Assembly: GCA_022565695.1 (NCBI GenBank)
Contig: JAIUME010000008.1
Coordinates: 62,001-126,000, forward strand
Direction of reading: 5' to 3'
Origin: Alcanivorax sp.
GTDB taxonomy: Bacteria > Pseudomonadota > Gammaproteobacteria > Pseudomonadales > Alcanivoracaceae
DNA length: 64,000 nucleotides
The notes under the pieces are model-generated. The model had not been told where the DNA came from. It searched no databases and saw only the letters and a list, made by a program, of their open reading frames with translations. The translations under genes and the position numbers were made by a program. Position 1 is the first letter of the stretch; each line of letters begins with the position of its first letter. Below, one piece after another: positions 1 through 64,000 of this stretch.

Positions 1-3000
1 GAGATAGATTATCTGGTGGCGCAATTCCAGCGTCTGGGTCGTAATCCCAGTGATGCCGAACTGATGATGTTCGCGCAGGCCAATTCCGAACATTGCCGGC
101 ACAAGATCTTCAACGCCGACTGGACCATCGATGGCGAATCCCAGCCACTGAGCCTGTTCGGCATGATCCGTAACACCTTCAAGACCCACCCCGGCCGCGT
201 CCTGTCTGCCTACAAGGACAACGCATCGGTCATGCAGGGCTTTGATGCTGCTCGCTTCTACCCGGACCCGGACACTGCCGAGTACGGTTCGGTGGCCGAG
301 CCGGTGCATATCCTGATGAAGGTGGAAACCCACAACCATCCCACCGCCATTGCCCCGCGCCCTGGCGCCGCTACCGGTGCCGGTGGTGAAATTCGTGATG
401 AAGGCGCCACCGGACGCGGCGGCAAGCCGAAAGCCGGTTTGGCCGGGTTCTCGGTATCAAATCTGAATATCCCCGGCTTCGTGCAACCCTGGGAAGCCGA
501 GTACGGCAAGCCGGAACGGATTGCGTCGGCTCTGGACATCATGATCGAAGGCCCGATTGGTGCAGCGGCCTTTAACAACGAATTCGGTCGCCCGAACCTG
601 TGCGGCTACTTCCGCACCCTGGAAATCGAAGCGCCAGGTGTTGGCGGTGATGAAATGCGCGGCTACCACAAGCCGATCATGATCGCCGGCGGCCTGGGTA
701 GCGTGCGTGACGGGCATGTTGAGAAAGAGCCCATTCCCCCCGGCGCAAAAATTATCGTGCTGGGTGGCCCGGCCCTGCTGATTGGTCTCGGCGGTGGTGC
801 GGCGTCCTCCATGGCCTCCGGCGAAAGCGCCGAGGATCTGGATTTCGCCTCGGTGCAGCGAGACAACCCGGAAATGGAGCGCCGCTGTCAGGAAGTGATC
901 GACCGGTGCTGGGCGCTCAATGAGCGCAATCCTGTCGTCTCGATTCACGACGTCGGCGCGGGCGGCCTGTCCAACGCGCTGCCGGAGCTGGTGCATGATG
1001 CCGCCCGCGGTGCGCGCCTGCAGCTGCGAGATATCCCCTGCGATGAGCCGGGCATGAGCCCGGTGGAAATCTGGTGCAACGAGGCTCAGGAGCGCTACGT
1101 GCTGGCGGTCATGCCCGACGACATGGCGCGCTTTGCGGCGCTGTGTGAACGCGAGCGTGCGCCCTATGCGGTACTGGGCGAAGCGACTGAAGACGAGCAC
1201 CTGCAAGTCGACGACAGCCATTTCAACGAGGCCGCCGTAGACCTGCCCATGGATGTGCTGTTCGGCAAGCCACCGAAAATGCTGCGCGAATTTGATCGCA
1301 GTGATTTCGAGCGCCAGGCTTTTGGCGTTGAGGGGATTGAACTCAAGGATGCCATCCAGCGGGTATTGAGCTTGCCTTCGGTGGCATCGAAAAGCTTCCT
1401 GATCACCATTGGTGACCGCAGCATTACCGGTCTGGTACATCGGGACCAGATGGTCGGCCCCTGGCAAGTGCCGGTGGCCGATTGCGCGGTCACCGCCGCC
1501 GGTTTCGATCACTATGTCGGCGAAGCCATGTCCATGGGGGAGCGTACGCCCATGGCCCTGACCGATGCAGCGGCGTCTGCGCGCATGGCCGTGACCGAAG
1601 CTATCACCAACATTGCCGGTACACGCATCGACAAACTCAGCGACATCAGCCTCTCCGCCAACTGGATGGCCGCAGCAGGGCACCCTGGTGAAGACCAGAA
1701 CCTGTTTGATGCCGTCGAGGCCGTCGGCATGGCATTGTGCCCGGCGCTGGGTATCAACATCCCGGTGGGTAAAGACTCCCTCTCCATGCGCACGGTGTGG
1801 CAGGACAAGGGCATCGACAAGCGGGTAACCGCCCCCATGTCGCTGGTCGTGTCAGCCTTCGCGCCCGTGATGGATATTCGCAAGACCCTGACGCCCCAGA
1901 TGCGCGCCGACCAGAACACCGTGCTGCTGCTGTTGGATCTGGGTGGCGGCCAGAATCGTCTGGCGGGCTCGGCATTGGCCCAGGTGTATAACCGCATCGG
2001 TGACCAGGCGCCGGACCTGGATGATCCCCGTTTGCTGACCCGTTTCTTTGCGGCAACACAACGCCTGCTGGAAGAAGACGCGCTGCTGGCGTACCACGAC
2101 CGGTCTGACGGCGGCCTCTTCACCACCGTGCTGGAAATGGCGCTGGCCGGTCGCACCGGTGTGGATCTGGTGCTGGATCATGTCGCCGGCGATGACAACG
2201 AAGCACTGGAAGCCCTGTTCGCCGAGGAAGCGGGCGCCGTGGTGCAGGTGCGCGCCGATCTGGCCGACCACGTTATTGCCGAGTACGCCGAGGCCGGCCT
2301 GGGTGAATACGTCCACCGCATTGGCGAACCGAATCTGGACGATGCGCTGCGCATTCGTCTGGGGGGCGCGATTCTGCTGGAAACACCGCGCCGTGATCTG
2401 CACCGGACCTGGGCGGAAACCAGTTACCGCATTCAGGCGCTGCGGGATAACCCTTCCTGCGCTCGCCAGGAATTCGATGCCGTCCCCACGGCCAGCGATC
2501 CCGGTATCAATGTACGTCTGACGTTCGACATGACTGACAGCCCGGCGGCGCACCTGCCGACCGGTGGAACACGCCCGCGGGTTGCTATTCTGCGCGAGCA
2601 GGGCGTCAACGGTCAGGTTGAAATGGCTGCCGCATTTGACCGTGCCGGTTTCAGTGCCGTTGATGTGCACATGAGCGATCTGCTCACCGGCCGTGTGAAG
2701 CTGGAAGACTTCCGTGGCCTGGTGGCCTGTGGTGGTTTCTCCTACGGCGACGTGCTGGGTGCCGGCGAGGGCTGGGCAAAAACCATTCTTTATAACGACA
2801 CCTTGCGCGCTGCCTTCAATCGTTTCTTCTTCCGCGAAGATACGTTTGCACTGGGCATCTGCAACGGCTGCCAGATGCTGTCGGCATTGAAAGAACTGAT
2901 CCCCGGCACCGAGCACTGGCCGCGCTTTGTGCGCAACCAGAGCGAGCAGTTCGAAGCCCGCACCTCGCTGGTCGAGATCACGCCGTCACCGTCGATTTTC

Positions 3001-3348
3001 TTCAAGGACATGGCTGGCACGCGCATTCCGATTGCCGTTGCCCATGGCGAAGGGCAGGCAGAAATCAGTGATGACAGCCTGGCGCGCTGCATCGAACAGC
3101 ACCTGCTGGCGGTGCGGTTCGTGGACGGACTGGGGAACCCCGCTGAGCAGTATCCTGCCAATCCCAATGGTTCGCCCCGTGGCGTGACCGGTTTCACCAA
3201 TACAGACGGGCGCGTCACCATCATGATGCCGCATCCCGAGCGCGTGTTCCGCGTGGTGCAGAACAGCTACTGCCCGGATGACTGGCGTGACTTCGAAGAT
3301 GGCCCCTGGATGCGCATGTTCCAGAATGCGCGCAAGTGGGTGGGCTGA
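1..3348 (+). CDS. purL: Phosphoribosylformylglycinamidine synthase, 5' end missing
   Basis: FGAM synthase catalyses the ATP- and glutamine-dependent fourth step of de novo purine synthesis in the cytoplasm. The reading frame is open from base 1, so the gene starts upstream; about 1,115 residues are visible against roughly 1,290 for the large gammaproteobacterial enzyme. Near the left edge [10 protein letters not shown] marks the synthetase core, followed by [11 protein letters not shown] and a [11 protein letters not shown] glycine-rich segment. The C-terminal class I glutamine amidotransferase domain has its nucleophile Cys in LGICNGCQM (codon at 2860), then AVAHGEGQ and [10 protein letters not shown]. 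It is the long single-chain form, not the PurLQS split type. The thioesterase gene follows after 3 bases. Confidence 0.98.
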
Positions 3349-3351
3349 GGA

Positions 3352-4047
3352 TTGGATGTGACAGATAACACAATTGATAGCACAACAGAAAAGACCTACG
3401 GGCCGTTCGAATTGCTGGCGGCCCACCAGTCCGAAGTGCCGGAGGACTTTGTTGCCCGCCGGCGCATCGCTGCTGCCATGCAGCAGTTGTCGGAACGTCT
3501 GATTCGAGCCGAGGCAGACACAGGCTCGCTGGATAGCTGGGCAACCACACTGGAACAACTGGTGGCAGACGTGGGCACCCCGGAGCGTCGTGATACCCGC
3601 GCCGCCAACCGGCGCATGTTCAGTGGCAAGGCCACAGCCCGTGACATCTTCGACATGATGGATTTCGATCCGGTGGGCGGCCTGTCCAATCCCATCGCGC
3701 CGCAGCTGCGCTGGCTCAACGAAAGCCAGGACGGCGTCGAGGGTGAGGTCTACCTGGGCCAGCATTACCAGGGCCCGCCGGGCCGGGTGCACGGCGGCGT
3801 CATCGCCTGGATTCTGGATGCGGTCCTGTCCCGGGCCATGCATGCGGCGTTCAAGCTCGGTGTGACCGGGACGCTGAACGTGCGCTACATGGCGGGCACG
3901 CCCATCGACAGTACAGTGCGCTGCACGGCACGCATTCGCGAAATCGACGGTCGCAAGATGTTCATCGAGGGCGCCATCTTCGACGGCGACATCCAGACTG
4001 TTTCGGCAGAAGGCGTGTTCTTTCAACCCCGGTTTGGCAAGCAGTGA
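3352..4047 (+). CDS. Hotdog-fold thioesterase, PaaI-like, with N-terminal helical extension
   Basis: The C-terminal half carries the PaaI/4HBT-type signature QGPPGRVHGGVIA followed by a long helix and the strand GVTGTLNVRYMAGTP, typical of acyl-CoA thioesterases of this fold. The first 100 or so residues are a predicted helical region not found in minimal PaaI proteins. The start is TTG 3352, or GTG 3358 two codons on; both leave almost no gap after purL, so translational coupling is likely. A clear paralogue with the same architecture lies at 6131-6874, and the A+T-rich islet sits between the two. The substrate cannot be read from the sequence. Confidence 0.85.
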   Translation: MDVTDNTIDSTTEKTYGPFELLAAHQSEVPEDFVARRRIAAAMQQLSERLIRAEADTGSLDSWATTLEQLVADVGTPERRDTRAANRRMFSGKATARDIFDMMDFDPVGGLSNPIAPQLRWLNESQDGVEGEVYLGQHYQGPPGRVHGGVIAWILDAVLSRAMHAAFKLGVTGTLNVRYMAGTPIDSTVRCTARIREIDGRKMFIEGAIFDGDIQTVSAEGVFFQPRFGKQ

Positions 4048-4061
4048 CGATATGGCTTATT

Positions 4062-4754
4062 TTATGTTGGGTTAGCCCCAAGTTTTTGCCATGAGCTGAA
4101 GGTACGGTATGGCTCATCATTGTCGTGCTCTATCGCCAGTTTCTGTTCGCCTGCATTCCATAATGCACGTCTTGCCTCCAGTCGAAGCCATAACCGGGTA
4201 TCGTCTGGAAGTGGGCTGCGTATTTCACTTGCATAAGATGTATCTTCGTCAAAAACGTGGGTCGGTAATGTGCTCCAGTGTTTCGATAAGTTCTTCATGA
4301 GCCTTAGCCATTTCTGGTCATGGTATCGCCGAAGATGTGTGCAGAGTAGTAGCGACCAATAAGCCGTGTCGTGGTCATACGATTCAAACACTGCAAGCCA
4401 CTCTTTTTCCGAATAATTGGCTAAGTTGGTGGAGTACCATTGGTTCAGTGTCTCCAGGGCTAGGTGGTGTGAGTCTTCGGATACTGAGATTGAGAAATTA
4501 TTGTAGCTGTCAAGTTTTGGAAGGTTGAAATTCTCATCTTGGATGTCTGGGGAATAAGGGGCTCCCTCCCTAAGAAAAAAGTTTGCCAGCGATATTTTAT
4601 CAGTGCTTTCTTTTCGCTCTGGCATCTTCATGCCTTTTTTCCGTATGCGAGACATGCCTCGATGAAAAGACAGTGATATGTTGTCTTGCTTGTCCTCTTC
4701 TACGAAGTCATCATAGTATTCAATAATGATACTTTCTATGCAGTGCCCGCACAT
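4062..4754 (-). CDS. Unrecognised protein of the A+T-rich islet (gene A)
   Basis: A 230-residue protein with no family I can name. It begins MCGHCIES, a CxxC pair at Cys2 and Cys5 that could bind metal or be redox active, then an acidic stretch, a basic patch around residues 35-48, and a mostly helical C-terminal half rich in Trp, Leu and His. No signal peptide or membrane segment is seen, so it is probably cytoplasmic. The start ATG 4754 has AAGGAAG a few bases upstream. Base composition and codon use (many A/T-ending codons) differ sharply from both flanks, suggesting horizontal acquisition. Gene B lies 137 bases upstream on the same strand, so the two may be co-transcribed. Low residue complexity is absent, which argues for a real protein. 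Confidence 0.6.
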   Translation of the reverse strand: MCGHCIESIIIEYYDDFVEEDKQDNISLSFHRGMSRIRKKGMKMPERKESTDKISLANFFLREGAPYSPDIQDENFNLPKLDSYNNFSISVSEDSHHLALETLNQWYSTNLANYSEKEWLAVFESYDHDTAYWSLLLCTHLRRYHDQKWLRLMKNLSKHWSTLPTHVFDEDTSYASEIRSPLPDDTRLWLRLEARRALWNAGEQKLAIEHDNDEPYRTFSSWQKLGANPT

Positions 4755-4891
4755 AAAGCTTCCTTTTGGTGATATTTTTAGGGCGGTCCGTCCTTGGCAT
4801 TGGCCGACTATTAAACAATGGCCTGTGTTTTTTTATGAGGGATTTCCGCCTTTGGCTTGATTTGACGCGATTTCTTCTAGGCGCTATTCCA

Positions 4892-5485
4892 TCAAGTAAC
4901 GGGGAATATAGAATAGACGACAGCATGATAGAAATCATCGGCATGATGTGGAAGATGGATATACCCAATCTGAGCGTCATTGCCTTTCCAGGTATGGAGA
5001 TATTCCTGAAGTTTTTTCCAGGAAGGAGATTTTTTGGTATTTGATAGCCCCTCTTCTCCATGACTCATCCACCAGTTTTTTACTTCTCTGTCTCGAGTCA
5101 TAAAGCAAATTATCCCTATTATAGGGTCTTTGCTTTGCCTTCCATGGTCGTAAATCCTTTTTATGTCAGAGGCGGCATTAGTTTTATCTGATTTAAGAAA
5201 TCTTTTGAATTCTGCGATTATATATTCTTCTTCTCCTGGCAGGAACATGAACAGGTCATGCCATGAGCTTCGTTCCGAATCGGGAGAAACAGATATAAGT
5301 GGCTTCTCTGAATAGGCGGAGTATTGGTGGCTTAGAAAGGCATGAGCCACATGAATGGTCAAATTGGCTTCGGATATTTCATTTCCATCACCATCAGGAA
5401 GAGGCCACTCAGTATAAAGCGACTCGCATAGCGAATAGATTCCTTTCCTAAGCGTCCTGTCAATTGCTGCAATACGGTTACTCAT
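4892..5485 (-). CDS. Unrecognised protein of the A+T-rich islet (gene B), possible PD-(D/E)XK nuclease fold
   Basis: A 197-residue soluble protein that I cannot assign to a named family. The segment around residues 75-97 reads as a strand ending in Asp77, a turn, then YIIAEFKRF with Glu92-Phe-Lys94. This D...ExK arrangement is the minimal core of PD-(D/E)XK nucleases; a helix with Glu21 or Glu39 precedes it. A second conserved-looking strand is PIIGIICFM. The ATG at 5485 has GGGGGT four bases upstream. It would be transcribed first, ahead of gene A. The fold call is inference from one motif; a nuclease-related protein with other activity is equally possible. Composition is A+T-rich like gene A. 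Confidence 0.6.
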   Translation of the reverse strand: MSNRIAAIDRTLRKGIYSLCESLYTEWPLPDGDGNEISEANLTIHVAHAFLSHQYSAYSEKPLISVSPDSERSSWHDLFMFLPGEEEYIIAEFKRFLKSDKTNAASDIKRIYDHGRQSKDPIIGIICFMTRDREVKNWWMSHGEEGLSNTKKSPSWKKLQEYLHTWKGNDAQIGYIHLPHHADDFYHAVVYSIFPVT

Positions 5486-5734
5486 ACTACCCCCAATGCC
5501 TAAACTTCAAGATAAGCTATAGGAAGGCTTTTCATGGCGCAACCGAGCTGTGGATAACTTTTGCGTGTGCCTTTCTCAAGGTGTTTTTCGGTGTGACCTG
5601 CTGGCTCAAGAGTGTAGTTTCTATGGGCGTAATGTCCGGCGAAATCAACTGGTACTTGGTAGCTGCAGGTTGGTTCTTGTTCAAAGTTCAATGCCCATTG
5701 CCTCTGGTTCAATGTAGGCTGGAGCTTTCAAGTT
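5486..5734. other. Gene-free stretch upstream of the islet genes
   Basis: This stretch should hold the promoter for gene B on the minus strand, but I cannot place it with confidence. A 70-codon minus-strand frame at 5500-5712 has no good ribosome binding site and no recognisable motif, so I do not call it a gene. Base composition shifts back towards that of the chromosome at the right end, where the structured repeat begins. Confidence 0.4.
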
Positions 5735-6015
5735 CGGAAGGTATCGGATTCTCGGTAAGAACCGAATCCAATGGTGGCTGAGGGCCCGTCACGTTCAGTA
5801 GTACCAACACACGCTCTGCCAACCTCCCGTTTGGTTTTTAACCAGGAATCCGATACCCACTGAAGCCAGAATCTCGCTCCGGCGTTGAGGCGGGGTGCGC
5901 CCTGTAGGGACCTCTTTGGCCATGGATGGCCAAAGCGCGAGCGACCAGGGATGGCTTGAGCGGTCCCGGAAGGGCGCACCCCGCCTCAACGCCTCTCGCT
6001 GGAGGGTGACCCACA
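5735..6015. repeat. Structured dispersed repeat, copy 1
   Basis: Shares its order and most of its sequence with 32146-32370: an opening block GTCACGTTCAGTAGTA at about 5788, an ATCCGATA block near 5849, the flank TCTCGCTCC at 5872, and a long hairpin. The outer stem is a perfect 23-bp inverted repeat (5881-5903 with 5971-5993). Inside it are GGGACC (5907-5912) with GGTCCC (5962-5967), and a 10-bp hairpin (5914-5923 with 5926-5935). CTCC just before and GGAG just after the outer stem could extend it past a bulge. A partial inverted image of the ATCCGATA/GGTTCTTAC block lies at about 5741-5770. It sits between the islet and the second thioesterase. Function is unknown. Confidence 0.85.
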
Positions 6016-6130
6016 ATCTACAGAGCCCCACACCTTGCCGATCACCTCTGCCAGCGCCGTCACTTTGTGTCATAGGGCTGTTGGTGGATTCACGCTAGGC
6101 TGTTGCCCTGGATACAGTGGAGAGCAGATT

Positions 6131-6874
6131 GTGGATAGCGAGATGGTGGATAGTCAGAGCACAGACCGGCAGTACGGTTTTTTTGATACCCCGGTAGGGG
6201 AGCCGCCACCGCCGACGCCGGAAAGCGAAGCGCGTCGGGAGATTGCGGCGGCGCTGCGTCAGATCACGGAGCGGCTGGTGCGCCTGGATGCGGACGAGGC
6301 AGCTTTGCGTGGCTACGCAACACGTTTCCGGGCGCTGGCGGATGAGTTGGCGGTGTTGCCGCGGAAGCGTCAGGAGCCCATTTTCCGGCGGTTGCTGGCC
6401 GGGCAGGGCAGTCGCCAGGATGTGCTGGATATCATGGATCACGAGATCATGACGGGGCTGGCAACGCCGTTGTCGCCGCCGCTGGATGTGTGGCTGGACG
6501 GGGATGTCGTGCGCGGTCGTGCCACGCTGGGGGCGTCCTGGCAGGGGCCGCCGGGGCGGGTTCACGGGGGTGTCATTGCCTTGATGATGGATATCCTGAT
6601 GGCGAAAACCCAGGATCTGGTGGAGGGTATCGGCATGACCGGTACGCTGAATCTGCGTTATCAGGCGGGTACGCCGCTGAAGCAGCAGATCGACATGGAG
6701 GCGCGTATCACGCGGCTCGATGGTCGCAAGCTGGTGGCGGAAGGCCGTTTTATGGTGGATGGCCAGACTACGGTGACGGCGGAAGGCATCTGGATCTGCG
6801 CCAATGGCAGTTATGCCACGAAGCCAGCGCGGGTGTCTGGTGTGGAGAGCCCCGCAGGCGGTGTTGAGTTGTGA
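6131..6874 (+). CDS. Hotdog-fold thioesterase, PaaI-like, paralogue of the 3352-4047 gene
   Basis: About 247 residues with the same two-part architecture as the gene at 3352: a helical N-terminal region (REIAAALRQITERLVRLDAD matches RRIAAAMQQLSERLIRAEAD) and a C-terminal hotdog domain with QGPPGRVHGGVIAL, GMTGTLNLRYQAGTP and DGRKLVAEG. Start GTG 6131 is chosen because GGAGAG lies six bases upstream; ATG 6143 is the alternative. The frame stays open further upstream but runs into the structured repeat, so that extension is unlikely to be translated. The pair probably arose by tandem duplication and was later split by the islet and repeat. The substrate is unknown. Confidence 0.83.
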   Translation: MDSEMVDSQSTDRQYGFFDTPVGEPPPPTPESEARREIAAALRQITERLVRLDADEAALRGYATRFRALADELAVLPRKRQEPIFRRLLAGQGSRQDVLDIMDHEIMTGLATPLSPPLDVWLDGDVVRGRATLGASWQGPPGRVHGGVIALMMDILMAKTQDLVEGIGMTGTLNLRYQAGTPLKQQIDMEARITRLDGRKLVAEGRFMVDGQTTVTAEGIWICANGSYATKPARVSGVESPAGGVEL

Positions 6875-6899
6875 GAAGTGTCGAGTTGTGAGAGGTGTT
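6866..6899. repeat. 17-bp tandem duplication at the thioesterase/yqfO junction
   Basis: Two units, GAGTTGTGAGAAGTGTC (6866-6882) and GAGTTGTGAGAGGTGTT (6883-6899), differ at two positions. The first spans the stop codon of the thioesterase; the second carries AGAGG, the probable ribosome binding site of the next gene. Confidence 0.9.
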
Positions 6900-6904
6900 G
6901 CATT

Positions 6905-7264
6905 GTGAGTGCCCGGATTGATGCAGAGGCGGTCTACAAGCTCTGTTTTTATGTGCCGGAGGCTGATGTCGAGGCGGTCAAGGCGGCGGTGTTTGCGGCG
7001 GGGGCCGGGCGTATCGGTGATTATGACTGTTGTGCTTTTCAGTTGCGGGGGGAGGGGCAGTTCCGCCCTCTGGAGGGGAGTCAGCCGCATATCGGCGCGC
7101 AGGACCGGCTTGAGCGTGTGGCGGAGTATCGGGTGGAAATGATCTGTATTGGTGAGCGGCTGCCGGCGGCGCTTGCTGCGCTGCGGCAGGCTCATCCCTA
7201 TGAAGAACCGGCCATTGATGTATGGCCCTTGCTTGATGTGGGGCTTGATCAGGAACAGTTCTGA
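6905..7264 (+). CDS. YqfO/NIF3 C-terminal-like small protein
   Basis: About 119 residues beginning SARIDAEAVYKLCFYVPEADVEAVKAAVFAAGAGRIGDYDCC and ending with HPYEEPAIDVWPL. This matches the CutA-like domain found alone in many gammaproteobacteria and inserted in Bacillus YqfO (NIF3 family). The GxGxIGxYxxC and HPYEEPA motifs are the family hallmarks. It is a soluble protein whose biochemical role is unsettled. Start GTG 6905 is preferred over the upstream in-frame codon at 6878 because AGAGG is nine bases upstream and the domain begins there. Confidence 0.85.
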   Translation: MSARIDAEAVYKLCFYVPEADVEAVKAAVFAAGAGRIGDYDCCAFQLRGEGQFRPLEGSQPHIGAQDRLERVAEYRVEMICIGERLPAALAALRQAHPYEEPAIDVWPLLDVGLDQEQF

Positions 7265-7265
7265 G

Positions 7266-7556
7266 TTAGTGCACCTGCTGCCAGAGGCGGCGTGTCAGGC
7301 CGCTGAGGATCGATGCCGGCATGGGCTCGGTGGTATCGTCCATCGCGTTGGCGGGTATCTCCATCAGCGCCATGCGCGCTCGTTCAAGGGTGTTGAGCAG
7401 CATGGTGCGTTCGTTCACATCCAGATGGGCATCTGACTCGGCCTCCAGAATCAGCTCTACCAGTGTGGCCCGGGCTTCCGCGTCCGCCTGCTGCGCAAGG
7501 GCCTCTATCACGTACTCCAGCTCATCCAGCCATCGCAGTGCCTGAAACAGGGTCAT
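7266..7556 (-). CDS. Small helical hypothetical protein
   Basis: About 96 residues, almost all helix: MTLFQALRWLDELEYVIEAL at the start, then an acidic Ala/Glu/Leu-rich segment, ending in GLTRRLWQQVH. ATG 7556 has GGAG upstream on the minus strand; longer frames extend into low-quality Arg/Pro-rich sequence, so the short start is preferred. It ends one base from the convergent yqfO-like gene. There is no signal peptide or membrane helix. I do not recognise a family. Confidence 0.6.
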   Translation of the reverse strand: MTLFQALRWLDELEYVIEALAQQADAEARATLVELILEAESDAHLDVNERTMLLNTLERARMALMEIPANAMDDTTEPMPASILSGLTRRLWQQVH

Positions 7557-7857
7557 GATGTTCTCCGTCGTGCCCGAAAAAGCCGGGCGAAATCTGGCAA
7601 GGCGCCGTCCTGCAGGGTCGGCGCAGAAGCGCGCCACGAACCCCTTCCCGTGGGCGCAAACAGACCGCAAGTTATCGTGTGATGAGTGAAACGGAGCGGC
7701 CCGCAGGTGATTATTGACTCAGAGGCAGTGACATCCACAAGCGGTCGCTACAGTTTAAGAACAAAGGCGCAACGAAGCGTACAGAACAGGTAACTCCATT
7801 TACGCAGTTCGGGGTCTGAATGCGGTGGGTGCGTGGTGGATATGTCCATTCGCGGTG
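7557..7857. other. Gene-free stretch between the small helical gene and the Zur site
   Basis: The two flanking genes diverge, so both promoters should lie here. No convincing frame was found. Near the right end the 11-mer GGTGGATATGT occurs twice, 19 bases apart (7835-7845 and 7854-7864). The second copy overlaps the Zur-type palindrome, so the first may be a partial duplication of the operator. Confidence 0.5.
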
Positions 7858-7875
7858 GATATGTTATAACATATC
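7858..7875. promoter_or_regulatory. Zur-type operator
   Basis: GATATGTTATAACATATC is an 18-bp perfect palindrome with the GTTATAAC core known for zinc-uptake-regulator sites in gammaproteobacteria. It lies 51 bases before a COG0523 GTPase start, in a cluster that also encodes a Fur/Zur-family protein. Repression under zinc-replete conditions is the natural inference. Confidence 0.75.
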
Positions 7876-7880
7876 AATAG

Positions 7881-7900
7881 TGGGCCGATGATGCGGCCCA
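7881..7900 (+). other. Leader hairpin between the Zur site and the GTPase gene
   Basis: TGGGCCG and CGGCCCA form a perfect 7-bp stem around ATGATG. It sits just after the operator and 16 bases before the ribosome binding site GGAG (7916-7919), with no T-run after it. It could stabilise the leader transcript; no function is shown. Confidence 0.5.
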
Positions 7901-7926
7901 GCCCTGTCTTTCTCCGGAGTGCTCCC

Positions 7927-9162
7927 ATGCTGCAATTGCCGGTAACGGTCCTGTCTGGCTTCCTTGGTGCCGGCAAGACCACGCTGCTCAGCCATATCCT
8001 GAATAATCGCGAGGGTCGCCGGGTCGCGGTGATCGTCAATGACATGAGCGAGATCAATATCGATGCCAGCATCGTGCAGGGCGACGTGGCGCTCAACCGC
8101 ACGGAAGAGAAGCTGGTGGAGATGAGCAACGGCTGTATCTGCTGCACCTTGCGTGAAGACCTGCTGAAGGAGGTTGCGGCGCTGGCCCATGACGGGCGTT
8201 TCGACTATCTGGTGATCGAATCCACCGGGATTTCCGAGCCGCTGCCTGTGGCCGAGACCTTCACCTTTGCGGACGAGGAAGGCCGCAGCCTGGGCGATGT
8301 GGCGCGGCTGGACACCATGGTTACCGTGGTGGACGCGGTGAACTTCCTGCAGGACTTCCACGCGGCGCGTTCGCTGGCGGAAGCCGGGGAGTCCCTCGGT
8401 GAGGAGGATCAGCGCAATGTGGCGGATCTGCTGGTGGACCAGATCGAATTCTGTGATGTGCTGGTGATCAGCAAGACGGATCTGGTCAGTGAGGCGGCAT
8501 TGCACGAGCTGACAGGTATACTGCGCAGCCTGAACCCGAGGGCGGAGATCGTGCCGGCCACCATGGGCCAGGTGGCGCTGGACAAGGTCCTGAATACCGG
8601 GCGCTTCAGCTTCGAGGAGGCGCAGCTGGCGCCGGGCTGGCTGCAGGAAATGCGCGGCGAGCATGTGCCGGAGACGGAAGAGTACGGCATCAGCAGTGAG
8701 ACCTGGGTGGCCCGGCGTCCGTTTCATCCGCAGCGGTTTTATGATTTCCTGCATGAGGCGCTGCCCCTGCACACTCGCGAAGGGACTGGCGAGGGCGCTG
8801 GTGGAGGGAGCCGGCTGATTCGCTCCAAGGGCTATTTCTGGCTGGCCAGCCGCCCGCAGTTTGCCGGGCAGTGGAGCCAGGCGGGCGGTATTGCCCGGCA
8901 CAGTCCTGCAGGCATGTTCTGGAAGGCGGTGCCGGAGGATCGCTGGCCTGATGATGCCGAGACCCGGGCGCTGATCCAGGAGAAGTGGGTGGAGCCGTTT
9001 GGTGATATGCGGCAGGAGCTGGTCTTCATCGGCCAGAATCTGGATTTCCCGCGCCTGCGCAAGGAGCTGGATGCCTGCCTGCTGGAGGATGACGAACTGC
9101 TGGCGGGACAAGCGCTCTGGCGTACGCTGCCAGACCCGTTCCCGGCCTGGTACGAAGACTGA
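7927..9162 (+). CDS. zigA: COG0523 zinc-associated GTPase, ZigA-like
   Basis: A 411-residue G3E-family GTPase proposed to deliver or chaperone zinc to client enzymes under zinc limitation. Visible motifs: Walker [10 protein letters not shown] (residues 11-19), the metal-binding GCICC (Cys70, Cys72, Cys73), ESTGISEP, and the guanine-specificity motif as SKTD rather than NKxD. The C-terminal half is the CobW_C domain. ATG 7927 is chosen for GGAG seven bases upstream and because homology starts there; the frame is open to ATG 7888, inside the leader hairpin. Regulation by the palindrome at 7858 is likely. The symbol is by similarity to the Zur-regulated P. aeruginosa/A. baumannii group. Confidence 0.85.
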
Positions 9163-9197
9163 ATATGCCCTGACAGCAACGGATGAGATGAGGACTG

Positions 9198-9725
9198 ATG
9201 AGCCGCGCACCAGTGACAGACCCAGGACAAGCCCCGTTGAGTGACAGCGCCGCGAGCGACACGGAGCGGGCTCTGGCCCATGCCGCCGAGCATTGTGAGG
9301 CCCATGGCGCGCGTTTTACGGCGGCGCGTCGCAGGGTGCTCGCGATTCTGCTGGCCCAGCAGGGGCAGCCTCTCACGGCCTATCAATTGCTCGATCTGCT
9401 GCGTGAGCAGCAGCCCGGCGCGCAGCCGCCGACGGTATATCGGGCGTTGGATTTCCTGATGCGCAATGAGCTGGTGCACCGCATCGAGTCCACCAACAGC
9501 TACCTGCCCTGCAATCATCAGCATTGTGGGCACCATCACCCGGAAGGGGAGCACTGGCCCCAGTTCCTGTTGTGTGATCGCTGTGGCGAGACCCGCGAAG
9601 TCCCGCTGGATAACGCGCTTCGGCAGGCACTGACCCGCCAGGCGCGGGATTACGGCTTTGAAGTCGGCGCCCGCCCGCTGGAGTTGCATGGCCTGTGTCC
9701 GGGGTGCCGGGCAGAACATGAGTGA
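9198..9725 (+). CDS. zur: Zinc uptake regulator, Fur family
   Basis: A 175-residue Fur-superfamily repressor. The winged helix is FTAARRRVLAILLAQ to PTVYRALDFLMRNELVHRIES. The zinc sites are seen as a His-rich loop (CNHQHCGHHH) and the structural CxxC pairs CDRC and CPGC. The N-terminus has a disordered tail of about 25 residues longer than E. coli Zur. It sits between two COG0523 GTPases and overlaps the second by 8 bases, so it is probably co-transcribed and autoregulated through the site at 7858. A Fur or PerR role is less likely given this context. Confidence 0.9.
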   Translation: MSRAPVTDPGQAPLSDSAASDTERALAHAAEHCEAHGARFTAARRRVLAILLAQQGQPLTAYQLLDLLREQQPGAQPPTVYRALDFLMRNELVHRIESTNSYLPCNHQHCGHHHPEGEHWPQFLLCDRCGETREVPLDNALRQALTRQARDYGFEVGARPLELHGLCPGCRAEHE

Positions 9726-10746
9726 TGCCAGCGCGCGCAGTTGGCGCGCCGAACAGATCCCCACGCACCTGCTGACCGGCATGCTCGGTGCCGGCAAGAC
9801 CACCGCCCTGCGCCATCTCATCAGCCAGCGCCCTGCCCACGAGCGTTGGGCGGTGCTGGTGAATGAGTTCGGTGATATGGGTATGGATGGTGACTGGCTG
9901 CGCGAGACCGGGGTTGCCGTGCGCGAAGTGCATGGCGGTTGCATGGGCTGCACGGCGGCGGTCACCCTGCGCGTCGAGCTGAATCGTTTACTCCGTGAAG
10001 CGCAACCCACCCGGCTGCTGATTGAGCCCACCGGGTTGGGGCACCCGGGTGAGTTGCTGGCGCTGCTGGGCGATACGCATTACCAGGGCGTGCTGGATAT
10101 CGCTGGCACCCTGTGCCTGATTGATCCCCGGCGACTGCGGGAGCCGCGTTTTGCGGCCTCTCCGCTGTGGCAGCAACAGCTGGCCGCAGCGGATCGGGTG
10201 GTTGGTAGCAAGGCGGAGCTCTGGGATCAGCGGGCGCGGGACGATTTCCGTGCCCTACAGGCGCGCCACCCGGCGCTGCCTTTCACGGAGATACGGGGCG
10301 GGCGTCTGGACCTGGGGCTGTTGTTGGCGCCGTCGGCGCCGGTGCAGCCGGTTGGCCAGCATGATCATCACGACCACGACCACGACCACGACCACCACAG
10401 CCACAGCCACGATCACGATCACGATCACGATCACCACCATCATGACCATCTTGCGGGGTGGCATGCCCGGGGCTGGCAGCTGCCGCTCGACTGGGCGGTG
10501 TCAGAGGCCGCGCTACGCGCGTTCCTGATGCAGATGGGCTGGGAGCGGGTCAAAGGCGCTCTGCGAGCGCCTGAGGGCGGCAGCTGGCGTGTAGACGGGG
10601 TTGCCGGGGAGCTGTCGCTCACCCTGCAGGCACAGACGCCGGATAACCGCTTGCAGGTGATCTGTCACCACGACCACCGTCAGCAGGACTGGACGGCTCT
10701 GGAAGCTCGCCTGCGGGCGCTGGGCGCGACGCCAGTCAGGACTTGA
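9718..10746 (+). CDS. COG0523 GTPase, YeiR-like, with histidine tract
   Basis: A 342-residue G3E GTPase. Walker A is GMLGAGKTT (21-29), followed by WAVLVNEFGDMGMDG, HGGCMGC (Cys75 and Cys78) and LLIEPTGLGHP, all as in E. coli YeiR. Two departures are visible: the family motif GCxCC reads GCMGC, losing the middle cysteine, and the NKxD position reads SKAE. Residues 215-244 form a 30-residue tract of 18 His, 10 Asp and 2 Ser, a likely zinc store, encoded by a tandem array of GACCAC and GATCAC codons. ATG 9718 overlaps the end of zur by 8 bases. Its 3' end overlaps the convergent Nudix gene by 11 bases. Confidence 0.85.
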   Translation: MSDASARSWRAEQIPTHLLTGMLGAGKTTALRHLISQRPAHERWAVLVNEFGDMGMDGDWLRETGVAVREVHGGCMGCTAAVTLRVELNRLLREAQPTRLLIEPTGLGHPGELLALLGDTHYQGVLDIAGTLCLIDPRRLREPRFAASPLWQQQLAAADRVVGSKAELWDQRARDDFRALQARHPALPFTEIRGGRLDLGLLLAPSAPVQPVGQHDHHDHDHDHDHHSHSHDHDHDHDHHHHDHLAGWHARGWQLPLDWAVSEAALRAFLMQMGWERVKGALRAPEGGSWRVDGVAGELSLTLQAQTPDNRLQVICHHDHRQQDWTALEARLRALGATPVRT

Positions 10747-11284
10747 GGCCCAGCGGGGCGATGTCCTGTACGCGAATGGGATATTCCCCGGTCTTCATGT
10801 CCTGCAGGAAGTATTTCAGGGTGCGGTTGATGGTCGGGAAAGCCAGTTGATCCCAGGGGATCTCCTCTGGCAGGAACAGCCCGACATCGGAGGACTCTTC
10901 ACCGACCCCGTACTGACCATCGACGATATCGCCCAGAAAGAAGACATAGACCTGGTAGATGTGCGGCAGGTTGAAGACGGTATACATGTCCTTGATATTC
11001 ACTGTGGCGCAGGCTTCTTCCCAGGTTTCCCGGGCTGCACCCTCCTGCAGTGTCTCGCCATTTTCCATATAGCCTGCCGGCAAGGTCCAGTAACCGCTAC
11101 GGGGCTGGATCGAGCGCTTGCACAGCAGGATGCGGCCTTCCCATACCGGCACCGTACCGACCACGATTTTCGGGTTCTGGTAGTGGATCGTGCCGCAATC
11201 CGGGCACCAGTAGCGCGGGCGGGTGTCGCCCTCGGGGATATCAAAGCGCAGCTTGTCGCTGCCACACTGGCTGCAGAACTTCAT
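10736..11284 (-). CDS. Nudix hydrolase with N-terminal zinc ribbon
   Basis: About 182 residues. The N-terminus MKFCSQCGSDK...YWCPDCGTIHYQNP is a four-cysteine zinc ribbon. The Nudix box follows as GYMENGETLQEGAARETWEE. The layout resembles the shortened NudC-like/ADP-ribose pyrophosphatase group, which hydrolyses nucleoside diphosphates linked to another moiety; the exact substrate is not evident. The start at 11284 begins the zinc ribbon; an upstream extension has no family character. It is divergent from the second Nudix gene at 11474. Confidence 0.88.
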   Translation of the reverse strand: MKFCSQCGSDKLRFDIPEGDTRPRYWCPDCGTIHYQNPKIVVGTVPVWEGRILLCKRSIQPRSGYWTLPAGYMENGETLQEGAARETWEEACATVNIKDMYTVFNLPHIYQVYVFFLGDIVDGQYGVGEESSDVGLFLPEEIPWDQLAFPTINRTLKYFLQDMKTGEYPIRVQDIAPLGLKS

Positions 11285-11441
11285 GAAAGGTCCATGTGTT
11301 GGGGTATGCAGGAGACTAACAGACCCCGTTAACATGCTGAAAGAGCCTGTGAACGCGCTGCCTGGCCCGCGCGAGGCAAAATCAGGCACATCAGCGTGTC
11401 GGCGGCGAAACTTTTTGTCCTTGCCTGGCTCTCAGGGTCTG

Positions 11442-11459
11442 TTCAAACTGTCGTTTGAA
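11442..11459. other. Short inverted repeat before nudL
   Basis: TTCAAAC and GTTTGAA flank TGTC, ending three bases before the ribosome binding site AGGGAG (11462-11467) of the next gene. It could be an operator or a transcript hairpin; there is no direct evidence for either. The rest of the 190-base gap shows nothing clear. Confidence 0.4.
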
Positions 11460-11473
11460 ATAGGGAGTACCCG

Positions 11474-12115
11474 GTGATCAAGACCATAGAACAACGGCTG
11501 CGCGATTATCGCCTCCGGGAACTGCCGCTGCAGCTCCCGGAAGCGGCCGTGTTGATGCCGGTGACCGACGAGGCCGAGCCGCAGCTGATCCTGACCGTGC
11601 GCTCCTCGGCGATGCCGACCCATGCCGGTGAGGTGGCGTTCCCGGGTGGCAAGCGTGATCCGGTGGACCGGGACCTGCTGGCGACTGCGTTGCGCGAATC
11701 CCGTGAAGAAGTCGGGCTCAGTCACCATGACGTGCAGGTGCTCGGACAGTTGTCGCCGCTGCCGTCCCGCTACGGCATGAAGGTCACGCCCTTTGTCGGC
11801 GTGGTCGATCCCCATGTGCATCTGCTCGCCGAGCCGGGGGAGATCGCCAGCATTTTTCGGGTGCCGCTCACGTTTTTCATGGATGCCACACCTGACATGA
11901 CCAGCCCGATCGATTTCTTTGGCCGGAAGTTGTGCATCCCGAGTTATTACTACGAAGACAAACGCATCTGGGGCCTGACAGCCTTCATGATTCTTGACCT
12001 GCTCAATCATGTGTTTGACGCGGGTATTCGCTACGACATCACCGACGAGGCTGCTGACTGCGACGAGAGCCCTGTCGAAAGCCTCATTGTGACAACGGAC
12101 AGGAGCAGAAAATGA
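11474..12115 (+). CDS. nudL: Nudix hydrolase, CoA pyrophosphatase type
   Basis: A 213-residue protein of the CoA pyrophosphatase (NudL/YeaB) group, which splits CoA and its oxidised or acylated forms into 4'-phosphopantetheine and 3',5'-ADP. It shows the UPF0035-type LLTVRSSAMPTHAGEVAFPGGKRDP run (in the form LILTVRSSAMPTHAGEVAFP) and Nudix residues ALRESREEVGL. GTG 11474 follows AGGGAG with six-base spacing. Its stop overlaps the ATG of the next gene (ATGA), so the two are coupled. Substrate is inferred from the motif only. Confidence 0.85.
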   Translation: MIKTIEQRLRDYRLRELPLQLPEAAVLMPVTDEAEPQLILTVRSSAMPTHAGEVAFPGGKRDPVDRDLLATALRESREEVGLSHHDVQVLGQLSPLPSRYGMKVTPFVGVVDPHVHLLAEPGEIASIFRVPLTFFMDATPDMTSPIDFFGRKLCIPSYYYEDKRIWGLTAFMILDLLNHVFDAGIRYDITDEAADCDESPVESLIVTTDRSRK

Positions 12116-12657
12116 TTTACCGTATTGGCAGCCGCGCTCTGGAGCTCAAAGGGGAGAACTACTGGATCGCGCCCAATGCCACCGTGATCGGTTCTGTGGT
12201 GCTCGGCAACAACGCCAGCATCTGGTTCAACGCAGTGCTGCGTGCGGACAATGACACCATCACCATCGGCGACGACACCAACATCCAGGACGGTGCGGTG
12301 CTGCATGTGGATCCGGGTGTGCCGCTGACCATCGGCAAAGGCGTCACTGTCGGCCACAAGGTGATGCTGCATGGCTGCACCATTGGCGACAATTCGCTGA
12401 TTGGCATCAATGCGGTGGTGTTGAACCGGGTCAAGATCGGCAATAACTGCATCATCGGCGCCAACTCACTGGTGCCGGAAGGCATGGAGATTCCGGACAA
12501 CTCGCTGGTGATGGGCTCACCGGCCAAGGTCGTCAAGGAAATCGGCGACGGGCACAAGGCGATGATTACCATGGGGGGCATGCACTACGTTGCCCATGGC
12601 CAGCATTTCGCCAAAGAGCTCGAACCGGATCCGCGTTTCCATACGCAAGATGAGTGA
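12112..12657 (+). CDS. Gamma-carbonic-anhydrase-like hexapeptide-repeat protein
   Basis: A 181-residue left-handed beta-helix protein of the YrdA/PaaY/CaiE group. Hexapeptide repeats run from residue 18 to about 140 (for example NATVIGSVVLGNNASIW). Zinc-type histidines are visible in VLHVDPGVP, VGHKVMLHGC, matching the three-His arrangement of gamma carbonic anhydrases. Many members of this group show little or no hydratase activity, so the role is uncertain. It overlaps nudL by four bases and runs into the DUF1289 gene. Confidence 0.85.
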   Translation: MIYRIGSRALELKGENYWIAPNATVIGSVVLGNNASIWFNAVLRADNDTITIGDDTNIQDGAVLHVDPGVPLTIGKGVTVGHKVMLHGCTIGDNSLIGINAVVLNRVKIGNNCIIGANSLVPEGMEIPDNSLVMGSPAKVVKEIGDGHKAMITMGGMHYVAHGQHFAKELEPDPRFHTQDE

Positions 12658-12662
12658 CAGCA

Positions 12663-12881
12663 ATGAGTGACATGGTGGCATCACCCTGCGTCAGCATCTG
12701 CGCGCTGGATGGTGACGATATCTGTGTCGGCTGCTTCCGCACCGGCAGTGAAATCAGTTACTGGGGCAGGCTGCCGGCATCCCGGCAACGGGAAGTGCTG
12801 GTGCGCTGTCAGCAGCGTATGTACGGCGCACCGGCAGCGTGCGTGGTGCGAGAGAGTGGTGTTGCAGTAACGCGGGACTGA
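12663..12881 (+). CDS. DUF1289 small cysteine-rich protein
   Basis: About 72 residues with the DUF1289 signature SPCVSICALDGDDICVGCFRT, then a basic helical region typical of the family (WGRLPASRQREVL). The four cysteines probably bind a metal ion. The family often sits beside gamma-carbonic-anhydrase or fatty-acid genes and has no settled function. ATG 12663 is preferred; the in-frame GTG 12654 overlaps the upstream gene by four bases. Confidence 0.85.
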   Translation: MSDMVASPCVSICALDGDDICVGCFRTGSEISYWGRLPASRQREVLVRCQQRMYGAPAACVVRESGVAVTRD

Positions 12882-12924
12882 TCAGTCCTGTGTGTGCAGT
12901 CAGTATCCGGGGAGGATGCCGCCC

Positions 12925-13848
12925 ATGGCGGAGCACAGTACGGGCAAGCGTGGGCGCCGTCCCACTGTAGGGCTGGCGCTGGGCAGTGGTTCAGCGCGCG
13001 GCTGGGCGCATATCGGTGTGATTCAGGAACTTGAGGTGCTGGGCATCCGTCCGGACGTGGTGGCCGGCACCTCCATCGGCGCCTTGGTGGGCGGTGTGTA
13101 TGTGGCGGGTCAGCTGGATGCCTTCGAGGAATGGGTGACCCGTCTTACCTTTCGAGACGTCATCGGCTTTCTGGATATTTCCTTTTCCGGCGGCTTCGTC
13201 AAGGGCGAGCGGCTGTTCAGTTTTTTTTCCGAGCAACACCTGAACCCGAAGATCGAGGAACTGACGCAACGCTTTGCGACGGTGGCGACGGACATGCAAC
13301 TGGGCCGGGAGGTCTGGATACAGAGTGGCCCGGTGCTGGACGCAGCGCGTGCTTCCTGTGCGTTGCCTGGCCTGTTTTCGCCCGTCAAACATGACGACCG
13401 CTGGATGCTCGACGGTGGCCTGGTGAATCCGGTGCCGGTGTCCGTGTGCCGGGCCCTGGGCGCGGATCTGGTGATTGCTGTGAACCTCAACGGTCAACTT
13501 ATCGGTCGACACCTGAGCCATGATGATGGTCTGGTGGATGAGATGGGAGAAGCCGTCAGCGCGGAAGAGCGTTCGATGTGGGGCAAGATGGTGGATTATT
13601 TTTCGTCAGAAGATGATGCGAACGCCACCCCGGGCTTCTTCGACGTGATCGGCGCCAGTGTCAATATCATGCAGGACCGCATTACCCGCAGCCGTATGGC
13701 GGGTGAGCCGGCAGAGCTGACCCTGATTCCCATGCTGGAGGATTTCGCCATCATGGATTTTCATCGCGCGGCCGATGCGATTGAAGAAGGGCGCAGGCTG
13801 GTACGTGCCAATGCAGAGCGCATCCAGTGGCTTATGGGGCGTGTCTGA
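12925..13848 (+). CDS. rssA: Patatin-like phospholipase, RssA-like
   Basis: About 307 residues. The patatin fold is shown by the oxyanion loop GLALGSGSARGWAHIG, the nucleophile in GTSIG (Ser50) and the catalytic aspartate in DGG (Asp163), forming the Ser-Asp dyad. It resembles RssA/NTE-type cytoplasmic patatins that act on phospholipid or lysophospholipid. GGAGG lies nine bases before ATG 12925; an in-frame start further up at 12892 is possible. It is convergent with corB, 16 bases away. Confidence 0.85.
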   Translation: MAEHSTGKRGRRPTVGLALGSGSARGWAHIGVIQELEVLGIRPDVVAGTSIGALVGGVYVAGQLDAFEEWVTRLTFRDVIGFLDISFSGGFVKGERLFSFFSEQHLNPKIEELTQRFATVATDMQLGREVWIQSGPVLDAARASCALPGLFSPVKHDDRWMLDGGLVNPVPVSVCRALGADLVIAVNLNGQLIGRHLSHDDGLVDEMGEAVSAEERSMWGKMVDYFSSEDDANATPGFFDVIGASVNIMQDRITRSRMAGEPAELTLIPMLEDFAIMDFHRAADAIEEGRRLVRANAERIQWLMGRV

Positions 13849-13864
13849 CGGCTGTCCTTGAAGG

Positions 13865-15130
13865 TCAGCGCACGGCGCCTCGGCGCCGGACCCGGGTTGC
13901 TTTCACCATGTTGTCTTTGACCTGCAGTATCTCGATAAGATAATCATCCACCCGCAGGGATGTGCTGCTGTCGGGGATGTCCTGCAGATATTCCAGGATC
14001 AGGCCATTGAGGGTCTTTGGGCCGTCGGTGGGCAGCTCCCAGTTCAGGGTGCGGTTGATTTCCCGCAGGTGGGCACTGCCGTCTATGACATAGCTGCCGT
14101 CTTCCTGCGGCAGGATGTCGGGGCTGCTGGCAGCAAGGTCCGTGGTGAACTCGCCGACAATCTCCTCAAGAATATCTTCCAGTGTGATCAGCCCCAGCAC
14201 ATCGCCATATTCATCCACGACGATGCCCATGCGTCGACGCACGTTCTGGAAGTTGATCAATTGCCGGTGCAGTGGTGTGCCTTCCGGTACGTAATAGGGC
14301 TCGGCAGAGAACTGCATCAGTTCCGCTTTCTTGACCTCCTGCTGCATCAGCAGGCGGTTGACCTTGCGCAGATGCAGGACGCCGACCATGTCATTGGGGT
14401 CACTGCGGTAGATTGGCAGCCGCGTATGCTGTGAGTTGCGCAGGATGCTGATGATGTCGGCGATGTCCGAGTCGATATCAATGCCGACCATCTCGCTGCG
14501 CGGAATCATGATGTCTTCCACCGTGACCTTTTCGAGATCCAGAATATTGAGCAGCATTTTCTGGTGACGCTTGGGGATCAGCCCGCCGGCCTCATTGACC
14601 ACCGTGCGTAATTCTTCCGGACTCAGATCGTCGGCGCCATCCTCTGTGGCGCGCGCACCAAGCAGGCGCAGAATGCCATTGCTGACGCCACCTACGGCCC
14701 ACAGCAGCGGCGCAAAGACAACCTGCAGCGGGCGCAGTATCAGGCTGGCAAAAAAGGCCAGGCCTTCCGGTCGGCGCGCGGCATAGGTTTTCGGTGTGAC
14801 TTCCGCGAACACCAGCATGACGATGGTGAAGACAATAGGCGCGACCGCAGCGCCGGTATTGCCGAACCATGCCAGGGCGAGCAGGGCGGCGATGGTCGCA
14901 GCATAGTTGTTGACGAAATTGTTGCCGATCAGAATGACGCCCAGCAGGCGGTCCATGCGTTTGAGCAGGTGCTCCACACGCTGGGCGCCGCGATGACCAT
15001 TGCGGGCCAGATGGCGCAGGCGATAGCGGTTCAGGGCCACCATGCCGGTCTCGCTGCCCGAGAAAAAGGCGGAGGCAAAAATCAGAAGCACCAGTGTGGT
15101 GATCAGGAAGGCGTCAGGAATATCACTCAA
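13865..15130 (-). CDS. HlyC/CorC-family membrane protein, CorB/YfjD type
   Basis: A 421-residue CNNM-type protein. An N-terminal DUF21 domain with about four membrane helices (SGSETGMVALNRYRL is its signature) is followed by paired CBS domains (from VEDIMIPRSEMVGID) and a C-terminal CorC_HlyC domain. The family is linked to magnesium or divalent-cation efflux and resistance. The only start before the family sequence is TTG 15130, with a poor ribosome binding site. In pseudomonads the same gene sits beside the CcsA-family gene and ffh, as here. Confidence 0.88.
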   Translation of the reverse strand: MSDIPDAFLITTLVLLIFASAFFSGSETGMVALNRYRLRHLARNGHRGAQRVEHLLKRMDRLLGVILIGNNFVNNYAATIAALLALAWFGNTGAAVAPIVFTIVMLVFAEVTPKTYAARRPEGLAFFASLILRPLQVVFAPLLWAVGGVSNGILRLLGARATEDGADDLSPEELRTVVNEAGGLIPKRHQKMLLNILDLEKVTVEDIMIPRSEMVGIDIDSDIADIISILRNSQHTRLPIYRSDPNDMVGVLHLRKVNRLLMQQEVKKAELMQFSAEPYYVPEGTPLHRQLINFQNVRRRMGIVVDEYGDVLGLITLEDILEEIVGEFTTDLAASSPDILPQEDGSYVIDGSAHLREINRTLNWELPTDGPKTLNGLILEYLQDIPDSSTSLRVDDYLIEILQVKDNMVKATRVRRRGAVR

Positions 15131-15246
15131 GAGAGGGGTCGACCCCGGTTATGCACGAGGGCCTATTCTCGGGAGGGGGGTTCATGGGTGTCAAGCATGA
15201 GCGTCAAGGCCGGGGCGACAGTGATCAGGACAGTGCAGGACAGGGG

Positions 15247-16047
15247 TCAGCGGCCGACGATGTATTCCAGCACCAGCTGCGAGCCGAAAAAGGCGATAAC
15301 CAGCACGACGAAACCGGTGAGCGTCAGACGAATGGCGGTCACTGCGCGCCAGCCCAGGAAGTGCCGGCCTGCCAGTAAGGTGACAAACAGTCCCCAGGCA
15401 AACAGGGTCAGAACGGTCTTGTGTGCCACGCGCTGGGCAAAAATATCATCCAGATACACGAAGCCGGTAATGATGGCGGCGGTCAGCAATATCGCGCCGG
15501 CCCACAACAGCTCGAACAGCATGGTCTCCATCACCTGGATCGGCGGAAATACCCGCATGACGCCGCGGATATGGCCGCTTTTCAGCTGCCGATGCTGGGT
15601 CAGCAGCAGCAGGGACTGGGCAGCGGCAATGGCCAGCACCGCATAGGCGAGCACGGACAGCAGCACGTGCAGGGCCATGCCGTGGGCCATTTCATGGGGG
15701 CTGTAGCCGGAATCCACCCACAGCAGCGGCGGGATGCTGAGAGCGCTGAGGGGGAACACCAGTGCACTGACCCACTCGATGCGACGGGTCAGGCTGGTAA
15801 TGGCGACCAGCGCGGCGCCGGTGCCGGTAATCATGGAGGCCATCGGGAACAGCCCCAGCCGCACCCCTTCAGGCGTTACCGTGGTCATCCAGAGGCAGAC
15901 GGCGTGCATGCCCACGGCGGCCAGACCCAGCGCCAGCAACAGCGATTTGTTGCCCGGCGTATCGCTACGCAGGCGCCGCAGCACCATCAGCGATGCCGCC
16001 AGATAGAGAACGAATGCGGCCAGGCCGGTCCAGCTTGCAGGATCCAT
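15247..16047 (-). CDS. CcsA/YpjD-family inner-membrane protein
   Basis: A 266-residue protein with eight predicted membrane helices and the CcmC/CcsA-type region HEMAHGMALHVLLSVLAYAVL. The histidines of HEMAHGMALH and of VAHKTVLTLFAWG are those that in relatives coordinate or pass haem during cytochrome c assembly. The role of the ffh-adjacent YpjD subgroup is not established. It is probably co-transcribed with corB, which starts 116 bases downstream. It diverges from ffh. Confidence 0.85.
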   Translation of the reverse strand: MDPASWTGLAAFVLYLAASLMVLRRLRSDTPGNKSLLLALGLAAVGMHAVCLWMTTVTPEGVRLGLFPMASMITGTGAALVAITSLTRRIEWVSALVFPLSALSIPPLLWVDSGYSPHEMAHGMALHVLLSVLAYAVLAIAAAQSLLLLTQHRQLKSGHIRGVMRVFPPIQVMETMLFELLWAGAILLTAAIITGFVYLDDIFAQRVAHKTVLTLFAWGLFVTLLAGRHFLGWRAVTAIRLTLTGFVVLVIAFFGSQLVLEYIVGR

Positions 16048-16249
16048 AAGTGTCTGTTTTTGGCGAAGAACCGCCGAAGTGTGTCACAAGGTTCAGCGCT
16101 TTTGAAGCGGGAGCGATTCGCAATCGAGAACAGTTCACCGTAGCGTGGTGGCTGCAGCCTGGTGATCGGGCACGGAATGCCTGCACAGGATGCGGCCGCC
16201 ACGTTATACTGCGCGGCCGCGACAGTTAAGCCGGAACCGGAGACAGTGC

Positions 16250-17680
16250 ATGTTCGAGAATCTCACAGAGCGCCTTGGCGACTCCCTGCGTGGCCTGGCA
16301 GGCCAGACGCAGCTCACTGAGGACAACATCCGCGACACCCTGCGCGAAGTGCGCAAGGCGCTGCTTGAGGCGGATGTGGCGCTGCCTGTGGTCAAGGACT
16401 TCACCGAGCAGGTGAAGGAGCTGGCGATGGGCCAGGAGGTGCTGAAGAGCCTGAATCCTGGCCAGGCGTTCGTGAAGATCGTCAACGATCAGCTGGTGCA
16501 TGTGATGGGCGACGAGAACGTCGGCCTGAACCTGGCCACCAAGCCACCGGCCATCATTATGATGGCCGGTCTGCAGGGCGCGGGTAAAACCACCTCTGTG
16601 GCCAAATTGTCCCGCTACCTGAAAGAGCGGGAAAAGAAGAAGGTCATGGTGGTGTCCGCCGACGTATACCGGCCGGCGGCGATCGAGCAGCTGCGCACCC
16701 TGGCTGCAGAAGTGGGGGCGGAGTTCTTCCCGTCCACGGCAGATCAGGACCCGGTCACCATCGCCAATGACGCCCTGGCCGAGGCGCGCCGTCGCTTCGT
16801 GGATGTGCTGATTGTCGATACCGCGGGCCGTCTTGCCATCGATGACGCCATGATGGACGAGATTCGCCGCCTGCACGGGGCTATCAGCCCGGTGGAAACC
16901 CTGTTCGTGGTCGATGCCATGACCGGTCAGGATGCGGCCAACACCGCCCGCGCCTTCAACGAGGCCCTGCCGCTCACCGGTGTCATTCTGACCAAGGCTG
17001 ACGGTGATTCGCGGGGTGGTGCTGCCCTGTCAGTGCGGGCCATCACCGGCAAGCCAATCAAGTTTATCGGTATCGGCGAGAAGACCGATGCCCTGGAGCT
17101 GTTCCACCCGGAGCGGATTGCCTCACGTATCCTCGGCATGGGCGATGTGTTGTCGCTGGTCGAGGAGGCCGAGCGCAACCTGGACAAGAGCAAAGCAGAG
17201 AAAATCGCCAAGAAGTTCAAGAAAGGCAAGGCGATGGACTTTGAGGACCTCAAGGACCAGTTCCAGCAGATGCGCAATATGGGCGGGATGACCTCCCTGC
17301 TGGACAAGCTGCCCGGCATGGGCGGTCTGGCCAAGATGACCGAAGATCAGGTGGCCATGAAGCAATTCAAGCACATGGAAGCCCTGATCGACTCCATGAC
17401 CCCCGTTGAGCGCCGTAATCCGGACCTTATCAAGGGGTCGCGCAAGCGCCGTATAGCCGCCGGTGCGGGCCTGGAGATGCAGGATCTCAATCGCCTCATC
17501 AAGCAGCAGAAAATGATGGGCAAGATGATGAAGAAAATGAAAGGCAAGGGTGGCATGCAGAAGATGATGCGTGGCATGGGCGGCATGATGGGCGGGCAGG
17601 GCGGCCCGGGTGGCATGGGCGGTGGCGGCGGCATGGGTGGCCCCGGCGGCATGCCTCCGGGTGGTTTCCCCGGCCTGTAA
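16250..17680 (+). CDS. ffh: Signal recognition particle protein
   Basis: The 476-residue SRP54 homologue binds 4.5S RNA and nascent signal sequences and docks with FtsY. The N domain begins MFENLTERLGDSL; the G domain has AGLQGAGKTT, DTAGR and TKADGDSRGG; the M domain starts around residue 295 and ends in a methionine/glycine-rich tail (the last 45 or so residues are nearly all Met, Gly, Pro and Lys). ATG 16250 has GGAGAC upstream. It is divergent from the CcsA-family gene. A weak GGGG/CCCC hairpin with TTT (17688-17705) follows. Confidence 0.97.
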   Translation: MFENLTERLGDSLRGLAGQTQLTEDNIRDTLREVRKALLEADVALPVVKDFTEQVKELAMGQEVLKSLNPGQAFVKIVNDQLVHVMGDENVGLNLATKPPAIIMMAGLQGAGKTTSVAKLSRYLKEREKKKVMVVSADVYRPAAIEQLRTLAAEVGAEFFPSTADQDPVTIANDALAEARRRFVDVLIVDTAGRLAIDDAMMDEIRRLHGAISPVETLFVVDAMTGQDAANTARAFNEALPLTGVILTKADGDSRGGAALSVRAITGKPIKFIGIGEKTDALELFHPERIASRILGMGDVLSLVEEAERNLDKSKAEKIAKKFKKGKAMDFEDLKDQFQQMRNMGGMTSLLDKLPGMGGLAKMTEDQVAMKQFKHMEALIDSMTPVERRNPDLIKGSRKRRIAAGAGLEMQDLNRLIKQQKMMGKMMKKMKGKGGMQKMMRGMGGMMGGQGGPGGMGGGGGMGGPGGMPPGGFPGL

Positions 17681-17702
17681 GGCCTGTGGGGTGAAAAACC
17701 CC

Positions 17703-17731
17703 TTTCAAATGGACGGCGAGGTCGCTACAAT
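17703..17731 (+). promoter_or_regulatory. Candidate promoter of the rpsP operon
   Basis: TACAAT at 17726-17731 is a good -10 element. A weak -35 (TTTCAA, 17703-17708) lies 17 bases upstream. The position, 105 bases before rpsP and just after the ffh stop, fits an operon promoter with a structured leader. The call is from motif spacing only. Confidence 0.4.
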
Positions 17732-17835
17732 CTGCGGCCTTTCCAGATCGGGTATGCCGTAGTGGCATGCTGGATCAGGGCCCGAACGCCCGTCGGCGCG
17801 GGGCCACGAGCAGATTGACAAGGCAGAGAAACCGT

Positions 17836-18087
17836 ATGGTAACCATTCGTCTGGCCCGTGGTGGGTCTAAAAAGCGTCCGTTTTACCACGTTGTTGTAAC
17901 GGACAGCCGCAATGCACGCGACGGCCGTTTCATCGAGCGTCTGGGCTATTTCAACCCGATCGCCCGCGGCGGTGAAACACGTCTGAAGCTGGATCAGGAG
18001 CGCGTTGCGCACTGGGTTTCCCAGGGTGCTGGCACCTCTGACCGCGTCCAGACGTTGCTCAAGGAGCACCGCAAGCAGTCAGCCTGA
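17836..18087 (+). CDS. rpsP: 30S ribosomal protein S16
   Basis: The 83-residue protein of the small ribosomal subunit, with the family opening [21 protein letters not shown] and LGYFNP. Length is normal. It heads the conserved rpsP-rimM-trmD-rplS operon; its stop TGA shares the A of the rimM start codon (TGATG), so translation is coupled. A frame upstream to 17767 is not part of S16. Confidence 0.98.
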
Positions 18088-18617
18088 TGCTTGCTGAAGA
18101 AGATGCGTTGATCATAGGCCGCGTTGTTGCGGCCTATGGCATTAAGGGATGGGTGAAGGTGCACTCCTTCACGGACCCCAAAGACAACATCTTCGGCTAT
18201 CAGCCCTGGTATCTGCGCAGCCCCTCGGGCTGGCAGCAGGTCAAGGTGACCAGCTGGCGCATCCAGGGCAAGAGCCTGGTGGCCTGCATTGATGGTTGCA
18301 CTGACCGCACCGTGGCAGAAAGCACCCTGCTGGGGCGCGATATTGCCATGCCCCGCTCGGCGCTGCCGGCGCCGCAGGCTGGTGAGTATTACTGGCGGGA
18401 TCTGATCGGATTACGGGTCAGTCTTGCCGATGGTCGGGTACTCGGCGTGATACGCCAGATGCTGGAGACCGGTGCCAACGACGTGATCGTGGTGCAGGGT
18501 GACAGCGAGAGTATCGACCGCCAGGAACGTCTGATCCCCTGGCTGCCGGATCGTGTGATCGGCAAGGTGGATCTGGTCGCCGGCACCGTCGAGGTCGACT
18601 GGGATCCAGAGTTCTGA
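18087..18617 (+). CDS. rimM: Ribosome maturation factor
   Basis: The 176-residue 16S rRNA processing factor binds S19 during 30S head assembly. The RimM domain opens with IIGRVVAAYGIKGWVKVHSFTD, and the PRC-barrel domain begins near EYYWRDLIGLRV. The last residues (IPWLPDRVIGKVDLVAGTV) are family-typical. It is coupled to rpsP by a one-base overlap and precedes trmD by 12 bases. Confidence 0.97.
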   Translation: MLAEEDALIIGRVVAAYGIKGWVKVHSFTDPKDNIFGYQPWYLRSPSGWQQVKVTSWRIQGKSLVACIDGCTDRTVAESTLLGRDIAMPRSALPAPQAGEYYWRDLIGLRVSLADGRVLGVIRQMLETGANDVIVVQGDSESIDRQERLIPWLPDRVIGKVDLVAGTVEVDWDPEF

Positions 18618-18629
18618 AGCGGGGTGCTG

Positions 18630-19412
18630 ATGAAGATTGCCGTTCTGACGCTGTTTCCGGACATGCTGGCGGCCATCACGGATTACGGCATCACGCGCCG
18701 GGCGGTGGAAACCGGCTTGCTGACGGTTTCTGCGGTGAACCCCAGGGATTTTGCCCTGGATCGCCACCGCACCGTGGACGACCGCCCGTTTGGCGGTGGT
18801 CCTGGCATGTTGATGAAAGTCGAGCCGCTGCTGGCGGCCCTGGCAGAAGCCCGGGCCCAGGTCGGCGACCAGGCCAAGGTGGTGTATCTCTCACCCCAGG
18901 GCCGGCGCCTTGACCAGCAGGCAGTGGAGCGACTGGCCTATGAACCGGCCATGATATTGATCGCGGGCCGCTACGAAGGTATCGACGAGCGGTTCGTGGA
19001 AGCAGAAGTCGATGAGCAGTGGTCCATTGGTGACTATGTGCTCAGTGGTGGTGAGCTGCCCGCCATGGTGATGATAGATGCCATGGCACGTCGGTTGCCC
19101 GGTGTACTCGGGCATCAGGATTCGGCAGAGCAGGATTCGTTCAGCGGTGAGCTGACCAATCTCCTGGACTGCCCGCACTACACCCGCCCGGTGGAATTCG
19201 CCGGCGAGCGGGTGCCGGATGTACTGCTCAGTGGTCACCACGAGGCAGTGCGCCGCTGGCGTCTCAAGCAGGCTTTGGGGCGCACCTGGCAACGCCGGCC
19301 CGATTTGCTGGCGGCCCGCAAGGCATCGCCGGGACTGAGTGAGGAAGAACAAGAGCTGTTGGCGGAATTCATCCGCGAGCAGGCAACCGAATCTGGCAGC
19401 GATCACCAATGA
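18630..19412 (+). CDS. trmD: tRNA (guanine-N1-)-methyltransferase
   Basis: The 260-residue SPOUT enzyme makes m1G37 in tRNAs that read CNN and related codons, using SAM. The trefoil-knot SAM site is visible as [13 protein letters not shown] and [18 protein letters not shown], and the N-terminus is [15 protein letters not shown] 18630 begins the domain; GTG 18624 two codons earlier is possible. It is the third gene of the rpsP operon, with rplS 40 bases on. Confidence 0.97.
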
Positions 19413-19452
19413 TACGCGTCCAGCAAGCTTGAGATTACAGGAGCAGGCAGTC

Positions 19453-19821
19453 ATGAGCGGCAAGAAACCACTGGTGCAGGATATCGAACAGGCCCAGCTG
19501 AAAAGCGACGTGCCGGACTTTGGCGCGGGCGACACCGTCACCGTGCAGGTAAAAGTGAAAGAAGGCACCCGTGAGCGGCTGCAGGCTTTCCAGGGCGTCG
19601 TGATTGCCCGTCGTAACCGTGGCCTGAACTCTGCGTTCACCGTGCGTAAAGTATCCCACGGCGTTGGCGTTGAGCGTGTGTTCCAGCTGCACAGCCCGCT
19701 GATCGACAGCATCAAGGTCGAGCGTCGCGGCGACGTACGTCGTGCCAAGCTGTACTTCCTGCGCGATCGTTCAGGCAAGTCTGCGCGTATCAAGGAAAAG
19801 GTCCGCACCACCGCCAAGTAA
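19453..19821 (+). CDS. rplS: 50S ribosomal protein L19
   Basis: A 122-residue protein at the 30S-50S interface. [31 protein letters not shown] and the C-terminal [19 protein letters not shown] are diagnostic. AGGAG sits nine bases before ATG 19453. It ends the operon; a terminator follows. Confidence 0.97.
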
Positions 19822-19879
19822 GGCGCTGCTGCAGGACGGCTTCTGGCGCCAGCGACTGGCGCCAACAGGAAGCAACGCG

Positions 19880-19904
19880 AACGGCCACCCGAGGGTGGCC
19901 GTTT
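19880..19904 (+). terminator. Rho-independent terminator after rplS
   Basis: ACGGCCACC and GGTGGCCGT form a GC-rich stem around CGAG, followed by a short TTTT. Just upstream, TGGCGCCA occurs twice five bases apart (about 19843-19863), a second inverted structure. Confidence 0.85.
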
Positions 19905-19935
19905 TGCGTGGATCGCCGTCGTGCCAGTCAGGCAT

Positions 19936-20190
19936 TCAGGCGTTCTTCAGCCCCCGATACAGTGCCAGTAGTACGATGGCGCCCAGCGTTGCCGTGACGA
20001 TGCCGGCCAGGCTGAACGTGTTGACCGGCCCCGCCAGCCCGGTAACCGACCCCAGCCAGCCCCCGACAAATGCCCCGGCAATGCCGATCAGGATGGTGAT
20101 GATCATTCCGCCCGGGTCCTTGCCCGGCATGATCCATTTGGCCAGCAGGCCGGCAATCAGCCCCAGTACGATCCATGAAAGAATACCCAT
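19936..20190 (-). CDS. GlsB/YeaQ/YmgE-family small membrane protein
   Basis: An 84-residue transglycosylase-associated (PF04226) protein with three membrane helices. GILSWIVLGLIAGLLAKWIMPG, PGGMIITILIGIAGAFVGG and GIVTATLGAIVLL are the family blocks. Members are stress-induced inner-membrane proteins of unknown mechanism. It is convergent with rplS, with the terminator between. A three-unit tandem repeat lies upstream of its start. Confidence 0.9.
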   Translation of the reverse strand: MGILSWIVLGLIAGLLAKWIMPGKDPGGMIITILIGIAGAFVGGWLGSVTGLAGPVNTFSLAGIVTATLGAIVLLALYRGLKNA

Positions 20191-20211
20191 ATTCGTTCGC
20201 TCCCTGGTTTG

Positions 20212-20253
20212 TCACGATTGTCTTGTCGCGATTGTCTTGTCACGATTGTCATG
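20212..20253. repeat. 14-bp tandem repeat, three units
   Basis: TCACGATTGTCTTG, TCGCGATTGTCTTG and TCACGATTGTCATG follow each other without spacers. They begin 21 bases upstream of the GlsB-type start codon, in the divergent gap to xerD, where they could affect promoter spacing. Confidence 0.95.
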
Positions 20254-20352
20254 CGCATTCATAGCACCACGAACCGCTCAGTCTGTGAATAAGGAATACA
20301 GGTGAGACAGGCTCGCTGGCGCGCTGTGGCTGCAACTGCGATGATGCCCGCC

Positions 20353-21306
20353 ATGACCGATCCCGTTAATCCACAGCAGGCGGCACAGCTCACGCTCATA
20401 GAGCAATGGCTGGATGCCAGCTGGATGGAAAAAGGCCTCAGCGACCACAGCCTGAGCAATTACCGCCGCGATCTGCTGCAGTTTGCTGACTGGCTGCTGG
20501 CGACCCGCGATCAGGGGCTGCTGTCCTGTGGCCGCGGCGATCTGTACGAGTACCTGACCCATCAGCATCAGCGCAATATCAGCCCGCGCTCTGTGGCACG
20601 GCAACTCTCGGCATTGCGGGGCTTCTACCGCTGGATGTTGCGCGAGGGCCGCATTGGTGAAGACCCGACGCTGCGCGTAGAGCGGCCGAAGCTGGGGCGG
20701 CCTTTGCCCAAAACCCTGACCGAAGCGGATGTCGATGCGCTGCTGGCGGCACCGGATGTGTCGACGCCACTGGGGTTGCGGGATCGCGCCATGCTGGAAG
20801 TCCTTTACGCTGCCGGTCTGCGCGTGTCCGAACTGGTTGGTCTGACCCTCACACAGTTGAGCCTGCGGCAGGGGCTGGTACGTATCGTCGGCAAGGGCAA
20901 CAAGGAACGGCTGGTGCCGCTGGGTGAGGAAGCGCTGGCCTGGGTGGAACGTTATCTGCGCCAGGGGCGCCCGCTGCTGCTGGGCACGGCCGCCAGCGAT
21001 CAGGTCTTTCCCGGGCGGGCCGGGGCCGTGATGACACGCCAGACGTTCTGGTATCGTCTGCGGCAGATGGCGCAGCAGGGCGGGGTGCACAAGCCGCTCT
21101 CGCCGCATACGCTGCGCCATGCCTTTGCGACACATCTGCTGAACCATGGCGCGGATCTGCGCGTGGTGCAGCTGCTGCTGGGGCACAGTGACCTGTCCAC
21201 CACGCAGATCTACACCCATGTGGCGCAGCAACGGCTGAAGAGTCTGCATGGTATGCACCATCCCCGTGCGGGAAACCAACCGTCGGTATCGGAGTCAGAG
21301 CAATAG
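20353..21306 (+). CDS. xerD: Site-specific tyrosine recombinase
   Basis: A 317-residue recombinase that, with XerC, resolves chromosome dimers at dif during division. The N-terminal SAM-like core-binding domain runs to about residue 100. Catalytic residues are visible: Arg157 (AAGLRVSEL), His252 and Arg255 (HTLRHAFATHLL), His278 (LLGHSDLSTTQ) and Tyr287 (IYTH). ATG 20353 is chosen by homology; the frame is open to 20302. XerD rather than XerC is supported by the dsbC neighbour. No dif-like site is in the window. Confidence 0.95.
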   Translation: MTDPVNPQQAAQLTLIEQWLDASWMEKGLSDHSLSNYRRDLLQFADWLLATRDQGLLSCGRGDLYEYLTHQHQRNISPRSVARQLSALRGFYRWMLREGRIGEDPTLRVERPKLGRPLPKTLTEADVDALLAAPDVSTPLGLRDRAMLEVLYAAGLRVSELVGLTLTQLSLRQGLVRIVGKGNKERLVPLGEEALAWVERYLRQGRPLLLGTAASDQVFPGRAGAVMTRQTFWYRLRQMAQQGGVHKPLSPHTLRHAFATHLLNHGADLRVVQLLLGHSDLSTTQIYTHVAQQRLKSLHGMHHPRAGNQPSVSESEQ

Positions 21307-21413
21307 TGAGCGGGCAGGGATCAGGGGCGTTGACGCCCGAACTGTCAGAATGGGTTTTCGAACAATCAATGGCGGCGTCCGGCAAGGCAGATGTCGTCCT
21401 GCGGAGAAAGAAG

Positions 21414-22190
21414 ATGAAACAGCTTTTCGGGGCACTGTGGGTCGTGGTTGTTGCGGCGCTTGCAGCGGGGTTGGCATTTGCCGGGGGGGACGAAGCAAAA
21501 GCCCTTGAAGCAAAGGCCCGTATCGAGACGAGCCTCGGCGCGTCGGGGCAGCCGGTACGTGTGACGGCCATGACGCCTTCCGAGGAGATTCCCGGTCTGA
21601 TGGATGTGGTGGTGAACGGGCGGGAGCGCTTCCTGGCGTCCAGCGATGGCCGTTATCTGATTGCCGGCGACCTGTACGTCATGGCAGAGACTGGCCCGGT
21701 GAGCGTGGCGGACCAGCAGTTTGAGGGCGTGCGCCGGGAGTTGTTCAGCGAGCTTGACGAGTCGCAGTCGGTGGTCTTCAAGGCGGCAGAAGAGAAAACC
21801 CGGTTGATCGTGTTCACCGATCCGTCCTGCGGCTACTGCCGGCAGATGCACAAGGATATGCCGGCTCTGAATGCTGCCGGCATCACGGTGCAGTACATGG
21901 CCTATCCCCGGGAGGGTGCCGGGTCGGCGCCGGGGGTGCAAATGCAGCAGATATGGTGTGCCAGCGACCGTCAGAAGGCCATGGATGATGCCAAGCTGCG
22001 GGGTACGGTCCGCGAAAATGTGAAACTCGAGGATGGGGCCGCCTGTAGCGCCACCGTCGCGGAGCAGTATGCACTGGGCAGCCGTGCCGGGGTGCGTGGC
22101 ACGCCCGCCGTGTTCACCCTCGAAGGGCGCCAGATGGGCGGCTACATGCCTGCTGAGCGGCTTGTGGAAGCCCTGGGTCTGGGCGGCTGA
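21414..22190 (+). CDS. dsbC: Thiol:disulfide interchange protein
   Basis: A 258-residue periplasmic disulfide isomerase. A signal peptide (KQLFGALWVVVVAALAAGLAFAG) precedes a DsbC dimerisation domain, and the thioredoxin domain carries the active site CGYC (Cys139-Cys142) with the cis-Pro in RGTPAVF. The extra pair WCASD and ACSAT matches the structural disulfide of DsbC. GGAG lies about eight bases before ATG 21414. The long upstream frame from 21306 is not part of the protein. Confidence 0.94.
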   Translation: MKQLFGALWVVVVAALAAGLAFAGGDEAKALEAKARIETSLGASGQPVRVTAMTPSEEIPGLMDVVVNGRERFLASSDGRYLIAGDLYVMAETGPVSVADQQFEGVRRELFSELDESQSVVFKAAEEKTRLIVFTDPSCGYCRQMHKDMPALNAAGITVQYMAYPREGAGSAPGVQMQQIWCASDRQKAMDDAKLRGTVRENVKLEDGAACSATVAEQYALGSRAGVRGTPAVFTLEGRQMGGYMPAERLVEALGLGG

Positions 22191-22359
22191 GTCCGGGCGC
22201 CGAGAGGTGGCCCCGGGCTTCTGAAAACCTGCCGGAAACCCTCTGAAAGCCGCGCCATGACTGGCGCTGGCGGATTGACGCCAGCCGGGCACCCAAGTAA
22301 GGTGTCCCGCTTTGCTGAGCCTGCATTCTTACCCTGAAAGCTACCTTTGGAAGTGAGTC
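22191..22359. other. Spacer with two hairpins before the aminotransferase
   Basis: GCTGGCG and CGCCAGC pair around GATTGA (22266-22285), and GGGCACC pairs with GGTGTCC (about 22287-22308) with one G-T pair. Neither is followed by a T-run. No gene is seen. This is the likely promoter region of the aminotransferase. Confidence 0.4.
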
Positions 22360-23553
22360 GTGGAAGCTGAATTCCAGCGTATCCGGCGCCTGCCGCCTTA
22401 TGTCTTCAATATCGTTGGCGAATTGAAGAAAGCGGCCCGTGCACGCGGTGAAGACATCATTGATTTCGGCATGGGGAATCCCGATCAGCCGACGCCGCCG
22501 CATATCGTCGCCAAGCTTACCGAAGCGGTGCAGCGTAGCGACACCCATCGCTATTCCCAGTCCAAGGGTATCCCGCGTCTGCGCAAGGCGATCTGTGACT
22601 GGTATCAGCGCCGTTATGACGTGACCCTGGACCCGGAAACCGAAGCCATTGTCACCATTGGTTCCAAGGAAGGGCTTTCGCATCTGGCGCTGGCCACCAT
22701 GGGGCCGGGCGATACCGTGATGGTGCCCAACCCGAGCTATCCGATTCACCCTTACGGCTTTGTCATTGCCAACGCCGATATCCGCCATGTCCCCATGGTG
22801 GAAGGGATGGATTTCTTCGAGGAGCTGGAACGGGCACTGAAAGAGTCCTGGCCGAAACCGAAGATGCTGGTGCTGAATTTTCCGGGTAACCCGACAGCGC
22901 AGTGTGTCGACCTGGCGTTCTTCGAACGCGTGGTGGCTATTGCCCGAGAGCACAGCATCTGGGTGGTCCAGGATATTGCCTACGCCGATATCGTCTTTGA
23001 TGGCTATCAGGCGCCGTCCATCCTTCAGGTGCCGGGCGCCCGCGATGTGGCCGTGGAGTTTTTTTCGCTGTCGAAAAGTTACAACATGCCCGGCTGGCGT
23101 GTCGGTTTCTGCTGCGGCAATGCGGAACTGGTGGGCGCGCTGGCGCGCATCAAGTCCTACATGGACTACGGCACCTTCACACCGATCCAGGTCGCCGCGA
23201 TTGCCGCGCTGGAAGGCGACCAGCAGTGCGTGTCGGATATTCGCGACATGTACCAGCGCCGTCGTGATGTGCTGTGTCAGGGGCTGTGTGATCTGGGCTG
23301 GCCGGTCAACACGCCGAAGGCCACCATGTTTGTCTGGGCGAAGATTCCCGAGCACTATCGCGCCATGGGATCGCTGGAGTTCAGCAAGAAGCTGCTCCAG
23401 GAGGCGCAGGTTGCCGTATCCCCGGGGGTGGGATTCGGTGAGTACGGGGATGATCATGTGCGTTTTGCACTGATTGAAAATGAACATCGCACCCGTCAGG
23501 CGTTGCGCGGTATCCGGCGTATGTTCCGCCAGGATGGTCTGCTCAGCGAATGA
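22360..23553 (+). CDS. alaC: PLP-dependent aminotransferase, AlaC-like
   Basis: A 397-residue fold-type I aminotransferase of the class I/II group that makes alanine from pyruvate and glutamate. It has [32 protein letters not shown], and the PLP lysine in [13 protein letters not shown]. The start is GTG 22360 with weak upstream signals. Position immediately before hom-thrC is the conserved arrangement in pseudomonads and relatives. Specificity for alanine is by similarity; a broader branched-chain activity is possible. Confidence 0.85.
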
Positions 23554-23566
23554 CAGCACCAATTTT

Positions 23567-23596
23567 GGTGTAAGTGATCACGGTGTAAGTGAATGA
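23567..23596. repeat. 15-bp tandem duplication before hom
   Basis: GGTGTAAGTGATCAC (23567-23581) and GGTGTAAGTGAATGA (23582-23596) share their first 11 bases. They fill half of the 61-base gap between the aminotransferase and hom. Confidence 0.85.
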
Positions 23597-23614
23597 CGCT
23601 ACAGGTGAAGGCAC

Positions 23615-24940
23615 ATGAGTGAAGTCAGAATAGTGAAACCGGTCAAAGTGGGCATCGCGGGCCTGGGCACCGTTGGCAGTGGCACCGTCAATGTACTCAA
23701 GCGCAATGCGCAGGAAATCGCACGCCGCGTCGGGCGTCCGATTGAAATTGCGCACATCGGAGCACGTCGCGACAACCCGGCCTGCAACATCGAAGGCATC
23801 CGCGTGTCCCGGGATATCTTTGCGCTGGCCGCTGATCCGGAACTGGATATTCTGGTGGAACTGATTGGTGGTGTGGATACCGCCCGTGAGCTGGTGCTCG
23901 CTGCCATTGGTAATGGCAAGCACATCGTCACCGCCAACAAGGCGCTGATCGCCGAGCACGGTAACGAAATCTTCCGCGCTGCCCACGAGCGCGGCGTGGA
24001 CGTGGCCTTCGAAGCGTCGGTGGCCGGTGGCATACCGATTCTCAAGGCGCTGGGCGAAGGCCTGGCCGCCAACCATATCAAATGGGTGGCCGGCATCATC
24101 AACGGCACCGGCAACTTCATTCTGACCGAGATGCGCGACAAGGGTCGCAGCTTCGATGACGTGCTCAAGGAAGCCCAGGCCCTCGGCTATGCTGAAGCAG
24201 ACCCGACCTTTGACGTGGAAGGCATCGACGCCGCACACAAGCTGACGATTCTGGCCTCCATCGCGTTCGGTATTCCGCTTCAGTTCAGCAAGGTCTACAC
24301 CGAGGGCATCAGCCGTATCACCTCCGAAGATATCAAGGCGGCGGATTATTTTGGTTACTGCATCAAGCATCTGGGCATCGCCAAGGATACCGGCAATGGT
24401 GTCGAGCTGCGTGTGCACCCGACGCTGATCCCCAAGGAGGTCCTGCTGGCTTCCGTGAACGGCGTGATGAACGCGGTGATGGTGGACGGTGATGCGGTGG
24501 GCCCGACCCTGTTCTACGGCGCCGGTGCCGGTGCAGAGCCGACGGCGTCTGCCGTGGTGGCAGACATCATCGAGCTGGGCCGCGCGCTGACCGTGGACCA
24601 TGACGAGCGTGCGCCCTACCTGGGCTTTCACGCGGAGGCCATGTCCGAGGCGCCGGTATTGTCCATGGATGATGTGGAATGTTCCTTCTACATCCGCCTG
24701 CACGTCCAGGATCGCACCGGGGTGCTGGCGGACATCACGCGCATCCTCAGCGCCAAGGGCGTCAGCATCGAGGCCATGTACCAGAAGGACGTGGTGGAAG
24801 ATGATGAGCGTGTCTCCATCGTGCTGATGACCCACAGCATCCGCGAGAGCGCGCTGCGGGAGGCGCTGGAAGAGATCGCTGCCCTGGAGGCCGTGGTTGA
24901 CGATATAATGCGCATTCGCGTCGAAATGCTGGACGCCTGA
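23615..24940 (+). CDS. hom: Homoserine dehydrogenase
   Basis: A 441-residue monofunctional NAD(P)-dependent enzyme of the aspartate pathway, converting aspartate semialdehyde to homoserine. The Rossmann opening is VKVGIAGLGTVGSGTVNVL; the catalytic domain has VTANKALIAEHG, VAGGIPILKALGEGL and INGTGNFILTEM. A C-terminal ACT domain (SFYIRLHVQDRTGVLADITRI) suggests feedback inhibition by threonine. It is followed by thrC after 86 bases and is not fused to an aspartokinase. Confidence 0.96.
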   Translation: MSEVRIVKPVKVGIAGLGTVGSGTVNVLKRNAQEIARRVGRPIEIAHIGARRDNPACNIEGIRVSRDIFALAADPELDILVELIGGVDTARELVLAAIGNGKHIVTANKALIAEHGNEIFRAAHERGVDVAFEASVAGGIPILKALGEGLAANHIKWVAGIINGTGNFILTEMRDKGRSFDDVLKEAQALGYAEADPTFDVEGIDAAHKLTILASIAFGIPLQFSKVYTEGISRITSEDIKAADYFGYCIKHLGIAKDTGNGVELRVHPTLIPKEVLLASVNGVMNAVMVDGDAVGPTLFYGAGAGAEPTASAVVADIIELGRALTVDHDERAPYLGFHAEAMSEAPVLSMDDVECSFYIRLHVQDRTGVLADITRILSAKGVSIEAMYQKDVVEDDERVSIVLMTHSIRESALREALEEIAALEAVVDDIMRIRVEMLDA

Positions 24941-25026
24941 AACGGATGTGTACGTGACGGCCCCGGCGACGGGGTCCTCAGAACTAAACAGGGGCGTCGA
25001 TTGCGCCCCGGAAACCGGGAAAGACA
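24941..25026 (+). other. Structured spacer between hom and thrC
   Basis: Three hairpins follow each other: GGCCCC/GGGGTC near 24960-24977, GGGGCG/CGCCCC around TCGATTG, and CCGG/CCGG just before the start. The middle one is a clean 6-bp stem. No T-run and no leader peptide were found, so attenuation is not supported. A role in tuning thrC translation is possible. Confidence 0.4.
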
Positions 25027-26172
25027 ATGCCTTTTCGTGACCGCTACACCGGCCTGATCAATCGCTACCGCGACCACCTGCCGGTCAATGATGATACGCC
25101 GGTGATCAGCCTGGGTGAGGGCAATACGCCCCTGATCCGGCTCAAGAACATCCCGCGCCTGCTCGGCAAGGACGTGGACATCTACGTCAAGTACGAGGGG
25201 CTGAACCCCACCGGGTCGTTCAAGGACCGGGGCATGACCATGGCGGTGACCAAGGCCGTGGAAGAGGGCAGCAACGCGATCATCTGTGCGTCCACCGGCA
25301 ACACCTCGGCGGCAGCGGCGGCCTATGCCGCGCGTGCCGGCATCACCGCTTTCGTGATCATCCCGGAAGGCAAGATCGCTCTGGGCAAACTGGCCCAGGC
25401 AATGATGTATGGCGCAGTCATCATGCAGATTCGTGGCAACTTTGACGAAGGCATGGAACTGGTCAAGCAGGTGGCCAGGGAAGCACCGGTGACCATCGTC
25501 AACTCGGTCAACCCGTATCGCCTGCAGGGCCAGAAAACCGCCGCGTTCGAGATTATCGAAGAGCTGGGCCGGGCACCGGATTACCACTGCCTGCCAGTGG
25601 GTAACGCGGGCAATATCACCGCGCACTGGATCGGTTACTGCGAATACTCCGCGGCGACCAAGGGTGAATGCCTCACCGAGTCCTGTGCCTTCTGTGGCGG
25701 CAAGTGCCGCTTTGCCGGTGGTCCGGTGGTAGGCAGTCGTCCGGTGATGGTTGGCTATCAGGCTGCCGGTTCCGCGCCGTTCATGCGCGGTGAAGCGGTC
25801 AAGCAGCCGGAAACCGTGGCGACCGCCATCCGTATCGGTAATCCGCAAAGCTGGGATTACGCCTGGAAGGTGAAAGAAGAGTCCGGTGGCTGGTTCGACG
25901 AGCTGACGGATGACGAGATCCTGGCGGCGCAGAAATTGCTGGCGGAAAAGGAAGGGGTCTTCTGTGAACCCGCATCCGCCGCCTCCATCGGTGGTGCCAT
26001 GCGCGATATTCTCAGTGGTCGCATCCCCGAGGGCTCCACGGTGGTTTGCACGTTGACCGGGAACGGCCTCAAGGATCCGGATACCGCCATCGCCCAGTGC
26101 CGTGACGCGCGCATGGTCACAATTGATGCTGAATTGACCTCGGTCAAGGACGCCATCCTGTCGCATATGTAA
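25027..26172 (+). CDS. thrC: Threonine synthase with a cysteine-rich insertion
   Basis: A 381-residue PLP enzyme making threonine from O-phosphohomoserine. The PLP lysine is in NPTGSFKDRGM and the phosphate loop in STGNTSAAAAAYAARAG; PVGNAGNITAHW and CEPASAAS are typical. It is of the short Bacillus-like type, longer than the usual 350-360 residues because of an insertion after GYCEYSAATKG. This insert holds Cys205, Cys215, Cys220, Cys223 and Cys227 (CAFCGGKC at the end), a pattern that could bind a metal ion. After it the chain returns to family sequence (MVGYQAAGSAPF). Two separate hairpins flank the gene. Confidence 0.94.
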   Translation: MPFRDRYTGLINRYRDHLPVNDDTPVISLGEGNTPLIRLKNIPRLLGKDVDIYVKYEGLNPTGSFKDRGMTMAVTKAVEEGSNAIICASTGNTSAAAAAYAARAGITAFVIIPEGKIALGKLAQAMMYGAVIMQIRGNFDEGMELVKQVAREAPVTIVNSVNPYRLQGQKTAAFEIIEELGRAPDYHCLPVGNAGNITAHWIGYCEYSAATKGECLTESCAFCGGKCRFAGGPVVGSRPVMVGYQAAGSAPFMRGEAVKQPETVATAIRIGNPQSWDYAWKVKEESGGWFDELTDDEILAAQKLLAEKEGVFCEPASAASIGGAMRDILSGRIPEGSTVVCTLTGNGLKDPDTAIAQCRDARMVTIDAELTSVKDAILSHM

Positions 26173-26177
26173 GGTTG

Positions 26178-26206
26178 ACCCCGGCCTCGGGTGAGGTCGG
26201 GGTTTC
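26178..26206 (+). terminator. Rho-independent terminator after thrC
   Basis: ACCCCGGCCTC (26178-26188) pairs with GAGGTCGGGGT, with one G-T pair and a GGGT loop, followed by TTT. It sits six bases after the thrC stop. Confidence 0.8.
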
Positions 26207-26232
26207 CTCCGCTGTCTCGCCCGGCTTCCCTT

Positions 26233-26260
26233 AACAGGCAACAAGCAACAGGCGACAAGC
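26233..26260. repeat. 14-bp tandem duplication before the globin gene
   Basis: AACAGGCAACAAGC and AACAGGCGACAAGC differ at one base. The second unit ends 13 bases before the globin ATG. Confidence 0.9.
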
Positions 26261-26273
26261 CAGCGGGCGGACA

Positions 26274-26681
26274 ATGCACCCCTTATCTTCCTCCGATACC
26301 GATGCCGTCTTCCAGAGCTATGGCCGTTGCTGCCGGAATGAGGCGTTTTTTGCCGATTTCTACGACCTGTTCATGGCCAAGTCTGCCGAGGTGCGCCAGG
26401 TCTTCCGCAACACCGACATGCCCGAACAGCGCCGCCTGCTGCGTGCCGGCATCATGTGGCTGATCCTGTATGCCCGCGGGGCATCCGGTAACAAGCTGCG
26501 GGATCTGGGACGCACGCACAGCCGCCACGGCTACGATATCAACCCGTCCTGGTATGGCCTCTGGGTTGATGCACTGATGGAAGCAGTCGCTCGCCACGAT
26601 GTGCATCACTCCCCTCAACTCCTGACGCAGTGGCGCCAGGTGCTGTCCCCCGGCATCGACCTGATACGCGATGCGCACTGA
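26274..26681 (+). CDS. Single-domain globin
   Basis: A 135-residue haem globin. The CD-corner Phe is in FYDLFMAKSAEVRQVF, and the proximal His in RDLGRTHSRHGYDINPSWYGLW, whose spacing (LxxLGxxH...Y) is typical of bacterial globins. There is no FAD/NAD domain, so it is not a flavohaemoglobin. Likely roles are NO or oxygen handling, or sensing, but none can be fixed from the sequence. ATG 26274 follows a duplicated 14-mer; the ribosome binding site is weak (GCGGGCGG). Confidence 0.8.
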   Translation: MHPLSSSDTDAVFQSYGRCCRNEAFFADFYDLFMAKSAEVRQVFRNTDMPEQRRLLRAGIMWLILYARGASGNKLRDLGRTHSRHGYDINPSWYGLWVDALMEAVARHDVHHSPQLLTQWRQVLSPGIDLIRDAH

Positions 26682-26694
26682 CTGCCTGATGGCT

Positions 26695-26752
26695 CTGTGA
26701 TGTGGATCCTGTGATGTGGATTTGTTAACAGGGCTTGCCAACAGGGTTTCCA
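26695..26752. repeat. Two successive tandem duplications before the porin gene
   Basis: CTGTGATGTGGATC and CTGTGATGTGGATT (26695-26722, period 14) are followed by AACAGGGCTTGCC and AACAGGGTTTCCA (26727-26752, period 13). The remaining gap to 26829 holds no other feature I can name. Confidence 0.85.
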
Positions 26753-26829
26753 GACAAGAGACTCAAGTGATGAATAGTATTCAATGAATATTATCTCCCG
26801 GCAGATGGATTCTGGGCATCGGGGTCGCT

Positions 26830-28029
26830 ATGGCAGCATTATCATCTTTCGGCTATACGCTGAATCGTAGACAAAACGCTGGACAAGGTTCTGGGCAAGG
26901 TCCTGGATGCTGGCGTCTGTGGGCCTCGGCACTGATCATGCCCCCCGTGTTGCTGGCCGCTGTCCTGGTGCCAGCTCATGCAGAGCAGACGCCACACATC
27001 AGCGGTGGTGTCTGGTTCAATCACGTATTTGATGACAACAATGCGCTGGATCGCCGCACCGGTGGCGAGGTGGGCGATGTTGCATTGATCCTCTACGCGA
27101 GTGACAACGACCACTACGATGACTGGCGCTTTGGCGTCGAGTTTCGTCTCGGGGACGGTTCCTTCACCCAGCCGGATAATAACCATACCGGCAATAATTT
27201 TGGCTTCAAGCACGCCTGGGTAGGCCGCGATGTCAACGACAGTGCACGCGTCAGGCTGGGCAAGATGGATGTGCCCTTCGGTGTGCGGCGACTGAATTTC
27301 TGGCCCGGCGAGATGTTACGGGGCGGGTACGGCGATGCCCAGGACGTCGGTATTCGTCTGGATGACCGCGTCGGCGATATCAGTTATGCGATAGGTTACT
27401 TTCACGCGGATGATTTTGGCGCCACCAGCACCGACACCATGGATGACAACGGCCATTGGGGGCAGTCCACCTGTGATGATACGGCGCTGGGCGACTGTGC
27501 GCTGGCCTACCGCAAGGTGCAAACCCTGGCGGGGAGTCTTGACTGGCATCTGAGCGAGCACCACACAGTGGGTCTGAGCGCGCAGCGTGGTCGGCTGCAG
27601 GACCTGGCGCCATTGGTAGATGCCTCCGGCAGCATCGGTGGCGAGTCCCGGATCAACGGTGATCATTACGCCGCCGAGGTGAATTATCGCTACACGCGTG
27701 GCGCCTGGCAGATGGCGGCGCAGTACATCACGGTGGAGCGCGACCTGCCGCGGGTTGCCGAGACGGTACGCAACGACCGTCAGGTGCTGACGCTGGGGCA
27801 TGAATACAACCGCTGGTTCTTCTTCGTCGAAGGCACCACAGCAAAGAGCCGCACGCGCGGCGCGAATACCGGCAGCGTATATGGCATTTCTCCCGGCGCA
27901 CGCTATCACTACGGGCCCGGCTGGATATATCTCGAATACCTCAAACAGAACGGAGACATAGACCGCGCCGGTGACGTCGTCGAAGGCAACTTTGATGCGG
28001 TGTATCTGACGGTGGATTTCTATTTCTAG
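26830..28029 (+). CDS. Outer-membrane porin-like beta-barrel protein
   Basis: A 399-residue protein with a long signal peptide ending PAHA-EQT, followed by alternating short strands rich in aromatic and charged residues. It ends VDFYF, the C-terminal aromatic signature recognised by the Bam complex. RLGKMDVPFGVRR resembles the OprP/OprO or DcaP-like porin group. The N-terminus is unusually long, and a shorter start cannot be excluded. It lies 21 bases from the BCCT transporter, so it may supply its substrate across the outer membrane. The exact subfamily is not clear. Confidence 0.65.
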   Translation: MAALSSFGYTLNRRQNAGQGSGQGPGCWRLWASALIMPPVLLAAVLVPAHAEQTPHISGGVWFNHVFDDNNALDRRTGGEVGDVALILYASDNDHYDDWRFGVEFRLGDGSFTQPDNNHTGNNFGFKHAWVGRDVNDSARVRLGKMDVPFGVRRLNFWPGEMLRGGYGDAQDVGIRLDDRVGDISYAIGYFHADDFGATSTDTMDDNGHWGQSTCDDTALGDCALAYRKVQTLAGSLDWHLSEHHTVGLSAQRGRLQDLAPLVDASGSIGGESRINGDHYAAEVNYRYTRGAWQMAAQYITVERDLPRVAETVRNDRQVLTLGHEYNRWFFFVEGTTAKSRTRGANTGSVYGISPGARYHYGPGWIYLEYLKQNGDIDRAGDVVEGNFDAVYLTVDFYF

Positions 28030-28050
28030 TCATGACAGGAGAAAAGACTG

Positions 28051-29634
28051 TTGAAGACTTCGAACCTGACCATTCAGCCCGTTGTATTCGGGGCGTCTGC
28101 CGCACTGATTGTGCTGTTCGTCGTGTTGAGTTTTCTCTATACCCAGGAAATGGGAGAAACCTTTGACTCAGCCCAGGCCGCCTTTGCGACCTATGCCGGG
28201 TGGTTTTACATCATTAGCGTCAATGTTTTTCTGATTTTTGTGGTCAGTTTGCTGTTCAGCCGCTATGGCCGCATTCGGCTGGGTGGCCAGGATGCACAGC
28301 CGGAATTCACCACGCGCGGCTGGCTCGCCATGCTGTTTTCGGCCGGCATGGGCATCGGTCTGGTGTTCTGGGCTGTTGCAGAGCCCGTCTATCACTTCGC
28401 TGCACCGCCCCAGGGCTTGGCCGGTGAGACTGTGGAGGCCGCCAAACGGGCCATGACCATTACACTGTTTCACTGGGGCTTCCATGCCTGGGCGATCTAC
28501 GCCGTCGTGGGCCTGTCACTGGCCTTCTTCGCCTATAACCGTGGGTTGCCTCTGACAGTGCGCTCTGCCTTTTACCCTATTCTGGGTGAGCGGATTTACG
28601 GGCCAATCGGGCACGCTATCGACATTATGGCGGTGGTCGCCACCATGTTCGGGTTGGCCACATCGCTGGGGCTGGGGGCGCAACAGGTCAATGCCGGGCT
28701 CGGCGTCCTGCTGGGTGTCGAGCAGGGTGTGAACGTGCAGATCGTGATCATTGCCGTAGTCACCCTGATTGCGCTGGTGTCAGTGCTCAACGGCCTGGAT
28801 GGCGGAGTGCGCAGGCTGTCAGAGCTGAATATGGGATTGGCCGCGCTGCTGATGATATTCGTGTTTCTTCTCGGGCCGACACTCTTCATTCTCAATTCAG
28901 TGGTCCAGAACTTCGGTGGTTATCTGCGCGAACTCATCGAGTTGAGTACCTGGACCGAGTCCTACGGCAATACCCAATGGCAACATAGCTGGACGATTTT
29001 CTACTGGGCATGGTGGATTGCCTGGAGCCCCTTCGTGGGTATGTTCATCGCACGCATCTCCCGTGGCCGCACGATCAGGGAATTTGTCACCGCAGTGCTG
29101 CTGGTGCCGGCACTGATCACGGCCGTCTGGATGACGGTGTTCGGCGGGTCGGCGTTGCATGAGGAACTGTTTGGCGGCGGTGGTATTACCGAGGTGGTCC
29201 GGGAGGACTACGCGCTGGCATTATTCGCATTGCTGGAACGCTATCCGGGGATGATGATCACCTCTGGCGTTGCGGTGGTGGTGATTGTCAGTTTCTTTGT
29301 TACCTCATCGGATTCCGGGTCACTGGTGGTTGACGCCATTACCTCTGGCGGCGCGGAGAACTCTCCCGTGATACAGCGAGTGTTCTGGGTTACTGCGGAG
29401 GGTGTTGTGGCCGCCGCCTTGCTGGTGGCAGGCGGGCTGGATGCATTGCAAGCTGGCTCGGTGTTGACCGGCTTGCCGTTCGCCGTGGTGCTGCTGGTGA
29501 TGTGTTACAGCCTGCGACGCGGTTTGCATCAGGAATGGCGAGAACTGCGTGATGCAGGGAAAGCACCAACACAGGAGTTCCTGTGGCAAGGGGGCCGCCT
29601 GTCACGCCTGACCAAGGGTGATGACAACGACTAG
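28051..29634 (+). CDS. BCCT-family betaine/carnitine/choline transporter
   Basis: A 527-residue inner-membrane protein with twelve predicted helices. GMGIGLVFWAVAEPVYHF and the BCCT signature FYWAWWIAWSPFVGMFIARISRGRTI with its conserved tryptophans are diagnostic. It lacks the long C-terminal osmosensing tail of BetP, so constitutive uptake of a trimethylammonium compound is likely. Start TTG 28051 has AGGAGA about eight bases upstream. Sodium or proton coupling cannot be decided from this sequence alone. It follows the porin with 21 bases, suggesting one unit. Confidence 0.9.
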   Translation: MKTSNLTIQPVVFGASAALIVLFVVLSFLYTQEMGETFDSAQAAFATYAGWFYIISVNVFLIFVVSLLFSRYGRIRLGGQDAQPEFTTRGWLAMLFSAGMGIGLVFWAVAEPVYHFAAPPQGLAGETVEAAKRAMTITLFHWGFHAWAIYAVVGLSLAFFAYNRGLPLTVRSAFYPILGERIYGPIGHAIDIMAVVATMFGLATSLGLGAQQVNAGLGVLLGVEQGVNVQIVIIAVVTLIALVSVLNGLDGGVRRLSELNMGLAALLMIFVFLLGPTLFILNSVVQNFGGYLRELIELSTWTESYGNTQWQHSWTIFYWAWWIAWSPFVGMFIARISRGRTIREFVTAVLLVPALITAVWMTVFGGSALHEELFGGGGITEVVREDYALALFALLERYPGMMITSGVAVVVIVSFFVTSSDSGSLVVDAITSGGAENSPVIQRVFWVTAEGVVAAALLVAGGLDALQAGSVLTGLPFAVVLLVMCYSLRRGLHQEWRELRDAGKAPTQEFLWQGGRLSRLTKGDDND

Positions 29635-29640
29635 CCCCGC

Positions 29641-30492
29641 TCAGCGCGGGACCTGCTCGTCATCCGTCCGTGGTTGGTGCTGCGGCGGCTTGCCGAACAT
29701 GGCGCGCACCGCGCCGAACACAGAACCCGCATGTCGCGCATCGCGAAACATGGCCTGCCACTCGTGCAGCGTCAGCGTGATCGGATTATGGCTGTGGATC
29801 TGGCGGGTAATGCCGTACTCGCAGGGATCATCATCCCGCTCGGCGACGAAGGTGCCGAACAGCCGGTCCCAGATAATCAGCACGCCGCCAAAATTACGGT
29901 CGATGTAGCGCGGGTTGCGCGCATGGTGAACCCGGTGATGCGAAGGCGTATTGAGAAGCCATTCCAGCGGTCGCGGCAGGCGGCGCACGACTTCGGTGTG
30001 CACGAAGAACTGGTAAGCGAGATTCAGCCCCACCACAAGAATTACCTGGGATGGCGTAAAGCCGACCCAGGCAATGGGAATCCAGAACAGCCACATGCCG
30101 GAAATCGGATAGGTGAAACTTTGCCGGAACGCTGTGGACAGATTCAGCCGCTCCGAAGAATGATGGGTGACGTGGGACGCCCACATCCAGCGAATCATAT
30201 GGCTGCCACGGTGAAACCAGTAGTAGAAGAAATCCTGCAGCAAAAACAGCAGCAGGATGGTCCAGCCGTTGAGTGACAGATCGAACAGGCGATATTCATA
30301 GAACAGCGCGAAGGCAACGGTGGCCACCAGAATATTGAAGACGCCGTCGCTGACCTGATGCAGCAACGCCAGCGACGCATTGGACGCCGTATCCACCAGG
30401 GTATATTTACCCTGGCCACGCAGGTGCCAGGCTTCCCAGCCGACACAGATCAGAAAGACCGGTGCCAGCGCCAGCAGGATCAGTTCAGCCAT
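29641..30492 (-). CDS. Fatty-acid hydroxylase / sterol desaturase family protein
   Basis: A 283-residue membrane protein with four to five hydrophobic segments and the histidine clusters HRGSH, HVTHHS and HHRVHHA that bind a di-iron centre in this superfamily. Substrates in bacteria include lipids, carotenoids and hopanoids; the target here is not evident. It is convergent with the BCCT gene; the seven-base gap and CCCGC/GCGGG hairpin at 29637-29651 may serve as a shared stop. The serine hydrolase lies 22 bases upstream on the same strand. Confidence 0.85.
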   Translation of the reverse strand: MAELILLALAPVFLICVGWEAWHLRGQGKYTLVDTASNASLALLHQVSDGVFNILVATVAFALFYEYRLFDLSLNGWTILLLFLLQDFFYYWFHRGSHMIRWMWASHVTHHSSERLNLSTAFRQSFTYPISGMWLFWIPIAWVGFTPSQVILVVGLNLAYQFFVHTEVVRRLPRPLEWLLNTPSHHRVHHARNPRYIDRNFGGVLIIWDRLFGTFVAERDDDPCEYGITRQIHSHNPITLTLHEWQAMFRDARHAGSVFGAVRAMFGKPPQHQPRTDDEQVPR

Positions 30493-30514
30493 CGCACTTC
30501 CGCCATCGTCTCGT

Positions 30515-31738
30515 TTAACCCAGCATCTGTTTGTTGATGGTATGTTGCAGCCTGAGCAGCGCCGGTAGATGTGTGCCCAGCACCGCCTTGCCGGTGGTCA
30601 GCAGGGCACCGGACAAAGCGCGGTCCGGGTCGGCCCAGCAATAAATGCTGATAAATCCCAGATGCCCGAACGCGTTCTGCGTGCCAGGGCCATACAGACT
30701 GATGGCCCGCGCCCCCAGCATGAAGCCAGGAGAAAACTCCAGCGGCAGCATCAGCGTGCGATCCAGGCGCCCACCGCGGCCAGTGCGGCCGACAGCGCGG
30801 GCAACGGTATCAGGATGGAACAACTGCTGATCGCCGTAGCGCCCGCCGTCCAGCAGCATCTGGAAAAAGCGGCTGGCTTCTTCGGCGGTCGCGAACAGAT
30901 TGCCCGCCGGAATCGTCACATCCAGAAAGCGCGGGTCATTGGAGACATCCACTACTTCCTGCAGGCCCGCGCCCACGGCATGACGCAGAAACGCATCCAC
31001 AGGCTTCAATTGCAGCCCGGTGGCCACATTTTTTGCCGGTGCAGTCATGGGCATATTCGGATCATTGGCCAGGCCGAAGCTGAAGTGGCGCATGCCCATG
31101 GGTTTGCGGATGACGCGATCCAGCAGTTGATTGACGCTTTCGCCGGTAACCCGTGTGATGACTTCACCCAACACAAATCCGGCCGTGATGGCGTGGTACG
31201 CCTGCTGGCGTCCCGGTTTCTCCGGTGCCGCACGGCTCATCAGCGTCATGATGCGCTCATAATCGAACAGGTCTTCCGGGGACACCGGTTCCCGGATGCG
31301 CGGCACGCCAGCCCGGTGGGTCAGCACATGCATCAGGGTCGTGCGGTGTTTGCCAGCCTGGCCGTATTCCGGCAGGTAGTGGCTGACACGCTGATACAGA
31401 TCCAGTGCGCCCTGTTCCGCCAGGTGGTGAATCAGCATCGCCGTAACCGCCTTGGATGCCGAAAACAGGCACACAGGCGTATCCACGGTCATCGGGATAT
31501 CCGTATCCGCATGGCCGAGGGCGCGATCGAATACACTCTTGCCATGGCGGCGCAGGTGCAGGGCAATGCCCGGGCTCATGCCGCTGGCATACAGGCGCTC
31601 CAGCCCCTGATCAATGGCACCAATGGCGTTGGTCGTAAGACCTGCGGTACGGGGGTCCGCTTCGGCGCCGATATCCCGGGCATCGCTGAGCGATGCGGTG
31701 GCATAGGGGGCGGTGGGCAGGCGCGGCAACATGGCCAT
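30515..31738 (-). CDS. Serine hydrolase, class C beta-lactamase/EstB family
   Basis: About 407 residues of the beta-lactamase-related (PF00144) family. SxxK is Ser93-Ala-Ser-Lys96; the tyrosine motif reads YHA rather than YxN; LGHLG is the likely HxG position. Members are carboxylesterases, peptidases or penicillin-binding enzymes; esterase is more likely than a true beta-lactamase because of the altered YxN. ATG 31738 is preferred over upstream starts that add an Arg-rich stretch with no family match. No signal peptide is seen. It is likely co-transcribed with the hydroxylase-like gene. Confidence 0.8.
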   Translation of the reverse strand: MAMLPRLPTAPYATASLSDARDIGAEADPRTAGLTTNAIGAIDQGLERLYASGMSPGIALHLRRHGKSVFDRALGHADTDIPMTVDTPVCLFSASKAVTAMLIHHLAEQGALDLYQRVSHYLPEYGQAGKHRTTLMHVLTHRAGVPRIREPVSPEDLFDYERIMTLMSRAAPEKPGRQQAYHAITAGFVLGEVITRVTGESVNQLLDRVIRKPMGMRHFSFGLANDPNMPMTAPAKNVATGLQLKPVDAFLRHAVGAGLQEVVDVSNDPRFLDVTIPAGNLFATAEEASRFFQMLLDGGRYGDQQLFHPDTVARAVGRTGRGGRLDRTLMLPLEFSPGFMLGARAISLYGPGTQNAFGHLGFISIYCWADPDRALSGALLTTGKAVLGTHLPALLRLQHTINKQMLG

Positions 31739-31952
31739 GGGCTGGGCTTCTCCATCCTGTGATTGGCCTGCGTTGGCCGGTGAGGGTGACGGACGCAGGC
31801 ATTCTGAGATCAGTATTGTGATGGCACGCCACCTGCGGTCAATGGCGGCCCGCGCCAGGCTGCCCGAATCTGGCGCCAATGCACAATCTGTGGCGTGTAA
31901 TCCGGGGGGATATTTGTTGGCGGTTTTCCATTCTTTGTTGTTCGGAGGATAT
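31739..31952. other. Gene-free stretch upstream of the serine hydrolase
   Basis: This should hold the promoter of the minus-strand serine hydrolase. Frames reading through it have no family match. Nothing else was found up to the start of the inverted-repeat cassette. Confidence 0.4.
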
Positions 31953-32145
31953 GGCCCACGGGGGCGGGGACTGCCTTTCAGGACCCGCCGTGGACCCCCT
32001 TCGGGACCGGCCCACCATCACAGATGGTGGTCGTTCGACTGCGCGCGACGCATGCGTCGCAACACGCTTGTCTCACCCTTGGGGGCTTGTGTTCGACATC
32101 CTTGTCTCACACAGTCCTGAAAGGCAGTCCCCGCCCCCGTGGGCC
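31953..32145. repeat. Cassette bounded by 32-bp perfect inverted repeats
   Basis: Bases 31953-31984 are the exact reverse complement of 32114-32145. The 129-base interior is itself structured: CCACCATC/GATGGTGG around ACA (32012-32030), a 16-bp palindrome GCGACGCATGCGTCGC (32045-32060), and CTTGTCTCAC occurring twice. There is no transposase frame. The right arm runs straight into copy 2 of the structured repeat. It may be a MITE-like element or a structured RNA. Confidence 0.9.
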
Positions 32146-32370
32146 GTCACGTTCAGTAGTATCAACGAACTTCCAGCCAACCGCCGGCTTGGTTCTTACT
32201 GGAAATCCGATAGCTGCCTGACTTCGAATCTCGCTCCGGCGTTGGGCCGGGGTACGCCTTGGAGGGGCCTCTTTGGCCAGGGATGGCCAAAGCGCGAGCG
32301 CCCAGGGACGGCTTGAGCGGTCCCGGAAAGGCGTACCCCGGCCCAACGCCTCTCGCTGGAGGGTGAATCT
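32146..32370. repeat. Structured dispersed repeat, copy 2
   Basis: Same order as copy 1 (5735-6015): GTCACGTTCAGTAGTA, GGTTCTTAC and ATCCGATA blocks, TCTCGCTCC, then the hairpin. Outer stem 32238-32260 with 32328-32350, 23 bp perfect. It differs from copy 1 at four positions, each compensated in the other arm. The inner GGGACC/GGTCCC becomes GGGGCC/GGTCCC, an A-T to G-T change. The apical hairpin is CTTTGGCCA/TGGCCAAAG around GGGA. About 110 bases without a recognised feature follow before the DUF962 gene. Confidence 0.88.
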
Positions 32371-32480
32371 GCGACGAACCTGCGACAGCGTCCACTGCGG
32401 CAGCGGTTGCGTACAAGCCGTCTGGGCGGTCATGCTGGATACTGAAATGCTGAAACAGTCTTTAGTAGAAGGAGTCCCCC

Positions 32481-32798
32481 ATGACGGCTATCAAGCAATC
32501 CGGCTTCGAGAGCTTTGCGGAGTTCTATCCGTATTATCTCCAGGAACACAGCGATGCCACCTGCCGCCGGCTGCACTTCTTCGGCACGCTGACAGTGATT
32601 GGTATTGTGCTGGCGGTGGTGCTGGGTGCCAGTGCCTGGTGGTTGCTGGCGCTACCCGTGGTGGGCTACGGGTTTGCCTGGGTCGGCCATTATGTTTTCG
32701 AAAAGAATCGTCCGGCGACTTTCAAGCACCCGTTCTATAGCCTTGCCGGTGATTTTGTCATGTTCAAGGATATTCTTACCCGCCGTATCGACTGGTAA
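32481..32798 (+). CDS. DUF962 / Mpo1-like membrane protein
   Basis: A 105-residue protein with two predicted membrane helices and the family pattern FYPYYLQEHSDATCRRLHFFGT, GHYVFEKNRPATFKHPFYSL. The yeast relative Mpo1 is a dioxygenase acting on phytosphingosine-derived fatty acids, with conserved His residues; those in HSD, RRLHF, GHY and KHP are kept. The bacterial role is unknown. AAGGAG lies seven bases before ATG 32481. Confidence 0.88.
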   Translation: MTAIKQSGFESFAEFYPYYLQEHSDATCRRLHFFGTLTVIGIVLAVVLGASAWWLLALPVVGYGFAWVGHYVFEKNRPATFKHPFYSLAGDFVMFKDILTRRIDW

Positions 32799-32815
32799 TC
32801 GGCGCGGGGCTGTGA

Positions 32816-32835
32816 GGCGCAGGGCAACCTGCGCC
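32816..32835. terminator. Candidate bidirectional hairpin between convergent genes
   Basis: GGCGCAGG and CCTGCGCC form an 8-bp stem with a GCAA tetraloop. It sits between the stops of the DUF962 gene and the CoA transferase. There is no T-run, so termination is inferred from position. Confidence 0.5.
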
Positions 32836-32841
32836 CGGGGA

Positions 32842-34050
32842 TTAACCGGCGTCTACGACGCCCGCGTCTCGCAGTGCCTGCCAGGTTGCCTCGTCCAGCC
32901 CCAGACCGTCACGTAGTACTTCGTCATTGTGTGCGCCCACTTCCGGGCCGGGCCAGGTTGTGCGCCCTGGCGTGCCGGTCAGGCGCGGCAGGATGGCGGG
33001 GATCTTCAGGGGCTTGCCGTTGATCTCCACCTGCTCGAACAGTCCGCGTGCCTGAAAATGGGGGTCGCGCATCATGTCTGCGGCGGAATAGATCGGCCCG
33101 GCGGGGACTCGCGCTTCTTCCAGTACGGCAAGCACTTCTGCGCTGTCGAGACCGGCGCACCAGGCGGACAATGCCTCATCAATCGCGGGTTCATGTTCGA
33201 CGCGTCCGGCGTTGCTGGCCAGGCGTGGATCCTCGGCCATGTCCGGGCGTCCGGCTGCGGTCATCAGGCGCCGGAAAATGGAATCGCCATTGCCGCCGAT
33301 GATGACGTAGCGGCCATCCGCACATTGATAGGTGTTGGTGGGGACGATCCCGGTGACGGTCGAGCCGGACGGCCCGCGGACCATGTCGGCGCCGTCGTAT
33401 TCCGGGATGATCGCCTCCAGCAGATTGAAGACGGATTCGAACAGGGCTACGTCTACCACCTGGCCGGTGCCGCTGCGCTCACGTTCGAACAGGGCCAGCA
33501 TGATGCCCAGTGCTGCATGAATGCCGGCCAGGGTGTCGCCCATGGACAGGTTGGGGCGCACCGGGCGGCCGCCGGGAAAGCCGTTGACGTGCCTAAAGCC
33601 GCCGACGCCTTCGCATACCGATGCGTATCCGGGTTTGTGGGCCCAGGGGCCGGTTTGTCCGTAGCCGGAGATGCGGGCATAGATCAGGCCCGGATGGGTG
33701 TCTTTGAAGTGCTCGGGCCCGAGCCCCCAGTTCTCCAGCGTGCCCGGGCGGAAATTCTCGATCACGACATCCGCGCTTTCCATCAACTGACGTGCCAGGG
33801 CGACGCCCTGTGCCTGTTTGAGATCCAGTGTCACGCATTTCTTGTTGCGGCCCAGGCTGCGCCACCAGAACGATGTGCCCCCCTCATCCAGCTTGCGCCA
33901 GCCACGAATCGGGTCGCCGCCGGGCGGCTCCACCTTGATCACCTCGGCACCGAAATAGGCCAGCAGGGTGCCGGTAAAGGGGCCGGCCAGCAGTTGGCCG
34001 AGCTCGATCACGCGGATCCCGGCGAGGGGCAGGCGTGGGGCAGATGTCAT
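32842..34050 (-). CDS. CaiB/BaiF family III CoA transferase
   Basis: A 402-residue enzyme that moves CoA between carboxylic acids. It opens PLAGIRVIELGQLLAGPFTG, with VIKVEPPGGDPIRGW, VVIENFRPG and the catalytic aspartate in SMGDTLAGIHAALG. Substrates in the family include oxalate, carnitine and succinate with aromatic acids; the partner here is not evident. The start overlaps no gene; the methyltransferase begins 98 bases away on the other strand. Confidence 0.9.
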   Translation of the reverse strand: MTSAPRLPLAGIRVIELGQLLAGPFTGTLLAYFGAEVIKVEPPGGDPIRGWRKLDEGGTSFWWRSLGRNKKCVTLDLKQAQGVALARQLMESADVVIENFRPGTLENWGLGPEHFKDTHPGLIYARISGYGQTGPWAHKPGYASVCEGVGGFRHVNGFPGGRPVRPNLSMGDTLAGIHAALGIMLALFERERSGTGQVVDVALFESVFNLLEAIIPEYDGADMVRGPSGSTVTGIVPTNTYQCADGRYVIIGGNGDSIFRRLMTAAGRPDMAEDPRLASNAGRVEHEPAIDEALSAWCAGLDSAEVLAVLEEARVPAGPIYSAADMMRDPHFQARGLFEQVEINGKPLKIPAILPRLTGTPGRTTWPGPEVGAHNDEVLRDGLGLDEATWQALRDAGVVDAG

Positions 34051-34126
34051 GGTGGTGCTCCTGAAATATTCGATGCTGCGGTGGACGCTGGTATGCTGCG
34101 TTGCACTGCTTTGGCTGACATTGAGT

Positions 34127-34154
34127 ACAGGGTATGGAGAACAGGGTATGACAG
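34127..34154. repeat. 14-bp tandem duplication spanning a start codon
   Basis: ACAGGGTATGGAGA (34127-34140) and ACAGGGTATGACAG (34141-34154). The first unit supplies GGAG and the second supplies the ATG of the methyltransferase; each unit contains its own ATG. Confidence 0.85.
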
Positions 34155-34819
34155 GCGATAGTGGAAGGGTAGCGCTGGCGACGCTGCATGCGCATCTGCA
34201 TCAACTGCTGCCCCGGGCATCGCTGGTAGCGACATCATTGCCAGGGGTGCCGTCGCTGTCCCTGTGGTTGCTGCAGGATACGCTGGGCGCCGAACCGCTG
34301 GCGCCGGAGACCATCAATGCGCTGATGGATGCGCCGCCTTACTGGTCATTCTGCTGGGCATCGGGGCAGGTGCTGGCACAACAGATTCTTGCCCGACCCG
34401 AGTGCGTCGCAGGGAAGATTGTGCTGGATGTGGGCAGCGGCTCGGGTGTGGTGGCCATCGCGGCGGCCCGTGCCGGCGCGGCGCGTGTGCTGGCGTGTGA
34501 CCTCGACCCGGTGGCGCGCACTGCCATTGCGCTGAACGCGCAGGAGAATGGCGTCGTCCTGGAGATCATCGCGGATATGCACGACGCGCTGCCGGTGGCG
34601 GAGGTGATCACGGCGGCGGACATTCTGTACGACCGGGATAATCTGTCGTTGCTTGAGACGTTCCGCACTGCCCCCACTATTTTGCTGGCGGACTCGCGGA
34701 TTCCGGATCTTGATCCGCCGGGTTATCGGCGGCTGGGTGAATTTACTGCCACCACCTGGCCGGACCTCGGCGAGTCGCAGCAATACAATTGCGTGCGCCT
34801 GTTTGCCGTGGCTACCTGA
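34148..34819 (+). CDS. Class I SAM-dependent methyltransferase
   Basis: About 223 residues of the METTL20/nicotinamide-N-methyltransferase-like group (PrmA-related). The SAM loop is VLDVGSGSGVVAIAAARAGA, with CDLDPVARTAIALNAQENGV as the acidic motif II, and AADILYDRDN as motif IV. In this group the target is often a lysine on an electron-transfer flavoprotein or other protein; the substrate is unproven. ATG 34148 has GGAG eight bases upstream; the longer frame from 33968 is antisense to the CoA transferase. Confidence 0.8.
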   Translation: MTGDSGRVALATLHAHLHQLLPRASLVATSLPGVPSLSLWLLQDTLGAEPLAPETINALMDAPPYWSFCWASGQVLAQQILARPECVAGKIVLDVGSGSGVVAIAAARAGAARVLACDLDPVARTAIALNAQENGVVLEIIADMHDALPVAEVITAADILYDRDNLSLLETFRTAPTILLADSRIPDLDPPGYRRLGEFTATTWPDLGESQQYNCVRLFAVAT

Positions 34820-34821
34820 CT

Positions 34822-34853
34822 GGCTTTCCTAACCGGCTTTCCTGGCCGGCTCT
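34822..34853. repeat. 13-bp tandem repeat after the methyltransferase
   Basis: GGCTTTCCTAACC, GGCTTTCCTGGCC and a partial GGCTCT, period 13, in the gap before the DegQ-type gene. A weaker pair, TTGTCCAGA and TTATCCAGA, lies 14 bases apart near 34895-34918. Confidence 0.8.
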
Positions 34854-34943
34854 GCTCACCGGAAACTTGCAGCAGCGCTAAAGGTCATAACCGTATTGTC
34901 CAGATCACGTTATCCAGAGATTGTGTACTGAGGAGGCTCGATT

Positions 34944-36356
34944 GTGCTGACCGCAACGTTTCGGCGTGCTTCGGCGCCAGTAAAGGGGATGTTCCAGGGC
35001 GGCTTGTCTGCCATCTTGTTGAGTATGATGCTGGTGCCGGCACAGGCCATGTTGCCGCACGCCACGGGGGACGGACAGCCACTGCCGTCGTTGGCGCCCA
35101 TGCTGGAGGAAGTGTCGCCAGCGGTGGTGAATATCGCCACCCACACCCGGGTGCGCAGTCATCAGAATCCGTTGATGGAAGACCCGTTCTTCCGTCGTTT
35201 TTTCAATATGCCGGAGCAGCGCGGGCAGATGCCCGAGCGGCGCGCCACCAGTGCGGGTTCCGGCGTGATCGTCGATGCTGAAAATGGCTATGTGCTGACC
35301 AACGCCCATGTAGTCCGTAACGCCGATGAAGTAGAGATCACCCTGGTGGATGGCCGCACCATCAAGGCAGAAGTGGTGGGGATGGATGCCGGGGTGGATC
35401 TGGCCGTGTTGAAAGTCGATGCCGACAGACTCATCCAGATCGATATCGCAGACTCCACGCAATTGCGCGTGGGCGATTTCGTGATTGCCATCGGCAATCC
35501 CTTCGGTCTTGGGCAGACGGTGACCTCCGGGATTGTTTCCGCCCTGGGTCGCACCGGGCTGCGGCTGGACGGGTACGAGAATTTCATTCAGACCGACGCC
35601 TCCATCAATCCGGGTAACTCCGGTGGTGCGCTGGTGAATCTGCGTGGTGAACTGGTGGGGATCAATACCGCCATCATTGCCCCGGCTGGCGGTAACGTGG
35701 GCATCGGTTTTGCCATCCCTACTGAAATGGCCGTGAATGTCATGGCGCAGCTGATCGAGCATGGCGAAGTGCGCCGTGGCGTGCTGGGCGTGAGCATTCA
35801 GGACCTGACGCCGGAGCTGGCAGAGGCCTTTGATGTCGCCGAAAGCCGGGGTGTGGTGATTACCGGCGTGCTGGAAGACAGTGCGGCGGCGGAAGCCGGT
35901 CTGCAGCCTGGTGATATCGTCACCGCTGTAGACGGTCGCCCGGTGAATCGTGCGGCGGATCTGCGCAATCGGGTAGGCCTGTCGCCGGTGGGGGAAAACG
36001 TTCATCTGACCATACTGCGGGACAGTCGGCCCCGTGAAGTGGTGGCGGTCATCCGGGAAACGGGCGGCAAGAGTGCGGATGGTGGGGCCTTGTCTCGCTA
36101 CCTCAAGGGTGCGGAGATGCGTGACCTGCGCGACGGCGAGCTCAATCACGCCAGCCAGGGTGTGCTGGTGGAAGACGTGGAACGAAACTCTGCGGCCTGG
36201 CGTGCCGGCCTGCGCGGCGGCGATGTGATCATCAACGCCAATCGCCGGGATATTGAAACCCTGGATCAGTTGCGAGAGTCTGTCAGTGACCCTGAGGCGC
36301 CGCTGCTGCTGCGCGTCAACCGTGGCGGCGGGGTGTTTTTCGTAGTGATACGCTGA
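34944..36356 (+). CDS. Periplasmic Do-family serine protease, DegQ/MucD-like
   Basis: A 470-residue HtrA-type protease and chaperone. A signal peptide (ending PAQA) precedes the trypsin-like domain with His122 (TNAHVV), Asp152 (GVDLAV) and Ser226 (GNSGGAL). Two PDZ domains follow (about 275-365 and 390-465). There is no long Q-linker of DegP, so DegQ or MucD is the closer match. GTG 34944 has GAGGAGG about seven bases upstream. Periplasmic protein quality control is the expected role. Confidence 0.93.
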   Translation: MLTATFRRASAPVKGMFQGGLSAILLSMMLVPAQAMLPHATGDGQPLPSLAPMLEEVSPAVVNIATHTRVRSHQNPLMEDPFFRRFFNMPEQRGQMPERRATSAGSGVIVDAENGYVLTNAHVVRNADEVEITLVDGRTIKAEVVGMDAGVDLAVLKVDADRLIQIDIADSTQLRVGDFVIAIGNPFGLGQTVTSGIVSALGRTGLRLDGYENFIQTDASINPGNSGGALVNLRGELVGINTAIIAPAGGNVGIGFAIPTEMAVNVMAQLIEHGEVRRGVLGVSIQDLTPELAEAFDVAESRGVVITGVLEDSAAAEAGLQPGDIVTAVDGRPVNRAADLRNRVGLSPVGENVHLTILRDSRPREVVAVIRETGGKSADGGALSRYLKGAEMRDLRDGELNHASQGVLVEDVERNSAAWRAGLRGGDVIINANRRDIETLDQLRESVSDPEAPLLLRVNRGGGVFFVVIR

Positions 36357-36386
36357 GTCAAATCAGCACTCGGGCGGGAGGCAGCC

Positions 36387-37082
36387 ATGCATGACGGCAG
36401 AGCAGGTACTGCAGCAGGGATGCCCCTGTGGGGCATTGCCCTGGCTGCCGGGCTGATCCCCCTGCTGACCATCCACGTGACGTTCGTGACCTCCGTGCTG
36501 GAAGGGCATGTGCCCTGGTGCGTGCCCTACTGGGATGCCTGCACCAGTATCAGTCGCACAGGGCGGCATGGCAGTAGCTACTTCATTTTCAAGGGGGCGA
36601 TGCTGCCGGCGGCGCTGCTGGGGATTTTCTTCTGGTGGCTGAATGCCCGCTGGTTGAGGCAGCTGGGTGTGCAAAACAGTATGCCCGCCTGGCTGCCGTG
36701 GCTGGGGTTGGTGGGCTGCCTGTTCCTGGCCGCTTACACCATGGCCCTGGGGCACTCAGGTGACACCTTGCGCATGATTCGCCGTACAGGCGTGATCCTG
36801 TATTTTTCTCTGACCTTCATCGCCCAGCTGCTGCTCAGCGCGGCACTGATCACGGTGCCTGCCTGGCAGTCATGGGGACGCCGTCTGCTGCGGCTGTGCC
36901 AGACGGCGCTGGCCATTGGCATCCTGTCGGTGATCCTGACTGTCGTCGCCTATCCGCTGTACAGCCAGATCGACGACGCCTTCGAGTGGATACTGGCCCT
37001 GCTGCTCAACACGCATGGCCTGGCGGTGGCCTGGCTATGGTGGAAGAGCGGCTTCCGTGCCCGGTTGCTGACCGATCCCTGA
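36387..37082 (+). CDS. Multi-pass membrane protein, Frag1/DRAM/Sfk1-like
   Basis: A 231-residue protein with six predicted membrane helices. The segment WDACTSISRTGRHGSSYFIFKGAMLPA resembles the SxTGxxPPExxxF motif of the Frag1/DRAM/Sfk1 family. Function in bacteria is unknown. It begins 30 bases after the protease gene in the same direction and may share its transcript. The family assignment rests on one motif and the helix pattern. Confidence 0.6.
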   Translation: MHDGRAGTAAGMPLWGIALAAGLIPLLTIHVTFVTSVLEGHVPWCVPYWDACTSISRTGRHGSSYFIFKGAMLPAALLGIFFWWLNARWLRQLGVQNSMPAWLPWLGLVGCLFLAAYTMALGHSGDTLRMIRRTGVILYFSLTFIAQLLLSAALITVPAWQSWGRRLLRLCQTALAIGILSVILTVVAYPLYSQIDDAFEWILALLLNTHGLAVAWLWWKSGFRARLLTDP

Positions 37083-37100
37083 TGTTAGTGATTGGCACGA

Positions 37101-38690
37101 TCAGCCCAGCATCATGTCCGCTGCTTTCTCGGCAATCATCACGGTCGGGGCATTGGTATTGCCGCCGATCAGGGTGGGCATGATTGACGCGTCTACCACC
37201 CGCAGACCCTCCAGCCCATGCACGCGCAGGCTGTCCGGTGCCACCACGGCCATGTCATCCACACCCATCTTGCAGGTGCCCACCGGGTGATAGATGTTGT
37301 CGCACTTGCGGCGCAGGAAGTCGCGGTAATCGTCATCAGTCTGCAATTCCCGCTCGGGGAAGGCAGCGGCACCGCGCCAGCGGGCGAGCCCTTCCTGTTT
37401 CATCGCCTCGCCGAGCAGTTTCATGCCGCGGATCATGCCCTCGACATCGTCCTCGTGGGTCATGAAGCGTGGATCGATCAATGCATTGTCAGAAGGATCT
37501 GCGCTGTTCAGCGTGACCCGGCCGCGGCTCTTGGGACGCAGAATGCAGACATGCGCGGAGTAACCCCAGCCCATGGCGAACAGCGTATTCAGGCCATGAT
37601 TGTCGAGCATGGCGGCAGTCAGATGCAGTTGCAGATCCGGAATGGGCTCTTCCGGACGGGACTTGATGAAGCCGCCGGCCTCGGCCACGTTGGAGGTCAG
37701 GGGGCCGCTACGGTCGCGGAAGTATTGCCACAGGGCCTTGATGTGTTTGGGCAGTGCCGCTGGCGAGAGGCTCAGCGTGTCGCGCAGCAGCGAGCGCTGC
37801 ACCAGCAGGATGTCGGGGTGATCCTGCAGGTTTTCGCCCACACCGGGCAGTTCGTGGCGCACGGCAATGTCGTGCCGGGCCAGTTCTTCCCGGGGGCCAA
37901 TGCCCGACAGCAGCAGCGTCTGTGGTGAGTTGATGGCGCCGCCGCACAGGACGGTTTCTGCTGCCTCGACCTTCTCGGCGCGGCCCCGGCGGGTGTACTC
38001 GGCGCCGATGATACGCTTGCCATCCATCAGCAGACGGCTGACCCGGGCTTCGGTGATGACGGTCAGGTTTTCCCGCTCAAGGGCAGGGTGCAGGTAGGCC
38101 TTGGCAACGCCCCAGCGCTCGCCGCCTTTCTGGGTGACCTGATAGAAGCCAACGCCTTCCTGTTCGGCGCTGTTGAAATCATCCGTGGCGGGCATCCCGG
38201 CCTGAACGCAGGCGTCAATAAAGCCCTGGCTCACCGGGTGCTGGTAGCGCAGGTCGGCCACATTCAATGGGCCGCCGGTGCCATGCAGCGCGCTGGCTCC
38301 GCGCTCCTGGTTCTGGCTGCGCTTGAAAATGGGCAGTACGTCGTCCCAGCCCCAGCCCTTGTTGCCCAGCTCGGCCCAGTGATCGTAGTCCCAGCTGTGG
38401 CCACGGGTGTAGATCATGGCGTTGACGGCACTGGAGCCGCCCAGGGTTTTGCCCCGGGGAATATACAGTTCACGGTTGTTCAACGCGGTCTGCGGCACGG
38501 TGTAGTAACGCCAGTTACGCTTGTTGGAGCGCATCAGCGCGATAATGCCCGCTGGCATGCTGATCAGCAGGCTGTTGTCGGCAGGGCCGGCTTCCAGCAG
38601 GCACACCCGGTTAGCGGGGTTCTCGGAGAGTCGGTTGGCCATCACGCAGCCTGCGGAGCCACCGCCGATAATCAGATAATCAAAGGACAT
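37101..38690 (-). CDS. GMC-family FAD-dependent alcohol/choline dehydrogenase
   Basis: A 529-residue flavoenzyme. The dinucleotide motif is [19 protein letters not shown], followed by [20 protein letters not shown] (GMC signature 1). The C-terminal active-site pair is seen in [10 protein letters not shown] and [20 protein letters not shown]. It is close in pattern to both BetA choline dehydrogenase and AlkJ alcohol dehydrogenase; the alkane-degrading flavour of the neighbourhood favours an alcohol, and the BCCT transporter about 8 kb away would favour choline. Neither is decided. Confidence 0.88.
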
Positions 38691-39150
38691 AAAGACCGCC
38701 CTGCAGCGTTGTTGTCATTGGTGAATGGTGAGATTGGCACAATTGTAGGGCACCTCAGGTCAAGGTCGGAGGAAATTTGTGACTTTCCGGTCATGTTGTT
38801 GTTGCCGGCCGATGCCGATGCCGGCGTGGCGGCCGGGCAGGGCTGATGGCGCGGGCCCGGGCTTGTGCCTGGGCTTGTGCCCGGACTTGTGCCCGGACTT
38901 GTGATAGCACAGTTACGGTGGTTATTATCTGAGCAGCTCATCGCATCGGCGACAGAAGCGACCTCCGCCCGTGAGCAGGTCGCCCGCACCAGACAGAATG
39001 ACAAAACGGAATACGGCAGTCAGGTGAATTGCCGGCCCGAGTCGGGCAATCGCCTGGGCTGCCTGCCACATTACGGTCATGTTTTTGCATAAAGCTGGCC
39101 GGGTAGGGCATGTTCGGATGAGTTATTGCATCTGTTGAGCGGGAGCGACT
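38691..39150. other. Gene-free stretch between the GMC and HNH genes
   Basis: About 460 bases without a credible gene. It must contain the divergent promoters of both neighbours. The one clear feature is a four-unit 12-bp tandem repeat at 38856-38903. A minus-strand frame across it reads as repeated Thr-Ser-Pro-Gly and is an artefact of the repeat. Confidence 0.5.
38856..38903. repeat. 12-bp tandem repeat, four units
   Basis: CCCGGGCTTGTG, CCTGGGCTTGTG, CCCGGACTTGTG, CCCGGACTTGTG. Substitutions in adjacent units suggest two rounds of duplication. Copy number may vary between strains. Confidence 0.95.
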
Positions 39151-39741
39151 ATGTCAGAACGTATTCTCAGGCTGGATATCGCCGGCAAGCCGGTGGAATG
39201 GTTGTCCTGGCAGGACGCTGCCTGTCTGTATGCGCGCGGGTTGGTCACCTGGACCCTGGGTGACGTCATCTACGAGATACAGGGCGGCATCTCCCGGTGT
39301 ACCGGTCTGCGGTCCGAGATGCAGCTGCACTCCATCATTGCCTGTAACGGCCGCATCAACCCGCACCCCCGCTCCCGCCCCCCGCTCACCAATAGAGCGC
39401 TGTTCCGCCGTGACCAGAACATTTGCCTCTATTGCGGCGGCCACTTCCACGATCATGAACTGACCCGGGACCATATCGTGCCGACATCGCGGGGAGGGCG
39501 TGATCACTGGCTGAACGTGGTGGCGGCCTGCCGGCGTTGCAATCAGCACAAGGGCAATCGCCTGCTGGAAGAGTCCAGTCTGGAATTGCTGGCGCTGCCG
39601 TTCGTGCCGAACATGGCGGAGTATCTGGCGCTGATCAACAGCCATCGCATCCGCGGTGACCAGATGGCGTTCTTGCGTGGACAGTTTTCCCGCCACAGCA
39701 CCGGGCGGCTTGAGGCGCCTGCGGCGGCGCTGGTCGTCTAA
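39151..39741 (+). CDS. HNH endonuclease-family protein
   Basis: A 196-residue protein with an HNH (McrA-type) domain in its second half: CLYCGGHFHDHELTRDHIVPTSRGGRDHWLNVVAACRRCN, with two CxxC metal pairs, the DH of the first H, the N of LNVV, and NxHKG at the end (quoted only by its key residues here: Cys-x2-Cys, Asp-His, Asn, Cys-x2-Cys, Lys-Gly). The first 90 residues are a conserved helical/strand region found in gammaproteobacterial relatives. It is probably a housekeeping nuclease, as it lies in no island. Confidence 0.85.
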   Translation: MSERILRLDIAGKPVEWLSWQDAACLYARGLVTWTLGDVIYEIQGGISRCTGLRSEMQLHSIIACNGRINPHPRSRPPLTNRALFRRDQNICLYCGGHFHDHELTRDHIVPTSRGGRDHWLNVVAACRRCNQHKGNRLLEESSLELLALPFVPNMAEYLALINSHRIRGDQMAFLRGQFSRHSTGRLEAPAAALVV

Positions 39742-39743
39742 AA

Positions 39744-39786
39744 GGTTCATCGCGGATTGGCGCACCCCGCCTCTCCGCGATGAACC
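39744..39786. repeat. 13-bp inverted repeat with a repeat-family loop
   Basis: GGTTCATCGCGGA (39744-39756) and its exact reverse complement (39774-39786) flank a 17-base loop. The loop contains GGCGCACCCCGCCTC, a 15-mer also present in the right arm of the structured repeat copy 1 (5973-5987). Confidence 0.85.
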
Positions 39787-39794
39787 AAAAAAAA

Positions 39795-39822
39795 CGGCGC
39801 CCAGAGGGCGCCGCAGGTTTTT
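39795..39822. terminator. Bidirectional terminator
   Basis: CGGCGCCC (39795-39802) and GGGCGCCG (39806-39813) pair around AGA. A run of A precedes it and TTTTT follows it, which suits termination of both convergent transcripts (HNH and acyltransferase genes). Confidence 0.85.
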
Positions 39823-39998
39823 GCTCGGGAGAGCTTGTCCGGAGAAGAATCTCCAGGCCCGGAAGGGACAAATTTCCGCGCCCTCAGCCATGCTGAAGCT
39901 GAGGTGGCAGTGTAGCGCGCCCGAGCCAATCGGTATTTGCTGGCCCGACGCCGAAAACAGGCCGGGCAGCCAATCGCCATGTAAACCCATCCCCGGCC
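39823..39998. other. Tail region after the terminator
   Basis: No gene. CTCAGC and GCTGAG form a small hairpin at about 39880-39900. This is downstream of both flanking genes. Confidence 0.4.
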
Positions 39999-41324
39999 TC
40001 AGGTAACTGCCTGACCGTTCAGGATATCCAGGAAGGTTTCGGCAAAGGCCCAGGCGCCCTCGCGGCTGAATTGCTGGCGATGGTAGCGGAACGACAGGTG
40101 CAGATGATCATTCAGGGTTACTGCGCCCAGCGACAGGCCCATGGGCATGCGGCAAGGTGGTGAGAACCAGAGTTCTTTCAAGGTCAGCGCGCTGTCCCCG
40201 GGCAGGGGCATGCGGGCATGGCCCAGATTGCCCAGTACGGTGGTGCTGGCAATGCGGTTACCGGTCAGGGGCAGCAGGCCGGGGACGGCCTGACGAATCC
40301 AGGCCGGCAGGCCGCGCACCTCACGCATCAGGTCGATCAGCAGCCCCATGGTGCCGGTTTCCTTGAGGCTGGCGGTCTGCTGAGTGATGGCGGTGAGCAA
40401 CTGCTCGAAGTCGGCGCGGTCGCTGGCCCGTGAGATCACGTTGACCCAGACCGACAGGTTGCTGGCGATATCGTTGCGGAAAGCCGGATCGCGGGTGTTC
40501 ATCGGCATGATCATGCTGATGCGCCCGGTGCTCTGGTCATGGTCGGCATTCCAGCGTTCGATGGCCAGATGCAATGCGGTGGCCAGCAGATCGTTGATGG
40601 TGGCGCCGTTGTGGCGCAGGGTCTGCAGGCGCCGGGTCTGGGCAGCGCTGAAACGTACCGGCATGAAGGAGAGGCCGGTATCGTCTTCCATGCCGTCAGC
40701 GGCGATGCGTGCCGGCGGCTTGAGCGTGGTGCCGATGACTTCCAGCAGGCGGCTGATGCGGGCCAGGTGATCGGCGAACTTTGCCGGTACGGTTTCCGGC
40801 GCCCCGTTGCGGGCGCGAATGAAGTCGACGCCGGTCACCGGGTCTGCGACGCCGGCATAGGCGCGCAGAATCGAGACCATGAAGCTGTACAGGCCGACAC
40901 TGTCGCAGACGGTGTGATTCATGTTGATCATGAAGAAGTCGCCCTTCTCGCCGCAGTGCGCCAGGGCACAGCGGAAGGGCGGCGCTTCTGCCAGCGGCAC
41001 GGAGAGACTGTGCAGCGCGGTACGCGCCTCATGCAGGGCTTCTTCGTCGCAGCATTCGATGATGCGCAGTGGTACCTGTTCGAGGGTATCCTGAATCTGC
41101 CAGAACAGCTGTTTGTCGCTTGCCTTGTGCGGTACCAGAGACGCTCGCACCATCGGATGGTGGCCAGCGGCGCTGCGGATGGCGCGGGTCAGGCGTTCCT
41201 CGTCCAGATGCCCGTTGACCCGCACTTCCATCTGCAGGCTCAGGGGCGAGCCGGGCTTGTCGAGATGCAGCAGCAACTCGTCGTAGATGTTCAAGGGTAT
41301 GCGCTCTGGCAGGAACTCGGTCAT
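39999..41324 (-). CDS. Condensation-domain / wax-ester-synthase-like O-acyltransferase
   Basis: A 441-residue protein of the CoA-dependent acyltransferase superfamily. The active-site HxxxD is kept as MNHTVCDSVG (usual HHxxxDG; the second His is retained, the first is Asn). The C-terminal half has NRIASTTVLGNLG, which matches the structural loop preceding the DFG-like region of these folds. Relatives include wax ester synthase/DGAT and PapA-type enzymes. A lipid ester product is an inference from the fold and the organism. It is convergent with the HNH gene. Confidence 0.75.
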   Translation of the reverse strand: MTEFLPERIPLNIYDELLLHLDKPGSPLSLQMEVRVNGHLDEERLTRAIRSAAGHHPMVRASLVPHKASDKQLFWQIQDTLEQVPLRIIECCDEEALHEARTALHSLSVPLAEAPPFRCALAHCGEKGDFFMINMNHTVCDSVGLYSFMVSILRAYAGVADPVTGVDFIRARNGAPETVPAKFADHLARISRLLEVIGTTLKPPARIAADGMEDDTGLSFMPVRFSAAQTRRLQTLRHNGATINDLLATALHLAIERWNADHDQSTGRISMIMPMNTRDPAFRNDIASNLSVWVNVISRASDRADFEQLLTAITQQTASLKETGTMGLLIDLMREVRGLPAWIRQAVPGLLPLTGNRIASTTVLGNLGHARMPLPGDSALTLKELWFSPPCRMPMGLSLGAVTLNDHLHLSFRYHRQQFSREGAWAFAETFLDILNGQAVT

Positions 41325-41395
41325 CCGCTACCTCCCTGGTAATTTCCTTCATTATGCGGTGTCACGCCGGAAACAGATAGCCTGGGGGCGGGCGC

Positions 41396-42493
41396 TCAAG
41401 GGGAGCCGGGCGCGGCATCAAGGCGAGTGTCGCCGTGGCTGCTGCGGGGTTGCAGGCCGCAACTGGCCAGCAGATCTTGCCAGGCCCGGGTATGCCGGGC
41501 CATGGCGGCGCGAAAATGCTGCCGCAGCCCTTCGTCATCGGAAAAATGTGCCGTGTGCCAGGCGTCGAAGGCGGGGCTGTTGGCGGGCAGATCGGTGGCG
41601 AGCTGTTGCATGGTGTCCTGCAACAGGCGGGAAGCCCGGTCCAGATCAGACAGCCAGGGCTGAATCTGCGCCCCATAGATATCGATGAAGACATTCTGGA
41701 AGTAACGGGCTTGCTGGCTGCTGCGCTGGCGCGGGCATAGCGCCGTCGTGTCCACCTGCTCCAGCATGTCGGCCGCGCGGTGCAGTTCGCGGGTGGCCAG
41801 CGCCAGGCCCTGCAATATGCTGCCGCCCGTGTCGCTGCGTGACAGGGTGGCGATATCCTGCTCCAGTTGGCCGGCATCGGCAGGCAGGGGGCCATTGCTG
41901 CCCAGTTGGCTGCCCAACCGGGCGATGCGCCCCAGAGCGGTGTCCAGTGTTGCCATGTCCGCAAGGCTGTCGGTGTTCGCCGGCCGGGCTGTGGTGGTAA
42001 AGAACCCCGCCATTTCCTCAGAGCCCAGTGTCGCGTTGAAGTACAGCGCCGGCAGGGACTCGCGCTTGAGGGTGTGAATCTCCGACAGCCAGAGATGGAA
42101 TGCTTCGTCGTCGGCGAGCCGATCTTCCGTCAGACAGGTTTCGCTGCGCTGGATGAAATCGAGCTCGTAGGCGAAGCGCAGGGAGGCGGTTTGCAAGCGG
42201 CCCAGGCTGCTGTTGCGGGCACTGACCAGGCCCATCATGTCGCACTGGGCCAGGCCAAAGTGGCGGCGCATGCCGGTACGCAGCTCGGGGATCGGCTGAC
42301 GCAGGTCGCGGCTGCGCGGATAGCGGGTAACGGTTACCGGCGGGGCGGGTTCGGCGCGCTGGCCTGTGAGGCGCTCCAGCCGTTGCAGATAGTCCTGCCA
42401 TAGCGCTTCCGGCCCGGCGGGCTGGCAGGCGCTGATGAGCAGCGCCATGAGCGACAGCAGGCTGAAGTGAACGGCTTTTCTGACCGGCGTCAT
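41396..42493 (-). CDS. DUF3080 family lipoprotein
   Basis: A 365-residue protein with a lipobox LISAC (Cys23), so it is predicted to be an outer- or inner-membrane lipoprotein. The mature part is almost all helix, with the DUF3080 run RDLRQPIPELRTGMRRHFGLAQCDMMGLVSARNSSLG (key residues Arg-Glu-Leu-Arg, Cys, Asn-Ser-Ser-Leu-Gly). Function unknown. It precedes the acyltransferase by 71 bases on the same strand. Confidence 0.85.
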   Translation of the reverse strand: MTPVRKAVHFSLLSLMALLISACQPAGPEALWQDYLQRLERLTGQRAEPAPPVTVTRYPRSRDLRQPIPELRTGMRRHFGLAQCDMMGLVSARNSSLGRLQTASLRFAYELDFIQRSETCLTEDRLADDEAFHLWLSEIHTLKRESLPALYFNATLGSEEMAGFFTTTARPANTDSLADMATLDTALGRIARLGSQLGSNGPLPADAGQLEQDIATLSRSDTGGSILQGLALATRELHRAADMLEQVDTTALCPRQRSSQQARYFQNVFIDIYGAQIQPWLSDLDRASRLLQDTMQQLATDLPANSPAFDAWHTAHFSDDEGLRQHFRAAMARHTRAWQDLLASCGLQPRSSHGDTRLDAAPGSP

Positions 42494-42612
42494 GCGCAGT
42501 TACCCTCCCTCGGAAGGCCTCATTCAGGAGAACCTGTTCGTGAAGAATATCAGCATCAGCAGCATTCGCAGCATCAGCAGAGACGTGTTGCCGTCGGTTG
42601 CTATTGTGGCCG

Positions 42613-43185
42613 CTACTCGTCGGCAGGGCAGTCATCCTGCCAGCATTGCGGCACGCGCTGGATGGCGCTGATGTCGTAGCCCTCTTCTTCCAGCAAGTCC
42701 AGCAGCCGTTGATAGTCGGCATCGTCAATGGCAGGCGTGCGTGCCATGATCCAGACGTAATCGCGTTTCTGTCGCCCGATGATGGTTTCGCTGTAGTCCT
42801 CATCCACATGCACGATGCGGAAGTCGGCCTTGAAGGGCCACAGGAACTGCATGCCCCAGATGGCATTGCCGGTGCCCTCGCGCACCGTGGCCACCGGGTT
42901 CATGCGCCGCTCCTTGCCATCGTAACCGCCGCGCCGAAAAATGAAGGTGGTATCAACGCGACCATCATCCTTGAGGGCATAGCGTTCCACTGCGTTATAG
43001 GCATCGCGCTCGAAGTAGGTGGGGATGCTGGCAATCACGAACCAGTCACCCATGAAGCGCTCCAGGTCTACGGGTGCGGCGTCGCGAATTTCCGGGAGGC
43101 GATTGCTCTGGCAGCCGCCAAGCAGCAGCAACATTGCAGCCAGCGGTGCAAGCAAGGACAGGGTACGGGACTGGTGGGATGGCAT
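42613..43185 (-). CDS. blc: Bacterial lipocalin, Blc-like lipoprotein
   Basis: A 190-residue outer-membrane lipocalin. The lipobox is LLGGC (Cys25), and the lipocalin GxW is seen in LERFMGDWFVIASIPTYFE, with NAVERYAL and VREGTGNAIWGMQF following. Length and pattern agree with Blc, which binds fatty acids or lysophospholipids during envelope stress. It lies 120 bases upstream of DUF3080 in the same direction. Confidence 0.9.
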   Translation of the reverse strand: MPSHQSRTLSLLAPLAAMLLLLGGCQSNRLPEIRDAAPVDLERFMGDWFVIASIPTYFERDAYNAVERYALKDDGRVDTTFIFRRGGYDGKERRMNPVATVREGTGNAIWGMQFLWPFKADFRIVHVDEDYSETIIGRQKRDYVWIMARTPAIDDADYQRLLDLLEEEGYDISAIQRVPQCWQDDCPADE

Positions 43186-43269
43186 GGCTCGCTCCGCATT
43201 GATGTCTGGAAGACAATCAGTATGCGGGGCGAGCGGGAATGGCTTGTGAAGGGAGCCGGTGCGAAGGGG

Positions 43270-44619
43270 CTATTCGTTGCGATGCTCCTCCGCATCATCC
43301 TCATCCTGAACCGGATCTGCCGTGTCATCGCTCTGTGCCGGGGGCGACGCTTCCTCGCGGGTTTCTCTCTCCCTGGCTTCCTCCTGGACTTCCTCCGGCG
43401 CCTTTTCGATACCGATGTGATACGCGGCGAAACCGGTATGCACCACCTGGTTTTCTGCCATACCGAGCACGCGCCCGGCGAAGGGCGCGATGATGGCGCT
43501 GCCGGTATTGGTGACCGGGTCTGTCACGGTGCCCAGCACCTGGCCGCGACGGACATTTTCGTCCAACTTCACCTTGGACATGAGAATGCCGCCCTGATTG
43601 GCGCGTAACCACTGGGATTCGTAGAACACGGGTTGCGGCGTACCCCAGAAGCGGCGCGCCTTGCGCATGCCCAGATTGTCGAGCATGGTTTCGATCGCTT
43701 GCACGCCGCTGTCCACCGCGCTTTCTTCAAGCCGGTTCGGGCCACCGGCCTCCATGGTGACAGTCGGAATGCCGGCATCGGACGCCGCCCGACGCAGGGT
43801 GCCGGTGGGCGCCGCGCTGTGCAGGACAGTGATGCCGCCGAATTTACGTGCGAATTCAACGATATTCGGATCGGTCATGTCCCCGCGCAGCTGTGTCAGG
43901 TTGACCCGTCGCAAGGACCCGGTATGCAGGTCGGCGAGAAACTGGCAGTGGGCCACAATTTCCGAGAACAGGGAGTAGGCGATACGTGCCGCCGAGCTGC
44001 CCTGAGGATTGCCGGGGAAATAGCGATTCAGATCCCGGCGGTCCGCGAGGTAGCGTTCGCCGCGTCGGAAGCCATCCAGATTGACGATGGGCACACCAAT
44101 GACGGTGCCCGCGAGTTTTTCCGGCTCAAGTTGGTACATGACGCGCCGCACCATCTCGATGCCATTGAGCTCATCACCATGCACGGCGGCGGTCATGCAG
44201 ACCACCGGGCCGGGGCGAGCGCCGTGGGCGACCAGCACCGGCACCGGGGTGGCAATGGAGGCGAAGGATTGGTCTGGTGACCAGTACAGCGTATTGATGG
44301 CGCCTGGCTTCACCTCTCCATTCAGCAGCCGAAAAGGGACGGGGGCGCCGTCATCCAGGGGGACGGCAGTGGCGTCGCCGGCGTCCTCGGCGGCGGGAGA
44401 CGGTGATACGGGCAGGATATGCACCTGATCCGGCTGTGGCAGATCCTCATCCTCGAGCTCGGTCGCCTGCAGTGGTCGTGCCGCTACGGTCATCAGCAAG
44501 AGTGCCATCAGCAACACAGCGACAAGCTGTGCGCTGCGCCAACCCGGCGCGCCCTGGTTCAGCAAGCTTTGCTTCAGTATTGCCCGCATCGATCGCGTCT
44601 GTCCCGTCAGGACGAGCAT
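43270..44619 (-). CDS. Succinylglutamate desuccinylase / aspartoacylase-family protein
   Basis: About 449 residues. An N-terminal membrane segment (QLVAVLLMALLLMTVAARPL) places it in the envelope. The M14-type zinc site is seen in AAVHGDELNG and LADLHTGS, and the C-terminal part has a barrel-like NVRRGQVLGTV domain as in AstE-related proteins. The last 45 residues are a Glu/Asp-rich tail. It is not a typical AstE, which is cytoplasmic and shorter; the substrate is unknown. The start ATG 44619 has a weak GAAGG. Confidence 0.75.
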   Translation of the reverse strand: MLVLTGQTRSMRAILKQSLLNQGAPGWRSAQLVAVLLMALLLMTVAARPLQATELEDEDLPQPDQVHILPVSPSPAAEDAGDATAVPLDDGAPVPFRLLNGEVKPGAINTLYWSPDQSFASIATPVPVLVAHGARPGPVVCMTAAVHGDELNGIEMVRRVMYQLEPEKLAGTVIGVPIVNLDGFRRGERYLADRRDLNRYFPGNPQGSSAARIAYSLFSEIVAHCQFLADLHTGSLRRVNLTQLRGDMTDPNIVEFARKFGGITVLHSAAPTGTLRRAASDAGIPTVTMEAGGPNRLEESAVDSGVQAIETMLDNLGMRKARRFWGTPQPVFYESQWLRANQGGILMSKVKLDENVRRGQVLGTVTDPVTNTGSAIIAPFAGRVLGMAENQVVHTGFAAYHIGIEKAPEEVQEEARERETREEASPPAQSDDTADPVQDEDDAEEHRNE

Positions 44620-44747
44620 TCCACCTTCCTCCCTGTCATCTGTTATACCCGGGTTGGAGTGGCGGCGGCCGCACATGTTCCCGGACGAATGGGGCTGCCA
44701 GTGCGCAGATGTAAAAAACGCACTGGCCAGGCGTCAGAGTATCGGGC

Positions 44748-46652
44748 TCAGGATTCCGCGCTATCCAATGCCTCCCAGCGTGCAAACCGGGCTTCTGCTT
44801 TTGCCTGGATATCCGCCAGCCGTTGGTTGAAAACAGCGATATCAGCGGGTGTTTGCTGGTAAAACGCCGGGTCAGCCATTTCCTGTTGCAGGGCATCAAT
44901 CTGTGCTTCCAGTGCCTCTAGCTCGGCCGGCAGTTTCTCCAGTTCGAGCTTCTCAGCATAGGAGAGTTTTTTTACACTTTTTGGTGTTGTGTCTTTCTTT
45001 TGTGCCGCTTTTTTCGCGCCTTGCCCCGGGTTCTGGAGTCCGGAGCCGGATGCCGCGCCGGGCGTGCTGCGCTGGCGCAACCAGTCCTGATACCCGCCGA
45101 CGTATTCGTTCACGGTGCCGCCTTCGAACACCAGCGTGCTGGTGACGACATTGTCGATGAATTCCCGGTCATGGCTCACCAGCAGCAATGTGCCTTCGAA
45201 GGCCATCAGCTGTTCTTCCAGCAGGTCCAGGGTTTCCGCATCAAGATCGTTGGTCGGCTCATCCAGTACCAGCAGATTGAACGGGCGTGTGAACAGTTTG
45301 GCCAGCAACAGCCGGTTGCGCTCGCCACCGGACAGGGCGCTGACCGGCTGTCGTGCGCGCTGCGGTTCGAACAGAAAATCCTGCAGGTAACCGATGGCAT
45401 GCCGGGGTTGCCCGTTGATCGTCAGAATGTCACTGCCTTCGGTCACGTTCTCGATGACCGATTTACTGTCATCCAGGGTGTTGCGCAGTTGATCGAAATA
45501 GGCGACGTCCAGTTTGGTGCCCTGCTGCACTGTGCCGGCATCCGGCTGCAGATGGCCAAGCAATATTTTCAACAGCGTCGATTTACCGCAGCCGTTGGGG
45601 CCGATAACGCCGATGCGATCACCGCGCATTACGGTGAGAGAAAAGTCACGCAGGATGGATTGCTCGCCATAGGCGTGATGCAGGCCTTCGGCTTCGATCA
45701 CCAGTTTGCCGGAGCGGTTGGCATCCTGGGCGGCCAGCTGCACATTGCCCTGGCGTTGACGGCGCTCTGAATGGGCCTGGCGTAGCGCCTTGAGGGCGCG
45801 CACGCGTCCTTCGTTGCGGGTGCGGCGAGCCTTGATGCCCTGGCGAATCCAGGTTTCTTCCCGGGACAGTTTCTTGTCGAATTCCGCGTTGGCCTTTTCT
45901 TCGGCATCCAGCGCCGCCTGCTTGCCTTCGAGATAGCGTTCGTAGTTGCCCGGCCAGCTGGTCAGGCTGCCCCGGTCGATCTCGATGATGCGGGTTGCCA
46001 GTGCGCGGATGAAGGCCCGGTCGTGGGTGATGAAGACCAGCGTGGCTTCGTACTGCCGCAGGAACTCTTCCAGCCAGCGAATGGCCTCGATATCCAGATG
46101 GTTGGTGGGCTCGTCCAGCAGCAGGATATCCGGCGCCTGCACCAGGGACTGGGCCAGCAGCACGCGGCGTTTCATACCGCCGGACAGACCGGCAAAATCG
46201 GTGTCGCCATCCAGGTTCAGGCGCGAGAGAACGGTCTCCACGCGCTGGGCGATGTCCCAGGCACCACGGGCATCAATGGCCGCCTGGACTTTCTCGAAGC
46301 GCTGCATGACCGCGTCACCGCCGTCCATCAACTCGCGGGTCAGATGCTGGTACTCGGACAGCAGGCGGCCTTCCTCGCCCAGGCCATCGGCGACCACGTC
46401 GAAGACGCTGCCGTCGGTATCGTGGGGCACCTCCTGCACCAGGCGCGCCACGCGCAGCCCCTGGGCCTGCTCGATGCTGCCGTCATCGGCCTGGATTTCG
46501 CCGGCGATGATCTTCATCAGGGTGGATTTGCCAGCGCCATTGCGCCCCACCAGACACAGGCGCTCGCCCTTGTCGATGCTGAGTTCTACATCGCTGAGCA
46601 GGGCGGCGGCGCCAAAGCTGAGCTGGATATTGCGCAGGGTAAGCAGGGGCAT
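44748..46652 (-). CDS. uup: ABC-F ATPase, Uup-type
   Basis: A 634-residue soluble ABC-F protein with two nucleotide-binding domains. The first has VGRNGAGKSTLM and LSGGMKRRVLL; the second GPNGCGKSTLLK and LSGGERNRLLLAK. The C-terminal coiled coil (LELEKLPAELEALEAQIDALQQEMA, reported here by its heptads) is the Uup feature that binds DNA. Uup affects transposon excision and ribosome function. ATG 46652 begins the first domain; the open frame extends much further, but it overlaps the macroglobulin gene. Confidence 0.9.
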   Translation of the reverse strand: MPLLTLRNIQLSFGAAALLSDVELSIDKGERLCLVGRNGAGKSTLMKIIAGEIQADDGSIEQAQGLRVARLVQEVPHDTDGSVFDVVADGLGEEGRLLSEYQHLTRELMDGGDAVMQRFEKVQAAIDARGAWDIAQRVETVLSRLNLDGDTDFAGLSGGMKRRVLLAQSLVQAPDILLLDEPTNHLDIEAIRWLEEFLRQYEATLVFITHDRAFIRALATRIIEIDRGSLTSWPGNYERYLEGKQAALDAEEKANAEFDKKLSREETWIRQGIKARRTRNEGRVRALKALRQAHSERRQRQGNVQLAAQDANRSGKLVIEAEGLHHAYGEQSILRDFSLTVMRGDRIGVIGPNGCGKSTLLKILLGHLQPDAGTVQQGTKLDVAYFDQLRNTLDDSKSVIENVTEGSDILTINGQPRHAIGYLQDFLFEPQRARQPVSALSGGERNRLLLAKLFTRPFNLLVLDEPTNDLDAETLDLLEEQLMAFEGTLLLVSHDREFIDNVVTSTLVFEGGTVNEYVGGYQDWLRQRSTPGAASGSGLQNPGQGAKKAAQKKDTTPKSVKKLSYAEKLELEKLPAELEALEAQIDALQQEMADPAFYQQTPADIAVFNQRLADIQAKAEARFARWEALDSAES

Positions 46653-46850
46653 AACGGGTCCACGGTGTAAATCAGGACGCGCAGTGTACCACCGGCCATT
46701 GCCGGTCGTCTGTCCCGGCGAGCAAGAGCATCGTGCGGCCTGCGGGTCGCACCGGTCCGAACACGGTGGAGCGTCCCGGGCCTTCTTGCTATTGTTCAGA
46801 AGCTTGCCACCTTCCCTCTGATCAAAGAATAACGGCCCGGATGCCTGCCC
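46653..46850. other. Divergent gap between uup and the macroglobulin gene
   Basis: About 200 bases that should hold both promoters. No clear motif or repeat was found. Confidence 0.4.
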
Positions 46851-49800
46851 ATGAAACCTGCCCTGATTCTGTCTTGTGTGTTGTCTGCGCTGCTGTGCCT
46901 GACTGTCGGCCTCAGTGGTTGTGATACCGGCCCCGGCAAGGCGCCGGACGCGCCCCTGAGCGACGCGGACAAGCAGGCCTGGGCTGAGTACATCGCCAGC
47001 CATTCCCCGGCGCGCGTGCCGGCCAGCGATGTGCTGCGGGTACGCTTCGCCCGGCCGGTGGTCGGCAGCGATATGCTGGATACGCCAATTCCCGGGCTGG
47101 TGAGTGTGTCGCCATCCATTGAGGTCACGGCTCGCTTCGTGCGCGAGAACGAGTTGGTGATCGCGCCCCGCGCGCCACTGGCACCAGCGCAGGCCTACAC
47201 CGTGTCGCTGGATGGCAAGGCCCTGCCCGGCGTGCCGCTCACCAGCCGCTGGTCGTTTACCGTGACGGCGCTGCCCCAGAGCATGGATCTGCGATTGCAG
47301 GGGCTGGCGCCCTCGGCGCAAGCCCATGAGATGACACTGTCCGGGGACCTGACGACGATCGACCGCGCTACGCCGGCCATCATCGAACGGGTGCTGACCG
47401 CCCGACAGGGCGATCGCACGCTGCCAATACACTGGCAGCAGGATGGCAGCGGGCGACTGAACAGCTTCAGCATCAGTGATATTGCCCAGGGCGAACAGGC
47501 GAGCGAAGTGACCCTTGCCTGGGATGCTGCGGTGCTGGGTGCGCAGCAGAAAGGTGAGCGCGTGGTGCGTGTGCCGGCGCGCAATGAATTCAGTGTCACG
47601 GACGTGCGCATTGCTGCCGCTGAACGCCAGTATATTGCCGTGAGTTTCAGCGCGCCCCTGGCCAGAAACCAGAACCTGGCAGGCCTGGTGCGCCTGAACG
47701 GGCGCGACGCCAGCGCGCGTATCGAAGGTAGCGTGCTGCATGTGTATCCCCCGGAACGGCACAGCGGCGAGACGACCCTGCGGCTCGAGCCAGGGTTACG
47801 CAGCGAGGCGGGTGGCAGGTTGGCCGAGGCCCTGGAGCAATCGCTGACGTTTGTCAGCCTGCGTCCGGGCGTGCGTTTCGTCGGCAAGGGTGTGGTGCTG
47901 CCGGACAGCGAGAATCTCACCGTGCCGTTTGAAGCCGTGAATGTACGCGCGGTCACCGTGACGGCGCTGCAGGTGTACCGCAACAATATCGGCCAGTTCC
48001 TGCAAAGCAACGACGTCAGCCAGAGCTACGGCATGGAAAACGTGGGCCGCTACCTCTGGCGTCGGGAAATTCCCCTCAATGAGTTGCCCCGGGACCGCTG
48101 GCAGCGCTACCTGCTGGACGTCAGTGATCTGGTCCAGGGTGAGCCCGGTGCCTTGTTCCAGGTGAGCCTGAGCATCGACCGGGATCAGGTGCTGTTCGGC
48201 TGTGATGACCTGTCGCCGGTCAATGATCCGGACCGCCCGCTGGGGAACTGGGACGGACGCGGTGAAGTGGAAGGCAGCGGCTGGGACGGCATCGAGCAGT
48301 GGTACAGCAACAGCGGTTACGTGGCCTGGAGTGAGCGCCACAATCCGTGCAGCAACGCCTATTACATTTACGGTAGCGACAACAACATCAGCGACAGTCG
48401 CAATCTGCTGGCCTCGAACCTGGGGCTGATGGCGAAGCAGGGCGATGACAACCGGCTGCATCTGGCGGCGACCCAACTGCGCAATGGCCAGTCAGCGGCG
48501 GGCACCGACATCGAAGTCTTCAATTATCAGCAGCAACGCATCGGCCGCGGGACCACAGACGCATCGGGCCTGCTGGTGCTGTCGCTGGATGGCACGCCGT
48601 TTTATCTCACTGCCCGGCGTGGTGATGACCGGGGCTATCTGAAGCTGTCCCGGGGGCTGGCATTGCCTGTGAGTCAGTACGATGTGGGTGGCGTGGAAGT
48701 GCGCAATGCCATCAAGGGCCATATCTACGGCGAGCGCGATGTCTGGCGTCCCGGCGACGCGTTGTTTCTGACCTTCGTACTGGAGGATCGCGAATCCGTA
48801 TTGCCCGCCGGCCACCCGGTGACACTGGAACTGCTGGACCCCCGTGGCAATGTCGTGCAGCGGCGCACCAACAGTGCGCCGGTGGGCAACTTCTACCCCT
48901 TTACCCTGCGTACCGCCGAGGATGCCCCCACCGGGGTCTGGCGTCTGGTGGCCCGGGTGGGCGGCATGACATTTGAGCGTGCCGTGCGCATCGAAACGGT
49001 GGTGCCCAATCGGCTGAGCCTGGACCTGGATCTCGGCGAGGAGGCACTGCGTGTCGATGCCTTGCCGGAGCAGGTGACATTGTCGGCTCAGTGGCTCAGT
49101 GGCGTGACGGCCAGCGCGCTGCGGGCCGATGTCAAAGCGCGCCTGACACCCACCAGTACGCGTTTCGAGCGCTTTACGGATTTCAATTTTGACGACCCGG
49201 CGCGCAGTTTCAGTAGCGGCGAGCAGACGGTTTTCGAGGGGCGTCTGGACCAGCAGGGGCAAGTGCGTTTTCCCATGAAGCTGGTCCATGACGCGGCGGC
49301 GGCAGGCATGCTCAGAGCCACCTTCACCAGCCGCGTGTTCGAGGAAGGTGGTCAGTTCAGCGTGCAGAGCCAGCGTCAGGATTACCACCCCTGGCCGCAT
49401 TATGTCGGGGTGCGGCTGCCGGCGGGTGATGAAGCCCGCAACATGTTGCTGACGGATACGGATCACCGAATTCGCATCGCGGCGCTGGACAACACCGGCG
49501 AGCCGGCGGCACTGCAGGACCTGGAGGTCTCGCTGTACAAGATCGAGTGGCGCTGGTGGTGGGATCAGAGCGGCGAGTCTCTGGCGCGCTACGCCAGTGG
49601 CGCCGGGCACCAGGCGCTGCAGCGGGGCACGGTCAGCACCAATGCCGAGGGTGAAGGCGAATGGTCGTTGCGCATCAATCACCCGGAGTGGGGCCGCTAC
49701 CTGCTGCGTGTCTGTGACAGTCAAGGCGGCCACTGCACCGGTGAAGTGTTCTACATGGACTGGCCCGGCTGGGCTGGCAGAGCCCGGGAAGACCGCGGTG

Positions 49801-52400
49801 AGGGACCGGCGCGACTGACGCTTTACACCGATCGCGACCAGTACAAGGTCGGTGAGAAAGCCACCGTGCAATTGCCGGAAAGCGAGGGCGGTCGGGCGCT
49901 GGTGAGCATCGAGAATGGCAGCCGGGTGCTGAAGCAATACTGGCTGGATGTGGCCGCCGGTGAGACGCAGTTCGAGGTGCCGGTCACGGCGGCCATGGCA
50001 CCGAACGTGTACGTCAGCGTCAGCCTGATACAACCTCACACGGGCCGTGAGAACGACCGTCCGCTGCGGCTGTTCGGCATCGTGCCGTTGCTGGTATCCG
50101 ATCCGGCAACGCACCTTGAGCCGCACCTGACCGTGGCGGATGAAGTGCAACCGCAAACACCTTTCACGGTGCAGGTGCGTGAGGCTAACGGCCAGCCGAT
50201 GACCTACACGCTGGCCATCGTTGATGAAGGTCTGCTCGGCCTGACCGGTTTCCGCACGCCGGATCTGCACCGTGAATTTTTCCGGCGCGAGGCGCTGGGT
50301 GTGCGCACCTGGGATCTGTATGACGAGGTGGCCGGTGCGTTCGCCGGCGCGCTGGAGCGGCTGGTGGCCATCGGCGGCAGTGACGCGGCGGACGACGATG
50401 ATGAAGCGAACCGTCGCCGGCGCTTCCCGCCGGTGGTGAAATTCCTCGGTGCTTTCGAGCTGGACGCCAACGCGCGCCGTGAGCACGAGATCACCTTGCC
50501 CCAGTATCTGGGGGCCGTGCGGGTGATGGTGGTGGCGGGCGATCATGGTCGCTACGGGCGCGCGGACAAAACGGTGCGCGTGCGTGATCCGCTGTCGTTG
50601 CTGACCACGCTGCCACGGGTGCTGGGGCCGGATGAAACTGTCACGGTGCCGGTTAACCTGTTTCTGCAGGCGCCGTCAGTGCGTGAAGTGACGGTGACAC
50701 TGGAGGCGGATGATCTGTTCCGGATCATCGAGGGCGAGCGCCGCGTTGCCTTCTCTGGCCCGGGTGAAACCATCACCCGGTTGCAGATGGCCGTTGGTGA
50801 CCAGGTGGGTGCCGGTACTGTGACGGTGAGCGCCCGGGGGGGTGACGTCAGCGCCCGCGAAGAGATTTACATGACGGTGCGCAGCCCGAACCCGCCATCG
50901 ACGCAGCGGGTGGTCGCGCGGGTCGCCCCCGGCGACACCTGGCGGCATGATTTCGCGCCCCACGGCATGCCCGGTACCAATACTGCCAGCCTGGATGTCA
51001 GCAGTGTGCCGCCCCTGAATCTGTCCCAGCGGCTGAGCTATCTGGTGCGTTATCCCCATGGCTGTCTGGAGCAGGTGACCTCTGCGGCGTTCCCGCAGTT
51101 GTACCTGCCGCGCCTGCTGGTGCTCGACGATGCGACACAGGCGGCCACCACTGCCAATATCCAGCGCGCGGTGGACCGTCTGCGCGGCTACCAGATGGCC
51201 GACGGTGGCTTTGCCTACTGGCCCGGTGCGGCTGATATCAATGACTGGAGCAGCAGCTATGCCGGGCATTTCCTGCTCGAGGCACAACGCCTCGGGCATG
51301 CCGTGCCCGCAGAAATGCTGGAACGCTGGCGGCAGCACCAGCGCCAGCTGGCCCGTGCCTATGTGGCCTCGGACGGCACCGGGCAACTGACCCAGGCCTA
51401 TCGGCTGCATACGCTGGCGCTGGCCGGGCAACCGGAGACCGGTGCCATGAATCGCCTGCGGGAAGAGCGTGGGCTGACCACCATGGCCCGCTGGCAACTG
51501 GCGGCGGCCTATCAGGCCATGGGCATGACCGATGTTGCGGCCGCTCTGACCACCGACGCCGGTACGGATGTCGCGGCCCCGGCGCAGCCGGACGCCACCT
51601 TTGCCTCAGCGCTGCGGGACCAGTCCCTGATTCTGCCGGTGCTGGCCGCCCGGGGGCGTCATGAGGAGGCCCAGGCGCTGGCACAGCAGATTGCCGATAC
51701 GCTCTCCGGCGAACAGTGGCACAGCACGCAGTCGGTCGCCTGGGCATTGATGTCCCTGGCCCGGTTCCACGGCACCGACGGCGAGATGGCTGACGATGAG
51801 CAACTGGCCTTCGCCTGGCGTCAGGGCGACGGGACCTGGAAGTCAGTGACCGAGGCGGCGCGCATGACGCAGTTGTCCCCGGCAGCCGAAACCGGCGAAG
51901 TGGCGCTGCGCAACGACAGCGCACGGCCGCTGTATCTGGTGCTGGGTAATGAAGGCGTGCCCGCCGCCGGGCAGGAAAGCGCCCATCAGTCAGGCTTGCG
52001 CATGCAGACGCGCTTTCTGGGCCTGGACGGCCAGCCGCTGGATATCAGCGCGCTGCCCCAGGGGACCGATATTCGCGCCAGCGTGACCCTCACCAATACC
52101 TCGGGCCGCCGCCAGGAACAGCTGGCACTGACCCAGGTGTTGCCCAGTGGTTGGCAGGTCAACAACACCCGTATGGCCGGGGAAGAGACGGTGGCCACAC
52201 TGGATTATCAGGATATTCGTGATGACCGGGTGCTCAGCTATATGAGCCTGGATGCCGGTGAGAGCCGCACCCTGGATATCTCGCTGAACGCCTCGTTTGC
52301 CGGACGCTTCTACCTGCCCGGCTGGCAGGTGGAGAACATGTATGACGCCGGCGTACAGGCGCGCAACGCCGGGCGCTGGGTCGAGGTTACCGAGCGCTGA
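46851..52400 (+). CDS. Alpha-2-macroglobulin family lipoprotein, YfhM-like
   Basis: A 1,849-residue periplasmic protein that traps proteases entering the envelope. The lipobox is LSGC (Cys24). A run of MG domains fills the first 1,100 residues, with the bait region near the middle. The thioester motif is present as CLEQ (Cys1405 to Gln1408) within RYPHGCLEQV, and the TED domain follows, as in the type that covalently binds its prey. PbpC follows after 32 bases: this pairing is conserved, the macroglobulin guarding a wall-repair enzyme. Position of the bait region is approximate. Confidence 0.93.
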   Translation: MKPALILSCVLSALLCLTVGLSGCDTGPGKAPDAPLSDADKQAWAEYIASHSPARVPASDVLRVRFARPVVGSDMLDTPIPGLVSVSPSIEVTARFVRENELVIAPRAPLAPAQAYTVSLDGKALPGVPLTSRWSFTVTALPQSMDLRLQGLAPSAQAHEMTLSGDLTTIDRATPAIIERVLTARQGDRTLPIHWQQDGSGRLNSFSISDIAQGEQASEVTLAWDAAVLGAQQKGERVVRVPARNEFSVTDVRIAAAERQYIAVSFSAPLARNQNLAGLVRLNGRDASARIEGSVLHVYPPERHSGETTLRLEPGLRSEAGGRLAEALEQSLTFVSLRPGVRFVGKGVVLPDSENLTVPFEAVNVRAVTVTALQVYRNNIGQFLQSNDVSQSYGMENVGRYLWRREIPLNELPRDRWQRYLLDVSDLVQGEPGALFQVSLSIDRDQVLFGCDDLSPVNDPDRPLGNWDGRGEVEGSGWDGIEQWYSNSGYVAWSERHNPCSNAYYIYGSDNNISDSRNLLASNLGLMAKQGDDNRLHLAATQLRNGQSAAGTDIEVFNYQQQRIGRGTTDASGLLVLSLDGTPFYLTARRGDDRGYLKLSRGLALPVSQYDVGGVEVRNAIKGHIYGERDVWRPGDALFLTFVLEDRESVLPAGHPVTLELLDPRGNVVQRRTNSAPVGNFYPFTLRTAEDAPTGVWRLVARVGGMTFERAVRIETVVPNRLSLDLDLGEEALRVDALPEQVTLSAQWLSGVTASALRADVKARLTPTSTRFERFTDFNFDDPARSFSSGEQTVFEGRLDQQGQVRFPMKLVHDAAAAGMLRATFTSRVFEEGGQFSVQSQRQDYHPWPHYVGVRLPAGDEARNMLLTDTDHRIRIAALDNTGEPAALQDLEVSLYKIEWRWWWDQSGESLARYASGAGHQALQRGTVSTNAEGEGEWSLRINHPEWGRYLLRVCDSQGGHCTGEVFYMDWPGWAGRAREDRGEGPARLTLYTDRDQYKVGEKATVQLPESEGGRALVSIENGSRVLKQYWLDVAAGETQFEVPVTAAMAPNVYVSVSLIQPHTGRENDRPLRLFGIVPLLVSDPATHLEPHLTVADEVQPQTPFTVQVREANGQPMTYTLAIVDEGLLGLTGFRTPDLHREFFRREALGVRTWDLYDEVAGAFAGALERLVAIGGSDAADDDDEANRRRRFPPVVKFLGAFELDANARREHEITLPQYLGAVRVMVVAGDHGRYGRADKTVRVRDPLSLLTTLPRVLGPDETVTVPVNLFLQAPSVREVTVTLEADDLFRIIEGERRVAFSGPGETITRLQMAVGDQVGAGTVTVSARGGDVSAREEIYMTVRSPNPPSTQRVVARVAPGDTWRHDFAPHGMPGTNTASLDVSSVPPLNLSQRLSYLVRYPHGCLEQVTSAAFPQLYLPRLLVLDDATQAATTANIQRAVDRLRGYQMADGGFAYWPGAADINDWSSSYAGHFLLEAQRLGHAVPAEMLERWRQHQRQLARAYVASDGTGQLTQAYRLHTLALAGQPETGAMNRLREERGLTTMARWQLAAAYQAMGMTDVAAALTTDAGTDVAAPAQPDATFASALRDQSLILPVLAARGRHEEAQALAQQIADTLSGEQWHSTQSVAWALMSLARFHGTDGEMADDEQLAFAWRQGDGTWKSVTEAARMTQLSPAAETGEVALRNDSARPLYLVLGNEGVPAAGQESAHQSGLRMQTRFLGLDGQPLDISALPQGTDIRASVTLTNTSGRRQEQLALTQVLPSGWQVNNTRMAGEETVATLDYQDIRDDRVLSYMSLDAGESRTLDISLNASFAGRFYLPGWQVENMYDAGVQARNAGRWVEVTER

Positions 52401-52408
52401 ATTAACCG

Positions 52409-52438
52409 AAGGCAACGGGGTGTAAGGCAACGGTGTCA
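52409..52438. repeat. 15-bp tandem duplication spanning the pbpC start
   Basis: AAGGCAACGGGGTGT (52409-52423) and AAGGCAACGGTGTCA (52424-52438). The GTG start of pbpC at 52433 lies in the second unit; the equivalent GTG in the first unit is out of frame. Confidence 0.85.
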
Positions 52439-54844
52439 GGCATGGCGAGCAACGCGCAGCGCAAGCGGTTCATCAACAGACGCAACGGGCTGCGGCTGGG
52501 CGGCCTGCTGCTGGCGGCGGGGCTGTTGACGCTGCTGGCCTGGCCATTGCCGCGCCCGTTGTTCTATGTGCCCTATGCCAACGCCTTGCTGGATCGCGAC
52601 GGCCGCCTGCTGGGAGCCACGATCGCAGCGGATGAACAGTGGCGCTTTGCGCCGGTTGCCGAGGTGCCACCGCGCTTTGCTCAGGCGCTGCTGCAGTTCG
52701 AGGATCGCCGCTTTTATCGTCACCCGGGTATTGATCCGCTGGCCATTGCCCGCGCCACGCGCGATAACCTGCAGCAGGGGCGGGTGGTCAGTGGCGGCAG
52801 CACCCTGACCATGCAACTGGCCCGCCAGTTGGCGCGGCAGCATGGCGAGGTGCGTGCCCGTACCCTGCCCACCAAACTGTATGAAGCCTGGCTGGCACTG
52901 CGCCTGGAGCTGCGCTACAGCAAGGATGAACTGCTGGCGTTGTATGTCAGCCACGCGCCGTTTGGTGGCAATGTGGTGGGGCTCAATGCCGCCAGTTGGC
53001 GTTACTTCGACCGGCCACCGGATGATCTGAGCTGGGCCGAGGCGGCGGTGCTGGCGGTGTTGCCGAATAATCCCGCGCTGCTGCATCCGGGGCGTAATCG
53101 AGACGCTCTGGCCCGGCGCCGGGATGCCCTGCTGACGGCCCTGTTCGAGGCCGGGGAGATGGATGCCCTGAGTTACAGGCTGGCCCTGGTGGAGCCCCTG
53201 CCGGATGCGCCACGCCCGCTGCCACGTCTCGCGCCGCATCTGATGGCGACCCTGCAGCGCGGCAATGCAGAGCGTTCGACAGGTTTTTATGTCTCGCAGC
53301 TGGACAGCCGCCTGCAACGGGGGGTGAGTGATATTGCCGACCGGCATGGCCGGCAGTTGGGACGGCGCGGCATCCATGATCTGGCAGTGCTGGTGGTGGA
53401 TCATCGGGATCTGACAGTGCGTGCTTATGTGGGCAATCATGATGCCGGCGAGGCGTCGCGCTCCGGCGCCAGCATGGATCTGGTTCGCAGGCCGCGCAGC
53501 AATGGCAGCCTGCTCAAGCCATTTCTCTATGCCCTGATGCTGGATGACGGCCTGTTGCTGCCGGAGACGCTGGTCGCGGATATCCCCACCCAGTTTGCCG
53601 GGTACAGCCCGGAGAATTTTGATCGCCTGCATCGCGGCGCGGTACCCGCCCGGGAGGCACTGACCCGCTCGCTGAATGTGCCCATGGTGCGCATGCTGCG
53701 TGAGTACGGCGTGGAGCGCTTCCACGACCAGCTGCGGCAGTTTGGTCTGACGACGTTGTTTCGTGCGCCAGAAGATTACGGCCTGACACTGATTCTCGGG
53801 GGCTCGGAAGCCAGTCTTTGGGAACTGACGGCCCTGTACGCGAATCTTGTCGCCGGTGCCCGGGATGGTATCGCTCACCAGCAACGTATGCCGGCCTTGC
53901 TGCGCGACCAGCTCGGACCGACGGGGCGCGCGCCGCCGGTGGGGCAGGGGGCGAGCTGGTTGACGCTGGAAGCCATGCTGGATGTGGCGCGCCCCGGTCA
54001 GGACAGCGTCTGGCGCCAGTATGGTTCCAGCCAGCCGATTGCCTGGAAGACCGGCACCAGCTTCGGTCTCCGCGATGGCTGGGCCATCGGCAGCAACGGC
54101 CACTACACCGTGGGGGTCTGGGTGGGTAATGCCCAGGGACAGGGAGTGCCCGATCTTACCGGCACACTGGCGGCGGCCCCGGTGATGCTGGAGGTGTTCA
54201 GCCTGCTGGGTGCTGCGCCCTGGCTGCCCACACCTCACTGGGCGCTGCAAACCGTGCAGGTCTGCGAAGTTGACGGTTATCTGGTGTCCCGGGATTGTCC
54301 GGCGCGTCCCGCCACAGCCCCCCGGGGCAGCCACTTCAGCCAGGTGTCACCCCATTACCGGACCCTGCACCGGGATGCTGACGGCTATCGCGTGCATGCG
54401 GGTTGCGAGTCGCCGATGCGCATGACGTCAGAGGCGCATTTCCAGCTGCCGCCGTCCCAGGAATTTTTCTGGCGCAGCCATCAACCGGCCTACGCCTCGG
54501 CGCCACCCTGGCGGCAGGACTGCCTTACTGGTCTGGCCGATTACTCGGACGACAAGCCCATGGCGTTGCTGTATCCCCAGGACGGTACACGGGTGATGGT
54601 GCCCGTGGATCTGGACGGGCGGCTGGGGCGGGTGCTGTTCCGTGCCGTGCACCGGGATGCCCGGGCGCGGGTGCAGTGGCATATCAACAATGACTATCAG
54701 GGCGAAACCCGCCATTTTCATGAGCAGGCGCTGATGTTGCCGCCGGGCTGGCACCAGATCGTGCTGGTAGACCAGCACGGGCAGCGGCTGGTGCAGTGGG
54801 TCAAGGTACTGGCGCGTGACACTACGACAGGGGCCGGCTTGTAG
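52433..54844 (+). CDS. pbpC: Penicillin-binding protein 1C
   Basis: An 803-residue bifunctional peptidoglycan synthase anchored by one N-terminal helix. The glycosyltransferase domain has EDRRFYRHPGID (from residue 91) and GGSTLTMQLARQL. The transpeptidase domain has Ser359-Leu-Leu-Lys362 (SxxK), Ser413-Leu-Asn415 (SxN) and Lys539-Thr-Gly-Thr (KTGT). The C-terminal BiPBP_C domain follows. GTG 52433 or ATG 52442 could start it. It is coupled to the macroglobulin gene and convergent with mscK. Confidence 0.93.
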   Translation: MSGMASNAQRKRFINRRNGLRLGGLLLAAGLLTLLAWPLPRPLFYVPYANALLDRDGRLLGATIAADEQWRFAPVAEVPPRFAQALLQFEDRRFYRHPGIDPLAIARATRDNLQQGRVVSGGSTLTMQLARQLARQHGEVRARTLPTKLYEAWLALRLELRYSKDELLALYVSHAPFGGNVVGLNAASWRYFDRPPDDLSWAEAAVLAVLPNNPALLHPGRNRDALARRRDALLTALFEAGEMDALSYRLALVEPLPDAPRPLPRLAPHLMATLQRGNAERSTGFYVSQLDSRLQRGVSDIADRHGRQLGRRGIHDLAVLVVDHRDLTVRAYVGNHDAGEASRSGASMDLVRRPRSNGSLLKPFLYALMLDDGLLLPETLVADIPTQFAGYSPENFDRLHRGAVPAREALTRSLNVPMVRMLREYGVERFHDQLRQFGLTTLFRAPEDYGLTLILGGSEASLWELTALYANLVAGARDGIAHQQRMPALLRDQLGPTGRAPPVGQGASWLTLEAMLDVARPGQDSVWRQYGSSQPIAWKTGTSFGLRDGWAIGSNGHYTVGVWVGNAQGQGVPDLTGTLAAAPVMLEVFSLLGAAPWLPTPHWALQTVQVCEVDGYLVSRDCPARPATAPRGSHFSQVSPHYRTLHRDADGYRVHAGCESPMRMTSEAHFQLPPSQEFFWRSHQPAYASAPPWRQDCLTGLADYSDDKPMALLYPQDGTRVMVPVDLDGRLGRVLFRAVHRDARARVQWHINNDYQGETRHFHEQALMLPPGWHQIVLVDQHGQRLVQWVKVLARDTTTGAGL

Positions 54845-54888
54845 CCGCCATGGCTCCGGCACCCCGTCGTGATTGCCTGTCTTGCGTA

Positions 54889-57800
54889 TCAGGCGCCCTG
54901 TGCCCCGTCCGGGTCCTCGCCGGCATCCGGGTTTCTGTTTTCACGCTTCGCTTCCCGCGCGCGTTCGTCCTTGATGTAAAGCTCCTTGCCTTCGCCGCTC
55001 TTGATGTGCACGTCCAGCTGGGTGAAGGCGATTTCCACGCCGTTTTCCTGGCACAATTTGTCGATATGCCGGTTCAGTTCATCCTGCACCGGCAAACGAT
55101 TGGCCAGCTCGCCGACATGCACCCGTAATTCATGGTCCAGCGTGCTGGCACCGAAGCCGAGGAAGAAGGCGGACGGCGCCGGGTCCGGCAATACACGGGG
55201 ATTTTCGGCAGCGGCCCGCAACAGAATCTCCCTGGCCAGAGTCAGATCACTGCCGTAGGCAAAACCGATCTTCAGCACCAGACGCGTGACGTTATCGCTC
55301 AACGACCAGTTGATCAGCCGGTCTGTCACAAACGCCTTGTTGGGAATGATGATCTCCTTGCGGTCGAAATCCCGGATGGTGGTGGCGCGAATCCTGATGC
55401 GCGTTACCGTGCCGGACAGGTCGCCAATGGTGATGACATCGCCAATGCGGATCGGTCGCTCGAACAGAATGATCAGACCCGAGACGAAGTTGGCGAAAAT
55501 CTCCTGCAAACCAAAACCCAGACCGACGCCGAGTGCCGCGACCAGCCATTGCAGTTTGCTCCAGGAGACACCCATCGCGCCCAATGCCACGACCAGACCG
55601 ACCGCCGTAATGATATAGGCGAGCAGGGACGTGATGGCGTAGGCACTACCCGGACGCAACGACAACCTGGATAGCACCAGCACTTCCAGCAGGCCGGGCA
55701 GGTTGCGCGCCATCATCAGACTGATCAGTATCGTGGCGAAGGCAAAAATAATGTCTCGCAAACTCGTGGTGACAAAGGTCGCCTGTTCGCCTTCGCCAAT
55801 GACCTGCTGCCAGAGCACAACGTTTTCCAGATATGTCATGGCGCCGAGGAGGTCGGACCAGATCAGATAGATGGCGACGGAGAAAGTGATCAGCAGGAAC
55901 AGGTTGGTCAGTCGCAGGGACTGGTTGCTCACGCGATCCAGGTCCAGCGGGGGTTCTTCCACTGCTTCGCCGGCTTCCGCATCGCTGCGAGGCTCCTGGT
56001 GCTTCTGCTCTTCTTCCCGCTTCGCCACGGCGCGACGATAGGCAAGTCGTCGGGCGGCCACTGCCAGCCCGCGACGTGCGGTCGCTGCCACCAGCACCCA
56101 CAGCAGCAGGACGTAAAACGTATCCACCAGCCGGCCACCCAGTCGGATGGCGGTGTAGTGATAGCCGAGCACGCTCAGTACGGACAGCACCAGCGGTATG
56201 GCGGCAATGATCATGGCTGTTGTGCCGCGAACCAGTTTTACCTGCTCACGGGAATAGGGGTAGTGCAGCGTGGCACGCCACATCAGTACGCCCAGCATCG
56301 GCCCGGTAAATAACATGACCAGTAGCCCCAGGCGATCGTTGGCAAGCAGTTCCGGCGCCTGCTCGCCAATGGCGATGACCATGGCCATGGGCACGAAGAC
56401 CAGTGCGATGGCCATCAGGCTGCGACGCATACGTTGTACGTTCTGCTCTGGCCACCGGAAATGCCTTACCGCGATGCCCTGTTTGCCGAGCATGCGGTAG
56501 AGCAGGCCGAACACCAGCCATATCATGGCCACCTTGACCAGCACGGCGCCGATCAGGGTGGCGCCGAGCGTGTCACCGGTGCGCAATACCAGGCCCATGG
56601 TGGCCAGCAGCAATGGCACAGGCCCAACACGCATCAGTTCCAGCAGCAGTGCCCTGGGGGTGTGCTCTTGCGTGTCATGTCGAAGATAACCGACTTCGTC
56701 ATTGATCTCGGTGAGTTGGCGTTTTATCGCGGGCCGACGCAGTAGCAGGATAGTCCCGATCAGCAAGGCGGCGGCAGGAAACGGCCAGCGTGCATGGAGA
56801 CGCTCGGCGGCTTGCTGCCAGGGAATCAGGCTGCCGAGGCCAGCGAATTGCGCCATCAGTTCCCGGGGCAGCACGCGTAACGTATCCGGATTCAGCGGTC
56901 GGCTGCTGGGCATCCAGAAGAGCTGTTCGCTGATGGTGGCCCGGGCGATGCGATTGGCTGACTGCAGTTGCTGCTGCGTGGCCTGGTTGTTGATCGCCAG
57001 ATTGAGCAGACGGCTCATTTCCGGGTCAAGTTGCTCCAGCAGTTCCCGGCGGCTGCGCAGGATCTGCCTCAGTGCATCGCGCACCGCCGGGTCATCCGCT
57101 TCGCTCTTGCCCTGCAGCAACTGGGTAGCGGCGGCATTGATGCTGGTGAGCTGGTTGCGTTGCTCGGTGAGCTGGAATTGCTCCATGCGCAGGTCGGCGA
57201 TATCGATCTTCAGGCTGCTGCCCGGCGCCAGCCGGGGCAGCATTTGCTGTTGCTGATACAGCATACGCGATAGCAGCAGGCTGCCTTGCAATGCTGCGAC
57301 CTGCTCCACCAGAGAGCGTTCCAGCTGATGGACGCGCTCCAGTTGAGAGTTCAGCGCCAGGTTCTGACGCAGCAGCAGGCTCACCTGATCCGTGACCACC
57401 ATGATGCGTTCGGCGATGCGGGTATTGCGCTGCAATTCAGCGCTCAGCAGGGCGCTGTCTGGCAAGTCTGCCATGGGTGCCCGCGCTGCCTCGATCAGTG
57501 CGCGGGTGCGCTCACTGCGTTTGTCATCCAGCAGGACCTGGATAACGTCCAGTTGCGCTTCGGTATCGTTGATCTGGTATTGCAACAGCGCATGTCGCCG
57601 ATTGGCCAGGGTCTGCAGTGCAGCGCTGGATTGCAGCTCTGCCCGGTGCCAGGTCAGGCGGCTGTCCAATGCGGCGATTTCGCTGCGCAGCCGATGGATG
57701 GCCGCCAGTTGCTCCGGCGCGTCGTCGTTGACGTTGAAGCGGATCAGTTCGGCGCGGGCGCGCTCCATCTGTGAGAGGGTGGTGGCGATCGCGGCTTGAG

Positions 57801-58296
57801 TGCGCTCGGGCAGGAGCTGCGCGCTGGCGAGTTCAGCGCCGACCCGGGACTGCTGCTCCTGTAGTGTCTGGAGCTCGCGGAGGTTGTCGAACAGTGTTCT
57901 GGCCAGGGTGCTGATGTCGGCGTCCGCGAAACGTTCACGTAATGCGTCCGTATCGCCGGGTACGAAATCTTCCAGTGACTGCTCTGCCTCCAGCGTTTCG
58001 ACGGGCACGCGTTCGTTGCGTTCGCGCAGCTGACGCAATCGTTCACGGTTGCGCTCGCGCTCGCCGAGATGCGCGAGCGTCTGCTCCAGGTCTTGCCTGA
58101 CGAGGCGCTGACGGGCGGCGGGCATGTTGCTGTCAGCGAGACCGTCAAGTTGTGCCTGAACCGCTTCCCGTTCCGGTAATTCTGCGTCCAGGGCCGATGC
58201 GACCGCCGACAGGCACAGCAGCATCAGCATTGCGCAACTGGTGCGGGCGGCCCGGTAGAGGTGTTCGATAACAGGCGATGGTAGAACCCGGGTCAT
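54889..58296 (-). CDS. Large mechanosensitive channel, MscK/KefA-like
   Basis: An 1,135-residue channel. A signal peptide is followed by about 480 residues of periplasmic coiled coil (many LxxL and Glu/Arg/Gln runs), then some eleven membrane helices, and the MscS domain at the end: LQWLVAALGVGLGFGLQEI lines the pore, and GDVITIGDLSGTVTRIRIRATTIR is the beta domain. It probably releases osmolytes on hypo-osmotic shock. ATG 58296 has GGGAG six bases upstream; the TTG at 58329 is an alternative. A tandem repeat sits directly upstream. Confidence 0.9.
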   Translation of the reverse strand: MTRVLPSPVIEHLYRAARTSCAMLMLLCLSAVASALDAELPEREAVQAQLDGLADSNMPAARQRLVRQDLEQTLAHLGERERNRERLRQLRERNERVPVETLEAEQSLEDFVPGDTDALRERFADADISTLARTLFDNLRELQTLQEQQSRVGAELASAQLLPERTQAAIATTLSQMERARAELIRFNVNDDAPEQLAAIHRLRSEIAALDSRLTWHRAELQSSAALQTLANRRHALLQYQINDTEAQLDVIQVLLDDKRSERTRALIEAARAPMADLPDSALLSAELQRNTRIAERIMVVTDQVSLLLRQNLALNSQLERVHQLERSLVEQVAALQGSLLLSRMLYQQQQMLPRLAPGSSLKIDIADLRMEQFQLTEQRNQLTSINAAATQLLQGKSEADDPAVRDALRQILRSRRELLEQLDPEMSRLLNLAINNQATQQQLQSANRIARATISEQLFWMPSSRPLNPDTLRVLPRELMAQFAGLGSLIPWQQAAERLHARWPFPAAALLIGTILLLRRPAIKRQLTEINDEVGYLRHDTQEHTPRALLLELMRVGPVPLLLATMGLVLRTGDTLGATLIGAVLVKVAMIWLVFGLLYRMLGKQGIAVRHFRWPEQNVQRMRRSLMAIALVFVPMAMVIAIGEQAPELLANDRLGLLVMLFTGPMLGVLMWRATLHYPYSREQVKLVRGTTAMIIAAIPLVLSVLSVLGYHYTAIRLGGRLVDTFYVLLLWVLVAATARRGLAVAARRLAYRRAVAKREEEQKHQEPRSDAEAGEAVEEPPLDLDRVSNQSLRLTNLFLLITFSVAIYLIWSDLLGAMTYLENVVLWQQVIGEGEQATFVTTSLRDIIFAFATILISLMMARNLPGLLEVLVLSRLSLRPGSAYAITSLLAYIITAVGLVVALGAMGVSWSKLQWLVAALGVGLGFGLQEIFANFVSGLIILFERPIRIGDVITIGDLSGTVTRIRIRATTIRDFDRKEIIIPNKAFVTDRLINWSLSDNVTRLVLKIGFAYGSDLTLAREILLRAAAENPRVLPDPAPSAFFLGFGASTLDHELRVHVGELANRLPVQDELNRHIDKLCQENGVEIAFTQLDVHIKSGEGKELYIKDERAREAKRENRNPDAGEDPDGAQGA

Positions 58297-58313
58297 GGAA
58301 GCTCCCTGACGAT

Positions 58314-58358
58314 GTATCTCGATGGACAACGTATCTCGATGGACAACGTATCCCGATG
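58314..58358. repeat. 17-bp tandem repeat, 2.6 units, before mscK
   Basis: GTATCTCGATGGACAAC occurs twice exactly (58314-58330 and 58331-58347), then a partial GTATCCCGATG. It begins 17 bases upstream of the mscK start codon. Confidence 0.95.
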
Positions 58359-58582
58359 ATTGCCAATCATCGCAGAATACACGTCAGAGGACAGCATGGT
58401 TCGGCCTTCACCGCAAACCGGTCGTTTACCGAGGGGCTGGGCTCAACCCGTAAAGCCGCTCCCACCGGGACGCCTGCTGCATCGTGGCACTGGACGGCCG
58501 TTGAGCCCTCCACCGCCGGCGTGGAATCTGGCCAATTAGTGGCTATACTGTGGCACGACGAACAGCAACAAAGAGCATCGCG
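58359..58582. other. Divergent gap between mscK and the metal efflux operon
   Basis: No gene. TATACT at 58544-58549 is a plausible -10 for the operon, with no good -35 at 17 bases; a MerR-type longer spacer cannot be excluded. No Zur-like palindrome was seen. Confidence 0.4.
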
Positions 58583-58912
58583 ATGCGTCGCTGGTTGGCC
58601 TGTGTGTTATCACTGATGATTGTCCTGCAATCCCTGTATGCGATTGCAGACGGTCATGTGTGGCATCAGGATCATGGCTTCAGCCACAACGCGTCCTCCC
58701 AAGCCTTTGCCGACCCTGCCTTCGACGCCATCGCGGCCCCGGACGCCGACATTGCGCAGGAAGAACACCACCACTTCTGCCAGAGCCATGCGCTTGCACT
58801 GCTGAGTGTCGGCTATGCTGAAGCGCCGCTGCCCTGCCACCCGATCCCCCTGTATGCGATCACGGCCCCCGTGACGATCACCGAGAGTCCGTTCCGCCCT
58901 CCTATCGCCTGA
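58583..58912 (+). CDS. CzcI-like small periplasmic His-rich protein
   Basis: A 109-residue protein with a signal peptide (RRWLACVLSLMIVLQSLYAIADG) and a short mature part with histidines in GHVWHQDHGFSH and EEHHHFCQSHA. This is the position and character of CzcI, which modulates metal-efflux expression in Cupriavidus. It precedes czcC by 70 bases. ATG 58583 begins the signal peptide; the longer frame from 58550 adds basic residues. Identity is by context and composition. Confidence 0.7.
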   Translation: MRRWLACVLSLMIVLQSLYAIADGHVWHQDHGFSHNASSQAFADPAFDAIAAPDADIAQEEHHHFCQSHALALLSVGYAEAPLPCHPIPLYAITAPVTITESPFRPPIA

Positions 58913-58982
58913 ACTGGTTCATTCTTCGCCTGCGTCAGCCATCACTGACGACGAGTACTGAATCCGATCAGGAGAGCACGTC

Positions 58983-60200
58983 ATGTTCTTGCATTTTATC
59001 AGGCCGCTGGCCTGGGCCAGCCTGTGCCTGCTGGCCTTGCCTGCCGTTGCGGCCCCATCCGCAGACTGGAGCCAGTGGCTGCGGCAACAGATACAGCAAC
59101 ATCCCGAAGTACGCGCAGCACAGCAACGGCTGGAAGCTGCCTATGCCAGCGCCGAAGACACTGCCCGGCCGTTGTATAACCCGGAGCTGTCCACCTCCTA
59201 TGAGCGCGAAGGTCGGCAGGATAACTACCAGATTGGCTTGAGCCAGACAGTGGATATTCACGGCCGGCGCAATGCGCTGCAGCAGCAGGCCGGGTTCAGC
59301 CGTGCTGCTGCGGAACAGGCCTATGCCTTGACCCTCCAGGAAAAAACGGCCGCGTTGCTGCAGGCCCTGATCCGCCAGCAGGAAGCGCGCGAGCGGTCAG
59401 ACATGGCAACTGAGCAGGAACAACGTCTGGAACGTCTGATCGACCTGATCGGCGAGCGCCAGCGCGCTGGCGATCTCGGCCGGGTGGATGCGGAACTGGC
59501 GTATATCTCGCTGGCTCGCGGCCTCGGCGATACCGCCCGAGCTCAGGCCGAGTTGCGACAGGCTGAAGCCCGACTGAATGAGCTGCTGTCAGACATGCCC
59601 GCCGGCAATCCCGCTGTGCCGGAGGCTTTCTGGCGATACCGTGTGGACACTGCCGGGGTTGACGTTGATCGCCACCCCGCCGTGGCCGCCGCCCTGGCAG
59701 ATTGGCAGGCGCAGCGTCGCCAAGCGGACCTTGGCGAGCGCAGCCGCCGAGCCGATCCGACCATTGGCCTGCGGGCCGGGCGGACTGGAGAGGAAGATGT
59801 GATCGGGCTGGATTTGTCCGTGCCGCTGAATCTGCGCAACAACTACAGCGCACGCGCCCGCGCAGCCGGGCGGCAGGCGCTGGCCGCCGAAGCACGTTAT
59901 CAGTCGGTGCGCCGCAGGCAGCTTTACGCCGTTCAAGGCCTTGGCGCTGCGCTGGAGGAATACCGGCAACGCCATGAACGCTGGCGGGCACTGGTCGGCC
60001 AGCGCCTGACCGACAGTGCGCGATTGCTCGGTGAGCAATGGCGGCGCGGCGATCTCGGCACACCGGATTATCTCCAGGCATTGCAGCAACACGCTGAAGG
60101 CCTGCAGGCCGGCATCGCTTTGCGTTCGGCCTTTCGCGAAACCCATATCGAATGGTTGCTGCAGAGCGGCCACCTCGACAGCGCGCTGGACGCGCTGTGA
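58983..60200 (+). CDS. czcC: CzcC-type outer-membrane efflux protein
   Basis: A 405-residue TolC-family outer membrane factor. The signal peptide ends near PAVAAPS; two halves with long helices and paired strands follow (NPELSTSYEREG, QTVDIHGRRN, and PLNLRNNYSARAR). It is the exit duct of a tripartite RND pump. It overlaps or abuts czcB, so translation is coupled. Confidence 0.9.
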   Translation: MFLHFIRPLAWASLCLLALPAVAAPSADWSQWLRQQIQQHPEVRAAQQRLEAAYASAEDTARPLYNPELSTSYEREGRQDNYQIGLSQTVDIHGRRNALQQQAGFSRAAAEQAYALTLQEKTAALLQALIRQQEARERSDMATEQEQRLERLIDLIGERQRAGDLGRVDAELAYISLARGLGDTARAQAELRQAEARLNELLSDMPAGNPAVPEAFWRYRVDTAGVDVDRHPAVAAALADWQAQRRQADLGERSRRADPTIGLRAGRTGEEDVIGLDLSVPLNLRNNYSARARAAGRQALAAEARYQSVRRRQLYAVQGLGAALEEYRQRHERWRALVGQRLTDSARLLGEQWRRGDLGTPDYLQALQQHAEGLQAGIALRSAFRETHIEWLLQSGHLDSALDAL

Positions 60201-60220
60201 TGACGACAGGAATGTATCCC

Positions 60221-61411
60221 ATGACAAGTACGACACATTATTTTTCCGGTATCCACGGTCTGCTCCTGTTGCTGGCCATCTTGCCGATCAGCGCACCGGT
60301 CGTCGCGTCGCAGGCCATCAGTGAAGCGCACGAACATGAGCATGAGGGCGGGCACGAGCACGGGCATCCTGCCGAAACCGACTCGGACCACGATGACGAC
60401 ACCGGCATCGTCGAGCTGACACCGCGGCAACGCCAACTGGCCGGTATCCGCACCGAGACATTGAGGCTCCGCAAGTTGAATTACGCGCTCTATGCGCCGG
60501 GCGAAATCAAATCCAGTGATTACGCCAGCTACCTGGTCTCACCGCGCGTACCGTCGGTGGTGCTCAGGCGGCATGTGGTGCTGGGCGATGCGGTTCAGAT
60601 GGGGCAGCCACTGGTGACGTTGTTCGCCGATGAGGTCGCCGCCGCACAGGCGGCCTACCGTGTGGCGCTGTCCGAGCAGCGGCGTGTCCAGCAGCTGGGT
60701 CGTGCTGCCGTGGGTGAGAAACGCGTTGTTGATGCCGACAACACACTGGCTGCCGCCCATGCCCGCCTGATCGCCTACGGGTTGAATGACGACGCGGTTG
60801 CGGCACTGGCCGTTGATTCCCCGTCACGCCTGGGAGAATACACCCTGGGATCACAGCGTGACGGCGTGGTGTTGTCGGATGATTTCCGCCAGGGCCAGCA
60901 CGTGGATTCGGGCGCGCCCCTGATCGAGTTGGTGGATGAAAACGAGCTGTGGGTGGAAGCCTATCTCGCGCCGGACAGCCCCGCACAACTGCCTGCAGGC
61001 TCATCCGCGCAGGTACAGGCCGGCAACATCACCCTGACCGGCACAGTGATACAGCAGGCCCATACCATTGACCCGGTAACCCGCACCCGGCGCGTTCGCC
61101 TGAACATCGACAACCGGGCCCACCTGTTGCATCCCGGCATGTTCGCCGATGTCCATTTCCTGTTCACCACAGATGAGCCGGTGCTGGCGGTGCCGGAATC
61201 GGCGCTGATGTACAGCGCCGATGGCGCCTGGCAACTGTATGTGGAGCAAATGCCCGGTCATTACCGTGCGCAGACCGTCACGTTGGGGCGCTCACTGGGA
61301 GACTTGCGCGAAGTGCAGGGCGTTGACGCTGGCACCACCGTCGTCACCGAGGGTGCTTTTTTCATTGCCTCGCAACGTGCCAGGGGCGGTTTCGATCCGC
61401 ATAACCACTGA
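60221..61411 (+). CDS. czcB: CzcB-type periplasmic adaptor
   Basis: About 396 residues of the RND membrane fusion family. After a signal peptide the chain has a His-rich stretch (EHEHEGGHEHGHP) that may bind metal, then a beta-barrel and a coiled-coil hairpin, and the lipoyl-like half LGEYTLGSQRDGVVLSDDF. ATG 60221 has GACAGGA upstream; ATG 60200 overlaps the czcC stop and is an alternative. It links czcC to czcA. Confidence 0.88.
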   Translation: MTSTTHYFSGIHGLLLLLAILPISAPVVASQAISEAHEHEHEGGHEHGHPAETDSDHDDDTGIVELTPRQRQLAGIRTETLRLRKLNYALYAPGEIKSSDYASYLVSPRVPSVVLRRHVVLGDAVQMGQPLVTLFADEVAAAQAAYRVALSEQRRVQQLGRAAVGEKRVVDADNTLAAAHARLIAYGLNDDAVAALAVDSPSRLGEYTLGSQRDGVVLSDDFRQGQHVDSGAPLIELVDENELWVEAYLAPDSPAQLPAGSSAQVQAGNITLTGTVIQQAHTIDPVTRTRRVRLNIDNRAHLLHPGMFADVHFLFTTDEPVLAVPESALMYSADGAWQLYVEQMPGHYRAQTVTLGRSLGDLREVQGVDAGTTVVTEGAFFIASQRARGGFDPHNH

Positions 61412-61429
61412 CGCCACAGGAGAGCGCAC

Positions 61430-64000
61430 ATGTTTCATCGTCTGATTGATCTGGCGATTGCCAACCGCCTGTTGGTGGTGGTCGCCTTGCTGGTACTGAC
61501 TGTTTCAGCAGTTCTCATTATCCCGAAGCTGAATCTGGATGCCTTTCCCGATGTGACCAATGTGCAGGTCGCCATCAATACTGAAGCGCCGGGCCTTGCG
61601 GCAGAAGAAGTGGAGCAGCTGATTACCTTTCCCATTGAGGCAGTGATGTACGCGTTGCCGGATGTGGAGGAAGTGCGTTCCATCTCCAGAACCGGCCTGT
61701 CCGGCATCACGGTGGTATTTCGTGATGGCACCGATATTCATTTCGCCCGGCAACTGGTGTTCGAGCGTATGCAGACGGCCAGAGAAATGATTCCCGAGGG
61801 TGTCGGTATCCCGGAGATCGGACCGAACACCTCCGGGCTCGGGCAGGTGTATCAGTATCTGCTGACCGCTACACCGGAATCTGGCTACGACACCATGGCA
61901 CTGCGTAGCCTGAACGATTGGGTGGTGAAGCTGCTGTTGATGCCGGTGGACGGTGTGACGGATGTACTCTCGTTCGGTGGCGACGTGCGCCAGTATCAGG
62001 TCAACCTTGTGCCGTCCCGGCTACTGGCCTATCAGGTCAGCCAGCAGCAGGTGGTCGATGCGCTGGACAACAATAACCGGAACGCGGGCGGCTGGTATCT
62101 CAACCGTGGTCAGGAGCAACTGGTGATCCGCGGTGTAGGCTGGTTTGCCAGCGGTGATGAGGGCCTGCAGGCGCTGCGACAGACGCCATTGAAAACCGTC
62201 AATGGCGCGGTGGTCACCGTATCGGATGTGGCCAGCGTGCACCTTGGCAGCGAGGTGCGCCAGGGCGCGGTGACCATGACCCGGCGTGCGGAAGATGGCA
62301 CGCCGCAGCCGCTGGGCGAAGTGGTCTCGGGTATCGTGCTCAAGCGCATGGGCGCCAACACGCAGCGCACCATCGACGGTATCAATCAGCGGCTGCCGCT
62401 GATTCGTCAGGCATTGCCGGACGGTGTCAGCTTCGCGCCTTTCTACGATCAGACAGATCTGATCCGCCAGGCCGTCGGCACTGTGGTCAAGGCGCTGCTC
62501 ATCGCGTTTGTCCTGATCACGGTGGTGCTGGCGCTGTTCCTGATGAATCTGCGCGCTACGCTGCTGGTGCTGATCTCGATACCGTTGGCTATCGGTATGG
62601 CATTGATGCTGATGGCCTGGCTCGGGTTGTCCGCCAACCTGATGTCGTTGGGCGGTATCGCGTTGGCCATCGGCATGCTGGTGGACGGTTCAGTGGTCAT
62701 GGTGGAAAACATGTTCCGCTATCTCAGCCAGGACACTACCGGCCATCGCGGGCGTACACGCACTATTCCTGTGCTGCTCGCTCGCGCCGGGCGCGACGTC
62801 GCAAGGCCGATCTTTTTTGCCACCGCCATTATTCTGGTGGTGTTCATGCCATTGTTCAGCTTTCAGGGGGTGGAAGCAAAATTGTTCCGGCCGATGGCGA
62901 TGAGCATCATGCTGGCGATGATCGCGGCGCTGCTGGTGGCGTTGATCGTCGTACCGGCACTGGCAAGCTATCTGTTCCGTGGCCCGGTACGAGAGCGTGA
63001 AAGCCCTGTTCTGAAACCGCTTGCCGCAGGTTATCGTCGTGGATTGCGCAAGGCGCTGGCGCATCGTCGTTGTGTCATGCTGGGCGCTGGCCTGGCAGTG
63101 CTGCTGGCATTGGCACTGCTGCCGCGATTGGGCACGGAGTTCGTGCCGGAGCTTGAGGAGGGCACCATCAATCTGCGTGTCACGCTCGCGCCGTCGGCCA
63201 GCCTGGAGACCGCACTGGCGGTGGCGCCGGTGCTGGAAGATATGCTGCTCGGCTTTCCCGAGGTGAACTACGCGCTCAGCCGCATCGGCCGCCCGGAGAT
63301 TGGCGGCGATCCGGAGCCGGTCAACAATATCGAGATCTATATCGGCCTGAAGCCAGTTAACCAATGGGAAAGTGCAGACAATCGTATCGCCCTGCAAAAC
63401 CTGATGGAGGAAAAGCTCGAACAATACCCCGGCCTGCTATTCAGCTTTTCGCAACCCATTGCCACACGCGTGGATGAGTTGCTTTCCGGTGTGCGCGCTC
63501 ATCTGGCCATCAAGCTTTTCGGCCCGGCGTTGCCGGTACTGGCGGAAAAGGGCCAGCAGATCGAGCAGCTGGTGCAGGGCATTGACGGCACCCGTGATGT
63601 GGCCATGGAGCAGATTGCCGGTGAAGCGCAGCTGGTTGTGCGCCCCGACCGTCAGCAGCTGTCACGCCACGGCCTGAGTGTCGGTGATGTGATGACGCTG
63701 GTGCGTGACGGCCTCGGCGGCGTCAGTGCCGGACAGATTATCAATGGCAATGAACGTTACGATATCCAGGTGCGGCTGGCGGCTGCCTTTCGCGATACCC
63801 CCGAACGTATCCGCGAGCTGCGCCTGGTATCACCCTCCGGCGCCTGGGTACGCCTCGGCGATGTCGCCGCAGTCGAGATCGAATCCGGGCCGCCCCAGGT
63901 TCGCCGTGATGATGTACAACGGCGCGTGGTCATCCAGGCCAATGTGCAGGGCCGTGATATGGGCAGTGTGGTGGCGGACATCCGCACGGGCATTGCCCGG
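61430..64000 (+). CDS. czcA: Heavy-metal RND efflux transporter CzcA, 3' end missing
   Basis: The first 857 residues of an inner-membrane HME-RND pump (usual length about 1,030-1,070). It opens with the CzcA-type LNLDAFPDVTNVQV. The TM4 signature is Ala413-Ile-Gly-Met-Leu-Val-Asp419-Gly-Ser...Glu426-Asn, not the DFG form of the zinc/cobalt CzcA group nor the DAA form of CusA. Asp419 and Glu426, needed for proton coupling, are kept. Metal specificity is therefore uncertain. AGGAG lies eight bases before ATG 61430. The gene continues past the window. Confidence 0.93.
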   Translation, partial: MFHRLIDLAIANRLLVVVALLVLTVSAVLIIPKLNLDAFPDVTNVQVAINTEAPGLAAEEVEQLITFPIEAVMYALPDVEEVRSISRTGLSGITVVFRDGTDIHFARQLVFERMQTAREMIPEGVGIPEIGPNTSGLGQVYQYLLTATPESGYDTMALRSLNDWVVKLLLMPVDGVTDVLSFGGDVRQYQVNLVPSRLLAYQVSQQQVVDALDNNNRNAGGWYLNRGQEQLVIRGVGWFASGDEGLQALRQTPLKTVNGAVVTVSDVASVHLGSEVRQGAVTMTRRAEDGTPQPLGEVVSGIVLKRMGANTQRTIDGINQRLPLIRQALPDGVSFAPFYDQTDLIRQAVGTVVKALLIAFVLITVVLALFLMNLRATLLVLISIPLAIGMALMLMAWLGLSANLMSLGGIALAIGMLVDGSVVMVENMFRYLSQDTTGHRGRTRTIPVLLARAGRDVARPIFFATAIILVVFMPLFSFQGVEAKLFRPMAMSIMLAMIAALLVALIVVPALASYLFRGPVRERESPVLKPLAAGYRRGLRKALAHRRCVMLGAGLAVLLALALLPRLGTEFVPELEEGTINLRVTLAPSASLETALAVAPVLEDMLLGFPEVNYALSRIGRPEIGGDPEPVNNIEIYIGLKPVNQWESADNRIALQNLMEEKLEQYPGLLFSFSQPIATRVDELLSGVRAHLAIKLFGPALPVLAEKGQQIEQLVQGIDGTRDVAMEQIAGEAQLVVRPDRQQLSRHGLSVGDVMTLVRDGLGGVSAGQIINGNERYDIQVRLAAAFRDTPERIRELRLVSPSGAWVRLGDVAAVEIESGPPQVRRDDVQRRVVIQANVQGRDMGSVVADIRTGIAR

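What the first reader, a model, noticed from the sequence alone, without database searches (positions are those of the whole stretch)
5735..6015. Dispersed structured element with fully compensated stem changes between two copies
Copy 1 (5735-6015) and copy 2 (32146-32370) share block order and a 23-bp perfect outer stem. The stems differ at four positions, and every difference is matched in the opposite arm, so pairing is kept in both. The inner stem GGGACC/GGTCCC changes to GGGGCC/GGTCCC, which keeps pairing only as a G-U wobble and so points to RNA. Seen: the covariation. Inferred: selection on a fold, as a structured non-coding RNA or a mobile hairpin (MITE- or REP-like). I know no family name for it.
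Basis: partly seen in the sequence, partly recalled or inferred. Interest (0 to 1): 0.8.

Follow-up and report, generated by a model that had tools for sequence, protein, structure and literature searches.

The report
Paired divergent TwoAYGGAY-like hairpin repeat
The two look-alike hairpins are copies of a repeat scattered through this marine bacterium's genome and its relatives; each hairpin carries two small loops that match the best known docking site for the regulator CsrA, so the repeat may soak up or recruit that protein as RNA, although nobody has tested this.

Summary
Both copies carry the hairpin, and its four stem differences are all compensated. The element is a dispersed repeat: about 15 copies in this Alcanivorax-group genome. 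It is present in 4 of 7 genomes of the genus and has structural relatives in Marinobacter and Halomonas. The unit is two long hairpins whose folded strands point outward; all 39 distinct neighbouring pairs found by a loop-and-stem scan have this layout. Each hairpin ends in two short stem-loops with loop ANGGAX, in which N and often X vary while A and GGA do not. That is the published high-affinity CsrA/RsmE site. Rfam model RF01731 (TwoAYGGAY, same clan as CsrB) aligns end to end with copy 1 at 35.1 bits (E=5e-4), below its gathering score of 43. Some Pseudomonadales genomes hold 40-86 RF01731 hits. On the GGA strand G-U wobbles outnumber A-C in both pair members, which favours RNA over DNA. 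Best explanation: a REPIN-like mobile repeat whose transcripts carry CsrA/RsmA-binding RNA. Identity is well supported. CsrA binding, transcription and movement are inferred, and one genus with hits appears to lack csrA.

The parts
5881..5993 (+). Copy 1, hairpin C: outer stem 5881-5903/5971-5993, inner stem GGGACC/GGTCCC; GGA strand is +
   Evidence: RF01731 hit 5880-5994, 35.1 bits, E=4.9e-4
5922..5927 (+). Copy 1, first ANGGAX loop (AUGGAU) on stem CUUUGGCC/GGCCAAAG
   Evidence: loop invariance
5947..5952 (+). Copy 1, second ANGGAX loop (AGGGAU)
   Evidence: GGA kept in 47/47 copies
5788..5880 (+). Copy 1, linker (GTCACGTTCAGTAGTA...), 5' of the GGA strand of hairpin C
5735..5787 (.). Copy 1, inverted linker-like remnant where hairpin A would be; hairpin A absent
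5994..6015 (+). Copy 1, conserved 3' flank CTCTCGCTGGAGGGTGACCCAC
31928..31952 (-). Copy 2, conserved outer flank of hairpin A (CCATTCTTTGTTGTTCGGAGG)
31953..32145 (-).
32095..32106 (-). Copy 2, hairpin A, first loop: GACAAGGAUGUC on the minus strand
31995..32076 (-). Copy 2, nested module of about 85 bp sitting in the second GGA loop of hairpin A (CANGG^GTGAGACAAGCG...)
32146..32237 (.). Copy 2, linker between the two divergent hairpins
32238..32350 (+). Copy 2, hairpin C; GGA strand is +; loops AGGGAU 32279-32284 and AGGGAC 32304-32309
31887..32394 (.). Copy 2, approximate extent of the insertion, from the empty site in A. limicola (about 13-27 bp there)

Best explanation
The element is one unit of a dispersed, REPIN-like repeat built from two TwoAYGGAY-type hairpins that point away from each other (hairpin A on minus, hairpin C on plus, linker between). 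Each hairpin works as RNA. A long stem whose sequence is free, as long as it pairs, holds up a head with two stem-loops of the form ANGGAX about 22-29 nt apart, so that one CsrA/RsmA dimer can grip both loops. Because the two hairpins are divergent, a transcript crossing the unit in either direction should contain one GGA-type hairpin, its distal one. Copies would thus add CsrA-binding sites to neighbouring transcripts or act together as a CsrA sponge. Shown: the repeat, pair geometry, compensated stems, loop conservation, strand asymmetry and similarity to RF01731. Inferred: transcription, CsrA binding, sponge or 3'-UTR role, and spread by transposition.
For: Loops: GGA is invariant in the second loop of 47/47 C hairpins, while loop position N and, in the second loop, X vary. 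Across 49 heads from Alcanivorax, Marinobacter, Halomonas and others, the second-loop columns C-A-N-GGA-N-G are invariant except N. The published RsmE high-affinity site is an ANGGAX hexaloop directly on a stem, with N and X looped out (PMC4005645); CsrA bridges sites 10-63 nt apart, best above 18 (PMC7652899). RF01731 matches copy 1 and other copies at 35-43 bits over the full model, and shares clan CL00106 with E. coli CsrB; RF01731 was proposed as a CsrA-binding RNA from a motif match (PMC4333381). RNA: G-U against A-C on the GGA strand is 23:1, 30:13 and 41:4; in pairs 23:2 on the left member and 21:6 on the right. Pairs: 39 of 39 divergent. csrA is present in every genome of at least 90% completeness among 37 relatives. 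Insertion: six congeners lack copy 2.
Against: No transcript or binding data exist. No sigma-70-like promoter was found in copy 2. In Marinobacter/Halomonas loci the GGA strand is not preferentially sense to the upstream gene (19 same, 17 opposite, crude gene calls). Two draft genomes (86% and 89% complete) of one genus show no csrA, yet one of them holds RF01731 hits; there the second loop has lost its leading A in 4/4 copies but keeps GGA. The hairpins are far more stable than classical Rsm RNAs. My scan for elements outside Alcanivorax required ANGGAN loops, so loop counts are not independent. Strand-biased C-to-T mutation could also give a G-U excess.
Confidence: 0.5

Rival explanations
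1. A purely DNA mobile repeat (REPIN/BIME- or MITE-like): the paired inverted hairpins are recognised as DNA by a transposase (RAYT or other), and the loops are its recognition signal; no RNA function.
For: High copy number in some genomes, up to 69-86 RF01731 hits; fixed inverted-pair layout, as in REP doublets (PMC3116915); empty site for copy 2; GGTTCATCGCG-like ends in several copies; almost perfect A stems.
Against: The G-U excess lies on each hairpin's own GGA strand in both pair members; a fixed DNA strand or a cruciform would not give that. The Y1_Tnp genes checked are not flanked by the element, and GTAG is not conserved at the hairpin edge. No target duplication was seen.
Confidence: 0.3
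2. A structured 3'-UTR element that stabilises or terminates transcripts, placed between converging genes, with no protein partner of its own.
For: Several copies lie next to terminator T-runs and gene ends; few lie between divergent genes (3 of 31 classified).
Against: Does not explain invariant GGA loops with free N and X; no orientation preference relative to the upstream gene.
Confidence: 0.12
3. Compensation between the arms comes from a DNA copy mechanism (template switching in the palindrome) and not from selection on a fold.
For: A stems are 943 WC, 2 G-U, 1 A-C across very different stem sequences.
Against: C stems and the other genera keep many one-sided changes with a strong G-U over A-C bias; loops and heads are conserved far beyond pairing.
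Confidence: 0.08

Closest known systems
TwoAYGGAY RNA (Rfam RF01731, clan CL00106)
   Same: Long stem topped by two stem-loops with AYGGAY loops; copy 1 aligns over the whole model (1-168) at E=4.9e-4; other copies 37-43 bits.
   Different: Below the gathering score of 43; loops here are ANGGAX, wider than AYGGAY; shown here to be a dispersed repeat arranged in divergent pairs, which I found described nowhere in the papers searched.
CsrB/RsmB, RsmX/Y/Z sRNAs
   Same: Several GGA loops on short stems; same Rfam clan as CsrB; proposed partner CsrA/RsmA.
   Different: Those are single-locus sRNAs with their own promoters and terminators; here two GGA loops per hairpin, on very long stems, in many scattered copies.
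REPINs / BIMEs (REP doublets)
   Same: Two inverted palindromes with a spacer as the repeated unit; extragenic; many copies (PMC3116915).
   Different: Hairpins are about 110 nt with branched heads instead of 20-40 bp; no associated RAYT gene found; no conserved GTAG/CGTC tag.
MITEs
   Same: Short, non-coding, dispersed, with end repeats in some copies.
   Different: No target duplication and no parent transposon identified.

Membership tests
TwoAYGGAY RF01731 | Score at or above the curated gathering score (43 bits) | tested here: not met
   Copy 1 35.1 bits; best copy in own genome 42.9; copy 2 gives no RF01731 match at E<=10
TwoAYGGAY RF01731 | Alignment over the full consensus structure with significant E-value | tested here: met
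   Model 1-168, E=4.9e-4 against all 4227 families for copy 1; other copies
TwoAYGGAY RF01731 | Two terminal loops AYGGAY | tested here: inconclusive
   Both loops fit in some copies (L004, L012 hairpin A); copy 1 has AUGGAU and AGGGAU, copy 2 AGGGAU and AGGGAC
CsrA/RsmA-binding RNA | ANGGAX hexaloop directly on a stem, in pairs 10-63 nt apart | tested here: met
   searches compared with PMC4005645 and PMC7652899
CsrA/RsmA-binding RNA | Measured binding to CsrA/RsmA | not testable with these tools
   needs EMSA or CLIP-seq
CsrA/RsmA-binding RNA | Host encodes CsrA | tested here: inconclusive
   Own genome and all relatives of at least 90% completeness yes; genus of G017/G011 no hit in two drafts
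REPIN (RAYT-mobilised) | Inverted doublet as the repeated unit | tested here: met
   39 of 39 distinct pairs divergent; from RF01731 hit lists 17 divergent, 0 convergent, 4 tandem
REPIN (RAYT-mobilised) | RAYT gene flanked by the same palindrome, conserved GTAG/CGTC tag | tested here: not met
   No element at the 13 Y1_Tnp loci checked, own genome included; no conserved GTAG at the hairpin edge
MITE | Terminal inverted repeats and target duplication | tested here: inconclusive
   GGTTCATCGCG-like ends in several copies; no clear duplication at the empty site

The most novel reading that the evidence does not exclude
A self-spreading repeat family distributes paired CsrA/RsmA-binding RNA hairpins through gammaproteobacterial genomes. 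The copies together set free CsrA levels or attach CsrA to many transcripts, so that Rfam's TwoAYGGAY 'RNA' is in fact the working half of a mobile, genome-wide CsrA sponge.
Probability: 0.3. Interest if true: 0.9.

Novelty: new variant of a known kind. Interest (0 to 1): 0.7.

Why it matters
It recasts a candidate RNA family of unknown function (RF01731) as a dispersed, paired repeat and gives it a precise, testable partner. If true, the Csr/Rsm system, known for a few dedicated sponge RNAs, would also be tuned by repetitive DNA whose copy number differs between close species (four of seven congeners have it), linking repeat spread to global gene regulation.

Tried and rejected
Rfam scan at gathering level: no hit in the window; copy 2 also negative at E<=10, probably because its loops are AGGGAY and hairpin A carries an insert; copy 1 and other copies resolved this. 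RAYT as mover: Y1_Tnp genes exist in G000, G002 and G004, but without flanking element, and G005 has the element with only a distant Y1_Tnp. Promoter in the unit: none found. Sense 3'-UTR placement: no orientation bias. Target duplication at the copy 2 empty site: none clear; an AATCTG on both sides is too short to trust. One script failed through my own index error. Literature searches for a published repeat of this kind in Alcanivorax, Marinobacter or Halomonas, or for repeats acting as CsrA sponges, found none; the held library lacks most subscription papers. Pseudomonas R178/R200 repeats (PMC2718517) may overlap with RF01731 copies; not tested.

Full report
OBSERVATION. The two copies are as described. 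Copy 1 folds as GGCGTTGAGGCGGGGTGCGCCCT / AGGGCGCACCCCGCCTCAACGCC, copy 2 as GGCGTTGGGCCGGGGTACGCCTT / AAGGCGTACCCCGGCCCAACGCC. The 5' arms differ at four positions and the 3' arms at the four matching ones. The inner stem change leaves a G-U pair. RNA folding energies are 7.8 to 10.5 standard deviations below dinucleotide shuffles. A simple signature (two ANGGAN loops on short stems, 16-46 nt apart, flanked by a complementary stem) finds exactly these two places in the 64-kb window and none in ten shuffled windows.

COPIES. The own genome (3.53 Mb, 22 contigs) holds about 15 copies. Among seven genomes of the genus, four have the element and three do not. One of these (G002) has contigs of the same lengths as Alcanivorax limicola JB21, so the host is an Alcanivorax-group bacterium. 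A pattern scan of named genomes also found the head in Marinobacter, Halomonas, Modicisalibacter and Halospina, there with unrelated but still complementary outer stems.

ANATOMY. In copy 2, a second hairpin (A, 31953-32145) with 32-bp perfect arms lies upstream in the opposite sense. Order: outer flank, hairpin A (GGA strand minus), linker of about 90 bp, hairpin C (GGA strand plus), outer flank. Copy 1 lacks hairpin A and has an inverted linker remnant (5735-5787). At the copy 1 site A. limicola carries a differently arranged copy. At the copy 2 site six congeners lack it; in A. limicola the flanks meet with about 13-27 bp between them, so roughly 0.5 kb was gained in this lineage.

FOLD AND STRAND. 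On 44 distinct C hairpins, 97.5% of cells pair, 15 of 38 pairs change on both sides and the covariation score is twice the shuffled value, with 0/500 shuffles reaching it; sliding the partner by one column destroys the signal. On the GGA strand, C hairpins have 23 G-U against 1 A-C pairs; Marinobacter/Halomonas-type elements 30 against 13; other RF01731 loci 41 against 4. Counting only paired units, the left member has 23:2 and the right 21:6, each on its own GGA strand (binomial values, which ignore relatedness). A cruciform, or a mobile intermediate made of one fixed DNA strand, should not give this; RNA should. A hairpins are nearly perfect Watson-Crick (943:2:1), so arm-to-arm DNA correction may also act. 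Strand-biased C-to-T mutation is not excluded.

HEADS. Each hairpin ends in two stem-loops. Loop sequences are AUGGAU, AGGGAU, AAGGAU, ACGGAC and similar: A and GGA fixed, N and often X free. In the second loop, which was not used to select sequences, GGA is kept in 47/47 C hairpins and in all 49 heads of the mixed alignment. Copies whose loop holds the nested module were left out of these counts. The published high-affinity RsmE site is exactly an ANGGAX hexaloop on a stem (PMC4005645), the CsrA SELEX consensus is RUACARGGAUGU, and CsrA bridges two sites 10-63 nt apart, best above 18 nt (PMC7652899). Hairpin A heads such as GACAAGGAUGUC and CUACAUGGAUGUA come close to the SELEX sequence.

KNOWN RELATIVE. 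Rfam RF01731 (TwoAYGGAY) aligns with copy 1 from end to end at 35.1 bits, E=4.9e-4 over all families, and with other copies at 37-43 bits. None reaches the gathering score of 43, so formal membership is not met; homology is the likely reading. RF01731 and E. coli CsrB belong to the same Rfam clan. A motif study had suggested that TwoAYGGAY binds CsrA (PMC4333381). RF01731 occurs at E<=1e-3 in 44 of 294 Pseudomonadales genomes, and on closer scoring in up to 69, 74 and 86 places per genome (86 is the scoring cap). It is thus a dispersed repeat. It also occurs, more rarely, elsewhere in the class (18 of 369 genomes at E<=1e-4).

PAIR RULE. In all loci at hand, 39 of 39 distinct neighbouring pairs found by the loop-and-stem scan are divergent (GGA strands pointing outward), 113-261 bp between heads. 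In the RF01731 hit lists I count 17 divergent, no convergent and 4 tandem neighbours. This resembles REP doublets (PMC3116915). A consequence, inferred: a transcript crossing the unit in either direction contains one GGA hairpin, the distal one.

MECHANISM. Most likely the unit spreads as mobile DNA and acts as RNA that binds CsrA/RsmA. Shown: repeat, pair geometry, covariation, loops, strand asymmetry, similarity to RF01731. Not shown: transcription, binding, effect, mover. Against: no promoter-like site, no preference for the sense strand of the upstream gene, and one genus with RF01731 hits whose two drafts (86% and 89% complete) show no csrA. In that genome all four copies keep GGA, but the second loop has lost its leading A, which could mean decay without CsrA or simply a lineage quirk.

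Noticed in passing
window 31995-32076; also L013, L014, L144, L186-L188, L201, L214, L219, L221, L105, L108, L140: A nested module of about 85 bp sits exactly in a GGA loop (CANGG^GTGAG[G/A]CAAGCG...), in either loop of either hairpin, in Alcanivorax and Marinobacter; it resembles an A-type head without GGA and destroys the loop motif.
   Followed up: partly
G000 contig ends: C2 start, C6 start, ends of C3, C7, C9, C11, C12: Seven contig ends of the assembly fall in or beside this element, mostly hairpin A, and one shows a poly-C artefact (L015), as if sequencing or assembly fails at the hairpin.
   Followed up: partly
L002, L003, L005-L007, L013, L213: Element ends carry GGTTCATCGCG-like sequence next to the T-run of an intrinsic terminator, on either side; possible end repeat and target preference.
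   Followed up: partly
L226 400-560 (G000:C5), L220 400-900 (G005): Hybrid and doubled forms: a C-type flank with an A-type head on a new stem, and a pair of two A hairpins; stems and heads seem exchangeable.
   Followed up: no
L284-L287 (G017): Genus apparently without csrA: the second loop is G/U-U-GGA-X instead of ANGGAX in 4/4 copies.
   Followed up: partly
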